Shown in pieces: positions 1-41,626 of a DNA stretch of 41,626 nucleotides. A program made the translations under genes and the position numbers. The notes beneath the pieces were generated by a model. The model had not been told where the DNA came from. It was given only the letters and a program-made list of their open reading frames with translations, and ran no database searches. The DNA is taken from positions 1-41,626 of IMG/VR virus record IMGVR_UViG_3300042197_002236; one strand, written 5' to 3'. The DNA is from a virus. The stretch's first letter is position 1. Each line of letters starts with the position of its first letter.

Positions 1-538
1 TTTTCTTAAGTTTAACTTTTGGCTTTGGAGTAAACAAAGTATCAAATCTTTCCATATCTGAATCTGTCAAACCAAAAAAATCTCGTCTACCTGTATCAAT
101 GCCCGCATAGGTTTCATTAAACCAATTGTGAAAGTCTTTATCATTTTGCTGTTCTGCAAATCTATATTGTGTATACTTTTCTTTCTTTTCTCTGTTTATT
201 ATACGTACAAAAGAAAACCAGCAAATCTGCGTTAAGTACCCGAATGGGCTTGTAGATTTGCTGGGATCAAAGTTATCAATATATGTTATGCAATTTAAAA
301 CGGCATCTGATACCATTTCTTCTCTATATGGATAATTTGCAAAGTTGGGTCTATATGAAAGCCTACTTGCTATTTTTAGAATGCATTCGCCTATAAAATC
401 TGGAAGTTTAGGTTGTTTTCTTCCGGCATTTTCAGCTTCATTTGATTTTTTACGATATTCTACTAAAGCATCATAAAGCTCTTGATTACTTACATAATCT
501 GCATCAGATGGCTTTTTCTTTTTCTTTGGTTTTTTCAC
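1..538 (-). CDS. 55: Late-transcription sigma factor gp55-like (3' end outside the window)
   Basis: Reading leftward from a GTG at 538, the frame is open to the window edge (about 179 codons; T4 gp55 has 185, so little is missing). A stop lies in frame 9 nt upstream of the GTG, so this start is nearly forced. The Lys-rich N-terminus (about residues 2-9) precedes a sigma region-2-like core at about 60-125, with YPYREEMVSDAVLNC, FDPSKSTSPFGYLTQI and INREKKEKY, the hallmark block of T4-type gp55. In T4 this divergent small sigma replaces the host sigma on RNA polymerase and reads a lone TATAAATA -10 element at late promoters, helped by gp33 and the sliding clamp gp45. Motifs of that type occur through this window, and gp33 is encoded at 39121-39354. 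Identification is by motif; function is inferred from the family. Confidence 0.88.
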   Translation of the reverse strand, partial: MKKPKKKKKPSDADYVSNQELYDALVEYRKKSNEAENAGRKQPKLPDFIGECILKIASRLSYRPNFANYPYREEMVSDAVLNCITYIDNFDPSKSTSPFGYLTQICWFSFVRIINREKKEKYTQYRFAEQQNDKDFHNWFNETYAGIDTGRRDFFGLTDSDMERFDTLFTPKPKVKLKK

Positions 539-566
539 AAAAATATTTTACTTTAAAGTATAAAAA

Positions 567-1094
567 TTAATTATTTTTTATTAAACTATTATGAATATAA
601 ACATCATCTTGATTATTTAATTCCTTAATCAAAATATACCCATTTTTACTCAAAAAATTTCTAGAAATGCTTTGCGTACTTTTATCTCTATAATAATCTG
701 TTTCAAAAGTAATTACATTAAATTGATATTCATCAAATGGCAACATTAACAAACAATTTAATGTTACTTGCGGTGGTTCTAAGTCAAGAGACAAATAATC
801 TATAATTTTTGGAACATTATTTTCTAAAAAAAGATTTTTATAATTTAAAAGCAGCGCATCTGCCACAATAAATTTTGTTTTAGGTCTTTTTTCTAACCAT
901 TTATTTTTAAATTGATCATCTATATCTATACCTAATCCATTAAAATTAAATTGTTTTTCTAAAGCATATGTATTGGATAAATGTTCTGGACAATGAGCCC
1001 CAATATCAATAAAATAACCATTTATTTTATTACTAAGCAATTCGATAACTAAACGGTCTTGTCCTATTTGTGATTTAAAATTATTTGTTGTCAT
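567..1094 (-). CDS. FkbM-type SAM-dependent methyltransferase (short)
   Basis: A 175-residue protein from the ATG at 1094. An upstream TTG at 1121 would add nine residues but overlaps the preceding gene, so the ATG is preferred. It opens with SQIGQDRLV, typical of FkbM-family methyltransferases, followed by the SAM-binding motif I FIDIGAHCPEHLSNT and an acidic LSLDLEP strand. The family usually methylates hydroxyls of sugars or polyketides. It is the last gene of the glycan cassette, 16 nt after the dehydratase stop, and one of three methyltransferases of this type here, so O-methylation of a sugar residue is the likely role. The substrate is unknown. It is shorter than most relatives and may be a minimal domain. 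Confidence 0.7.
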   Translation of the reverse strand: MTTNNFKSQIGQDRLVIELLSNKINGYFIDIGAHCPEHLSNTYALEKQFNFNGLGIDIDDQFKNKWLEKRPKTKFIVADALLLNYKNLFLENNVPKIIDYLSLDLEPPQVTLNCLLMLPFDEYQFNVITFETDYYRDKSTQSISRNFLSKNGYILIKELNNQDDVYIHNSLIKNN

Positions 1095-1110
1095 GATTAA
1101 TTTTATAAAT

Positions 1111-2109
1111 TTATAAACCAATCCATTTAGGATTTTTTAAAGACCAGTTAACAACATTTTGCAATGATTGTTCTAAATTATTTTCCAACTTCCAACCAAG
1201 AGCCTCCATTTTGGAACCATCAAGTGCGTAACGTAAATCGTGACCTGGACGGCTGCTATGGAAGTCTACAAGTTCATATGGTAATTCTTTACCAACACAA
1301 CTTGCAATAATTTTAGCAAGAGTTAAATTATCTACTTCTTTTTCACCTACAATATTGTATTTTTCACCGTGTGTTCCTTTTTTTAACAAAAAATGTACCG
1401 CACTACAAACATTTTTGGCGTGAATATAATATCTGCTGCCTGCTTTTGTCAAACTTTTATTTGCATGGATATAAATCTTTTTACCTATGTATGAATTCTT
1501 AATGCACAGAGGAATAAATTTTTCTGGGTGTTGTCTTTCTCCAAAAATATTCATGCAATGGGTTACCATAATTGGCATATTGTAAGTATTATGAAAAGAT
1601 ATGGCAAGTTCTTCACCGCCGGCTTTTGCTGCTGCATAAGGGTTGCCTGAATTATATCTGTCATTTTCTTTATAATTAACACCTTCTGGTGCTGGACCAA
1701 ATATTTCATCTGTTGAAAAATAAACAAAATTGGTTAAATTATCTTGTCTGCGTGCATAGTTAAGTATATTGCATGTGCCGACCACATTATCCATTACAAA
1801 ACTCAATGGGTCTTCTATTGAGCGATCTACATGTGAAGATGCTCCAATATGGAGAACTGTATCAATTTTTCCAATCATAGAAGTTAAAACTTCATTATTA
1901 TGAAGTTCTGCTTTCATATCATGCCAAACAAAAGATACTCTATCTTTTTGTGTTTGCCAGATTGGTAATTCCGTCAATCTATTTAAATTACCAGAAACAT
2001 CAAGGCGATCCAACACAACAATATCACAATCATCATTGTGTAATAGATACTCTACCATATGATGTCCAACAAAGCCACAACCACCTGTAATCAAAAAACG
2101 CTTACGCAT
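1111..2109 (-). CDS. NDP-sugar 4,6-dehydratase, RmlB-like extended SDR
   Basis: 332 residues. The N-terminal FLITGGCGFVGHHMVEYLL is the GxxGxxG NAD-binding loop. STDEIFG carries the Thr-Asp-Glu triad of dTDP-glucose 4,6-dehydratases, YAAAKAGGE supplies the catalytic YxxxK, and RPGHDLRYALD near the C-terminus is the sugar-nucleotide contact motif of RmlB. The reaction would be oxidation and dehydration of an NDP-hexose to the 4-keto-6-deoxy sugar, the entry step to deoxysugars. The start overlaps the end of the GT2 gene by 8 nt, indicating coupled translation. No RmlC or RmlD homologue is visible nearby, so the product must be processed by the other SDR here or by host enzymes. The exact nucleotide donor cannot be read from the sequence. 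Confidence 0.88.
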   Translation of the reverse strand: MRKRFLITGGCGFVGHHMVEYLLHNDDCDIVVLDRLDVSGNLNRLTELPIWQTQKDRVSFVWHDMKAELHNNEVLTSMIGKIDTVLHIGASSHVDRSIEDPLSFVMDNVVGTCNILNYARRQDNLTNFVYFSTDEIFGPAPEGVNYKENDRYNSGNPYAAAKAGGEELAISFHNTYNMPIMVTHCMNIFGERQHPEKFIPLCIKNSYIGKKIYIHANKSLTKAGSRYYIHAKNVCSAVHFLLKKGTHGEKYNIVGEKEVDNLTLAKIIASCVGKELPYELVDFHSSRPGHDLRYALDGSKMEALGWKLENNLEQSLQNVVNWSLKNPKWIGL

Positions 2110-2803
2110 AAACAGTCTCCTTTATATTGTATTTATTTTTGCAGTAATTTATTTCGCTAGCCAACTTATCTTGATTTAAATTTTGTAACTGATTTGCATG
2201 CTGCCTATTGCAGATTAAATACTCATTTAATATAGTTGGTTCACCATATTTAGTATATAATTTATGATATATTTCACAATCCATTAACATTATTAATTTT
2301 TCATCAAAATATTCTTTATCTATAAATGATAGAACACTTGGTGAGCTAATTGTATTAACACCATATAATATTTTGTCATTATATTTTGGAATAAAGGGTC
2401 TATACATATAATGTATACTTTCACAGTGCATACATCCGCATACTACCCACTTTGCTCCAGATTGGAATAGTTTTAAAGTTTTTTCTATTGCTCTATTATC
2501 AATAAAAAAATCATCCTGAAACATAACTTTAACATATTGTGCGGTGCAATATTTTATTGCATTATTAACATTGGGGGAATTGCTACGAATAATATTATCA
2601 GCTTTAATATACTTTAAATTTAACATTGATGAATAAAAATTGCATAAATTAAAAATTTTATCATCGGTGCTTTGGTCACTTATAACTACTTCAATATTTT
2701 TTTCAGATTGTTTAAAAATACTATTAAGTAATTCTGATAAATACAGCCAGCCAATTCCATGACATTCATAAACTGGAATAGCTATTGATATATGGTTAGT
2801 CAT
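2102..2803 (-). CDS. Family 2 glycosyltransferase
   Basis: 233 residues with the GT-A beginning ISIAIPVYECHG, the nucleotide-binding VVISDQSTDD at about 39-48, and FQDDFF at about 95-100, which serves as the DxD-like metal/nucleotide-sugar site. There is no membrane segment, so it should act in the cytoplasm on a lipid-linked or protein-linked acceptor. A -10/-35 pair sits directly upstream (2811-2838), so it may start a sub-operon with the RmlB-like dehydratase that it overlaps. Donor and acceptor are unknown. Confidence 0.8.
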   Translation of the reverse strand: MTNHISIAIPVYECHGIGWLYLSELLNSIFKQSEKNIEVVISDQSTDDKIFNLCNFYSSMLNLKYIKADNIIRSNSPNVNNAIKYCTAQYVKVMFQDDFFIDNRAIEKTLKLFQSGAKWVVCGCMHCESIHYMYRPFIPKYNDKILYGVNTISSPSVLSFIDKEYFDEKLIMLMDCEIYHKLYTKYGEPTILNEYLICNRQHANQLQNLNQDKLASEINYCKNKYNIKETVYA

Positions 2804-2810
2804 TACAAGT

Positions 2811-2838
2811 AATATAATCTATTTTAATATGTTTGCAA
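2811..2838 (-). promoter_or_regulatory. Candidate sigma70-like promoter before the GT2 gene
   Basis: On the minus strand TTGCAA (2838-2833), a 16-nt spacer and TATATT (2816-2811) end 7 nt before the ATG at 2803. The spacing is slightly short but matches other candidates in this window. It would start RNA at or next to the ATG. The region is very AT-rich, so a chance match is possible. Confidence 0.35.
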
Positions 2839-2855
2839 CTATATATTTTATATTT

Positions 2856-3485
2856 TTAATGCTCAAATTTTTTATTCTGAAAAGTCCAGTTATCCTCAAA
2901 ACCAATATTTTCTGCACCACCATTAGTTTCTGCATGTATCAATTCAAAATTTTTAGATGTCATATACTCCATGATATCTTGTGGTTTTGCACCATTTTTA
3001 TATAATGGTTTTAATTGTACTTCCATATGAATTTGCTCAACATGGGTAATTTTTTCTTCTAATGATTTTATCACTTCCAAATCATTTCCCTGAGTATCAA
3101 TTTTAATATAATTTATATAAGGGATAGATTCGTCATTTATAATTGTTTTTAGTTTTTTAACTTTAATAATTGGTTTTTTAGTAATTATTGTACAACCAGG
3201 ATAAGATAAACTCTGACATTTTTTTGCAAATTCACTTTCTTCATCCATATCCAATAGAGAAGAAAATCCGCTCAATTGGTGGCAATTAAAATAAGCTTCT
3301 CCGTCAAAGTTGGCAATTGCAATATTAAAACATTTTATGCGATCATTTTCTTTTGTATTATTATACAACTGCTCATAAACTTCAGGATAGGGTTCAAAAC
3401 AATAAATTTTATCGTAGTCGTGAAACCTGTATAAAGAATTTCCAGTTTCTGCTCCAATATCAAATCCAATTTTTATTTTTTCCAT
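2856..3485 (-). CDS. FkbM-type SAM-dependent methyltransferase
   Basis: 209 residues. Motif I is IGFDIGAETGNSLYRF at the N-terminus, an acidic ribose-binding strand is CFEPYPEVYEQL at about 29-40, and YIKIDTQGNDLEVIKSL around 125-141 is the FkbM signature 'KIDvqGnElevL'. The family transfers methyl groups to sugar or polyketide hydroxyls. It lies between an unknown cassette gene (17 nt upstream) and the GT2 gene. No membrane segment is seen. The acceptor sugar is not known. Confidence 0.83.
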   Translation of the reverse strand: MEKIKIGFDIGAETGNSLYRFHDYDKIYCFEPYPEVYEQLYNNTKENDRIKCFNIAIANFDGEAYFNCHQLSGFSSLLDMDEESEFAKKCQSLSYPGCTIITKKPIIKVKKLKTIINDESIPYINYIKIDTQGNDLEVIKSLEEKITHVEQIHMEVQLKPLYKNGAKPQDIMEYMTSKNFELIHAETNGGAENIGFEDNWTFQNKKFEH

Positions 3486-3502
3486 TTTATACCTGATTCT
3501 AA

Positions 3503-4282
3503 TTAACAGCTATAGCTATTTATCTGTGCTTCCGTTAAACCATATTCGGATAAGATGTTTACCAAATATGGTGTTTTTGATTTTAATGAATTTAATTTTC
3601 TTATAACTTCTTGGTGAAATCCAGCCCTAATTTCATCTGGAACTAATATAGTGTCTTTTTGGGTATTCATGTAGTCTGGAATAATTTTATGGTGTATTGG
3701 TTTTAAATCTGCAGAAACTGCATGATAGATATTTTTAAATTTTAAAAAATTATTATATCCCATAACAAAATGAAAATCTCCAGTATTTGATCCGGCATTA
3801 TTATTGCAATAAATTTTAGAAAGATCATACTTATTTAAATACATATTTTTCCAGAGCAAAAGATCTGGTCTGTAAATAATAAACATATCGTATGTTTTAT
3901 TAGTTTTATTTATATATTGTTCGACCAATTCACATCCAATTTTTATGGACAATAATTGGGATAAATTGCTGTAATAACTTAAATCCGTATCAGATTTTTT
4001 TAATAGTGCGCAGATATTATCTTTATAGTCATCATTATTTTCAAAAATATAGTTAACTGGACTGTATAATGAAATCAAATCATTTTGTAAATCTGTATTC
4101 CACGATTGTATAAAAAAATCAAATTTATATTCTGGATTAACATCAACAATATGTTTTTGGATTGAACGGTGACACGATTTAAAATCAACATATGGTGATT
4201 TTGAGTATAAAGAACTAGGATTAATCATAGCTCCTGTTACTTTTGAAATCGCTCCACGTAATAAAAATGCTACTTGTTTCAT
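3503..4282 (-). CDS. Unknown protein of the glycan cassette, possible glycosyltransferase
   Basis: 259 residues that I do not recognise as a named family. Visible features are the N-terminal MKQVAFLLRGAIS, a FDFFIQSWN stretch near residue 55, an IIYRPDLLLWKN block at about 134-145 that could play the part of a GT-A 'RxD' loop, and GDFHFVMGY at about 168-176, typical of phage and capsule-locus proteins of this sort. There is no signal peptide or membrane helix. It sits 8 nt after the stop of the FkbM gene at 4291 and 17 nt before the next one, between two methyltransferases, so a role in making or modifying the same glycan is likely. Calling it a glycosyltransferase is inference from context and weak motifs. 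Confidence 0.5.
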   Translation of the reverse strand: MKQVAFLLRGAISKVTGAMINPSSLYSKSPYVDFKSCHRSIQKHIVDVNPEYKFDFFIQSWNTDLQNDLISLYSPVNYIFENNDDYKDNICALLKKSDTDLSYYSNLSQLLSIKIGCELVEQYINKTNKTYDMFIIYRPDLLLWKNMYLNKYDLSKIYCNNNAGSNTGDFHFVMGYNNFLKFKNIYHAVSADLKPIHHKIIPDYMNTQKDTILVPDEIRAGFHQEVIRKLNSLKSKTPYLVNILSEYGLTEAQINSYSC

Positions 4283-4290
4283 ACTATAAT

Positions 4291-4854
4291 TTAACCGTGT
4301 AAATAAAAATTTATATTTAAAGTCTTTAAGTTGTTGATGAGTTCATTTGTCGTACTAACAGATTCATCTGGCATATAATAATAATGAAACTCAACGTGCA
4401 GATCATTAATTTTCATAATTTTTTGTTCTATTAATTTTTTACAAATGCTGTATTCTGCGCCTTCGACATCTAATTTAATTACTAAAAAATCAATATCTTT
4501 TAAATTATTGATAAAATTAATTAAGTCTATTGTTTCTACCATATATGCAGAACCAAATCCCAGTGAACCGGAACTAAGTTTCCATTTATCTTCGGATAAA
4601 AGAGTTGATCCAGCACCATCATAATTGTAATTTGTTTTTTCTGGACGAAAAAGCATAAAACTGTCTTCAATCCAAACAGCCTTATTTAAAAAATTAATTT
4701 GACAATTATTGTATTTTTGTGATATTAATATTTTAAATGAATCTCTATTGGGTTCAAATGAATATATAGTCCAAGATTCATCCATATTATATTTGGCTAT
4801 AAATTCATGTAATCCACCGCCATGATGTCCACCACAATCTATATAGTATTTCAT
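4291..4854 (-). CDS. FkbM-type SAM-dependent methyltransferase
   Basis: 187 residues. The glycine-rich SAM loop is YIDCGGHHGGGLHEF (3-17), the second acidic strand is YSFEPNRDSF, and VIKLDVEGAEYSI is the typical FkbM motif near residue 125. HVEFHYYY toward the C-terminus fits the last strand of the fold. It is the second of three such enzymes in the cassette, and they share the fold but little sequence outside the motifs, so they probably methylate different positions or sugars. The gene is packed 12 nt from the GT17 gene. Confidence 0.83.
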   Translation of the reverse strand: MKYYIDCGGHHGGGLHEFIAKYNMDESWTIYSFEPNRDSFKILISQKYNNCQINFLNKAVWIEDSFMLFRPEKTNYNYDGAGSTLLSEDKWKLSSGSLGFGSAYMVETIDLINFINNLKDIDFLVIKLDVEGAEYSICKKLIEQKIMKINDLHVEFHYYYMPDESVSTTNELINNLKTLNINFYLHG

Positions 4855-4866
4855 TTAAGTTTTATT

Positions 4867-5625
4867 TTATTGTGACAAAAAAAGATGATTCCATTTATTT
4901 TTATTTTTTTTTAAATATTCTGGAAGTGTAGTTTCTTCCAAAATTTTATTTGAATTAACTATTCTACTAAATCTTATTTTTCCATCTTCATCACCATATC
5001 CCCATTTATCCCAATGATTACATCCAAGCCAAGAAAAATGCCATCCGGAATTTGGTATAGGAATACTTGGATTATCTCTTTCACTTCTAAAATGGTTAAA
5101 ACCATATTTACGTAAAGTTTTAATTTTTCCATAGCGTGTCCCAACCCAATGATTAACATCTTGATCTGATAAAACATTTAAATATATGGGTCTGGACTGC
5201 TGTATTGGTCTATAAGTTTTATCACTTGTTTGATCTATATTCAAGTTTGGATCCCAAATTTCATCTACATCAGAAACAAAAATAATATCTTCATCATGTA
5301 AATTTTTTGTTCCATGAATCATCATTTCTTTTTGATAAAATTCATTCACCCATCTTGGGTCGCCGTTTGTATTTGGACTATTTACACTTTTTTCATATAT
5401 TTTTTTATCTTCACCAATTTTTCCTATAGGACAATAAATTATTTTATTTTCAAATTCTTTAAAACGTTCTCTATTTTCATTAAAATACAAAGGTTTATTT
5501 TGTCCTCCAAAACATTGGCACGCTTCACCTAATATAAAATAATCAACTTTATCTTTTAAGATATTTAATCTAATCTCAAGTAAATCTAATTCATTATAAA
5601 AAATAAATGCATCATAAATTTTCAT
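4867..5625 (-). CDS. GT17-type glycosyltransferase (beta-1,4-N-acetylglucosaminyltransferase-like)
   Basis: 252 residues from the ATG at 5625; a TTG at 5655 would add ten residues and deepen the overlap with the upstream gene. Motifs of the GT17 family appear in order: YDAFIFYNELDLLEIRLN at the N-terminus, KPLYFNENRERF at about residue 45, DIIFVSDVDEIWDPN in the middle (the DxD-containing strand) and GWHFSWLG near residue 197. The founding members add a bisecting GlcNAc to N-glycans; bacterial and viral relatives make other linkages, so donor and acceptor are open. It overlaps the preceding fucosyltransferase-like gene by 14 nt, which implies translational coupling. Confidence 0.85.
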   Translation of the reverse strand: MKIYDAFIFYNELDLLEIRLNILKDKVDYFILGEACQCFGGQNKPLYFNENRERFKEFENKIIYCPIGKIGEDKKIYEKSVNSPNTNGDPRWVNEFYQKEMMIHGTKNLHDEDIIFVSDVDEIWDPNLNIDQTSDKTYRPIQQSRPIYLNVLSDQDVNHWVGTRYGKIKTLRKYGFNHFRSERDNPSIPIPNSGWHFSWLGCNHWDKWGYGDEDGKIRFSRIVNSNKILEETTLPEYLKKNKNKWNHLFLSQ

Positions 5626-6511
5626 AAATTTTTGTTCTTTCTTTATATTGTTCAAATTCTTTTACACAATCATCATACGATGAAATATTTCCATCTCTAT
5701 CAATATAATTATAACCCCTATAAATATTATAACCGCATGCCCAATAACCATCAGAAATATTATGACGCCCCCAATATTTTGGTGCTAAAATATATTTTAT
5801 GGTTTTACTTGTTAATGTAGGAAAATAAGGAAAACTTGAGTTGGAAGAAATTAAATAATGTGCATTTTTAATTATAGTATAATCATTCCAGATTTCTGAA
5901 TGTGTTACATAAAAATTGGATGGAAAAAATTGTTTGGCACAATCAGGATCATCCGTTACAACTACAAATTTAAATTTTGGATTAATTTTTAACATATGAT
6001 TGACAGAATCAATCCAATATTTTGGACGCAAGAAAAAATCTGGAACCCATTTGTATTCGCCCCCTCTAAATGCAATAATGCACGTATCACTATCCGAAAA
6101 TGTATAATTATCTTTATCTTCTTTGACTTTTAACCATTCACTTATTTCTTCTTTTCTGTGGTAGATACGATTTTCAGATTGAAAAATACCATCAATTTTT
6201 GTATTATCTTTAATATTTTCCAATTCAGGATCATCAATCGTTATATTGGATCTATTTGGAAGCCAGTGATAATATTCTTTATAATAATGATCGATCCCAA
6301 CTGGCAGCTGTATAGGTGGACCACCTTCTGGACCGTTTCCTCCAATTACAGCGTTTCCAAAATCTAAATCCATAAATTCGGAACCTTTAAATTTTTGGGG
6401 ACTCATTATACCAAAATCAAACCCTTTGTCTTTAGCAACAACTCTTGTTGTAACATAACACGCTAATTGGTTGCCAAGCCCCTGTCCATTATATATTTCT
6501 GTAATAATCAT
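5612..6511 (-). CDS. GT11-like (alpha-1,2-fucosyltransferase family) glycosyltransferase
   Basis: 299 residues. YNGQGLGNQLACYV at the N-terminus is the GT11-type G-x-G-N-Q motif. FRGGEYKW replaces the canonical HxRxGDY that binds the donor phosphate. VVVTDDPDCAKQFFP and LISSNSSFPYFPT correspond to the conserved motifs of the C-terminal donor half. The divergent FRGGE suggests altered donor use, so GDP-fucose is not assured. A possible promoter lies in the 40-nt gap upstream. The 3' end overlaps the GT17 gene. Confidence 0.72.
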   Translation of the reverse strand: MIITEIYNGQGLGNQLACYVTTRVVAKDKGFDFGIMSPQKFKGSEFMDLDFGNAVIGGNGPEGGPPIQLPVGIDHYYKEYYHWLPNRSNITIDDPELENIKDNTKIDGIFQSENRIYHRKEEISEWLKVKEDKDNYTFSDSDTCIIAFRGGEYKWVPDFFLRPKYWIDSVNHMLKINPKFKFVVVTDDPDCAKQFFPSNFYVTHSEIWNDYTIIKNAHYLISSNSSFPYFPTLTSKTIKYILAPKYWGRHNISDGYWACGYNIYRGYNYIDRDGNISSYDDCVKEFEQYKERTKIYENL

Positions 6512-6516
6512 AATAT

Positions 6517-6544
6517 GATATACCTTTTAATAAAAAATAGTCAA
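6517..6544 (-). promoter_or_regulatory. Candidate sigma70-like promoter in the middle of the glycan cassette
   Basis: On the minus strand TTGACT (6544-6539), a 16-nt spacer and TATATC (6522-6517) lie in the only sizeable gap of this part of the cassette, ending 5 nt before the ATG at 6511. An AAAAGG that could be a ribosome site lies inside the spacer and would be used only by read-through RNA from upstream. Confidence 0.35.
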
Positions 6545-6551
6545 GTTATTT

Positions 6552-7541
6552 TTATATTTTAATTTGTTTTGCTACTTGTTTTATCAACGTCTTTAAATCT
6601 GTATTAGGCTTCCATCCAATTTCTGTAAATGCTTTTTGGAATGAACCTTTAGAGTATTTATTTGTTTCTTTTGACACTACCATTTTATCCAAACTATATT
6701 TGCCTTCAAATAGATTTGGATATGTATCCCACAACATGGATGCGTCTCTATATTTGGGTGGTTTAGAAAAATTATATTCTTCAGCAATATAATAAAAAAT
6801 ATCATTTACACTAAGCAATTCTCCGCTGCACACATTATATATTCCGGATGGTTTTTTTTGAAGTGTAAAATTTATAAAAGAAATTACATCGTCAATGTGA
6901 ATATAGTCTCTCTGTTGTATTCCCGTTCCATGGAATACTGGGGATTTATTTTGCTTAATTTGTTTTACAATATAATTTACTAGCGGTGGATTTTTTCTAT
7001 GTATATCCTGACGAGGTCCAAAAACATTAAAAAATCGTAAAATTGAAATATTCATTCCATAATTTTTTATAGCAGATATACATAAATCCTCAGCCATTTT
7101 TTTGGAAGAAGAATATAATAAACTAGGAGATACTGATAAATTTTCAGTAAATATTTTTTCAGTATTATTTTCGTAGACTGCACTAGTGCTTGCAAAAATA
7201 ATATGTGGGCATTCTATTTTTTTTGCATAATTAAGTATATTAAGTGTCCCGGTAACATTTATATCAATGCATTCTTTAGAATTTATTTCACAATCGGGAA
7301 GAGCAGTTACTGCAGCTAGATGGATAATACAATCAAATTGGTTTGGAATATATTTTTTTAAATTGTTATTTCTAATATCTAATTCATGAAATACACCAAA
7401 CATATCGCCATCAATAAATAAATTTTTTTTGTAACCATTTCTAAATGAATCTACTAAAGTAAGGTTATGGCCTAACTTATATAATAAATAACCTAGACTA
7501 GATCCTATACCACCGGCTGCGCCTGTAATTAGTATTTTCAT
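6552..7541 (-). CDS. NAD-dependent sugar-nucleotide epimerase/dehydratase (extended SDR)
   Basis: 329 residues. ILITGAAGGIGSSLGYLL is the Rossmann GxxGxxG loop, FASTSAVYEN the Ser/Thr site, and YSSSKKMAED the catalytic YxxxK. RFFNVFGPRQD and QQRDYIHIDDV are typical of the UDP-glucose 4-epimerase/dehydratase group. It would epimerise or oxidise an NDP-sugar; the exact substrate is not determinable. The ATG overlaps the stop of the nucleotidyltransferase-HAD gene as ATGA, so it is coupled to the two activation enzymes upstream and probably acts on the nucleotide sugar they make. Confidence 0.87.
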   Translation of the reverse strand: MKILITGAAGGIGSSLGYLLYKLGHNLTLVDSFRNGYKKNLFIDGDMFGVFHELDIRNNNLKKYIPNQFDCIIHLAAVTALPDCEINSKECIDINVTGTLNILNYAKKIECPHIIFASTSAVYENNTEKIFTENLSVSPSLLYSSSKKMAEDLCISAIKNYGMNISILRFFNVFGPRQDIHRKNPPLVNYIVKQIKQNKSPVFHGTGIQQRDYIHIDDVISFINFTLQKKPSGIYNVCSGELLSVNDIFYYIAEEYNFSKPPKYRDASMLWDTYPNLFEGKYSLDKMVVSKETNKYSKGSFQKAFTEIGWKPNTDLKTLIKQVAKQIKI

Positions 7542-8563
7542 ATTATATAATCTTGTATTGTATCACTATTTCTAAAAATATTAATCGCGATTGCTCGAGG
7601 ATAAGGATTGGAAGCATTATAATCGTTAATTACTATTCTTTTAGAGTTTTGTAAACCCATTAGCAATTTGCACCCACCAAATCCAAGATTATTTAACATG
7701 GTTTGAGTATTATTTCTAGCACTTTCTGGGCGCGATGTGACAAAAATAATTTCATTGCCTTCGCTTAGCAATTTTTTTAAAATTTTTATATTATTTACCA
7801 ATGGGTCTGGGGGTATGTGGTAGGTGTTTCTTGGCTGCGCTTTGACTAAAGTTCCATCAATATCACAAAAAATAGATACTTTATTATTAAAATTAAACCA
7901 TTCTGCAGAAGTACCAACATCAATATAGTTTCTTACAATATTTGTTGTAAAGGTTTGGCCTTCTGCTAAACAATATTGTATAACGTTTGAAACAAATATT
8001 TCAACATTTGTTTGTTTTAATTTGTGAAAAGCATCATAAAATAAACGGCCACTGGTAAATTTATATCCGCCTACACAAAAAGTATCTGAAATAATTTGTT
8101 TTTCAACAATATTTTGAACAATATTTTGATCATTTGAAACTACAAAACTTTTTGCAGCTGGAGCACGTATAAATTCATTATCAGTAAATTTGGTAACACA
8201 AATGTAATTCCCAGATACATAATCATGATCAAAAAAACTATCACAATCTTTAATTAATATTTCTTTGTCTAGCAAGCTGGGTTTTTTTGCAATTATTTGT
8301 GCAACAGTATCCGCAGGACCGATTGTTTGTTTGGAAAGAATTACTACATCAACTGCATCACCAAATTCAAAATTTAAAAGATTTTTAATTTGGTATATAT
8401 CTTCGTGTTCTTTTAAAATACCTATAGTTATCCCATATTTTCCTATAAATGGTTTAATAGTTCTAGCCAACATAATTTGACCCGAATAATCGGTCAAAGA
8501 ATATTTTGGACGCATATTTGGAAAACGTGTAGATAATCCTGCTGCTGGTATTATTATTTCCAT
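7538..8563 (-). CDS. Bifunctional nucleotidyltransferase-HAD phosphatase fusion
   Basis: 341 residues in two domains. Residues 1 to about 225 are a sugar-nucleotidyltransferase fold: IIPAAGLSTRFPNMRPK is the G-x-G-T-R...K signature binding NTP, and KDCDSFFDHDY provides the acidic metal site. Residues about 230-341 are a HAD phosphatase: FCDIDGTLV is motif I with both aspartates, FVTSRPESAR is motif II, and RIVINDYN gives the motif IV acid. Such a fusion could activate a sugar (or choline-like) phosphate while removing another phosphate, as in heptose-type pathways. It overlaps the kinase gene by 10 nt and the SDR gene by 4 nt. Domain assignment is firm; substrate is unknown. Confidence 0.82.
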   Translation of the reverse strand: MEIIIPAAGLSTRFPNMRPKYSLTDYSGQIMLARTIKPFIGKYGITIGILKEHEDIYQIKNLLNFEFGDAVDVVILSKQTIGPADTVAQIIAKKPSLLDKEILIKDCDSFFDHDYVSGNYICVTKFTDNEFIRAPAAKSFVVSNDQNIVQNIVEKQIISDTFCVGGYKFTSGRLFYDAFHKLKQTNVEIFVSNVIQYCLAEGQTFTTNIVRNYIDVGTSAEWFNFNNKVSIFCDIDGTLVKAQPRNTYHIPPDPLVNNIKILKKLLSEGNEIIFVTSRPESARNNTQTMLNNLGFGGCKLLMGLQNSKRIVINDYNASNPYPRAIAINIFRNSDTIQDYII

Positions 8564-9300
8564 AGTTTTTCAACCTCATTAAATATAAAATTACGATCAA
8601 AAGAATCTTCTTGAGTATAAGGGTATACTCTAAGAAGCATTAATATTAATAAATTATTGTTATCAATTATTTCATATTTTTTCAATAATATATCATCTAT
8701 AATTTGTGTATTATAAATTAGACTTTGATATTTATCTTTTCGTATAAACCAATGACATTTAAGATCTTGTCTTAATTTGCACAAATCAAAAATCCAAGAA
8801 TCATATTCACTTGTAATACAATCAATTAAATAAAATTTATTTTTAGTTGTGTACAATATATTATCCAGTGTAAAATCTCCATGATATTCTGACTTAGGTA
8901 GTTTTTTTGGAAGCTTATTTATTAGTTCTTGTTTAGAAAAAGTAAAGGGGTTATTATTATTGAGCCAAGATAATTTTTTTTCATAAACTTCTGTATAATC
9001 TTTTATAAAAAATTTAGATGAAACACGTAAAATAAATTGTTCTATAAATTTTATTAATTCTGCGGTACCATATAAATTAAGATATGATTTCATATCTAAA
9101 CCATTAATATATTCCATTTCTATACTATTTCTTGTTTTATTAAAAATTTTTGGAACATCGTAACCAGCTTCATATAATGCAGTTTGTCTTTCCCAATTTC
9201 TTTCAATATTGTTAATTTTTTTAATAAATTGTTTACTTCCATCATTTATTAAAAAAATTTGACTACCAGAATGACCTTTTAATTTTTTAACAATATTCAT
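8554..9300 (-). CDS. Aminoglycoside/choline-kinase-fold small-molecule kinase
   Basis: 248 residues. The catalytic loop is YHGDFTLDNIL (HGDxxxxN) near residue 139 and the metal-binding acid follows in FYLIDCITSEYDSWIFDLCK at about 156-175, the arrangement of APH/choline kinase-like enzymes. The N-terminal lobe KKLKGHSGSQIFLIN resembles the nucleotide-binding strands. There is no resistance context; it overlaps the nucleotidyltransferase-HAD gene by 10 nt, so it probably makes the phosphorylated precursor used there (a sugar-1-phosphate or, as with LicA-LicC, phosphocholine). Which of these is inference. Confidence 0.75.
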   Translation of the reverse strand: MNIVKKLKGHSGSQIFLINDGSKQFIKKINNIERNWERQTALYEAGYDVPKIFNKTRNSIEMEYINGLDMKSYLNLYGTAELIKFIEQFILRVSSKFFIKDYTEVYEKKLSWLNNNNPFTFSKQELINKLPKKLPKSEYHGDFTLDNILYTTKNKFYLIDCITSEYDSWIFDLCKLRQDLKCHWFIRKDKYQSLIYNTQIIDDILLKKYEIIDNNNLLILMLLRVYPYTQEDSFDRNFIFNEVEKLWK

Positions 9301-9319
9301 TATTTTAATTTTACATTAA

Positions 9320-10003
9320 TTATCGTTTGTTATAAAAATATAATTTTTTAATATAACTCAAAGTATCATTGTGTACATTTTTAGTTTTTTCCAAATAATT
9401 TCCTTCCAAATTATAATATTTTGGATTAAAGTTTTCTTGAAATGCGCATATACCTAAAATACGTTCATACATGTTGCATTCAAACTTGGAAGTGGGTAAA
9501 CAACCATGTATATTATTTTTTATTAATGCTTTAATAAAATTTTGTTTAAAAATTCCAATAGTTCCAAAACAACCATAGATGGTATCGTCGGGACTTGGTA
9601 CTATATAACCAGTTTTATTTAAAACTGAAGTATAATATGCATATTCGGGGGTGTTTTTATTTTGTACTTTTTCATGAAAATACATAAAAGTATAAAAATT
9701 TTGATCTGTTAAGTAATTTGCTGGTATTGTTTTTTTTAGTATAATAGAATCGTGAAGCAATACATAAAAAGGCTCATCTGGAAAAACTGAATATGTTTTC
9801 CATAAAGCACCAATTACATAATTTAAATTACATGTGTTTAATATTATTATATTTTTTTTATTAACTAATAAATTTAAATAGTCCGTATTTTCTGAACAAG
9901 AATCTATAATTACAATTTTTTCATTAGGATGATGTATTTGTATACTTTCAACACATTCAATGATTGGACTAGAAGAAATATATTTACATGGTATCAAAAA
10001 CAT
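9320..10003 (-). CDS. Unknown, GT-A-like protein of the glycan cassette
   Basis: 227 residues. IPCKYISSSPIIECVESI and EKIVIIDSCSEN look like the first strand and nucleotide-binding loop of a GT-A glycosyltransferase, and FYVLLHDSIILKK resembles the metal-site strand with HDS in place of DxD. YGCFGTIGIFKQNFI in the middle matches the acceptor-side helix of similar proteins. No exact family is recognised. It lies 6 nt after the GT10 gene and 19 nt before the kinase gene. A glycosyltransferase role is likely but not proven. Confidence 0.5.
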   Translation of the reverse strand: MFLIPCKYISSSPIIECVESIQIHHPNEKIVIIDSCSENTDYLNLLVNKKNIIILNTCNLNYVIGALWKTYSVFPDEPFYVLLHDSIILKKTIPANYLTDQNFYTFMYFHEKVQNKNTPEYAYYTSVLNKTGYIVPSPDDTIYGCFGTIGIFKQNFIKALIKNNIHGCLPTSKFECNMYERILGICAFQENFNPKYYNLEGNYLEKTKNVHNDTLSYIKKLYFYNKR

Positions 10004-10009
10004 AAAAAA

Positions 10010-10777
10010 TTAATTTTCTTTTAATATTTTAAGCAGAGAATCAAAAGGATCGATATTTTCTTTAAGAGCAATTTTGTAATTTTCTTTAACTGCATCTAAT
10101 CGTTTTTCATAATCTTTTTCATTTAAATTACAAAAATTTTTTATATCTTCTAACCAAATAATACCAGAATTATTAAATATTAAAGAAGTTTTTTTACAAC
10201 CCCAATAAATTGGTATTGTACACGTTAAAAAACAATCTAATAACTTTTCACTAAAATATGTATCCGTATTATCATTTTCAATTGCTATTGAAAAATAATA
10301 TTCTTCCAAACCCTCATATTTATTTTGAATTTCTTTAAATCCTCTTCCATATAAATCAACACAAGAAGGAAGATTTTGAATAATATTATGTCGTAAAGCA
10401 TGTCCTTGTGTAAAATTTTTATTTGAAGAAATCATACTTATTAATTTTGATTTTTTTGGCATAAAAGATGGTTTATTTATCCAAGTAGAATTTGATGGAT
10501 GAATATATCTCACAAAAGGATATTTTTGTAATTCATCTATGCATGTATAAATTATAGTATGATTAAATTTTTCTGGATTTTGTTTTATTTCATTTATTAA
10601 ATTATATGTAATTGCTGGAGATTCGTGTAACCATATTATGGTTTTTAAATATGGATTTTGATAAAAACAATTAACACAAATTAATAATTTTTTACTATAA
10701 AATTCTGGGTGTTCTATTTTTATTTTTTCAAATAGAATATTCCAGCATGGGTCGGTTCCAATTATATGCAAATTCAT
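10010..10777 (-). CDS. GT10-like alpha-1,3-fucosyltransferase
   Basis: 255 residues from the ATG at 10777, which overlaps the upstream stop as ATGA; a TTG at 10798 would add seven residues. The C-terminal half has the GT10 signature: FSIAIENDNTDTYFSEKLLD (the 'ENs..dYvTEKl' motif) followed by CTIPIYWGC, which in the family binds GDP-fucose. The N-terminal half is divergent, as usual for the acceptor domain. In bacteria this family builds Lewis-type alpha-1,3-fucosylated glycans. It is coupled to a clear GT11 gene. No GDP-fucose synthesis genes are in view, so the host would have to supply the donor if fucose is used. Confidence 0.8.
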   Translation of the reverse strand: MNLHIIGTDPCWNILFEKIKIEHPEFYSKKLLICVNCFYQNPYLKTIIWLHESPAITYNLINEIKQNPEKFNHTIIYTCIDELQKYPFVRYIHPSNSTWINKPSFMPKKSKLISMISSNKNFTQGHALRHNIIQNLPSCVDLYGRGFKEIQNKYEGLEEYYFSIAIENDNTDTYFSEKLLDCFLTCTIPIYWGCKKTSLIFNNSGIIWLEDIKNFCNLNEKDYEKRLDAVKENYKIALKENIDPFDSLLKILKEN

Positions 10778-11562
10778 ATGATTATCCAATCTGTACAATA
10801 AATATCATTCCAAATTTTTGGAACATTTGGCGAATCTCCAAACCATATTGCTGGTGCAATTGTTTTTTTAGAATTAGAAAGCCAAGAACCCCACCAACTA
10901 AAAGAACTATTTGCTATGACATGGTAATCACACAAATTCATAACCGCCATATCTACAAATTTATCATTATTTTCCATAAAAATAACTGGCCTACAAAGAT
11001 CTTTAAAATATTGTTCGGCCTTTTTTGGTTCATCGCTAAATACAAAAATCAATAAATCATCTGGAACTTGTTTTAAAGCCTCCTGATAATATTCTTTTGT
11101 GCAAATGGGATGATTGCCTTGTAAATACAGATAATCACCCAATCTAAGATGCATAGAAATAACAGGTTCTTTGGTAATAAAACGAATGTTTTTTGCTTTT
11201 TCTTTTATTTGGTCGTTAAACTCAAATTCTTTAAGCAAGTCATTTCTATAATCGATAAAGTATTTTTCTGATTGAAAATAACCAGATATATCTGTATTGT
11301 CAGCAATTCCAAAAATTCCTGCATTATATGGAAAATTTTTTTCTGCAGCATTTTTTTGGACAGTTATGTGAGTTGAATCTTTGGCTGAAAGATTTGGAAA
11401 GGCATCTGGTAAACAAAAATCTGCATATTCATTTATATTCCGTTTAGAGTAAGGAACACCAAAATCATATTTTCTAGTTTTTGCAATAGAAAATAATGTA
11501 GCATATTGAAACATTTGGTTCCCAAATCTACCATAGTTTCCAATTTTATTAAACGTAATCAT
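10774..11562 (-). CDS. GT11 alpha-1,2-fucosyltransferase
   Basis: 262 residues with all family motifs: GNYGRFGNQMFQYA at the N-terminus, SMHLRLGDYL (the HxRxGDY donor site), IFVFSDEPKKAEQYF, and VIANSSFSWWGSWLS near residue 216. The family moves fucose from GDP-fucose to the 2-hydroxyl of galactose or similar sugars. Its ATG overlaps the GT25 stop and its own TGA overlaps the GT10 start, so three transferases are translationally linked. This is the most canonical enzyme of the cassette. Confidence 0.9.
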   Translation of the reverse strand: MITFNKIGNYGRFGNQMFQYATLFSIAKTRKYDFGVPYSKRNINEYADFCLPDAFPNLSAKDSTHITVQKNAAEKNFPYNAGIFGIADNTDISGYFQSEKYFIDYRNDLLKEFEFNDQIKEKAKNIRFITKEPVISMHLRLGDYLYLQGNHPICTKEYYQEALKQVPDDLLIFVFSDEPKKAEQYFKDLCRPVIFMENNDKFVDMAVMNLCDYHVIANSSFSWWGSWLSNSKKTIAPAIWFGDSPNVPKIWNDIYCTDWIII

Positions 11563-12194
11563 AAATATTCCGAATTTCTATCTTCCAATTCTTGATCAGT
11601 AAAAAATTGCCATTTATTTGCAGATTGTCGGGAATCTGCTTGATAAAAATAAGGCTTATTTGGAGTATAAACTTTAGTATGAAACTGCACAGAAGCTGCA
11701 CCCACATCCCACGGTTGTTGTAAATCGTATATGCAATGTTTTGCGGCCTGTGACATTATAGTTTTAAAATCCGGTTTTACATATAAAATTGCATGTGTGG
11801 CTAAGATACCACCAATTCTTAAGTAATCTTGATTATATCTTTTTGTTTTGTATCCTCTATTTCCAGTAGAAACTCCTAAATAAATACCATCTGCATTATC
11901 TGGAATATTAATTATAGGATTAAATGCTTCAGAAAATTCAGCATCATCTTCTAAAATTAGAAGAGGCGTATCATAATTTGAATCATCTAAAATATCAATA
12001 TGTGATTGTGCACAACCAACATAATGTGCATTGCTTGGAATTGTTCCGGGTGGAGCAGCAATAATTCTAGCAGATTTTCTGTAAGTATTTTTAAATCCAC
12101 GTTGATTTAAACGATCCTGCATAGCTTTAGCATTTTCTGTTGCAGAATCTAAATTAATCCAGACTACTGGTATTTCGCGAAGATCTATAATCAT
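11559..12194 (-). CDS. GT25-like (LPS-type) glycosyltransferase, first gene of the cassette
   Basis: 211 residues. VVWINLDSATENAKAMQDRL near the N-terminus and CAQSHIDIL followed by LLILEDDAEF at about 73-100 are the motifs of family 25 (LPS beta-1,4-galactosyltransferase/procollagen-galactosyltransferase fold). ILATHAILYVK continues the fold. The C-terminal part (YFYQADSRQSANKW) is not diagnostic. It is promoter-proximal: a TTGACA/TATATT pair and a late-type motif lie upstream, and GAGG 5-6 nt before the ATG can serve as ribosome site. Confidence 0.75.
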   Translation of the reverse strand: MIIDLREIPVVWINLDSATENAKAMQDRLNQRGFKNTYRKSARIIAAPPGTIPSNAHYVGCAQSHIDILDDSNYDTPLLILEDDAEFSEAFNPIINIPDNADGIYLGVSTGNRGYKTKRYNQDYLRIGGILATHAILYVKPDFKTIMSQAAKHCIYDLQQPWDVGAASVQFHTKVYTPNKPYFYQADSRQSANKWQFFTDQELEDRNSEYL

Positions 12195-12208
12195 ATAACC
12201 TCACAAAT

Positions 12209-12236
12209 AATATAATACATTTAATAAGACTGTCAA
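12209..12236 (-). promoter_or_regulatory. Sigma70-like promoter of the glycan cassette
   Basis: On the minus strand a consensus TTGACA (12236-12231), 16-nt spacer and TATATT (12214-12209) lie 14 nt upstream of the GT25 ATG, with GAGG between. This is the best host-type promoter in the window and would make the cassette an early transcript. Confidence 0.6.
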
Positions 12237-12237
12237 G

Positions 12238-12245
12238 TTATTTAG
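12238..12245 (-). promoter_or_regulatory. Late-promoter-like motif CTAAATAA upstream of the glycan cassette
   Basis: Minus-strand CTAAATAA, the same form as before gp23 and gp22, just upstream of the TTGACA element. Transcription from here would keep the cassette on late in infection. The match alone is weak evidence in AT-rich DNA. Confidence 0.4.
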
Positions 12246-12273
12246 TTGACTTTATTTACCTCTAAAGTACACT
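12246..12273 (+). promoter_or_regulatory. Candidate sigma70-like promoter of uvsY
   Basis: TTGACT (12246-12251), 16-nt spacer, TACACT (12268-12273), ending 6 nt before the uvsY ATG at 12280. RNA would begin at about the ATG. It is divergent from the cassette promoter, with the late-type motif of the cassette lying between them. Confidence 0.45.
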
Positions 12274-12279
12274 GGTGGT

Positions 12280-12717
12280 ATGGATTTAGAAGATCTCAAA
12301 AACAATATAACTAAAGACTCTCAAGTGGATTCTACAGAACTCGGAAACGAAGCTTTAAAGATACCACAGATTCATGGAAAGTACCTCAATTTATTGTCAG
12401 ATTTTAAATTGCTTTTGACTAAAAATCAAAATGACTATGCAATTCAAAAATTACGTAAATGGAAAATTTTAACTGGCAAGGCATCCAAAGAAGAACTTGA
12501 GGCGTGGAACGAAGAGCCTTTTGATCTAGACATTTTAAAGACTGATGTTGATAAGTTTATTGACGGGGATGAAAAACTTATCAAACTTAAATCTAAAATT
12601 GCAGTGCTTGAAGTTAAAGTCAAAATGGTTGAAGAATTTTTAAAAGCTTTGAATAACAGAAATTTTACCATTAAGTCAGCAATTGACTGGCAAAAAATGA
12701 TGAACGGCATCGTATAA
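12280..12717 (+). CDS. uvsY: Recombination mediator UvsY
   Basis: 145 residues, against 137 in T4. MDLEDLKNNITKDSQVDSTEL matches the UvsY N-terminus in character, the middle is Lys/Leu-rich and helical, and NRNFTIKSAIDWQKMMNG at the C-terminus corresponds to the conserved 'SRGFAIKHIQDMR' end of T4 UvsY. In T4 it forms a hexamer that loads UvsX recombinase onto gp32-coated single strands and gates recombination-dependent replication. Neighbours agree: uvsW follows, with a homing endonuclease inserted between. gp32 is encoded at 38198-39055. There is no clear Shine-Dalgarno (only GGTGG), consistent with the leaderless start proposed. Confidence 0.87.
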   Translation: MDLEDLKNNITKDSQVDSTELGNEALKIPQIHGKYLNLLSDFKLLLTKNQNDYAIQKLRKWKILTGKASKEELEAWNEEPFDLDILKTDVDKFIDGDEKLIKLKSKIAVLEVKVKMVEEFLKALNNRNFTIKSAIDWQKMMNGIV

Positions 12718-12720
12718 ATA
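12713..12720 (+). promoter_or_regulatory. Perfect T4 late promoter motif TATAAATA before the homing endonuclease
   Basis: TATAAATA is an exact match to the T4 late -10 element. It contains the uvsY stop codon and ends 4 nt before the GTG start of the endonuclease, so RNA from it would start at about the start codon. Confidence 0.6.
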
Positions 12721-12724
12721 TTAT

Positions 12725-13324
12725 GTGATTTATTACACATATATTTATCTTAGAACAAATGGAACTCCTTATTATGTTGGCAAAGGTTCCGGTAAACGAG
12801 CATTTTTAAAACGTAAAAAATGCTATGCCCAGCCACCTAAAAATAAAAAAAATATTGAAATAATACCTTGTTTAAATGAACAACAAGCATTTGATTTAGA
12901 AAAATTATTAATATCTTTATGGGGAAGAAAAAGATATGATCAAAATGGTGTTTTAAATAATAATACTTTAGGCGGCGAAGGAGTTTCTGGGCACCGACCA
13001 ACAAAACTTACAATACAAAAAAGATCATTACAAATAAGTAAATCCCTAAAAGGTAAACCACAACCTAAATGGTCTATTGAAAGAAAAATCAATCATTCAA
13101 AAATATTAAAAAATAATATTAATATAATTAACGCAGCAAAAATAAGAGCTAAAAAACACAAAAAACCAATTTTTGGTACAAATATTGTAACCAAAGAAAT
13201 AAAATATTTTCATTCTGCAGAAGATGCAAAAATTGAAGGATTTTTATCACAGCATATAAGAGAATGCTGTTCTGGTAAAAGAAAAAGTCATAAAAATTTT
13301 ATTTGGAAGTTCGTTAATGTTTGA
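12725..13324 (+). CDS. GIY-YIG homing endonuclease
   Basis: 199 residues from a GTG at 12725; the ATG at 12723 is followed at once by TGA. The catalytic module is at the N-terminus: YYTYIYLRTNG then PYYVGKGSGKRAF, the GIY-YIG pattern with its Arg, followed by LEKLLISLWGR with the catalytic Glu. Residues about 90-130 (SGHRPTKLT, SLKGKPQPKWS) resemble NUMOD3 DNA-binding repeats, and the C-terminus (TKEIKYFHSAEDAK, IRECCSGKRKSHKNF) a NUMOD1-like helix-turn-helix. It is a free-standing mobile gene between uvsY and uvsW, overlapping the uvsW start by 8 nt, and is AT-richer than its neighbours. It probably cuts alleles lacking it, giving gene drive between co-infecting phages. Confidence 0.88.
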   Translation: MIYYTYIYLRTNGTPYYVGKGSGKRAFLKRKKCYAQPPKNKKNIEIIPCLNEQQAFDLEKLLISLWGRKRYDQNGVLNNNTLGGEGVSGHRPTKLTIQKRSLQISKSLKGKPQPKWSIERKINHSKILKNNINIINAAKIRAKKHKKPIFGTNIVTKEIKYFHSAEDAKIEGFLSQHIRECCSGKRKSHKNFIWKFVNV

Positions 13325-14828
13325 TATACATACAGAAAATATTGACGAAGTTTTTTATTACATTAAGTGTGAAACTGCACTTAAAAAAGAATTAAGAGAT
13401 TATTTTTCTTTTAAAGTTCCTGGTGCTCAATACATGCCAGCCTATAAAAATAGATGGTGGGATGGTACTATAAAATTATATAATATTCTTTCATCCACTC
13501 TTCCCAGAGGCTTAAAAACTTACCTAGAAAAGTTTTGCAAAGATCGTGGATACTCACTAAATATTAAAGAGAGTAAAAATCCTCTATGCATGACCGAGGA
13601 ACAACTTGCTCATTTTTACGAATCACTGAAGGTCTCCGTCCGCAAGCAGGCTGTATGTATGCATGCTCACCAGCAACAGGCTATCTTGCATGCATTGAAC
13701 AATCATCGGTCAGTTATCATATCACCGACTGGCTCAGGCAAAAGTCTTATTATATACGTATTGGTTCGATATCTGCAAAAGGTTTTAAATACAGACCGCA
13801 AAATTTTGATTCTAGTTCCGACCGTTGGCCTCGTCAATCAGATGGAGGCCGATTTTTTTGACTATTCCAGTCAAGACAAATCTTGGTCGTGTAAAAAATA
13901 CATTCATAAAATAAGCGCGGGGCAAGAAAAAGATACAAACAAACAAGTTGTTGTATCTACTTGGCAATCTATCTACAAACTCCCAAAGGTTTGGTTTGAT
14001 CAATTTGATGCAATATTTTTTGATGAGTGTCATCAAGCCAAAGCAGAATCCATTAACTTTATTGGGCAGAAGCTAGCCAAAGCATGGTTTCGAATTGGAA
14101 CAACTGGAACACTACAACAAACACAGGCACACAGATTAAGTATTGAAGGTATTCTTGGACCAGCCGTTCAGTTTATTCAAACAAAGAATCTAATGAACAA
14201 GGGGTTGCTTGCAAAGCTGGATGTAGATTGTATAATTCTTAAATATAAAGACGAAGAGAAACAACTAGTCAAAAAACAACGTTACGCAGATGAAATAAAA
14301 TGGGTGGTAACGCATGACCAAAGAAATCAATTCATCAAAGAACTTGCCCTCCGAACAAAAGGCAACACCCTCATACTCTTCAATTATGTTGAGATCCATG
14401 GAAGACCCCTCGCGTCTTTCATTGAAGCAGAGGCAGGCAATAGAAAAGTTTATTTCATCTCAGGAAAAACAGACGCCGAAGCAAGAGAATATATCCGACG
14501 AGTTATCGACAAAGAAAAAGACGCCATCCTTGTTGCCAGCTATGGCACTACTAGTGCTGGTATCAACATTGTTAATCTTGATAATATTATCTTTGCATCA
14601 CCTACTAAATCAGTAATTCGATTATTACAAAGTATTGGTAGGGGTCTAAGAGTATCAGATAGAAAAAAATCTCTCAAAGTTTATGATATTGTAGATGACT
14701 TATCATGGAAGTCACACAAAAACCATGTGCTAAAACATTTTGAAGAGCGTGTAAAGATCTACACCAAAGAAAAGTTTGACCATAAAATATTATCCATGCC
14801 TCTTCCAGATCCCTCTAAAGATAAATAA
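13317..14828 (+). CDS. uvsW: ATP-dependent helicase UvsW
   Basis: 503 residues, the size of T4 UvsW. The N-terminal 90 residues are the UvsW-specific domain (FKVPGAQYMPAYKNRWWDG is typical). Helicase superfamily 2 motifs follow: SPTGSGKS at 136-143 (Walker A), FFDECH at about 234-239 (motif II), GTTGT (motif III), and QSIGRGLR near residue 440 (motif VI). In T4 UvsW unwinds R-loops and branched DNA, ending origin replication and promoting recombination-driven replication. Parts at about 13600-13860 and 14290-14560 are visibly richer in G and C than the flanks, suggesting mosaic origin or different codon use. Its start overlaps the endonuclease gene. Confidence 0.93.
   Translation: MFDIHTENIDEVFYYIKCETALKKELRDYFSFKVPGAQYMPAYKNRWWDGTIKLYNILSSTLPRGLKTYLEKFCKDRGYSLNIKESKNPLCMTEEQLAHFYESLKVSVRKQAVCMHAHQQQAILHALNNHRSVIISPTGSGKSLIIYVLVRYLQKVLNTDRKILILVPTVGLVNQMEADFFDYSSQDKSWSCKKYIHKISAGQEKDTNKQVVVSTWQSIYKLPKVWFDQFDAIFFDECHQAKAESINFIGQKLAKAWFRIGTTGTLQQTQAHRLSIEGILGPAVQFIQTKNLMNKGLLAKLDVDCIILKYKDEEKQLVKKQRYADEIKWVVTHDQRNQFIKELALRTKGNTLILFNYVEIHGRPLASFIEAEAGNRKVYFISGKTDAEAREYIRRVIDKEKDAILVASYGTTSAGINIVNLDNIIFASPTKSVIRLLQSIGRGLRVSDRKKSLKVYDIVDDLSWKSHKNHVLKHFEERVKIYTKEKFDHKILSMPLPDPSKDK
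14820..14828 (+). promoter_or_regulatory. Late-promoter-like motif GATAAATAA before the Sm-like gene
   Basis: GATAAATAA overlaps the uvsW stop and lies 15 nt before the ATG at 14844. A strong AGGAGG sits between them, so this late transcript would have a short leader with a ribosome site. Confidence 0.45.
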
Positions 14829-14843
14829 ATTAGGAGGGCTGCT

Positions 14844-15521
14844 ATGTCTGACCTAGTACCCGCATCTCATTTCGATGGGATTGTAAGAGTAGTAAAGCTT
14901 ATTAATGGTGACGAATTACTAGGAATAATTCGTGATGCAACTATTGATAAGATTGTATTAACACTACCTGCACGAATTGAAAATGGTTATACAAAAGATG
15001 AAAATGGAAATATGGTTGAACTGGTCAAATTGACCAATTATGCTATGAATGTAGAAAATTTTGAAATTTCTATAAATCGCAGCAGCATAATGTATATTGC
15101 TTCCCCCATAGGGGAACTTAAAAAAATGTATGACATGTTTTTCATTACTATGAAAACCGATCCGTCTTCGATTATTACCAACGGTGATGGTACAGAAATT
15201 ACCGATCCAGCCCATGGTCTGGAGTTATTAAATCAATTGTTTAACAATGAAGATTTTGTAAATTTTGTAAATGATCTGATTGAAACTTTTGAAAGCGAGG
15301 GTGTTTTTGAAGAAATGATTGAGGAAGAAAATTTAGAGGAAAATCCTCCTTTATTGCCAGAATCCTCTATAAACGATTCCCCTGCCGAACAGCCCAAGAC
15401 CCCACCCAAGAAGAAGAAACGCAGCAGAATCAAACCTACAACGAATGAAATACCTTTTAATCCCGAGGGGAACCCAAATTCTGCTGAAGGCTGGTCCGAT
15501 AACCCCGAAGATTACATTTAA
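14844..15521 (+). CDS. Sm/Hfq-like domain protein with acidic-basic tail
   Basis: 225 residues with a strong AGGAGG ribosome site. Residues about 14-75 (RVVKLINGDELLGIIRDAT, KIVLTLPARIE, then a hydrophobic strand ending in SIMYIASP) have the five-strand pattern of an Sm/LSm fold: V-K-L-x-N-G-D-x-x-x-G is the Sm1-like signature. The middle (95-160) is acidic and helical; the tail is Pro/Lys-rich (PKTPPKKKKRSR) and ends acidic. Related proteins of T4-like phages are uncharacterised. RNA binding is the natural guess for an Sm fold, but a structural role cannot be excluded. The 3' end overlaps the convergent gene at 15518 by 4 nt. Confidence 0.55.
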   Translation: MSDLVPASHFDGIVRVVKLINGDELLGIIRDATIDKIVLTLPARIENGYTKDENGNMVELVKLTNYAMNVENFEISINRSSIMYIASPIGELKKMYDMFFITMKTDPSSIITNGDGTEITDPAHGLELLNQLFNNEDFVNFVNDLIETFESEGVFEEMIEEENLEENPPLLPESSINDSPAEQPKTPPKKKKRSRIKPTTNEIPFNPEGNPNSAEGWSDNPEDYI

Positions 15522-16036
15522 GATTTTAAGTTTTTCGGGGCGTCTGGGGATAGGGTATAATATGAAAATTTAAAACGACAGGTAGCTTTTTGTAAAATTG
15601 CATCTGCGCTATCACTTTGAAAAATTAAACCACTCAAATTTGTTGGAATAATGTATTTAAATGAGACTGTCAAAGTACTGCATTTGGTGGCTGGATCAAA
15701 AAGCGTTAAAGTGGCTTCGTGGTGCCAATCTTGATATGTAAGATTATATTCATCATCATTTTCAATATTAGCTAAATTTCTCATCCACGAATATAAACTT
15801 TTCCAGTTTTCAAGCTCTGAGTCAACAATAAATTCTACATTTAAAGTTTCATAGTTAAACTGCATTGTTGGAATTGGTACAGTTGTACCAAAAATTGTTG
15901 GTTGTGCTGTATCTGGTACAGTGCATCCAGGTAAGTTTGCTTTTTGGCAAGTCAGTTCAAATTGATCTGTACCTCTTCCAAAAATTAATGTAAAATAACT
16001 GTTATAAAGTGGGTTGATGTTTTGAATACAACTCAT
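15518..16036 (-). CDS. Tail-tube-like structural protein
   Basis: 172 residues. FTLIFGRGTDQFELTCQKANLPG near the N-terminus, FNYETLNVEFIVDSELENWKSLYSWM in the middle, and a C-terminal strand ATCRFKFSYYTL give the order of strands and the 'W..ly.Wm' helix seen in T4 gp19-type tube proteins. It is a distant relative of the two gp19-like genes at 22149-23233. It stands alone downstream of the gp23 terminator with its own late motif at 16041-16049, and ends against the convergent Sm-like gene. A tube, baseplate-tube or completion role is inferred from the fold pattern only. Confidence 0.55.
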   Translation of the reverse strand: MSCIQNINPLYNSYFTLIFGRGTDQFELTCQKANLPGCTVPDTAQPTIFGTTVPIPTMQFNYETLNVEFIVDSELENWKSLYSWMRNLANIENDDEYNLTYQDWHHEATLTLFDPATKCSTLTVSFKYIIPTNLSGLIFQSDSADAILQKATCRFKFSYYTLSPDAPKNLKS

Positions 16037-16040
16037 ACTA

Positions 16041-16049
16041 TTATTTATC
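16041..16049 (-). promoter_or_regulatory. Late promoter motif GATAAATAA, 5 nt from an ATG
   Basis: On the minus strand GATAAATA (16049-16042) is separated by 5 nt from the ATG at 16036. T4 late RNAs start 6 nt after this octamer, so the first base of the RNA would be the A of the ATG. Confidence 0.55.
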
Positions 16050-16056
16050 CAAAAAG

Positions 16057-16086
16057 AAAGACCTCCCCATTTCTGGGGAGGTCTTT
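16057..16086 (-). terminator. Strong intrinsic terminator downstream of gp23
   Basis: A perfect 12-bp stem (AAAGACCTCCCC pairing with GGGGAGGTCTTT) with a 6-nt loop, followed on the minus strand by CTTTTT. It sits between the gp23 stop (16117) and the next promoter, as expected for the end of an abundant capsid message. Confidence 0.9.
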
Positions 16087-16116
16087 GTTATTACTTACTT
16101 TCTTCTAACTTATCTA

Positions 16117-17568
16117 TCAGACGGTGTTACCATGTAGATTTTTGATGTTAGTTAGACGGTAATATTGATTCAACCCAGCAGTGAGAGTTTCAGCGTCTGG
16201 TTGACCGGTGGTGGTGTTGATAACGAATGGGTTAGCAACAACACCATAACGGGTCTTGAAGGCAATACGTGGTTGGAAAGTATTTGGATCTACTGCACGA
16301 ACCATTTGGAGAGGAACATATGGGCAGTAGAAGAGACCGGCATCATATGGCGATTCACCCTTATAGCCAGCAACAAAGAAGTTGAATCCTGCTGGGCTAT
16401 ATGGATCGATGTAGACGCGAATCTTACCACTCAAGATACCAGCAAAAGTGCTTTGAGTGTCATCAACGTTGAGTTGAGGAGCGATTGCTGGGCTGAGGCT
16501 CATGAAGCCAGACATAGCAAGGGCTGCTGCGGTATCGCTATCGCAGATGATGAAATTACCCTTACCACGGCGGGTTTCCTTGGCGATTGCGTTGCACTCG
16601 CGCTCAATTTGGAAGCTGAGGCCACGGAATCTTTCAGCAGACCAACGACCGTCAGAATCTGTATCAAGATCGTAATTACCTACATCATTAAGATCACGTT
16701 GTTGTGAACCAGACTTAGCAACGTAGTAGATGGTCTTGACGATCTCGCGATTAATTTCAGCAAGAATTTCGGTGCTAAGAAGATTTGCGAGTTCGGCTTC
16801 GGCATCTAGACCGTGAACAGCCTTGAGGTCTTGAGCCAATTCGACGGTATAGTTGCTGCTTAGAGCGCGTGTACGAGCTTGGACAGCAACACGGTCGATT
16901 GAGAAAGCCATTTGGTTCCAAGATGCATATGCATTAGCACTATTTGGTTGATAGAAACCACAGGCACCAAGAATGGTGTTATTTCCAATACCTTCACCAT
17001 TAGAGGTCAAAATGCCACGAAGTCTATTTAGTGCTGCATCATTAGCTAAGGTTACACCTTGATTATAATTCCAGCCAGCGGAAAGACCCTTACTGGCTTT
17101 AAAATCTCCTAGTGTCCATCCAGAACCACCGTAAGATGGTTGTGGCTCTTGGAACATAGCTTCAACATAGTCTGCATTGCCATAAGTTGTGCCAGAACCA
17201 GCAAATTGGTAATTGGCGCGCATAGCAAAGATGAGGCCAGTTGGGGCGGTCATTGGTTGAACGCCGCAGATATCATATGCCATTAGGTTTGGCATAGAAC
17301 GACGAATCAAGCTGATTAGAACTGGATCATAGCCAGAAACTTGACCGGTGTTGTAGCCAGTAGAGGTTGCTGGACCACCAAGGTTATTATTTCCGCCCAT
17401 ATCCTCAATGAGGTGTTGTTGGCGAAGAGCTTGTTCTTGGTTCTCCAAGAGAACGGCGGTTACTTTCTTACGGTAATCGTCTTGAATCTTGGGAAGAGCT
17501 TCGTGACTTAGGACGGGATCCCACTTTTCGGTGAGAACGTCAAATGGTGTGTTTTCGTGAAATTGCAT
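16117..17568 (-). CDS. 23: Major capsid protein gp23
   Basis: 483 residues (T4 gp23: 521). The N-terminal delta region (about 1-55) contains KIQDDYRKKVTAVLLENQEQ, and HLIED at 52-56 fits the prohead-protease rule (L/I-x-E, cut after Glu55). RRSMPNLMAYDICGVQPMTAPTGLIFAMR is the signature used to identify T4-type gp23, and GLFYCPYVPLQMVRAVDP near the C-terminus is also typical. It forms the hexamers of the head shell after cleavage by gp21. Its codons are markedly more GC-rich than those of the rest of the window, as expected for a highly expressed gene. A late motif at 17598-17605 and an AGGAG ribosome site lead it; a strong terminator follows. Confidence 0.97.
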   Translation of the reverse strand: MQFHENTPFDVLTEKWDPVLSHEALPKIQDDYRKKVTAVLLENQEQALRQQHLIEDMGGNNNLGGPATSTGYNTGQVSGYDPVLISLIRRSMPNLMAYDICGVQPMTAPTGLIFAMRANYQFAGSGTTYGNADYVEAMFQEPQPSYGGSGWTLGDFKASKGLSAGWNYNQGVTLANDAALNRLRGILTSNGEGIGNNTILGACGFYQPNSANAYASWNQMAFSIDRVAVQARTRALSSNYTVELAQDLKAVHGLDAEAELANLLSTEILAEINREIVKTIYYVAKSGSQQRDLNDVGNYDLDTDSDGRWSAERFRGLSFQIERECNAIAKETRRGKGNFIICDSDTAAALAMSGFMSLSPAIAPQLNVDDTQSTFAGILSGKIRVYIDPYSPAGFNFFVAGYKGESPYDAGLFYCPYVPLQMVRAVDPNTFQPRIAFKTRYGVVANPFVINTTTGQPDAETLTAGLNQYYRLTNIKNLHGNTV

Positions 17569-17597
17569 TGTAGTTATTATCTCCTAGTGAGTTGAAA

Positions 17598-17605
17598 TTA
17601 TTTAG
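17598..17605 (-). promoter_or_regulatory. Late promoter of gp23 (CTAAATAA)
   Basis: Minus-strand CTAAATAA lies 29 nt from the ATG, with AGGAG close to the start codon. This is a normal leadered late promoter and anchors the local consensus. Confidence 0.7.
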
Positions 17606-17617
17606 TAAAATTTAAAA

Positions 17618-18649
17618 TTAGACTTTTTTATTAAGTCTACCTAGTGCACCAACATAGCCCTCAACGAGAGTTGAGGGGGTTTGCTTTACTGGAGCAAAAG
17701 TTTGTTCGGGCTCAACTACCTTAGCAGCTGAACGGCTGCGAGTTAGGTAATTTTCGCGAATAGCAACGAGCTTTTCGCGATATTCTTCTGGACTTGCAAA
17801 AGAAACGTTTTCCATCAAGTTTTGAAGTTTAGCAACTTGAGTATCAGCAAGATCGCGGGTTTCTGCAACAAAGATGCCTGCGCATTCGGTGAGAGAAACT
17901 TCTTTCTTGAGATTCATGTTGTACTTGACGGCTTCATTAAGTTTGCCTTCTAGATCGCGGTTTTGAGCATAAAGTTCATCAAGAACATTATACTTTTCTG
18001 CTGGAACGTCGATGTAGTGATTTTCAAAGAGGTTTTTGAGACCACTGATAAAGTTTTCAGCGATTTGAGTCTTGATGCCTTGTTCAACGGCTACGGCGTT
18101 TTCAGTCATCCATTCTTCAACAACATAATCTAGATAATCGTCAACCTTTTCTACTAGAGATTCGGTGACTTCATCAAGATAGGTCTTTACGTTTCCATCA
18201 ACGCTTTCGACAATTTGAGCAACGGTGCGCTGAACGCGATCTGTAACTGCAGCTTCAAATACGGCTTCAAGTTTGGTGACGATGTTTGGATCGACTTCTT
18301 CACCGAGAAGAGAAACTAAAGAATCGCGGAATTGAGCATTCAATTCTTCGTTTGTTTCGATGGCTTCTTCGGTTTCTTCTTCCTCTGACTCATTTTCCAT
18401 TTCTTCAGCCTCTTCATTTTCCTCTGCTTCTTGCGAAGAAGCAACGGGGGCTGCAACTGGAGCCATAGTTTTTTGTGCCATGGTAGTTGGAATTTGTGGG
18501 GTCATGGTGGCAGGTGCACCTGCAACTACTGGTTGTGGGATCATTGAGCCACGACCAGACATATCTCTGTCAGAACCGCCAGCGGACATTGGATATCCGG
18601 TCATTTGGACTTGTTCTTCGTTAAGTGTATTAATTTTTCTATTTTTCAT
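17618..18649 (-). CDS. 22: Prohead core scaffold protein gp22
   Basis: 343 residues. It has a Pro/Ala/Thr-rich N-terminal part, then a run of Glu at about 75-100 (EEAEEMENESEEEETEEA), then a long helical body (about 105-310) with heptad-like segments and motifs typical of gp22: LVEKVDDYLDYVVEEWMTEN and ENHYIDVPAEKYNVL. In T4 it is the main scaffold of the prohead core, degraded by gp21; several L-x-E sites are present. It lies between gp21 and gp23 as in T4 but is longer (T4: 269) because of the N-terminal extension. A late motif and AAGGA site precede it. Confidence 0.9.
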   Translation of the reverse strand: MKNRKINTLNEEQVQMTGYPMSAGGSDRDMSGRGSMIPQPVVAGAPATMTPQIPTTMAQKTMAPVAAPVASSQEAEENEEAEEMENESEEEETEEAIETNEELNAQFRDSLVSLLGEEVDPNIVTKLEAVFEAAVTDRVQRTVAQIVESVDGNVKTYLDEVTESLVEKVDDYLDYVVEEWMTENAVAVEQGIKTQIAENFISGLKNLFENHYIDVPAEKYNVLDELYAQNRDLEGKLNEAVKYNMNLKKEVSLTECAGIFVAETRDLADTQVAKLQNLMENVSFASPEEYREKLVAIRENYLTRSRSAAKVVEPEQTFAPVKQTPSTLVEGYVGALGRLNKKV

Positions 18650-18669
18650 GTGAAAGGAATCCTTGTAAA

Positions 18670-18677
18670 TTATTTAG
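18670..18677 (-). promoter_or_regulatory. Late promoter of gp22 (CTAAATAA)
   Basis: Minus-strand TCTAAATAA, 20 nt upstream of the gp22 ATG, followed by AAGGA as ribosome site. Same form as the gp23 promoter. Confidence 0.65.
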
Positions 18678-18689
18678 AAGTTTTTAAAA

Positions 18690-19370
18690 TTATGGGATAC
18701 TATATCCCTTTGCTCGTAATTTTTTAATTTGTTCTGCTCTGCTGGCAGCTTTTATTGCATCGTCGGTTTCTTTATTTGGATCATAACCTTTTCGTTCAGA
18801 CTTGGCTTGACCAGGCAAAACAAATGGAGTCCACGGAGAACCTGCACCCTGTGCCGCCAATTTAAGTTCACTGGGACCAATGTTTCCAATCTGAGCATCA
18901 ACCCATCCAGCACCACTAATATCTGAAATTTGCCTTAATAAACTAGAACCAACACCCGGTATTGCAGAGATTGCTTTGCCAGCAATAGCCCCACCAATTT
19001 GTCCCAGAGGACCCAATTTTGAAGCAGCAAGACTTCCTAATTTTTGTGCCCCAAACATATCTAAAATATCCGATCCTGTAGATGCCACTTTACCAATTGT
19101 ATAAAGACCCAACATTTCTCTCATTGGATCATTATCGGGAATTAAAGATTTGGTTTTGCTTCCTACTAAAATATTTTGAAGACTTTTAGAGGTATCTGTC
19201 TCTTGTTCTCCCACGCCTTTGCCAGAACCAGGACCAAAGCTTGGAGTAGATTTATTGGTTGCGTTTGATTTTAAAGCTTCTGCTAACTCTAAATTTATAT
19301 TCTTAGTAGTTCTTTTGTTTAAAGATTCTACCAAATATTTGGTGGCATGCTGGGGAAGAAAATTGCTCAT
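18690..19370 (-). CDS. Unknown Gly/Ala-rich protein between gp21 and gp22
   Basis: 226 residues, not recognised. The N-terminus MSNFLPQHATKYLVESL has an L-V-E-S site (13-16) of the kind cut by T4 prohead protease, and NLELAEAL a further helical stretch. Residues about 40-60 are Gly/Ser/Thr-rich and flexible. Residues 111-145 form a hydrophobic Gly/Ala-rich stretch (LGPLGQIGGAIAGKAISAIP) like membrane-active or ejected proteins. The C-terminus is basic. It overlaps the gp21 stop and precedes gp22, so it is made with the head core. A packaged internal or ejected protein is an attractive guess, not a demonstrated function. Confidence 0.45.
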   Translation of the reverse strand: MSNFLPQHATKYLVESLNKRTTKNINLELAEALKSNATNKSTPSFGPGSGKGVGEQETDTSKSLQNILVGSKTKSLIPDNDPMREMLGLYTIGKVASTGSDILDMFGAQKLGSLAASKLGPLGQIGGAIAGKAISAIPGVGSSLLRQISDISGAGWVDAQIGNIGPSELKLAAQGAGSPWTPFVLPGQAKSERKGYDPNKETDDAIKAASRAEQIKKLRAKGYSIP

Positions 19371-20014
19371 CCTAGTTTTTTGAAATAATCCTCAAACACT
19401 TTTACAATATTTTTATTTAAATTTCTTTTGGATGATTCACGAATTAACTTTTTGGCTTCTAATGCTTGTCGCTCTTGCCAAATACCATCAAGAAACATCC
19501 ACTCTTTTCCTTCCATGATACCATTAACAAATGCATTTGGTGCAGAAGGATCGGCTACAATATCAATTGCGGCCAACATAAAGTCTTCTTGAACTTCTTG
19601 GTAACCACCTTTGGATTTTAGTGATCCCATACCACGGGTAGAAACTCCAAGCTGGGCTCCTTCTTCAATAAGATTTTTAACAATTTTGCCCATTGGAGTG
19701 TCAAGAACTTTAGCCTTACCATAAACATTGTGACCATCTTCGTGAAGTTCTTTTACGATATGTGATACGCGATCAAGATTAACTGTTGGGCCAGTTGGGT
19801 GGTTAAGTTCACCAAGAGCACGGCCTTTGTTTACATATTCATTGATGTAACGGTTGCACTCTTTTAGAAGTGTGCCTTGTGGGTATACACGGCCATTCCG
19901 GTTCTTTACGCCAGATTGCATAAAAACACCTTCAATGAAGTATGTCTTTTCACCATTACCAACATTTTCTTTGATGTACTTAATGTCTTCTGTTAGTTCA
20001 GTGATAAGTTTCAT
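19367..20014 (-). CDS. 21: Prohead core protease gp21
   Basis: 215 residues (T4: 212). YFIEGVFMQSGVKNRNGRVY at the N-terminus, ALGELNHPTGPTVNLDRVSH with the catalytic His72 (or His85), and LGVSTRGMGS with the nucleophile Ser125 are the pattern of the herpes assemblin-like (S80) prohead proteases. It cleaves scaffold and capsid proteins after L/I-x-E in the prohead and then itself. It starts in an ATGA overlap with the preceding 54-residue gene and is followed with overlap by the Gly/Ala-rich gene. Confidence 0.95.
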   Translation of the reverse strand: MKLITELTEDIKYIKENVGNGEKTYFIEGVFMQSGVKNRNGRVYPQGTLLKECNRYINEYVNKGRALGELNHPTGPTVNLDRVSHIVKELHEDGHNVYGKAKVLDTPMGKIVKNLIEEGAQLGVSTRGMGSLKSKGGYQEVQEDFMLAAIDIVADPSAPNAFVNGIMEGKEWMFLDGIWQERQALEAKKLIRESSKRNLNKNIVKVFEDYFKKLG

Positions 20015-20175
20015 TCTTGTTCTTTCTTAGAAAAAACTTTTTGTGCTACAGCTTTGTATTGTTCTTGTAGTTTTTGACCAACTTTTGTATAAAGAACTTT
20101 GCCAGTTTGTTGCTTAAAATCTACGGCGTTTTCTTCAATTACATTTTTGATCATTTGGCGAATGTTGTTTTTCAT
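20011..20175 (-). CDS. Small basic protein upstream of gp21, possible gp67-like core component
   Basis: 54 residues, from ATG 20175 to a TGA overlapping the gp21 ATG. It is Lys/Gln-rich and helical (MKNNIRQMIKNVIEENAVDF at the start, QKVFSKKEQE at the end). It overlaps the preceding 137-residue gene by 4 nt, so the four genes from portal to protease are read as a coupled chain. In T4 the slots between gp20 and gp21 hold the small core proteins gp67 and gp68; by position this could be the gp67 equivalent. Sequence similarity alone does not establish it. Confidence 0.6.
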   Translation of the reverse strand: MKNNIRQMIKNVIEENAVDFKQQTGKVLYTKVGQKLQEQYKAVAQKVFSKKEQE

Positions 20176-20585
20176 GATAGGTTTTTTACTTTCTGTGAAA
20201 AGTTTACGTGTTGTTTGAATGCTGATCCATCAGTGAGAATTTCTGAAACCATTTGCTTTCTATTTTCTGGGCTCAAACTTTCAAAAAGACACTTTAAAGA
20301 TTTCATATCAGATTCTGAAATATTTATACTAGAACCATTTTTAAATTTATACATACCCGGTTTAAAATTTTCAATAAAGTCAACAAACTCATTTAATTCA
20401 TCAGAAGTTTCTGTCTGTTGTTCGGTAAAAAGTAAATTTTGGCAAATATTTTTTTTAATTTCCCCAAAGCTTTCATGCAATTTAATTGCTAAAGCTTGAG
20501 TAATATTTTGCTTAAATAAGTCTTGGTTTTCTAAAAACAAGTACTTTATACCGTGCTTTAATAGAAGATGGGTAGTGTTTTGCAT
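20172..20585 (-). CDS. Probable prohead core protein, gp68-like by position
   Basis: 137 residues (T4 gp68: 141). The N-terminal pattern LENQDLFKQNITQALAIKLHESFGEIKKNI, a helix describing a short 'core protein' repeat, is common to small T4-like prohead core proteins. The rest is helical with SPENRKQMVSEILTD near residue 105. It starts 1 nt after the portal stop. Position between gp20 and gp21 is the main evidence for a core role. Confidence 0.5.
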   Translation of the reverse strand: MQNTTHLLLKHGIKYLFLENQDLFKQNITQALAIKLHESFGEIKKNICQNLLFTEQQTETSDELNEFVDFIENFKPGMYKFKNGSSINISESDMKSLKCLFESLSPENRKQMVSEILTDGSAFKQHVNFSQKVKNLS

Positions 20586-20586
20586 T

Positions 20587-22146
20587 TTATCCTTCTGCCA
20601 TTCCTGCCTGTGCAGCCTGTTGAGCAGCTAAAGCAGCCTGTTCTTGTGCTATGCGTTGCCTGTCTGCTGCCATTTGTTTTTCTAGTTCTATCAACTCTTC
20701 TGGTAGATACTTCAAAATATTTTTCTTTACATATTCTGTTGAGAAGTATTTACCGATGTATGGCTCAACAAAGGAAAGCATTTTTAATCTTTCGGCTAAA
20801 ATTTCTGCTTCCTTTAGATCCCAGAAATAATTATCGGTATTAAAGACAAACTTAATATCTGACTTTAGTTGTCTCCAATCTTCGTCAGTCATGACTCCTT
20901 TGAGAAGAAGTTGGACTCGGAGTGTATCCATGAATAGTTTTGAAAACTGGAATCTTAGGCGATCAACAAATTTGTAGAATTTAATTTCTTCTCTTGTAAT
21001 TTCACTTGATCTACCCATATTAAATCCATTGCTTTCTGGGGTCAAGCGGCTAAGAGGAACGTTTAAAGAACCATATAGTTTCTTTTTAAAGTATTCGGCA
21101 TCTTCAATTTGTGAAAGTGATTGTGCACCGGGGAGGGTGCTGATTTCTGTTCCCCGAGAACCTTCGCGACGGGGCAACCAGTAATCTTCCAAAACAGACA
21201 TAAACTTTCGTTCATCTCTAATTTCGCCAGTATCTTGATTATAGATGAGTCTTGTGCGGAAACGACTCATCATGTCACGCATATATTGCTCTGCTTTTTG
21301 TTTTGGAAGTTGGCCAACGTCCACATAAAATACTCTGCGTTCTGGAGCACGGGCAATGCGGTAAACTAATAAAGCATCTTCCATCTGACGCAACATGTTC
21401 AGTGGACGGATTGCTTTATGCAGATAACCTAATACACGCTTGGTGTTTAAATCAATCAAACCCGAAGGAACGTATACTACGCTATCCAAGGATAGATGCA
21501 ATCCTTGTGGGCCAGTCATAATATATGATTCTTTTTCTGTATTCGTATAAACGTAAAATTCTTCAATATCTTTAACTAATTGGACTGGAGTTCCATTTGT
21601 TCCCTTGTCCATTTCTTTTTTAAGTTTACGGACTTTTTTAATCTTTAATGGATCGATTGGAATAATCTCTTGGATACCTTCCATCGGAAGTTCTTTATCT
21701 ATTACAATGTTGTAATAAATTTTAGAATCAATGTACCATCGACGGAAAATTTCATAAGATTTGTGATTAAAATCTAGTAAATGTAAAACTGTTTCAAACT
21801 CTTTGTAGATTTTATTCTTGATATTATCTGAAACTGGGCAATTTGAAAGATCAAGTTTTACAGGCTTACCGTCTGTGCCAGGAACAATAGCAGCATTTAC
21901 AATTTCATCAATTGCATTGTCTAATTCGGGATAAACAGACATGTTTCGGTATTGGATAACCGATTGCTGTTCGTCCCGCATTGTGGTTGCATAATCCAAT
22001 ACGGTACCAAAAAATCCACCAGCCTCAACAGTTACGGTTCCATCATATACTTCTGGCGCAGTAAATGATTGTATTGACTGCGACTCTTTTTCTACTTTTG
22101 TAGCTGGCTTTTTTCCAAATTGAAATCCAAAAATATCTACTTCCAT
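20587..22146 (-). CDS. 20: Portal vertex protein gp20
   Basis: 519 residues (T4: 524). Typical stretches are YRNMSVYPELDNAIDEIVNA at about 65-84, FNHKSYEIFRRWYIDSKIYY at about 125-144, RAPERRVFYVDVGQLPK, and DYWLPRREGSRGTEISTLPG near residue 330, the region used for environmental gp20 typing. It forms the dodecameric ring through which DNA is packaged by gp17 and to which the neck attaches. The C-terminus ends in an Ala/Gln-rich tail. It lies immediately after the tube gene with a 2-nt gap and leads the head-core chain. Confidence 0.96.
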   Translation of the reverse strand: MEVDIFGFQFGKKPATKVEKESQSIQSFTAPEVYDGTVTVEAGGFFGTVLDYATTMRDEQQSVIQYRNMSVYPELDNAIDEIVNAAIVPGTDGKPVKLDLSNCPVSDNIKNKIYKEFETVLHLLDFNHKSYEIFRRWYIDSKIYYNIVIDKELPMEGIQEIIPIDPLKIKKVRKLKKEMDKGTNGTPVQLVKDIEEFYVYTNTEKESYIMTGPQGLHLSLDSVVYVPSGLIDLNTKRVLGYLHKAIRPLNMLRQMEDALLVYRIARAPERRVFYVDVGQLPKQKAEQYMRDMMSRFRTRLIYNQDTGEIRDERKFMSVLEDYWLPRREGSRGTEISTLPGAQSLSQIEDAEYFKKKLYGSLNVPLSRLTPESNGFNMGRSSEITREEIKFYKFVDRLRFQFSKLFMDTLRVQLLLKGVMTDEDWRQLKSDIKFVFNTDNYFWDLKEAEILAERLKMLSFVEPYIGKYFSTEYVKKNILKYLPEELIELEKQMAADRQRIAQEQAALAAQQAAQAGMAEG

Positions 22147-22148
22147 TT

Positions 22149-22673
22149 TTACCTTCTGGTTACACCTAAAATTTCAAGATAATCAAAAACAATAATAACG
22201 TTAAAACTATTTAACACGTTTGGACTGCCCATGTTTAGAGTAACTGGCTGAATTGCTGCTGGCCAACATCCACGCAAAATAAATCTTTTTAATGGATTCC
22301 CCGAACCATTTAAATCTAAATGATCGATAGACCAATTATATGCTTTATAAGTATTTTGATTTCTTATATTTGTTGTTTGGTTTGTATCGTGATTGTTTAT
22401 TCTATCCTGCCAGCGCTGCAATTTTCCCCACATATTATTATCATCAATATCATCCCACGCCTGGAAAGACCAGGTTCCGTATTCTTTTTCACCGGGATAA
22501 TGATATTTTCTTCCAAAATAATCGTAGCTTAAATTTTTGGTAGAAACTGTGGGGATTGTCGTAGCTCTAACATGATAATCTGTAAATTGTCCACCAAAAG
22601 GAAAATTACCAGTTATGCGAAATCTATTAGATCTTGTGCCACCATTAAAGTTTTGTTTAAAATTTATAAGCAT
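22149..22673 (-). CDS. Tail tube protein gp19-like, copy 1
   Basis: 174 residues (T4 gp19: 163). NFNGGTRSNRFRITGNFPFG at the N-terminus, YDYFGRKYHYPGEKEYGTWSF, and a C-terminal strand FNVIIVFDYLEIL are features of T4-type tube subunits, which stack as hexamers inside the sheath. The paralogue at 22685-23233 has the same plan, with only moderate residue identity, so this pair is an old duplication. One may be the main tube and the other a tube end or terminator protein. Confidence 0.87.
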   Translation of the reverse strand: MLINFKQNFNGGTRSNRFRITGNFPFGGQFTDYHVRATTIPTVSTKNLSYDYFGRKYHYPGEKEYGTWSFQAWDDIDDNNMWGKLQRWQDRINNHDTNQTTNIRNQNTYKAYNWSIDHLDLNGSGNPLKRFILRGCWPAAIQPVTLNMGSPNVLNSFNVIIVFDYLEILGVTRR

Positions 22674-22684
22674 AATTTTTCCTA

Positions 22685-23233
22685 TCAGGAATTATAATTA
22701 TCTTGAATTCTAAGAAAATCAAAGGTTAAAGTAGCACTAAAACCAACAAACCCAACTTCAGCCATGTTTAGATTAATTTCACCGATAACAGATGGCCAAC
22801 ATTTTTCAAGAAAAATAGTTTTCAAAACACCACCATTTGGATCTAATTGTTCGACTCTCCAAGTTGTTTGCCAAGTTTTATAGCTAAAATCATTATTGGC
22901 GACTGTGTGTGTAAGGTGGCCATCCATCTCTTCGGCCCACTTATGTAGAGCTTTCCAAATAGTTTTAGTATTTCCATCATCATATATTCCAATTGCCCAA
23001 GTACTATATATTCTGTCACCTGGAAATGTAATTTGACGACCACGGTATGGAACAACTATGGTATTGATCTGCGTGGCTGGCAATGAAGCTGAAACAATTT
23101 TAAAAGATGCTTCTTGTTGTGTTGGACTCAATGAACCTAAACTTGGCCACGTTGGATATACGCGAAATCTATTGGCGCGAGTGCCGCCTAGAAAACCGGT
23201 TTTAAAATTGATTATGGAGTTGTTACTTGCCAT
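22685..23233 (-). CDS. Tail tube protein gp19-like, copy 2
   Basis: 182 residues. NFKTGFLGGTRANRFRVYPTWP aligns with the start of copy 1, VPYRGRQITFPGDRIYSTWAI with its middle, and KCWPSVIGEINLNMAEVGFV with RGCWPAAIQPVTLNMGSPNV. The last strand FSATLTFDFLRI also matches. It follows the sheath gene with the stop/start overlapping at 23233, the place of gene 19 in T4, so this copy is the better candidate for the main tube. Confidence 0.87.
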   Translation of the reverse strand: MASNNSIINFKTGFLGGTRANRFRVYPTWPSLGSLSPTQQEASFKIVSASLPATQINTIVVPYRGRQITFPGDRIYSTWAIGIYDDGNTKTIWKALHKWAEEMDGHLTHTVANNDFSYKTWQTTWRVEQLDPNGGVLKTIFLEKCWPSVIGEINLNMAEVGFVGFSATLTFDFLRIQDNYNS

Positions 23234-24543
23234 TATTGTGTGAGAGTTACGGTGACTCCGAAGGATTCAATCGAAAGGATTGGTTGAATTACTACTTGCA
23301 TAGTCAAAGAGCTACCATTATCAGTATTGTTAGAATTATTGCAAACAATTTGTGTTTTGGTAGTATCGATGAATGGGGCAAATGGATCCAAACCAGTTTG
23401 AATTTCTGCCGTAATTTGAGCACGGGTTTGAGCATTATTAATATTGTACAGATACTTTAAACCAATATCGTTAAGCAGCTTATTTAAAGCAAGTTTGAGA
23501 TTTACAGGACCAATTCTATTTTCTGAAGTTATAGTTGCGCTAGCAGTTGCACCAGTTAAATCAGAACCTAAGAAATTATTTTGAGTATAATTTACAAAGA
23601 AATTTACTCTATTAGTTCTCAAAGTAGTTTTAAGGCTACTGGACCAATTAATCGATCCATTAGAAATTTTACCGTTTAAAATAGTTGACAGATCTAAACC
23701 AGCTACAGTTAAGTACAGTTTGTTTTGATTTTTTGATCTATTAAAAAATCCTGCAACATCTACAACTGCTGGTAAATTATACGTTAGACGACTATTTTCA
23801 TATAGCGTCGTAGTATCCAAATCTGTAACAGTTTTAATACCACGAACGTTAAATATTCTATTTGCAACTGTTGTTCCTGTTACAAGTGAACCGGGACTGA
23901 ACAAAGTACCATAGTTTGCCATAGTTAAACCAAGGCCAGTTTCGCCCCCATCTGCAATGCTTGGGAAAATACCAACAGTGTAGGGTTGGGTTACTAACCA
24001 CTGACACAAAGATGCTCCAGCTGATCTTGCTACAACGGCATCAAAATAAACGTCATTGTCTGCAATATATTGATCTAAACCTTGAGTTGTTGGTGCAATA
24101 ACTAAATTACCACCGTATGCCAAATAGTTTAAAGCAAACAAGAAATCAATTCCATTGTTTAAAGTGCCAATATTTGTTAAGCTGGTAGAAGAGTTGGTGC
24201 CTTTATTTGTAAAAAAAGCATATGTATTTCCACCGCAGGAACCAGTCAATAGAGCGTTTGTTATTCCACTCAATTGATTTAAATCATAAACCAAATCTTG
24301 AGAATTTGTATATGTAATATAAGAATCGCTAGTAGTGCCCACTGGGTTTGTTCTAGAAGTTCGGCTATAGATTAGCCAACCAAAAATTCCACCGGGATCC
24401 ACTGTTGGGCCATAAACTCCACTAAAAGTAAATCCTGTATTGTATGTATTTCCCATGAGAACGCCACAGATCAAAGGATTGACTGCGGTTTCTACAAAAA
24501 ATTGATTGCTACTATTAAAAGAGCTAAGTTTGTCGTTGGCCAT
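23233..24543 (-). CDS. 18: Contractile tail sheath protein gp18
   Basis: 436 residues, clearly shorter than T4 gp18 (659), implying loss of the outer protruding domains. The N-terminus MANDKLSSFNSSNQFFVETA is unusual. The C-terminal third carries sheath features: NRIGPVNLKLALNKLLNDIG, RAQITAEIQTGLDPFAPF and the final strands QVVIQPILSIESFGVTVTLT, which form the handshake between subunits. Gene order terL-sheath-tube-portal is as in T4. A late motif and a GAGGA ribosome site precede it. Confidence 0.9.
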   Translation of the reverse strand: MANDKLSSFNSSNQFFVETAVNPLICGVLMGNTYNTGFTFSGVYGPTVDPGGIFGWLIYSRTSRTNPVGTTSDSYITYTNSQDLVYDLNQLSGITNALLTGSCGGNTYAFFTNKGTNSSTSLTNIGTLNNGIDFLFALNYLAYGGNLVIAPTTQGLDQYIADNDVYFDAVVARSAGASLCQWLVTQPYTVGIFPSIADGGETGLGLTMANYGTLFSPGSLVTGTTVANRIFNVRGIKTVTDLDTTTLYENSRLTYNLPAVVDVAGFFNRSKNQNKLYLTVAGLDLSTILNGKISNGSINWSSSLKTTLRTNRVNFFVNYTQNNFLGSDLTGATASATITSENRIGPVNLKLALNKLLNDIGLKYLYNINNAQTRAQITAEIQTGLDPFAPFIDTTKTQIVCNNSNNTDNGSSLTMQVVIQPILSIESFGVTVTLTQ

Positions 24544-24566
24544 TTAAGTGTTCCTCTACCGTTTAA

Positions 24567-24574
24567 ATATTTAG
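24567..24574 (-). promoter_or_regulatory. Late promoter of the sheath gene (CTAAATAT)
   Basis: Minus-strand ACTAAATAT, 23 nt from the sheath ATG, with GAGGAA as ribosome site between them. A leadered late promoter. Confidence 0.6.
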
Positions 24575-24578
24575 TAAT

Positions 24579-26237
24579 TTATGTAGGATACCAAACAACA
24601 CCTCCTTGGACAAACTCATCCCCATCATCATCATTTTTTTGGTTTGGAACAAACAAAATATTGTCATCTTCTGGTTTCATGGCTTCTTCATAATTAAATT
24701 TTGCCTGCTCTAAAAGATCTGCAAAATAATCTTGTCTGGTGAGCCACGCAAAAAAGACTAAACTCATAACCAAATCGTCGGTTTGGCCTTCCTCAGCCTT
24801 ATATGTGTTTGATCTGGAAACGAAAGCCATCAATTCAGCAATTATACGATCATCATTTAAAATAATTTTGTCTTCTTCAATCAGCCGTTTTAAAATAGCA
24901 CAGCCAATTTTTTTAGTTTGGGCAGTTGTTCTTATCCCCATCTCATTTTTTCCTATACCACCAAACCCCTGAGATAAAATTTGTCCTTTTCGTCCCAAAA
25001 CTTTGGTCATAAGAACATTTTCATATTCCAAATCTGAATGTAAAATATTTGATACTTGTCCACCCAAATCATTTGTTTCAATTAATACATAAGCATTATT
25101 GTAAGCTTTGGCGGCGTTCATTATTACCGTAGGAAAGTTAAATGGGCTAATGGTGTTGTTTCGATAGCTGGCAACCACTTTGTATGGTGCGCTATTTGAC
25201 TCAATAACGGTAAATGCAGAATAGTCAGATCCCTGTCCCCTAGATACATCTGCCAGCAAAAAGTAAGTTTTATCTTTTTGGGGTGTTTCATAAACACGAT
25301 ATCCGTCCGAGTTTTCACTAATTGGTTCTTCGGGAGCCAGTACATTTAATTTGGTTGACGAAATTAATGTATTCGAAGATCCCAAAAAACTACAACCATA
25401 TTCTTGTTCAAATTGTTCGGGGCTCGTATTAGCAATTTGTTCTGCTGCCCATTCATCATTTCGTTTTGGTCCACCGGGTGTGATAGGAACATCGCGCCAA
25501 CTTACTTCCACTGGTACGAATTTATTTTTAAGCTTGTGTCCAGAAGGACGATTTGCGTCAACCCAAAGTTTATGAAAGTGATTCATACCATTTGGTGTAG
25601 ATACAATAATAAGTTTGGTTGTTGTACCAGCAGAAATGGTAGGATAAGTAGATGAATAAAATTCTTCTGCTATATGGGATGGCAAGAAGGCGTATTCGTC
25701 CAATAACAAAAGGTTGTAAGAACCACCACGAATAGCAGATGAAGATGTTGCATCGCATACAACTCTTGAGCCATTTTCTAGTTTAAAGCTTGTTTTATTC
25801 CATTCCACCACACCCTGTTGTAAAAATTGTGGTAAGTTTTCGTAGGCTAATTGCAGTTTTGCAAATAACTCGTCTTTTGCTGTTTTTAATTTATTTGCAA
25901 GAATGGCGACATTTACGCTTTGATTGAATGTAACATAATGGCAAATATAACCAATTACAGAAGTAGACTTACCCGATTGACGGGGCCATTTAGAAATTAC
26001 AAATCTATTTTCATGAATTTTACGAACAAATGTTTCTTGATAATCATATAATTTAAAAGGCATAACACCTTTATCAAGTGTTTTTACTTTTACATATTTG
26101 CTACAAAAATAAACAGGATCTTTAGCGCACTTAATGTACTCGTCTAATTCTTCTTTTGAATATTGTAACTCTACGCCCGGTGGCTTGAGTTTAGAATTAT
26201 TCCGATAACCCTGATTGTTTTTGTTTTGGTTCATCAT
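24579..26237 (-). CDS. 17: Large terminase subunit gp17
   Basis: 552 residues (T4: 610). The ATPase domain has KWPRQSGKST (Walker A, about 83-92) and LLLLDEYAFLP (Walker B and catalytic Glu, about 176-186). The nuclease domain has FLLADVSRGQGSDYSAF near residue 327 with the first catalytic Asp, a second acid in LIETNDLGG, and TDDLVMSLVFFAW near the C-terminus with the third. It is the packaging motor that docks on gp20 and cuts concatemeric DNA. The start lies inside the small subunit gene (41-nt overlap), so the two are translationally coupled. Confidence 0.97.
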   Translation of the reverse strand: MMNQNKNNQGYRNNSKLKPPGVELQYSKEELDEYIKCAKDPVYFCSKYVKVKTLDKGVMPFKLYDYQETFVRKIHENRFVISKWPRQSGKSTSVIGYICHYVTFNQSVNVAILANKLKTAKDELFAKLQLAYENLPQFLQQGVVEWNKTSFKLENGSRVVCDATSSSAIRGGSYNLLLLDEYAFLPSHIAEEFYSSTYPTISAGTTTKLIIVSTPNGMNHFHKLWVDANRPSGHKLKNKFVPVEVSWRDVPITPGGPKRNDEWAAEQIANTSPEQFEQEYGCSFLGSSNTLISSTKLNVLAPEEPISENSDGYRVYETPQKDKTYFLLADVSRGQGSDYSAFTVIESNSAPYKVVASYRNNTISPFNFPTVIMNAAKAYNNAYVLIETNDLGGQVSNILHSDLEYENVLMTKVLGRKGQILSQGFGGIGKNEMGIRTTAQTKKIGCAILKRLIEEDKIILNDDRIIAELMAFVSRSNTYKAEEGQTDDLVMSLVFFAWLTRQDYFADLLEQAKFNYEEAMKPEDDNILFVPNQKNDDDGDEFVQGGVVWYPT

Positions 26238-26664
26238 TCACAACCTCTGCGTCGATAATTTTTTCGGTGCTTCTTTCTTTATTTAAAAGATTTTGTAAAT
26301 CTTTGGTTGATCCCACAAATACTGAATTATTTGTTTGTGTAATTTTTGTAGCTGGTCCAGCTGTAGTGTCTTTTGCTTTTTTATGAACATCTAAAACATT
26401 ATTGTTTAAATCGGCCATTGTTTTTAAAAGAATAGCCACCACCTCATATGCTCTGGGGCTATCGGATTCTGTTGCCACCTTTAATGCAGACTCTAGAGCC
26501 GTGTTTCCGTTTCCTATTAGATCTTTTAAATTGGATCTTACTAATTCGTAATCCCTTTGAAAGGACTCTGAATCAAAAGTACCACCAACAAGATTTTTAT
26601 TTGTTGGTTCATTTTTTAACTCACCAACATTAAAGAGTTTGCTTAAATTTTTATTAATGCTCAT
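26197..26664 (-). CDS. 16: Small terminase subunit gp16
   Basis: 155 residues (T4: 164). RDYELVRSNLKDLIGNGNTALESALKVATESDSPRAYEVVAILLKT in the middle is the helical core of T4-type gp16 that oligomerises to a ring and stimulates gp17; the flanks are low-complexity. The 3' end overlaps the gp17 start by 41 nt. Position between gp15 and gp17 is as expected. Confidence 0.9.
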   Translation of the reverse strand: MSINKNLSKLFNVGELKNEPTNKNLVGGTFDSESFQRDYELVRSNLKDLIGNGNTALESALKVATESDSPRAYEVVAILLKTMADLNNNVLDVHKKAKDTTAGPATKITQTNNSVFVGSTKDLQNLLNKERSTEKIIDAEVVNDEPKQKQSGLSE

Positions 26665-26666
26665 AA

Positions 26667-27326
26667 TTAGTCAAAAACAATACCTGTTGTTGCTCCACTT
26701 ACAAAGCCAGTGATTCCCGTTGCGCTTTGTACTTTTCCAAAAATCCAAGACTTAGCCAAAAATTGAAATGATGCAATATTTAATCTACGACTTGAAAAAT
26801 CTCCATCATATCTTTCAGATAAATTATTATTCACCAATACAATTGGAATATTTACATTTTGCTGTACAGAGTTTAAATCCATAGTAATAGTATGATCGGG
26901 AACAAAGTATGGCATAATTTGTTCCACAATTTGTAACATATCATCTGTGTGTCTTGTATACACAAATAAATTGAATGAAACATTTACTGGAATTTGTGAT
27001 TCTATTGCAGATCCTGCTGGACAGCCTGCTCCTACACTATCGTTTCTTGCAAAGCGATTAAACTTTCTACCATTATCAACAATAATACTGTTTATGTTAA
27101 AACTAATAATTGGAACTTGTATTTCAACTCTAGTTCCTGTAGTAATAGAAGAAGGTTGCAAAAGTCTTTGAATAAACTTTTCTTGAGGAGAATAATGAAT
27201 CGGAACGCGAATATTTTTATTTGTTCCAGTATCTGGGTCTTTGTGCGCAATTTCAATGTTAGAAAATAAAGAACCAAAGGCTACTACTAATTTACGTAAA
27301 TTTTGATTGTAAAAATAACCAAACAT
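26667..27326 (-). CDS. 15: Tail sheath stabiliser/completion protein gp15
   Basis: 219 residues from the ATG at 27326; a GTG at 27350 would overlap the neck gene, so the ATG 5 nt after that stop is chosen. MFGYFYNQNLRKLVVAFGSLFSNI is the usual gp15 beginning, and VPIHYSPQEKFIQRL and FNLFVYTRHTDDMLQIVEQIMPYF are family blocks. In T4 a gp15 hexamer caps the tail and joins it to the neck. Neighbours gp14 and gp16 agree. Confidence 0.92.
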   Translation of the reverse strand: MFGYFYNQNLRKLVVAFGSLFSNIEIAHKDPDTGTNKNIRVPIHYSPQEKFIQRLLQPSSITTGTRVEIQVPIISFNINSIIVDNGRKFNRFARNDSVGAGCPAGSAIESQIPVNVSFNLFVYTRHTDDMLQIVEQIMPYFVPDHTITMDLNSVQQNVNIPIVLVNNNLSERYDGDFSSRRLNIASFQFLAKSWIFGKVQSATGITGFVSGATTGIVFD

Positions 27327-27331
27327 AATTG

Positions 27332-28009
27332 TTATGCTCCTCCTGAGCACCCTCCTTCATTAAAGGGGTCGTTGGGATCAAAGCCATAAGAATTGCCTTC
27401 AGTCTGCAATACATCATTGATTCCATATGTAGTGCCAAGATTGTTGGCCAATGGAATGATAGTAGACCCAGAAAGACCTGCTGTTGTGCTTGTGTAAGGA
27501 GAATTGATTGCCGTATTGTTTGTTGCAATTGTTTCGTAGCTGTAGGTGAAGAGTTCAGCAGTTATTTGATACGAATATAATTTTCCAAGTGGATACATTG
27601 GATTTTCGTGTTCAACAAAGTTGATCTCAAATAAAGACTTTGAAAGAGGAAAATAAATCAAATCTCCTTCTCTGGGTCTTATTATTGTGTTATCCAAATC
27701 AGTTACTTCTTCTTTAAATCTTCTTCGTGCAAGAAGCAAAGATATTTTGTCTTTAATTTCTAAACCAAATTGTGTAATTACATCGGTGCCTTCAAAGCCC
27801 TTGTAGGATTGAATATACATTTCAACTTGATAGGCTTTTTCAAAAGAAGATGCTGGATCTTCTCCAAATATTTTGTCTATGCTAAAATACTTTCTTGGAA
27901 CATAATAACAGTCTTGGCCAACGCCCTGAATTAATTCGACTGTGATATCTTCGATCAGCTTTTGTTCTGAACCATAAGAAGTTAAATTGATGTAGGGGTT
28001 TGTAGCCAT
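27332..28009 (-). CDS. 14: Neck protein gp14
   Basis: 225 residues (T4: 256). LIEDITVELIQGVGQDCYYVPR at the N-terminus and GDLIYFPLSKSLFEINFVEHENP in the middle are the family blocks, followed by a Thr/Gly/Asn-rich tail ending GGCSGGA. It forms the neck with gp13 between head and tail. It follows the gp13 gene with a 1-nt gap. Confidence 0.92.
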   Translation of the reverse strand: MATNPYINLTSYGSEQKLIEDITVELIQGVGQDCYYVPRKYFSIDKIFGEDPASSFEKAYQVEMYIQSYKGFEGTDVITQFGLEIKDKISLLLARRRFKEEVTDLDNTIIRPREGDLIYFPLSKSLFEINFVEHENPMYPLGKLYSYQITAELFTYSYETIATNNTAINSPYTSTTAGLSGSTIIPLANNLGTTYGINDVLQTEGNSYGFDPNDPFNEGGCSGGA

Positions 28010-28010
28010 T

Positions 28011-28844
28011 TTAGCCTATTAGCGGATCTGGTGGAAGTTCTTGTGTCTTAGTTAGTAATACTTCTATAGCTTCCAATTCCCGTGCTGCCTCCTGCATCAT
28101 AGCAGGTGCATTCAGTTGTGCACCACCTGGTAAAGGCATCCCAGCAAATTTAAGAAGATTTTGAGCCCACTGTTTCTTTAACACAGCAGCATAGTGTCTC
28201 TGAAAGATACGATCTCCCCAAACTCTAGAATAATAATCGGGATCTACCTGTACATAAGCCTCAACCATCAAGTAATTGCCTAATTGCAACTTACTGGTTT
28301 CCAATTCTAAAAATAACCGATTGGTAGATTTAGTATAGGTATAAGAGCAAGGATAATTAAATACATCGTTAATCAACGAAATGTATTGCATGGCTTCCAT
28401 ATAAGATGCCATAGGACCTTGTGCTAATCCACCTTGGTTAAAATACAAACCAAAAAAATCAAATAGTGTCATCTGATAACGCAAATCAAACATATAATCG
28501 CCAGCCTGATCGCTGGGACGATAAACTTTTGTAATGGTGCGTATGTCAGACGCAGCTGGCCAGTATGCAGTTAAACCGGTAGAAGCTGAAGTAACACCCT
28601 GCGCCCCAACTGCATAACCAAAATTTGATACATCAAAATATTTGTTATTTAAGATATTTTGAGTAATTGGAACAACGAACTGTGCTCTTTCATTAAAATC
28701 AAAATGACGCTCATGCATGTATTCCAAAGACTCGTCTAAACGATCTTCGGCTTGTTCGGGGTCTACGTTAATTTGGACAACCGGGGCTCCCAGTTTTCTA
28801 AACGTATAATCTATAAATTGTTGGCGTGAAGTTAGTGTGGCCAT
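28011..28844 (-). CDS. 13: Neck protein gp13
   Basis: 277 residues (T4: 309). SRQQFIDYTFRKLGAPVVQINVDPEQAEDRLDESLEYMHERH at the N-terminus is diagnostic, and YSRVWGDRIFQRHYAAVLKKQWAQNLLKF is the second conserved block. It fills the head-tail junction with gp14. The start has no Shine-Dalgarno; a late motif stands 5 nt before the ATG. Confidence 0.93.
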   Translation of the reverse strand: MATLTSRQQFIDYTFRKLGAPVVQINVDPEQAEDRLDESLEYMHERHFDFNERAQFVVPITQNILNNKYFDVSNFGYAVGAQGVTSASTGLTAYWPAASDIRTITKVYRPSDQAGDYMFDLRYQMTLFDFFGLYFNQGGLAQGPMASYMEAMQYISLINDVFNYPCSYTYTKSTNRLFLELETSKLQLGNYLMVEAYVQVDPDYYSRVWGDRIFQRHYAAVLKKQWAQNLLKFAGMPLPGGAQLNAPAMMQEAARELEAIEVLLTKTQELPPDPLIG

Positions 28845-28848
28845 GAAA

Positions 28849-28857
28849 ATATTTATG
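28849..28857 (-). promoter_or_regulatory. Late promoter motif CATAAATAT, 5 nt from the gp13 ATG
   Basis: Minus-strand CATAAATA (28857-28850), then TTTTC, then ATG. It overlaps the stop of the Cys-rich gene. No ribosome site can be found in this junction, so a leaderless mRNA is predicted. Confidence 0.5.
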
Positions 28858-29305
28858 TATTTTCAATAACCTTATTTATTTCTTCGATCAACTTTTCTTT
28901 AGTTTCGCTAGCACCTATAGTTACTTGAATCATTGAAAGTTGTTCTGGATCCAAATTTTCAATTTGCTGTTTTCTCGCTTTAGTTTCTTGTGTATAAAAA
29001 TTTGGGTCGTAATTGCTAAATCCTGGCATTTTCATTGGACAATTTAATACAGGATAATCTAACTTGGAGTATTCGTCGCCTTCTTGAATGAGCCAAGTGC
29101 TTTGTTTATCTCCACAACCACATTTGGTACAAAAGTGTTTGGTAGAGTCTTGCTGCGATTTTGCTAAAAACGGACAAGCACTTTCAATTGAGGCACCACC
29201 AAAACAAGATAAAACTCTAAGTTGTTTTGTTGGTGTGTCTGTTTTTTTGTTACCGAGCCCTCGGGATGCGAGGGAGGCAGCATACATAATCATTTTACTA
29301 ATCAT
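28853..29305 (-). CDS. Unknown Cys-rich (zinc-ribbon-like) protein in the baseplate-neck operon
   Basis: 150 residues from the ATG at 29305; a TTG at 29311 would add two residues and give a 4-nt overlap with the preceding stop. Six cysteines lie in the middle: SCFGG...SACPF (C-x9-C), FCTKCGCGDK (C-x2-C-x-C) and VLNCPMKMPGF. This looks like a metal-binding knot (zinc, or less likely an iron-sulfur cluster). The N-terminus is Met-rich and mildly hydrophobic, the C-terminus a charged helix. I do not recognise a characterised family. It sits between the gpI-like wedge gene and gp13, so a virion or tail-assembly role is likely. Confidence 0.55.
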   Translation of the reverse strand: MISKMIMYAASLASRGLGNKKTDTPTKQLRVLSCFGGASIESACPFLAKSQQDSTKHFCTKCGCGDKQSTWLIQEGDEYSKLDYPVLNCPMKMPGFSNYDPNFYTQETKARKQQIENLDPEQLSMIQVTIGASETKEKLIEEINKVIENT

Positions 29306-29307
29306 AA

Positions 29308-29943
29308 TCAAAAAGTTGTATAATTTACCACAGATCCGGCAGGATACACATAAGTTTTTAAGAAAGAGTCAAAAGTTTTTAAATTGTTTAGTTGGGCACT
29401 TGCAACACTAATTTGAAAATTTGCATATGTAGTTGTAATTACATATACATCGGTAACATTAAATCCCAATAAGGCACATATAACATACTTAATTGCTTGG
29501 GGGGTTCCCTTGACATTAAAATAATTGTCATCTACTTTTGTAGCAAACTTTCTAATATTTGGTAGTTTAGACTTTAATGGTTCTTGAGAAAAGTTTGCAT
29601 TTGGAAAATAAAAATCGGCCAAAGCTTCCAAAAATAAAGAGTTCATAAACAAAGGAACACGAATATTTTCCCAATTTAATTGTGCACCATAGCCATATTC
29701 TAAACTAAAAAGCCATCTTAAATAGTTTTTAATAATTGGAACAATTGTTACATTAGATGTGTTGGCTTTATATTCTTTAATTATCCATTCTTGAAACAAA
29801 GACTCAACTGTTAAATTATCGCCCAACCACTTGGTAGTATTAATATTATCAAATTCGCTACCAGCCAATTCAACAGCACGCGCAACCAATAAATTAATCT
29901 TGGTTTCTAGTGAAATTTTTTGATTGTTAAATACAGTGATCAT
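29308..29943 (-). CDS. Baseplate wedge protein resembling tail protein I (gpI/gp7-type)
   Basis: 211 residues. LRWLFSLEYGYGAQLNWENIRVPLFMNSLFLEALADFYFP in the first half and NYFNVKGTPQAIKYVICALLG in the second match the plan of P2 gpI, the partner of gpJ in simple contractile baseplates; in T4 this domain is buried in the far larger gp7. Its start overlaps the gp6-like gene by 4 nt (ATGA), which fits a J-I pair. The assignment rests on fold pattern and order (gp25, gp6, then this gene). Confidence 0.6.
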   Translation of the reverse strand: MITVFNNQKISLETKINLLVARAVELAGSEFDNINTTKWLGDNLTVESLFQEWIIKEYKANTSNVTIVPIIKNYLRWLFSLEYGYGAQLNWENIRVPLFMNSLFLEALADFYFPNANFSQEPLKSKLPNIRKFATKVDDNYFNVKGTPQAIKYVICALLGFNVTDVYVITTTYANFQISVASAQLNNLKTFDSFLKTYVYPAGSVVNYTTF

Positions 29944-31019
29944 TGTTCGTAAGATAAATTAGTGCCAACTATAATTTTTGGTTGCAAGTATAGTAACAAT
30001 TGTGCTTGACCCGCACTGGACAAACCATCAACATATATTTTTACTTTGCCCGGAATACAGCAGTCAGCCTGCACCGTTATTTTTGTTATATCGCTGGTTC
30101 CATTAATACCAGAACTTAAAATTGCATTTACATAGTCATTTATTGTTACACAACGATCTTGGCCAGTTGCATTAAATAAAAGTTTATACCGGGCTTGTGT
30201 TACGGATATTAAATTATACCCACCAAATGGCGTTTCACTTGTTGCAAAAATTGTATTTGTTGCTGGGCTTACTGTAGCTTCATTACCAAGAGCTCCATTT
30301 GAGGTAATAGCTTGAATAAGAACAGTACTAGAAGTTGTAATAGTCTGTGAAGTTAAAAAGTTGTTTGTTACAATGTAACCCTGTGGACCATTAATTACAG
30401 TAAACGTTTTATTGTTGTTAGTCGTGGAAGTGGTACCTTTATCTACTCTAGTCCACTGATTTACTAATGTGGTACCAGCAACATTTTCATAAAAAGTAAT
30501 TGTTCTTGGATCTACATTATATGGTAACTGACAAGATTGTGTGGTATAATCGTAATTTGTATAGCTAACAGCGTTTGAACCAGCATATAAAGTAATTGAT
30601 TTGCTTGTATTATTTGCAACTTGTTCGATATTATAAAAGTAAGTTTGAGCTCCCGATGGTGTGATAGCTCTAAATGTTGTATAAGGCTCTAGGGTGGCTC
30701 CGCTAGCTGTAATTGTTCGTGTTGAAGTTGCGCTTTGAATGGGAGCTAGTAAAATAGAACTGTTTGCTGCTATTCCTAAAAGGCTATTTAAAAGTGTGGT
30801 TGTTGTAGCAAAGGAGTTTACAAAACCAAATTGGGCGTATACACCGTTATATGCAGTTGCAGTAGCTAAAATGTTGATTAATAAATTTGCAGCACTAGCA
30901 TCATTATCAAAATCAATGTCGGCCAAATCTGGCTGGGAACGCAAAAAAGAAATTAATGATGTTTTAATATCATCAAAGTCTAAAGAGGCCACGTTTAAAT
31001 TAGAAAGTTGATATGTCAT
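29940..31019 (-). CDS. 6: Baseplate wedge protein gp6/gpJ-like (short)
   Basis: 359 residues, about half of T4 gp6 (660). The N-terminus LDFDDIKTSLISFLRSQPDLADIDFDNDASAANLLINILA and the AYNGVYAQFGFVNSF block match the gp6 N-terminal region. The middle is a Thr/Ser-rich beta region, and the C-terminus ends in VKIYVDGLSS, as in gpJ-type core domains. It should form the inner baseplate iris with gp25 and the gpI-like protein. It joins the gp25 gene at 31019. Confidence 0.85.
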   Translation of the reverse strand: MTYQLSNLNVASLDFDDIKTSLISFLRSQPDLADIDFDNDASAANLLINILATATAYNGVYAQFGFVNSFATTTTLLNSLLGIAANSSILLAPIQSATSTRTITASGATLEPYTTFRAITPSGAQTYFYNIEQVANNTSKSITLYAGSNAVSYTNYDYTTQSCQLPYNVDPRTITFYENVAGTTLVNQWTRVDKGTTSTTNNNKTFTVINGPQGYIVTNNFLTSQTITTSSTVLIQAITSNGALGNEATVSPATNTIFATSETPFGGYNLISVTQARYKLLFNATGQDRCVTINDYVNAILSSGINGTSDITKITVQADCCIPGKVKIYVDGLSSAGQAQLLLYLQPKIIVGTNLSYEQ

Positions 31020-31399
31020 TATAGTTCTACTTCGATGAAAGTACTGGCGTTTGAAATTTTATTAATGCCATCGGAAATATCATAGTTGATTAAAAATTCA
31101 AAATAAGATTCCGTAGCTACTTTTAGTGTTACACGGACATTAAAAATATTTTTGATTGCAGAAGAAATATAAGCTGCCAGAGAGCTTTCAATGGCTCCTC
31201 GGTTAGCAGTTCCTTCAAAAATGTAATTATAGTAATCAGACCCAAGGCTCATATTTGAAATAATTTCACCTTTTTGGGTTTTAAGAATATTTTCAATGTA
31301 TTGAGCATACGCATTATAGCCTTTAACCAAGGCTATATCTTTTGTACCAGATGTTGTGGTAACTTTTTCAAATAATATTGAAAAGTCTTTTTTGCTCAT
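31019..31399 (-). CDS. 25: Baseplate wedge protein gp25 (gpW-like)
   Basis: 126 residues (T4: 132) from the ATG at 31399, which directly follows a late motif; a longer reading would extend into the upstream gene. DIALVKGYNAYAQYIENILKTQKGEIISNMSLGSDYYNYIFE is the diagnostic gp25 segment, with IFNVRVTLKVATES and FIEVEL closing the fold. It is the most conserved wedge subunit of contractile systems, contacting the sheath base. Confidence 0.88.
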   Translation of the reverse strand: MSKKDFSILFEKVTTTSGTKDIALVKGYNAYAQYIENILKTQKGEIISNMSLGSDYYNYIFEGTANRGAIESSLAAYISSAIKNIFNVRVTLKVATESYFEFLINYDISDGINKISNASTFIEVEL

Positions 31400-31403
31400 A
31401 AAA

Positions 31404-31412
31404 ATATTTAGA
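31404..31412 (-). promoter_or_regulatory. Late promoter motif TCTAAATAT, 5 nt from the gp25 ATG
   Basis: Minus-strand TCTAAATA (31412-31405), then TTTTT, then ATG. No Shine-Dalgarno can fit. It lies between the stop of the upstream gene (31413) and gp25. Confidence 0.5.
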
Positions 31413-32156
31413 TTAATAGTATGGATATCTGGATTCTGGATCTTCTGGCGGAGCAATATTAGATAAAGCCACGGCAGTTTCATGTGTTCCAGAATTTGTT
31501 ATTACATGTTTTAAACCAACAATATAATAATAGCCAGTCATATATGATTCGGTATCTGCTACACCACTTTTATTCATTGCAGTCAATTTAACATACATTA
31601 ATTGTCCCAATTTTAGAGAAAAATCACCAGCAATTGTTGCTGTAATTTTAGAAGAATATTTTAACGCATCTAAAAACTCTGCTCGTTTTACAGGAGTTTC
31701 TACGGGAGTCGCCCAAAAGGAAGCCACATTTAAGCGAAGTTTAATATAGGCTTCATATTTGCTTTTTACTTCTGGGCAAATACAACTATAAGTTGCATTT
31801 GGTGTTCCCCAAAGACACCCCATCCATTCTGTTCCAAGATCTTTTACAATATTTTGACATTCTAAAGAATTGGTATCCAATAATAAATTAAATGGGCCTG
31901 TTCCACCTGAAATACCTTCGGGGCAAGCTGTGTTACCATACCAAATATTGGAGGATGTAAAACCGATTGCATCGGCTATTTTTTTAACTTCTGGAAAAGA
32001 CGCCAAACATGCTTCTATGCTAGCCGGCGCTGATGTTGCTCCTCTAGTAATTTTGGCATTTGCACATTCATATATTGGGCGGCTGCTTATGGGAGTTATT
32101 GCGTCATATGAGTCATTTGACCCGTGAATAACAATTTGATTTGTTTTACTAGCCAT
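31413..32156 (-). CDS. Probable baseplate protein, Cys-containing, unknown family
   Basis: 247 residues. The first half has scattered cysteines (YECANA, EACLAS, TACPEG, LECQN, MGCLWG, YSCICPE). The C-terminal part, GDFSLKLGQLMYVKL then SYMTGYYYIVGLKHVI and GTHETAVALSN, resembles the end of gp27/gpD-type hub domains, where a short barrel closes with 'Y.V..v.H.....y.T...L'. It lies between a 665-residue baseplate gene and gp25, with a GGAGG ribosome site. A hub or wedge role is inferred. No lysozyme motif was found. Confidence 0.5.
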   Translation of the reverse strand: MASKTNQIVIHGSNDSYDAITPISSRPIYECANAKITRGATSAPASIEACLASFPEVKKIADAIGFTSSNIWYGNTACPEGISGGTGPFNLLLDTNSLECQNIVKDLGTEWMGCLWGTPNATYSCICPEVKSKYEAYIKLRLNVASFWATPVETPVKRAEFLDALKYSSKITATIAGDFSLKLGQLMYVKLTAMNKSGVADTESYMTGYYYIVGLKHVITNSGTHETAVALSNIAPPEDPESRYPYY

Positions 32157-32159
32157 ATA

Positions 32160-34157
32160 TTAACCTCCCTGCACCTGAGAACAGGTTCCGTCAAGAACAT
32201 TTTCTGCCCAAAAATATGTTACAAGATTGTTTGCATCTACTCGTTCTCGGCACATTCTTACAATATGATAAATGTTTTCTCCAGACAATCCTTTTGCGGG
32301 TGGACTTTGCTTTGCACCAATTGGTCTATAATAAAAACTTGAAGTTGTCGATACTGGAAGCCACCCGGGAGGTAAATACTGTAATGATTGTGAAGCAGTT
32401 AAACCACGTTCATTTAGATTAATGGCCCAACTGCTATCTTGGGTTTCGCCAGATTTAATATACTGATCAAGGCACCAATTTTCTATAATATGGGCACCAG
32501 TAGTACCGGAAGCACCACTATTGCCACACGCACAGTATCCAGACGCTCCAGACGCTCCCCCAAATTGCAGTTTATTCCACTTATATCGATATTTTTTTGG
32601 AATATTAGCCGAGGTTTGATCTTGGGTTATAGAATTATCTTCTTCATATCTAGTCAAAGCTGCAAAGAAACAATCTTCTTTTTTGCCCATACAACACAAA
32701 GAATACAAAACAAAGTTTTGAAGTTCTATATTTCTAATGAATTCTAAGTTATCTGCGGAAGCACCCACAATTCCAACATTATCAAATGTTTTGCGTCTAA
32801 CTCGTATTACTTTTTGAAGATATGTATTAATACCAACTATTTGACCTTCTGATGCATCCTCATCTGGATAATTTGGGTGTATAGGTGTTAGATCAAACAT
32901 GTTTTTCCACATGTCGGGGCTGTCAGAATATGGCATAGATCCACTCAAACCCATTAACACCATTTGTTTATAATTTGCATCTACACCTATTTCATTACTC
33001 AATAAGGTTGTTTGGGATTTGTGGTTAGCTGGATGGTATCGTTCATAGTAGCCCCAGTTTTCTGGCACCAAAGCTTGTCCGCCGTTGGGTGCACCAGTTA
33101 ACCCATCTCTTCCGTTAATTGAAATTATATCAATATTATATTTTTGTCCTTCATCTTGAAAATGAAAACTTAAGTTTTTAATAGCTTGATTCTCGGCAGT
33201 CTTTCCAGTTAGTTTAACAAGAGAACCACCAGAATAACCAAATAATTCATCCAAATATTTTGGAGTTTTACGAATGTAATAATAGTTTTTTGAAATCCAT
33301 TGCAAACCTGGATTGGTTGCTAAAAAATATGCTTTTCTATAACTTTTTCCATCAGACAACTCTTGAATAACAGAATCACCTTCAAACACACCAATACGTC
33401 TAAAATCTTGATCTATTGTAGGATATGAAGAATCCTCATCGTAAAAACGTTTAAATGACTTAAAATTTACAATTCCATCTAATCCCGTCCAAAAGAAAAA
33501 ATTGGGATTTCCATCGACATCAACTGCATTTGCCGCAACATAATTAAGGATTTGAAGTGTGTCATCAGAAATATGTTCTTCACCTTCCTCATAAGGATTG
33601 AATGGCTTATACAAAAAATAATTTAATGCTGTGTCGCCATACCCTGGATAATCGTCCAGATCCCCAACATTAAAAACTTCTTTTTTTACTTCATCAATAA
33701 ATTCATTAATCTTAAAAACTTCAGGAGAATAAAAACCAAGAAGACTATTTAAAGATTCTGTTGATAATTTTTTATACCATTTATTTGTAAAGTGAATAGA
33801 TACCAGTGTATCATCACCGACACTGACTGCATTATTGGAATAAGATATGCTTGTTATATCAAAATTCCAAGTTTTATTGGCTCCATTCTCAAATAAGTCA
33901 ATTTCTATTTCATCAAGTTTATTATATGCAATATAAGAAACAACATCAGCCAAATCAGCAACCAAAATTACACCGCTTGGGCATAAATCATTAATATTTT
34001 CTACCATTTCGATTCGCTCAAAACGGCAAACCTTATTGTTTGGTGTATTTAATTCATTTATAATCAACACAGTGTCGTTGCCGCGCACAGAAGACTTTAA
34101 ACGAATTTTTTGAATGGTAGAATAAGCTGGATTAAATCTATTATCAGTATTCGGCAT
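32160..34157 (-). CDS. Large probable baseplate structural protein
   Basis: 665 residues, no clear family name. The N-terminal part (about 1-330) has alternating strands and acidic helices, including FKINEFIDEVKKEVF and NFFFWTGLDGIVNFKSF, similar in style to gp27/gpD hub proteins. Residues about 530-555 form a Gly-Ala-Ser patch with GASGASG and GNSGASGTTGA, like a short collagen-type insert, next to CACGN. The C-terminus is Ser/Gly-rich. It is 3 nt upstream of the Cys-containing gene and 1 nt after the gp53-like gene, so it is part of the tail operon. Hub identity is a guess. Confidence 0.5.
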   Translation of the reverse strand: MPNTDNRFNPAYSTIQKIRLKSSVRGNDTVLIINELNTPNNKVCRFERIEMVENINDLCPSGVILVADLADVVSYIAYNKLDEIEIDLFENGANKTWNFDITSISYSNNAVSVGDDTLVSIHFTNKWYKKLSTESLNSLLGFYSPEVFKINEFIDEVKKEVFNVGDLDDYPGYGDTALNYFLYKPFNPYEEGEEHISDDTLQILNYVAANAVDVDGNPNFFFWTGLDGIVNFKSFKRFYDEDSSYPTIDQDFRRIGVFEGDSVIQELSDGKSYRKAYFLATNPGLQWISKNYYYIRKTPKYLDELFGYSGGSLVKLTGKTAENQAIKNLSFHFQDEGQKYNIDIISINGRDGLTGAPNGGQALVPENWGYYERYHPANHKSQTTLLSNEIGVDANYKQMVLMGLSGSMPYSDSPDMWKNMFDLTPIHPNYPDEDASEGQIVGINTYLQKVIRVRRKTFDNVGIVGASADNLEFIRNIELQNFVLYSLCCMGKKEDCFFAALTRYEEDNSITQDQTSANIPKKYRYKWNKLQFGGASGASGYCACGNSGASGTTGAHIIENWCLDQYIKSGETQDSSWAINLNERGLTASQSLQYLPPGWLPVSTTSSFYYRPIGAKQSPPAKGLSGENIYHIVRMCRERVDANNLVTYFWAENVLDGTCSQVQGG

Positions 34158-34158
34158 A

Positions 34159-35001
34159 TCAATTATACTTAGCTGTTATAAATGAGGAACGCAGAGTTCC
34201 CAAGGTATTTGTAGGATACGCTTTAATAGTTTTTGAAGTATTGTCCACAAATTGTTTTGCAGTAACAGTTTCCGCAGCCTCAAATCCTGAAGCGGGACCA
34301 ACATCTAATAATTCATCAACAGTAATATTAGAAGAATTTTGTTGTTTTATAATAGTTTTTCCTTCTTCAACATCTTCAATATAAACTACTACATCCGGTG
34401 CAGTCTTTTTATTTGATGTATAAAATATGCCACCCCAAGAATAAGAACCATCTGAATTTTGATTTAAAACAACAACTTGATCATATGTTGTTCCCGTTGT
34501 AATAAACGCCCCGGTTCCACCAAATTGTTTACCAGAAGTCATGTTACCATCATAAAACAAAGTATTTTGTATTCTTGCAAACGCACCACTTAAATTAAAA
34601 TTACCAGTTGAACCGTAGGCAGCAGTTCCGCCAGTATTTCCAACATACGGAACCACAATACTTCCAATAGGAAAAGCGCTACCCCCTGTCGTAGCACCCT
34701 GTGTTGGGAACAAAAGAAAGTTAATTTTTTGTTGATTTTCTTCTTCAAACAAAACAGTATTTTCAGCTAATAAATCAAATGGATTTATAGCATCATTAGC
34801 AGCCAAAAAAGACCAAATTGTGTTTGGATCGGTGTACGTATTGTAGCCAGCTTCTACTAAAGTATTTTTATTGTCAATAACAATATCTGATACATCTAAA
34901 AAAATGTTTTCAACATTTAAATAAGTAAAAAAATTAGATACAGTAAAATTACCTATACTTGAAGAAAATGTTATTTTTGGTAAATTACTAAAAAATTTCA
35001 T
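34159..35001 (-). CDS. Baseplate protein with gp53/LysM-like N-terminus
   Basis: 280 residues. Near residues 35-80 FLDVSDIVIDNK then YNTYTDPNTIWSFLAANDAINPFDLL follows the pattern of gp53-type wedge proteins (a Y-x-Y-x-D/N-P...W...L..N...dPf' run as in 'YGNPQLYWVLLMCNDNYDPY' of T4). The rest is Gly/Thr-rich beta structure and ends in LRSSFITAKYN. T4 gp53 has 196 residues, so this would be an extended relative. It lies between a tube-cap-like gene and the large baseplate gene. Confidence 0.5.
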   Translation of the reverse strand: MKFFSNLPKITFSSSIGNFTVSNFFTYLNVENIFLDVSDIVIDNKNTLVEAGYNTYTDPNTIWSFLAANDAINPFDLLAENTVLFEEENQQKINFLLFPTQGATTGGSAFPIGSIVVPYVGNTGGTAAYGSTGNFNLSGAFARIQNTLFYDGNMTSGKQFGGTGAFITTGTTYDQVVVLNQNSDGSYSWGGIFYTSNKKTAPDVVVYIEDVEEGKTIIKQQNSSNITVDELLDVGPASGFEAAETVTAKQFVDNTSKTIKAYPTNTLGTLRSSFITAKYN

Positions 35002-35014
35002 TGGTTAGCTGCTG

Positions 35015-35821
35015 TTAAAAATATTTGGATGAAATCTCTGACTTAGACAATATTTGATTAGATGGTGGGTCGTATGTTCCCGTTTCAAATTCAGAAAATA
35101 CTAAACCCAACATAGTTAGTGACGGTGCTCCATTTGGTAAAAGACGAATTACAGGATCGGTTTCATCATTTTTTTGAACTTTAACTGTTTCTAAAACACA
35201 TACCAAAGGTTCACCCAACCAATTAGCAGTTAAATTTTGTGCTCCACCGAAAGCTGTTGCGTTGCCAGGCCAAACGACCATTGCCCACAAATTTTGTGGA
35301 TAGGATCTTTCTGGCAAACCACTTGCAACAGAAGGATAAGATGCTTTTCTAAACGAACCCACAATTTGTTCAACTTGAACTGACTCTTCATTATTTTTAG
35401 GAACAAATAAGTATTGAAAAAAGTATTTCTTTCTTCCTTCTGAAACCATCGTAGCTTCTGCAATATTACTAAATCTACGGTAAGTGGTTGTGGCAAACAT
35501 ACGCTCCCAATAGTATGTGGCGGGCTGGAGCTTACGTTTTAAGACATTGATGGCACCACCAGCACCACCACCCGCATTAGCAATCCCTGCTGCAGTTAAC
35601 ATTGGACCAACAGGGTTATTATTACTTTCACCAAATTCATGAGAAACTAAGTAACCAGGTTCTCTTGGCATTGGTAAATCGATACGAAGTTGATGACGAT
35701 TAATTACGCCAGGTCTACCTCTTTCAGCGTTTATCAATGAATAGGGTGCGGAATAAAAAGACAACCAAAGTGGTTGTTCTGCAGCCCGTATTCCTGAAGG
35801 ATAATAGAAAACTGTTGCCAT
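35015..35821 (-). CDS. Baseplate tail-tube junction protein (gp48/gp54-like)
   Basis: 268 residues. The conserved run of the gp48/gp54 type is present: YLFVPKNNEESVQVEQIVGSF, KASYP near residue 155, YPQNLWAMVVWP, then LVCVLETVKVQ and LLPNGAPSLTMLGLVFSEFETG near the C-terminus. In T4 gp48 and gp54 top the hub and start tube polymerisation. Which of the two this is cannot be told; T4 versions are 364 and 320 residues. The Gly-rich GGGAGGAINVLKR at about 84-96 is also seen in membrane-penetrating tube caps. Late motifs stand upstream, divergent with gp4. Confidence 0.7.
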   Translation of the reverse strand: MATVFYYPSGIRAAEQPLWLSFYSAPYSLINAERGRPGVINRHQLRIDLPMPREPGYLVSHEFGESNNNPVGPMLTAAGIANAGGGAGGAINVLKRKLQPATYYWERMFATTTYRRFSNIAEATMVSEGRKKYFFQYLFVPKNNEESVQVEQIVGSFRKASYPSVASGLPERSYPQNLWAMVVWPGNATAFGGAQNLTANWLGEPLVCVLETVKVQKNDETDPVIRLLPNGAPSLTMLGLVFSEFETGTYDPPSNQILSKSEISSKYF

Positions 35822-35827
35822 ATATGA

Positions 35828-35852
35828 ATATTTAGAGAATTTGTCTAAATAT
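35828..35852. promoter_or_regulatory. Back-to-back late promoters (perfect inverted repeat)
   Basis: Minus-strand CTAAATAT (35835-35828) and plus-strand CTAAATAT (35845-35852) are separated by 9 bp and point away from each other, serving the gp48/54-like gene and gp4. ATG codons lie 6 nt (minus) and 4 nt (plus) beyond the 8-nt units. Confidence 0.6.
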
Positions 35853-35856
35853 TGGG

Positions 35857-36276
35857 ATGGCCTATCGAACTATATTTAATCCCAAAAATCCTAAAAAGTA
35901 TGCAGGGGATGCATCAAAAATTGTATGCAGATCTTTGTGGGAAAGAAATGTTTGTAAATTTTGCGATGACCATCCAAATGTGATTAAGTGGTCTTCTGAA
36001 GAAATTGCTATTCCTTACACAAATCCGATTGATAAAAAAGTTCACAATTATTATCCAGATTTTTTAATTCAATTTAACGGAACAAATGGACAGCAAACTT
36101 GGATGGTAGAAGTAAAACCAAAGAAACAAACTTTGTTAAAAGAAAATGCATCTAAAAAAGAAAAGGTAACTTGGATCATCAATAACGCCAAATGGAATGC
36201 AGCAAAACAATATTGCGATAAACACAAGATTACTTTTCAAATTTTGACAGAAAAAGAGTTATTTGCAAATGGCTAA
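35857..36276 (+). CDS. 4: Head completion protein gp4 (nuclease-like)
   Basis: 139 residues (T4: 150). YRTIFNPKNPKKYAGDASKIVCRSLWERNVCKFCDDHPNVIKWSSEEIAIPY matches T4 gp4 nearly word for word in pattern (RSsWE, WSSEEIAIPY), and HNYYPDFLIQF plus WMVEVKPKKQ form a TnsA-like D/E...ExK nuclease site. gp4 (also called gp50) is needed to finish filled heads before tail attachment. Its start has no ribosome site but a late motif 5 nt upstream. It overlaps the next gene by 8 nt. Confidence 0.9.
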   Translation: MAYRTIFNPKNPKKYAGDASKIVCRSLWERNVCKFCDDHPNVIKWSSEEIAIPYTNPIDKKVHNYYPDFLIQFNGTNGQQTWMVEVKPKKQTLLKENASKKEKVTWIINNAKWNAAKQYCDKHKITFQILTEKELFANG

Positions 36277-36838
36277 CAATTCAATAACATATATCAAAGA
36301 CTTTTTTGATCGTCACAATGGATTACAAAGATCCAATAGATTTTCATTGTCTTTTACCAATCTACCAGCTGTAATTCAACCACCGAGCAACACTGAGATC
36401 AATCCGATTAGTGTCACAATCGGTTCTAGGGCTATCGACGGTATTGCTGATAGCTTGGCAGGCTATGGACCCGGTAGAACGGTTCCTAGGTCTCAAAAGT
36501 TTCCTCAAGGTATTTTAATGTCATTTCCAATAACAAATGATCATTTTATTACCACATTTTTTGATCGCTGGTTTAATGCACTGTATTCTGGTGGAAGACA
36601 AAGAGGAAATTTGCAACAAGCATTTCAAGTCGGCTTTTATGATGAGCTTATATCCAATACTCAAATGAAACTTTCTTTGCTTGATTTAAATGGGGAACCA
36701 AACGCAACTTTTACATTTTTTGAAATTTATCCAGTTGAAACATTGCCAATTGAAATGTCAATGTTAAAAAATAATGAGTATAATATATACTCTGTTTTGA
36801 TGTTATTCAGAGATTTTAATTTTAATAGAGGATTTTGA
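36269..36838 (+). CDS. Tail-tube-fold protein (gp19/gp48-type)
   Basis: 189 residues from the ATG at 36269 (a TTG at 36263 would add two). LQRSNRFSLSFTNLPAV, RSQKFPQGILMSFPITND, FQVGFYDELISNTQMKLSLLD and FEIYPVETLPIEMSM give the strand order of tube proteins, with NRF and YP.E as landmarks. It is the fourth tube-like gene of the window. In related phages a tube-type baseplate protein lies between gp4 and gp26. Exact counterpart unknown. Confidence 0.6.
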   Translation: MANNSITYIKDFFDRHNGLQRSNRFSLSFTNLPAVIQPPSNTEINPISVTIGSRAIDGIADSLAGYGPGRTVPRSQKFPQGILMSFPITNDHFITTFFDRWFNALYSGGRQRGNLQQAFQVGFYDELISNTQMKLSLLDLNGEPNATFTFFEIYPVETLPIEMSMLKNNEYNIYSVLMLFRDFNFNRGF

Positions 36839-36840
36839 AT

Positions 36841-37503
36841 ATGGATTTTATTGAATCTTTACAAAAGGCACTCCCAACATATGAAGCGACACTTCCTTTT
36901 GCAAAAAAGGTTGTAAAGTTTCAACCATTTAAAGTAAAAGACGCCAAAAATATTTCAATTATTTTGCAAGAAGACAACAAAAAATTAGCTCTTAATGCGA
37001 TGATTGACTTGTTAAAAACAAATACAACAGGAGTAAATATTCTAGATTTGTGTTTGGCTGATGCCGAATTTTTATTTTTGCAAATACGATCTAAAAGTGT
37101 TGATGAAAAACTTAACTTAATTTTTAACAACGAGCGTATTTCGGTCTTTATTCCTGATATTGGTTATAGAAATAACATAAAATCAGAAAGCATTCATATA
37201 TCTCCAGAAATTAGTATAGTTGTTGAAACTCCACTAATTAAAGATTTATTAAAACTAGAAACTCTTGAATCTATTGATTTGATTAAATCTAGTATTAAAA
37301 AAGTTGTAACAAATGGTGAAATATTTTATGTCAACAAATTTGTAACCGATGAGGTAAAAACTCTATTGGATAACTTGCCGATGAATGTACTTCCTAAGTT
37401 AGAGGAATTTTTAAAAAATCAACCCGAGCTTTTTATAGTATTAAAGACGCAATTGGGTGATAAGGAGGTGTCTGGTTTTTTAAGTTTTTTTACTTATCGG
37501 TAA
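36841..37503 (+). CDS. 26: gp26-like baseplate hub/tail-assembly protein, zero-frame product
   Basis: 220 residues from the ATG at 36841 (T4 gp26: 208). KKVVKFQPFKVKDAKNISIILQE and NILDLCLADAEFLFLQIRSKSVDEK are the blocks of the T4 baseplate protein family. The C-terminal third, with KDLLKLETLESIDLIKSSIKKVV, is helical. The gene ends SGFLSFFTYR just after two poly-U slippery heptamers, and the -1 frame remains open for 66 more codons beyond its stop, so a longer, frameshifted product is probable. The upstream gene stop (36838) is 2 nt from this ATG. Confidence 0.75.
   Translation: MDFIESLQKALPTYEATLPFAKKVVKFQPFKVKDAKNISIILQEDNKKLALNAMIDLLKTNTTGVNILDLCLADAEFLFLQIRSKSVDEKLNLIFNNERISVFIPDIGYRNNIKSESIHISPEISIVVETPLIKDLLKLETLESIDLIKSSIKKVVTNGEIFYVNKFVTDEVKTLLDNLPMNVLPKLEEFLKNQPELFIVLKTQLGDKEVSGFLSFFTYR
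37462..37491 (+). promoter_or_regulatory. Candidate -1 programmed ribosomal frameshift site
   Basis: An internal Shine-Dalgarno-like AAGGAGG (37462-37468) stands 7 nt before T TTT TTA (37476-37482), and a second heptamer T TTT TTT (37485-37491) follows 2 nt later. Both are in the correct zero frame for X XXY YYZ slippage. dnaX and several phage tail genes use the same design. Confidence 0.7.
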
Positions 37504-37700
37504 AGTTTTTTGATTTAAGAGATTACTTCACAACAAACTTTACCTTAGTAAATAACTTTAACTGGAGTTTAATGGATCTGGAAGACATGATATGGTGGGA
37601 ACGAGAAATTTATGTTAAAATATTGGCAGATTACCAAGAACAAAAACAAAATGAATCAATGGCTTCACAATATAACATGAAAGGAGCGCTAGGACTATGA
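37482..37700 (+). CDS. -1 frame extension of the gp26-like protein (frameshift-expressed)
   Basis: An open -1 frame whose only ATG in the early part is at 37572, and with no start codon before it back to the stop at 37461-37463, so it is unlikely to be an independent full gene. After slippage it adds 72 codons, total about 286 residues. The extension reads like protein: FFDLRDYFTTNFTLVNNFNW, then LEDMIWWEREIYVKILADY and a Gln/Lys tail ending NMKGALGL. The 'fxWs...l..M..wEre...' style is that of tail-assembly-chaperone extensions. Its TGA overlaps the next ATG (ATGA), suggesting it is translated. A minimal independent ORF from 37572 (42 residues) is the alternative. Confidence 0.65.
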   Translation, partial: KFFYLSVKFFDLRDYFTTNFTLVNNFNWSLMDLEDMIWWEREIYVKILADYQEQKQNESMASQYNMKGALGL

Positions 37701-38173
37701 ACGACAATCAATTTCAAATCGACATTGAAGCAGAACAACAATTACTTTCAACAAGTTTAACGACTAAGCCATCTGACATTGCTGTGCAAAAAACAGAAAC
37801 TATAGCAACCTCTTTTGCACTTCCTGAGTCTCTTTCTTTATCAGAACAATTACAACCAACCGTTGAGCTTCCAAAATCAGTTTTATTAGAACCAACAAAA
37901 TTAGAAAATGCTTCTACACCCATGGCAGAAGTATCAAAGGTTGCTGCTGGATTAAGTGTTAAATTTGATGCGGAATCCAGCTACAATCAATTAAGCAAAA
38001 AAGTAGAAGAAATAGAACAGGGATTTGATTCTAATATGAATTTGAGTGGGGATAGGTGGATTCCATATCCCAAAGCTCAAAATAAATTTGAAGAAAAGCC
38101 AACAACAGATCCAACAAATTTAATTTTTGAAGATCGCATGGATCGTTTTTCTACTTTTCCTGTTTGGCAATAA
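37697..38173 (+). CDS. Unknown protein, last gene of the gp4-gp26 operon
   Basis: 158 residues, not recognised. It has no cysteine, is rich in Ser, Thr, Glu and Lys, and looks largely disordered in the first 90 residues with short repeats of the type ESLSLSEQLQP. A helix at about 95-112 (YNQLSKKVEEIEQGF) and the ending GDRWIPYPKAQNKFEEKP, FEDRMDRFSTFPVWQ are the ordered parts. It starts at the ATGA overlap with the -1 frame extension and ends 6 nt before a terminator. A tail-assembly role is suggested by neighbours only. Confidence 0.45.
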   Translation: MNDNQFQIDIEAEQQLLSTSLTTKPSDIAVQKTETIATSFALPESLSLSEQLQPTVELPKSVLLEPTKLENASTPMAEVSKVAAGLSVKFDAESSYNQLSKKVEEIEQGFDSNMNLSGDRWIPYPKAQNKFEEKPTTDPTNLIFEDRMDRFSTFPVWQ

Positions 38174-38198
38174 AAAAAGCCCCTTGCGGGGCCTTTTT
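38172..38198. terminator. Bidirectional terminator between the gp26 operon and gp32
   Basis: GCCCC-TTGC-GGGGC stem-loop flanked by seven A on the left and CTTTTT on the right, so it can stop transcription from both sides. On the gp32 strand the loop is GCAA and the tail is seven T. It separates convergent genes. Confidence 0.88.
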
Positions 38199-39055
38199 CA
38201 ATCATTCTCCATTTCGGAGAAGTACTTTAGAGGATCCTTTTCCTCTATATCTTCACTCACCACAGTTTCCTCTACATCATCTTCAATGCTCTTGTTTTCA
38301 GTAAACTGAGCACGAATATCATCACCAACAGCCTTCTTAAACCGAGCGTTAAGCTCATCAAAACTCTTAAACTGGCTCTTGTCGATGAATGGCTTAAGTG
38401 GATACTGCTTCTTCCACAGTTCCTCTAGCTTCTTATCCTCACCACCAAAGAGTGGTGCTGGCGTAGCAAACTCACTTCTATCGTAATTTACATAGCCACC
38501 GACATTACGAATTTTGATTTTAAAATCTGCGCCAGTCCAAAAGTTAAATGGATCGACGGCAACCTCATCTTGAAACTCTGGGTGCGCCAGACTTTGAATT
38601 TTTTGAAAAATCTTTGTTCCATATTGATAAAGAAAAACCTTTCCTTTGTTTTCTGGATTTGCTGGATCTTCAATGACCAAAATGTTAGAAATGTATGTTA
38701 GTTTACGCTTACGTTGACGAGCAATGTTTTTGTCGTCTTCGATACCACTATTCCAAAGTTCGGTATTAGCTGCGCAAACGGGGCACTTTTCACCCAAAGT
38801 GGTTGGGCAGTTTTCATAAAACCAACCACCCTTACCCTTAAAGGTGTGGCTATAAACTGAAACAAAGGGACTGTCCTCGCCATCAACTTCGGGCAAAAAC
38901 CGAATAACTGCGTATCCGTTTCCTGCCTTGTCGATTCCCGGCTTCCACATTCTTTCGTCTTTATAACTTTCCTTGGAGGTCAGTTTGTCAAGACGCTCGG
39001 TTAGAGATGCGACGGAGTTCTTACTCTTCTTTTTAAAATCTGAAAAATTTGCCAT
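38198..39055 (-). CDS. 32: Single-stranded DNA-binding protein gp32
   Basis: 285 residues (T4: 301). The basic N-terminus (FKKKSKNSVASLTERL) is the cooperativity/LAST-type region. The zinc ligands are His70, Cys83, Cys91 and Cys94 in VYSHTFKGK, YENCPTTLGEKCPVC. KRKLTYISNILVIEDPANPE is the signature of the OB-fold core, and the C-terminus is acidic (SIEDDVEETVVSEDIEEKDP). It coats single strands in replication and recombination and works with UvsY. It is preceded by a promoter and a hairpin-bearing leader. Confidence 0.96.
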   Translation of the reverse strand: MANFSDFKKKSKNSVASLTERLDKLTSKESYKDERMWKPGIDKAGNGYAVIRFLPEVDGEDSPFVSVYSHTFKGKGGWFYENCPTTLGEKCPVCAANTELWNSGIEDDKNIARQRKRKLTYISNILVIEDPANPENKGKVFLYQYGTKIFQKIQSLAHPEFQDEVAVDPFNFWTGADFKIKIRNVGGYVNYDRSEFATPAPLFGGEDKKLEELWKKQYPLKPFIDKSQFKSFDELNARFKKAVGDDIRAQFTENKSIEDDVEETVVSEDIEEKDPLKYFSEMEND

Positions 39056-39067
39056 AATATTCTTTCC

Positions 39068-39084
39068 CCAAGGATCTACCTTGG
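39068..39084 (-). promoter_or_regulatory. Hairpin in the gp32 leader
   Basis: On the minus strand CCAAGG (39084-39079), a 5-nt loop and CCTTGG (39073-39068) form a 6-bp stem just before the GGGGAAAG that can serve as ribosome site, 12 nt from the ATG. It could be a translational operator, as the gp32 message of T4 is autoregulated through a leader structure. Confidence 0.45.
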
Positions 39085-39098
39085 CCTAAAGTGTGACT

Positions 39099-39128
39099 AT
39101 AGTATGTAGTACATTTTAAGTTAGTCAA
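39099..39128 (-). promoter_or_regulatory. Sigma70-like promoter of gp32
   Basis: Minus-strand TTGACT (39128-39123, overlapping the gp33 stop), 18-nt spacer, TACTAT (39104-39099). The start would fall near 39092, giving a leader of about 37 nt that contains the hairpin. Confidence 0.5.
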
Positions 39129-39354
39129 GTGGTAATTGCTTGGTTTTAGATTTTTTTAAAAGATGCAATTCTTTTGCTTCTTGTTGAATTTTTTCAATTA
39201 TAGGTTTAGTTAAAAGTTTACCCGAAGCACTGGGATCTAACCCCATTTCTTCGGTAATTTCTAAAACACAATCCATAAAGGACATTTTGGTAGCTTTTAC
39301 CCGCTCTAAAACTTTATCTGAAAATTGTTGTTTAGCGGTTTCGTCAATATACAT
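39121..39354 (-). CDS. 33: Late-transcription co-activator gp33-like
   Basis: 77 residues (T4 gp33: 112). TKMSFMDCVLEITEEMGLDPSASGKLL then PIIEKIQQEAKELHLL and a C-terminal KQLPLD follow the pattern of the short gp33 of exo-T-even phages (YMDAILE..., PiI..KI..EA..L..L, then a short clamp-binding-like tail). In T4 gp33 binds the beta-flap of RNA polymerase and connects it to the gp45 clamp. It stands next to gp32, as in T4 where 33-59-32 are clustered; no gp59 is seen between. Sigma70-like promoter upstream. Confidence 0.75.
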   Translation of the reverse strand: MYIDETAKQQFSDKVLERVKATKMSFMDCVLEITEEMGLDPSASGKLLTKPIIEKIQQEAKELHLLKKSKTKQLPLD

Positions 39355-39361
39355 GATTATT

Positions 39362-39389
39362 ATTATACCACGTCCTCAACATAATTCAA
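39362..39389 (-). promoter_or_regulatory. Sigma70-like promoter of gp33
   Basis: Minus-strand TTGAAT (39389-39384), 16-nt spacer, perfect TATAAT (39367-39362), ending 7 nt before the ATG at 39354. It predicts a leaderless or nearly leaderless early RNA. Confidence 0.5.
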
Positions 39390-39410
39390 TAAATAAAAGA
39401 GTCTAAATAT
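39389..39410 (+). promoter_or_regulatory. Two late-promoter-like motifs before the 39441 gene
   Basis: ATAAATAA (39389-39396) and TCTAAATAT (39402-39410) on the plus strand. The second is 30 nt before the ATG at 39441, with AAGGATAA as ribosome site between them. Confidence 0.5.
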
Positions 39411-39440
39411 TGATGATCAACGATTTAAGGATAAAACCAC

Positions 39441-40442
39441 ATGTATCCAGATTACGGTAGCGATTATGTAGTAATTAACAGCGGGGCAACATTTGCCATT
39501 GGTGCAGATCCAGTCCTAGCATCAAGCGGTCTAACCACTTATATTCAATATTATAAGGTTGGCTTTGGCGCTACTGGTGCCTTTGGTCCCGTAACTTCTG
39601 GTAACCCACTACCAGTATCTTTTGCTGGAGGCATCACCGCCACCATTTCTGGATTTACTGGAGTCTTTACTGTACAAGGAATGGTCGGCGGACAAGCTGT
39701 ACCAGTTTCTGGAACGGTAAGCGTAACTGGCATCAGTGCATCTCCGGTCTTTGTACAGACACCAGCAAATTGCTATGTTGAAGTTACTGGTGGCATTCCA
39801 CTTTCTAAAACAACAGATTCAATTTCAATTTTTGGACCAAATGGAAATACTTGGGCATACGTAAATATTGTTGATACAAGCGGTTCGGCCATAGGTATTT
39901 CTAGCAATCCACTCTATACATATATCGCTGGCGCTACATTTACCGTAAGCATCAATCCAACCGTAGGTGTTACCAACGACACCGCAGGCAATGGTCTTAT
40001 TATTCAGGGTATGAGTGGTGGTAGAGCCGTTTCAACCACAGTTGGCAACACAGTATACATTTATGATACAAATATTTTAAATGGTATGACCAATATTTCT
40101 GCCGACATTGATGCTCTCGGTGGAACTTTGGATGCAATTTATAATGCACTTTCTGTCTTTGGTTTAGTTCGTCCAACTACTTCTTACTCTGGGTTGACTG
40201 GAATTTCAACTGCTGTTTCTAGGATTGGTGGCAATTCCGGATTTACTTGTGCTGGTGGAATAAACTTTAAATCTTTGGGAACAAATACAGATTTAATTTA
40301 TCTTGGTTCATCCAACGTCGGAACAAGTTATGGCTATCAACTAGAACCCGGAGAAAATATTTTCTTCAATGTTGGTAATGTAAATCTTGTATACGCAACA
40401 GCCAGAAGTGGAACACAAACACTAAGTTATTTTGCATCTTAA
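39441..40442 (+). CDS. Unknown probable virion protein with repeat modules
   Basis: 333 residues, almost all Gly/Thr/Ser/Val-rich beta structure, no cysteine motif and no signal peptide. A module is repeated: VQGMVGGQAVPVSGTVSV (about 77-94) and IQGMSGGRAVSTTVGNTVYI (about 187-206). The final part (residues about 250-333) has NFKSLGTNTDLIYLG and GYQLEPGENIFF, as in small head- or neck-decoration or fibre-end domains. It has a late promoter and ribosome site and is 3 nt upstream of another unknown gene. A structural role is inferred. Confidence 0.5.
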   Translation: MYPDYGSDYVVINSGATFAIGADPVLASSGLTTYIQYYKVGFGATGAFGPVTSGNPLPVSFAGGITATISGFTGVFTVQGMVGGQAVPVSGTVSVTGISASPVFVQTPANCYVEVTGGIPLSKTTDSISIFGPNGNTWAYVNIVDTSGSAIGISSNPLYTYIAGATFTVSINPTVGVTNDTAGNGLIIQGMSGGRAVSTTVGNTVYIYDTNILNGMTNISADIDALGGTLDAIYNALSVFGLVRPTTSYSGLTGISTAVSRIGGNSGFTCAGGINFKSLGTNTDLIYLGSSNVGTSYGYQLEPGENIFFNVGNVNLVYATARSGTQTLSYFAS

Positions 40443-40445
40443 TAT

Positions 40446-41626
40446 ATGTCTTCGACAAGTTCAACAAATAGATTTTTAAGTTTAGTCAAATATACCACAA
40501 CCAATATTTCTGAGTATGTTGGATCAACTGCTGATCCATGTCTTACAAAAGGTTTGGTTAGTTCTTCGCCCGCTGTTTATAAAAATGGTGCTAGTTTTTA
40601 CTTTGATTATTCTTCCACAACCAATGGGGCGGATCTTAAGTTTTTAAAACGTTTTTTTGGTGTTTTGACTGCCGGTAATACTTTTAGTGTTTCTGGTGGA
40701 ACTTATTATGTCGAGGAAACTGGTGCTCAATATAGTTTTGCTGGCACATACACCTATTATGGTTCTACTGGTATAAGTAACCATTATTTAAATTTGGGTG
40801 GCGTAACCTATTCTCCATCTTTAACAGACGGATTATATGAAAGTAAAAACTTTATAAGCGCAATCAATTATTCAGCTATTAAAGGGAATACTGCTCAATA
40901 TTTTGTATCTAAAGTAAACAGAGATGACCCAAACAATATTAACTTTTTGGGTATTTACGGAAATGATTATGGATATGAAGAGTATCTAGAAACTACCCCA
41001 GGATTAACAAATAATACTCGTTATCTTATTGATACAGCCATCAAATTAAATGATGGGTCTGAAATAATTTATCTAAATTCTTCAAATACAATCCAAACAG
41101 AAAAAAGATACTTTTTACCAACCACCGTAAACATTTACATGCGTGGAGTTCCAGATTTAAATACTCTTGCTGCTCCAACAAATACAAATGGTATTGTTAA
41201 AAAAATGGATTCTGATGGAGATGTTGTAGCAATATTTCAAAATCAAAATCTAAGACAAAAATACTGCAGAAATATTAATGATGCTACAAATTTTTATGAC
41301 TGGTATGGTGTGGTAAAAACTAGCAGCCTAGAAAATGTATTAAATCCGCTTGCTTACAATGGGCTTTCATTTTCTTATAATTACTATTCTTTTGTTAAAT
41401 GGGCTGTAAGTTTTATTGCAAACACCTTTAATCCCACTACAAATGAACCAGTTTATCGTGAAGTATTATCAATATTTGTTGATGGCGTCGCCACAAACAC
41501 TGCAAATTATGCAATCTCAGGAGCAAATCCCTTTGGAACTATATTAAAAATGGATCTATCTGATGCATCTTTATTCAATACAACTATAGAACCATTTTTA
41601 GATGCTGCCTGTTCTGTAAGACTTAA
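40446..41626 (+). CDS. Unknown probable virion protein, 3' end beyond the window
   Basis: Open from the ATG at 40446 to the window edge, 393 codons without a stop. The composition is Thr/Ser/Asn/Tyr-rich, as in tail fibre or structural proteins. Landmarks are NRFLSLVKYTTTNISEY at the start, FLKRFFGVLTAGNTFSVSGG near residue 65, FYDWYGVVKTSSLENVLNP near 280 and YSFVKWAVSFIANTFNP near 312. It follows the 39441 gene by 3 nt, so the two form an operon. No family recognised. Confidence 0.55.
   Translation, partial: MSSTSSTNRFLSLVKYTTTNISEYVGSTADPCLTKGLVSSSPAVYKNGASFYFDYSSTTNGADLKFLKRFFGVLTAGNTFSVSGGTYYVEETGAQYSFAGTYTYYGSTGISNHYLNLGGVTYSPSLTDGLYESKNFISAINYSAIKGNTAQYFVSKVNRDDPNNINFLGIYGNDYGYEEYLETTPGLTNNTRYLIDTAIKLNDGSEIIYLNSSNTIQTEKRYFLPTTVNIYMRGVPDLNTLAAPTNTNGIVKKMDSDGDVVAIFQNQNLRQKYCRNINDATNFYDWYGVVKTSSLENVLNPLAYNGLSFSYNYYSFVKWAVSFIANTFNPTTNEPVYREVLSIFVDGVATNTANYAISGANPFGTILKMDLSDASLFNTTIEPFLDAACSVRL

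Follow-up and report, generated by a model that had tools for sequence, protein, structure and literature searches.

Whether a gp26-type gene in a T4-like virus yields one protein or two was examined in an IMG/VR virus record, analysed over its whole length of 41,626 nucleotides (hereafter the window), which carries T4-type head, portal, terminase, baseplate and single-strand binding protein genes. A sequence-only reading had proposed a short and a long product made by -1 frameshifting, and every element it listed, namely an AAGGAGG run, two T-rich heptamers and an open -1 frame, was found in the sequence. From comparison of related genomes, gene 26 very probably makes two tail assembly chaperones via a -1 frameshift on T TTT TTT. 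The features of the gp26 locus described below lie on the plus strand. As a side observation, the large ORFs at 23233-24543, 32160-34157, 34159-35001, 39441-40442 and 40446-41624 gave no PHROG match at E ≤ 0.001, and sit within an otherwise T4-like structural region.

Gene 26 and the reading frame beyond its stop codon

The gp26-like gene occupies 36841-37503 (220 aa) and ends, as had been read before, at 37503 with the 0-frame stop codon TAA (37501-37503). Profile searches matched its product to PF12322 (E = 1.5e-23; 84.1 bits against a curated cut-off of 24.5) and to phrog_150 (E = 5e-22), and it was annotated as a gp26-type baseplate hub protein or putative short tail assembly chaperone. 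The next ORF (37697-38173, 158 aa) was without a confident Pfam or PHROG match, and none of the window ORFs that were scanned was recognised as a tape-measure gene.

The -1 frame is open from 37464 to 37697, its TGA (37698-37700) overlaps the next ATG (37697) as ATGA, and it holds no ATG, GTG or TTG before 37572, all in line with the sequence-only reading. Translation of 37464-37697 matched phrog_634 (gp51, "baseplate hub assembly catalyst") over residues 9-70 with E = 3e-14, so that the extension, previously described only as protein-like, could be assigned as a gp51 domain; using hhalign, its core aligned with the C-terminus of T4-type gp51 (E = 4e-5). Counted from the predicted slippage site, the extension spans 37491-37700, with 69 codons and the TGA. 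The predicted long form thus comprises 217 + 69 = 286 residues, which agrees with the sizes of about 220 and 286 residues proposed earlier; the extension of 72 codons given with them had to be shortened, since 69 codons are read in -1. The first ATG of this frame (37572-37574) lies inside the gp51 domain, and the phrog_634 match weakened to 1e-5 when the frame was read only from there, which places part of the conserved domain in a stretch that offers no start codon. Regarding the families themselves, phrog_634 seems to consist mainly of pieces of frameshift products, and in phrog_150 gp26 and full-length gp51 are pooled.

For comparison, 41 freshwater loci (handles L, used also for other records below) and the window were reduced to 29 distinct gp26 genes, 27 of them also distinct downstream. 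Over 165 nt from the heptamer, the 27 sequences contained 0 stops in the -1 frame, with 178 in frame 0 and 121 in frame +1, and a 69-codon -1 frame after the heptamer stayed open in only 0.3% of Markov-1 sequences with matched dinucleotides. Differences among the 27 sequences fall mostly on the third positions of -1 codons, also in the part that precedes ATG 37572; L042 has FFILR instead of FFTYR at the end of frame 0 but retains FFYL in -1. Judged by these substitution patterns, the -1 frame is under coding selection: the amino-acid conservation that the sequence-only reading had proposed to look for was present, and the stop codons and random drift that it had named as counter-evidence did not appear.

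Two explanations other than frameshifting bear on this frame. If gp26 and gp51 were one gene carrying an indel in this contig, by sequencing error or decay, the abutting frames and the in-frame fusion in T4 gp51 would be expected; the same arrangement recurs, though, in dozens of independent assemblies and isolates, and together with the coding selection on the -1 frame this makes such an error, already weighed in the earlier reading, extremely unlikely. Alternatively, gp51 could be a separate small gene, translated alone by coupling or from ATG 37572, with the heptamer incidental. GGAG stands just before that ATG, and GTGA or ATGA is found at the stop in L035/L036 and L041/L042. This first start of the window is, however, placed inside the domain and is not conserved, being replaced by a Ser, Phe, Thr, Gln or Glu codon in relatives, and the residues FFYL/FFR are conserved ahead of any start.

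Slippery heptamer, upstream run and downstream hairpin

T TTT TTT at 37485-37491 was assigned as the predicted -1 frameshift site. It was present near the end of gp26 in all 29 distinct freshwater genes, starting 16 nt before the gp26 stop in 27/27 of the downstream-distinct sequences, and is kept, as T TTT TTC, in marine relatives. The other heptamer, T TTT TTA (37476-37482), was considered as a site and rejected: outside the closest relatives, L006-L010, it was not found, and its position would be unusable in L012 and L019, where a -1 stop falls between the two heptamer positions. Of the two heptamers originally put forward, it is thus the second that was retained as the site, and the first is probably not one. 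In-frame T TTT TTN occurs at 28 sites in the 12,950 codons of the window, and the combination with an upstream SD-like run and a nearby stop was seen only at the two sites here.

The SD-like run AAGGAGG (37462-37468) is a putative stimulator. With the site moved to the second heptamer, the 7-nt gap formerly stated does not apply, AGGAGG ending 16 nt 5' of T TTT TTT. The run is kept, as had been suggested for checking: AGGAGG was found at the same 16 nt in 24/29 freshwater relatives and GAGGT in the other 5/29. Given these motifs, the Glu codon of the run is GAG in 29/29 genes; elsewhere in these genes, GAG accounts for 58 of 514 Glu codons.

Downstream, a 10-bp hairpin that had been missed in the sequence-only reading was identified, formed by GGTAAAGTTT (37499-37508) and AAACTTTACC (37535-37544). 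Its 5' arm begins 7 nt past the heptamer and contains the gp26 stop codon. In L035 and L036 the arms read GGTGAAATT/AATTTCACC. Across 23 distinct freshwater sequences 95.7% of cells were paired, with 7 double-changed cells versus 1.5 in shuffles and ≤2 in slid controls, where shuffle counts are not to be read as probabilities, since the sequences are related. Folding of the 109 nt downstream in the window alone was not significant (z = -0.6), and the hairpin became clear only through comparison and covariation; its absence from L038, L041 and L042, which diverge most among the freshwater relatives, counts against the frameshift reading.

The marine relatives have a different hairpin, GTATGGCTCA/TGAGTCATAC, which begins at 5 nt and showed 38 double-changed cells versus 12.6 in shuffles (≤28 in slid controls), the same reservation on relatedness applying to these counts. 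One marine pair varies as UA 32, GC 12 and AU 10; its 5' base is a silent Ala third position and its 3' base the second position of a Glu, Val or Ala codon, which favours RNA pairing over protein constraint.

RNA polymerase rather than the ribosome might slip on the T run and so yield the fused product, T runs being prone to transcript slippage as general knowledge. The run comprises 7 T here, and in 85/85 marine genes only 6 T before a C. Three features typical of slipping ribosomes are present: a heptamer in the in-frame XXXYYYZ phase, an SD-like run ahead of it and a hairpin at a distance of 5-7 nt. Polymerase slippage was on these grounds rated very improbable.

Marine relatives and the two-gene layout of T4

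The marine set, a further 80 loci and six isolates, yielded 85 distinct genes. T TTT TTC was present at the equivalent place in 85/85; in the 84 genes tabulated it started 10 nt ahead of the stop, and gp51 was in -1 without exception (84/84). GGAGGG or GAGGG stood 9 nt upstream of the heptamer in 69/85. The 16-nt distance of the SD-like run in the window, against 9 nt in this set, counts against the frameshift reading. The same T TTT TTC with gp51 in -1 was found in S-PM2, S-SM2, P-SSM2, P-SSM4 and pelagiphage Mosig, as well as in Vibrio phages V07 and D484 and Rhizobium phage IC12; the arrangement occurs in Kyanoviridae and in the genus Schizotequatrovirus of the Straboviridae. Among the heptamer-bearing records examined, the only exception was S-SCSM1 (L002), which has 11 extra bases after the gp26 stop relative to S-SM2 and in which gp51, with an ATG of its own, is in +1; with this insertion no -1 fusion is possible in that record, and it is either a real alternative or a record error.

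In many marine relatives an ATG follows the gp26 stop at 5 or 14 nt. Separate initiation is possible there, which counts against the frameshift reading, and cyanophage records annotate gp51 separately, with an ATG 5-14 nt past the stop. Against a gp51 translated on its own, the annotated ATG of the marine set falls in the 5' arm of the covarying hairpin, several isolates are without an early start (ACG-2014b, ACG-2014d, ACG-2014e, DSL-LC03 and S-CREM1), and its counterpart in T4 is one fused protein. Taken with the freshwater evidence, a separately translated gp51 was judged improbable, and -1 frameshifting is the preferred reading. In L057 (ACG-2014b), L064 (ACG-2014e), L152 (ACG-2014d) and L153 (DSL-LC03), no gp51 is annotated in the interval from gp26 to the following gene, apparently for want of an early start codon.

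Residues 1-201 of T4 gp51 matched PF12322 (E = 4e-52); whole T4 gp51 matched phrog_150 and its C-terminal part phrog_634 (1e-23). Being a PF12322-like domain with a phrog_634 tail, T4 gp51 is a long paralogue of the short T4 gp26, and the predicted frameshift product equals full-length T4 gp51. Separate full gp26 and gp51 genes were also found in Aeromonas avDM3, Pseudomonas PspYZU05, Klebsiella Snake_ER16 and Vibrio pv27. In one T4-like genome (L055:2501-3258), gp51 is split over two reading frames of 120 and 123 aa near position 2860, and its match of 746 nt is not a multiple of three; either the record contains an indel or the gene is genuinely interrupted.

Cyanophage gp51 has been reported to be only about 20% of the T4 length, the first ~200 residues being missing from cyanophage and marine vibriophage gp51 (Sullivan et al. 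2010, PMC3037559). It is proposed that cyanophage gp51 is short because its N-terminus is supplied by frameshifting from gp26, exactly in place of the missing ~200 residues. Given the frameshift arrangement in both Kyanoviridae and Schizotequatrovirus, there are hints that the T4 split is the derived state.

The fold of the short form was approached with an AF2 model of gp26 (pLDDT 89). Its N-terminal ~90 residues (1-97) aligned with 3fgx (Z 6.0) and with the HK97 tail assembly chaperone 2ob9 (Z 5.6), both below Z 8, the next best of the unrelated rows reaching Z 2.9. Foldseek of the model against the PDB gave no significant match, the HK97 chaperone surfacing only with a second aligner, and a PDB sequence search with the gp26 alignment returned nothing relevant. 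The modelled N-terminal domain thus bears a suggestive resemblance to the HK97 tail assembly chaperone. The short and long chaperone-like pair of the earlier reading gained support, the extension being a gp51 domain and T4 gp51 a gp26-like part joined to that domain, which fits such a pair.

Proposed mechanism and comparison with known systems

In the proposed mechanism, most ribosomes would stop at 37501 and release the 220-residue short form. A minority would pause at the hairpin (37499-37544), aided by the upstream AAGGAGG, slip by -1 on T TTT TTT (37485-37491) and continue through the gp51 domain; the predicted long form, of 286 residues, would be equivalent to T4 gp51. What the sequences show is homology, conserved signals, coding selection in the -1 frame, covariation and the paralogy in T4, whereas the slippage, its rate and any stimulation by hairpin and SD-like run are inferred. 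The two forms probably act like lambda gpG/gpGT and would chaperone the tape-measure or hub protein in tail assembly.

As a broader proposal, held to be somewhat more likely than not, T4-superfamily phages outside Tevenvirinae may share an SD-like run, T TTT TTY and a covarying hairpin 5-7 nt downstream for making the gp51 chaperone. The annotated cyanophage gp51 genes (hundreds) would then be fragments, their start often buried in the hairpin, and the two-gene layout of T4 a derived split. Frameshifting at gene 26 would correct the annotation of many marine and lake phage genomes, several with gp51 unannotated, would account for the short cyanophage form of gp51, an essential hub assembly protein of T4, and would offer a natural experiment on a frameshifted pair becoming two genes.

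The sequence-only reading knew of no earlier report for a T4-type gp26, a statement that has to be withdrawn. According to the PRFect paper (PMC10885494), Vladimirov, Gautam and Davidson (Virology 2022) assigned chaperone genes in T4-like phages, in some of which a short gene stands apart from a longer, fused one. The same study is credited with poly-T frameshift signals in T4-like phages by the phage Adele paper (PMC12846349); as relayed by these citing papers, the concept is already known. A GTTTTT site is described for Vandenendeviridae (PMC12846349). In the open-access literature searched, the covarying hairpins and the freshwater variant without an early gp51 start were not found, and both details appear to be new.

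Compared with the T4-like chaperones of Vladimirov et al. (2022), as those citing papers present them, and with Vandenendeviridae, the locus shares a poly-T -1 signal that ends the short chaperone gene, whereas the freshwater clade differs from what is relayed of these systems in having T TTT TTT, no gp51 start and a covarying hairpin. With T4 itself it shares two homologous protein species, gp26 (PF12322) and gp51 (PF12322-like with a phrog_634 tail), but T4 encodes them as separate genes on opposite strands, and the window as one gene with a predicted -1 shift. Like lambda gpG/gpGT and P2 gpE/E', the predicted pair consists of a short and a long form with a common N-terminus and a -1 heptamer near the end of the short gene, the suggestive resemblance to the HK97 chaperone fold being placed here in residues 1-87 of the gp26 model. 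Unlike those pairs, it is built from a T4-type hub gene, with an extra C-terminal domain in gp26, and the gene is not directly upstream of a recognised tape-measure gene in the window.
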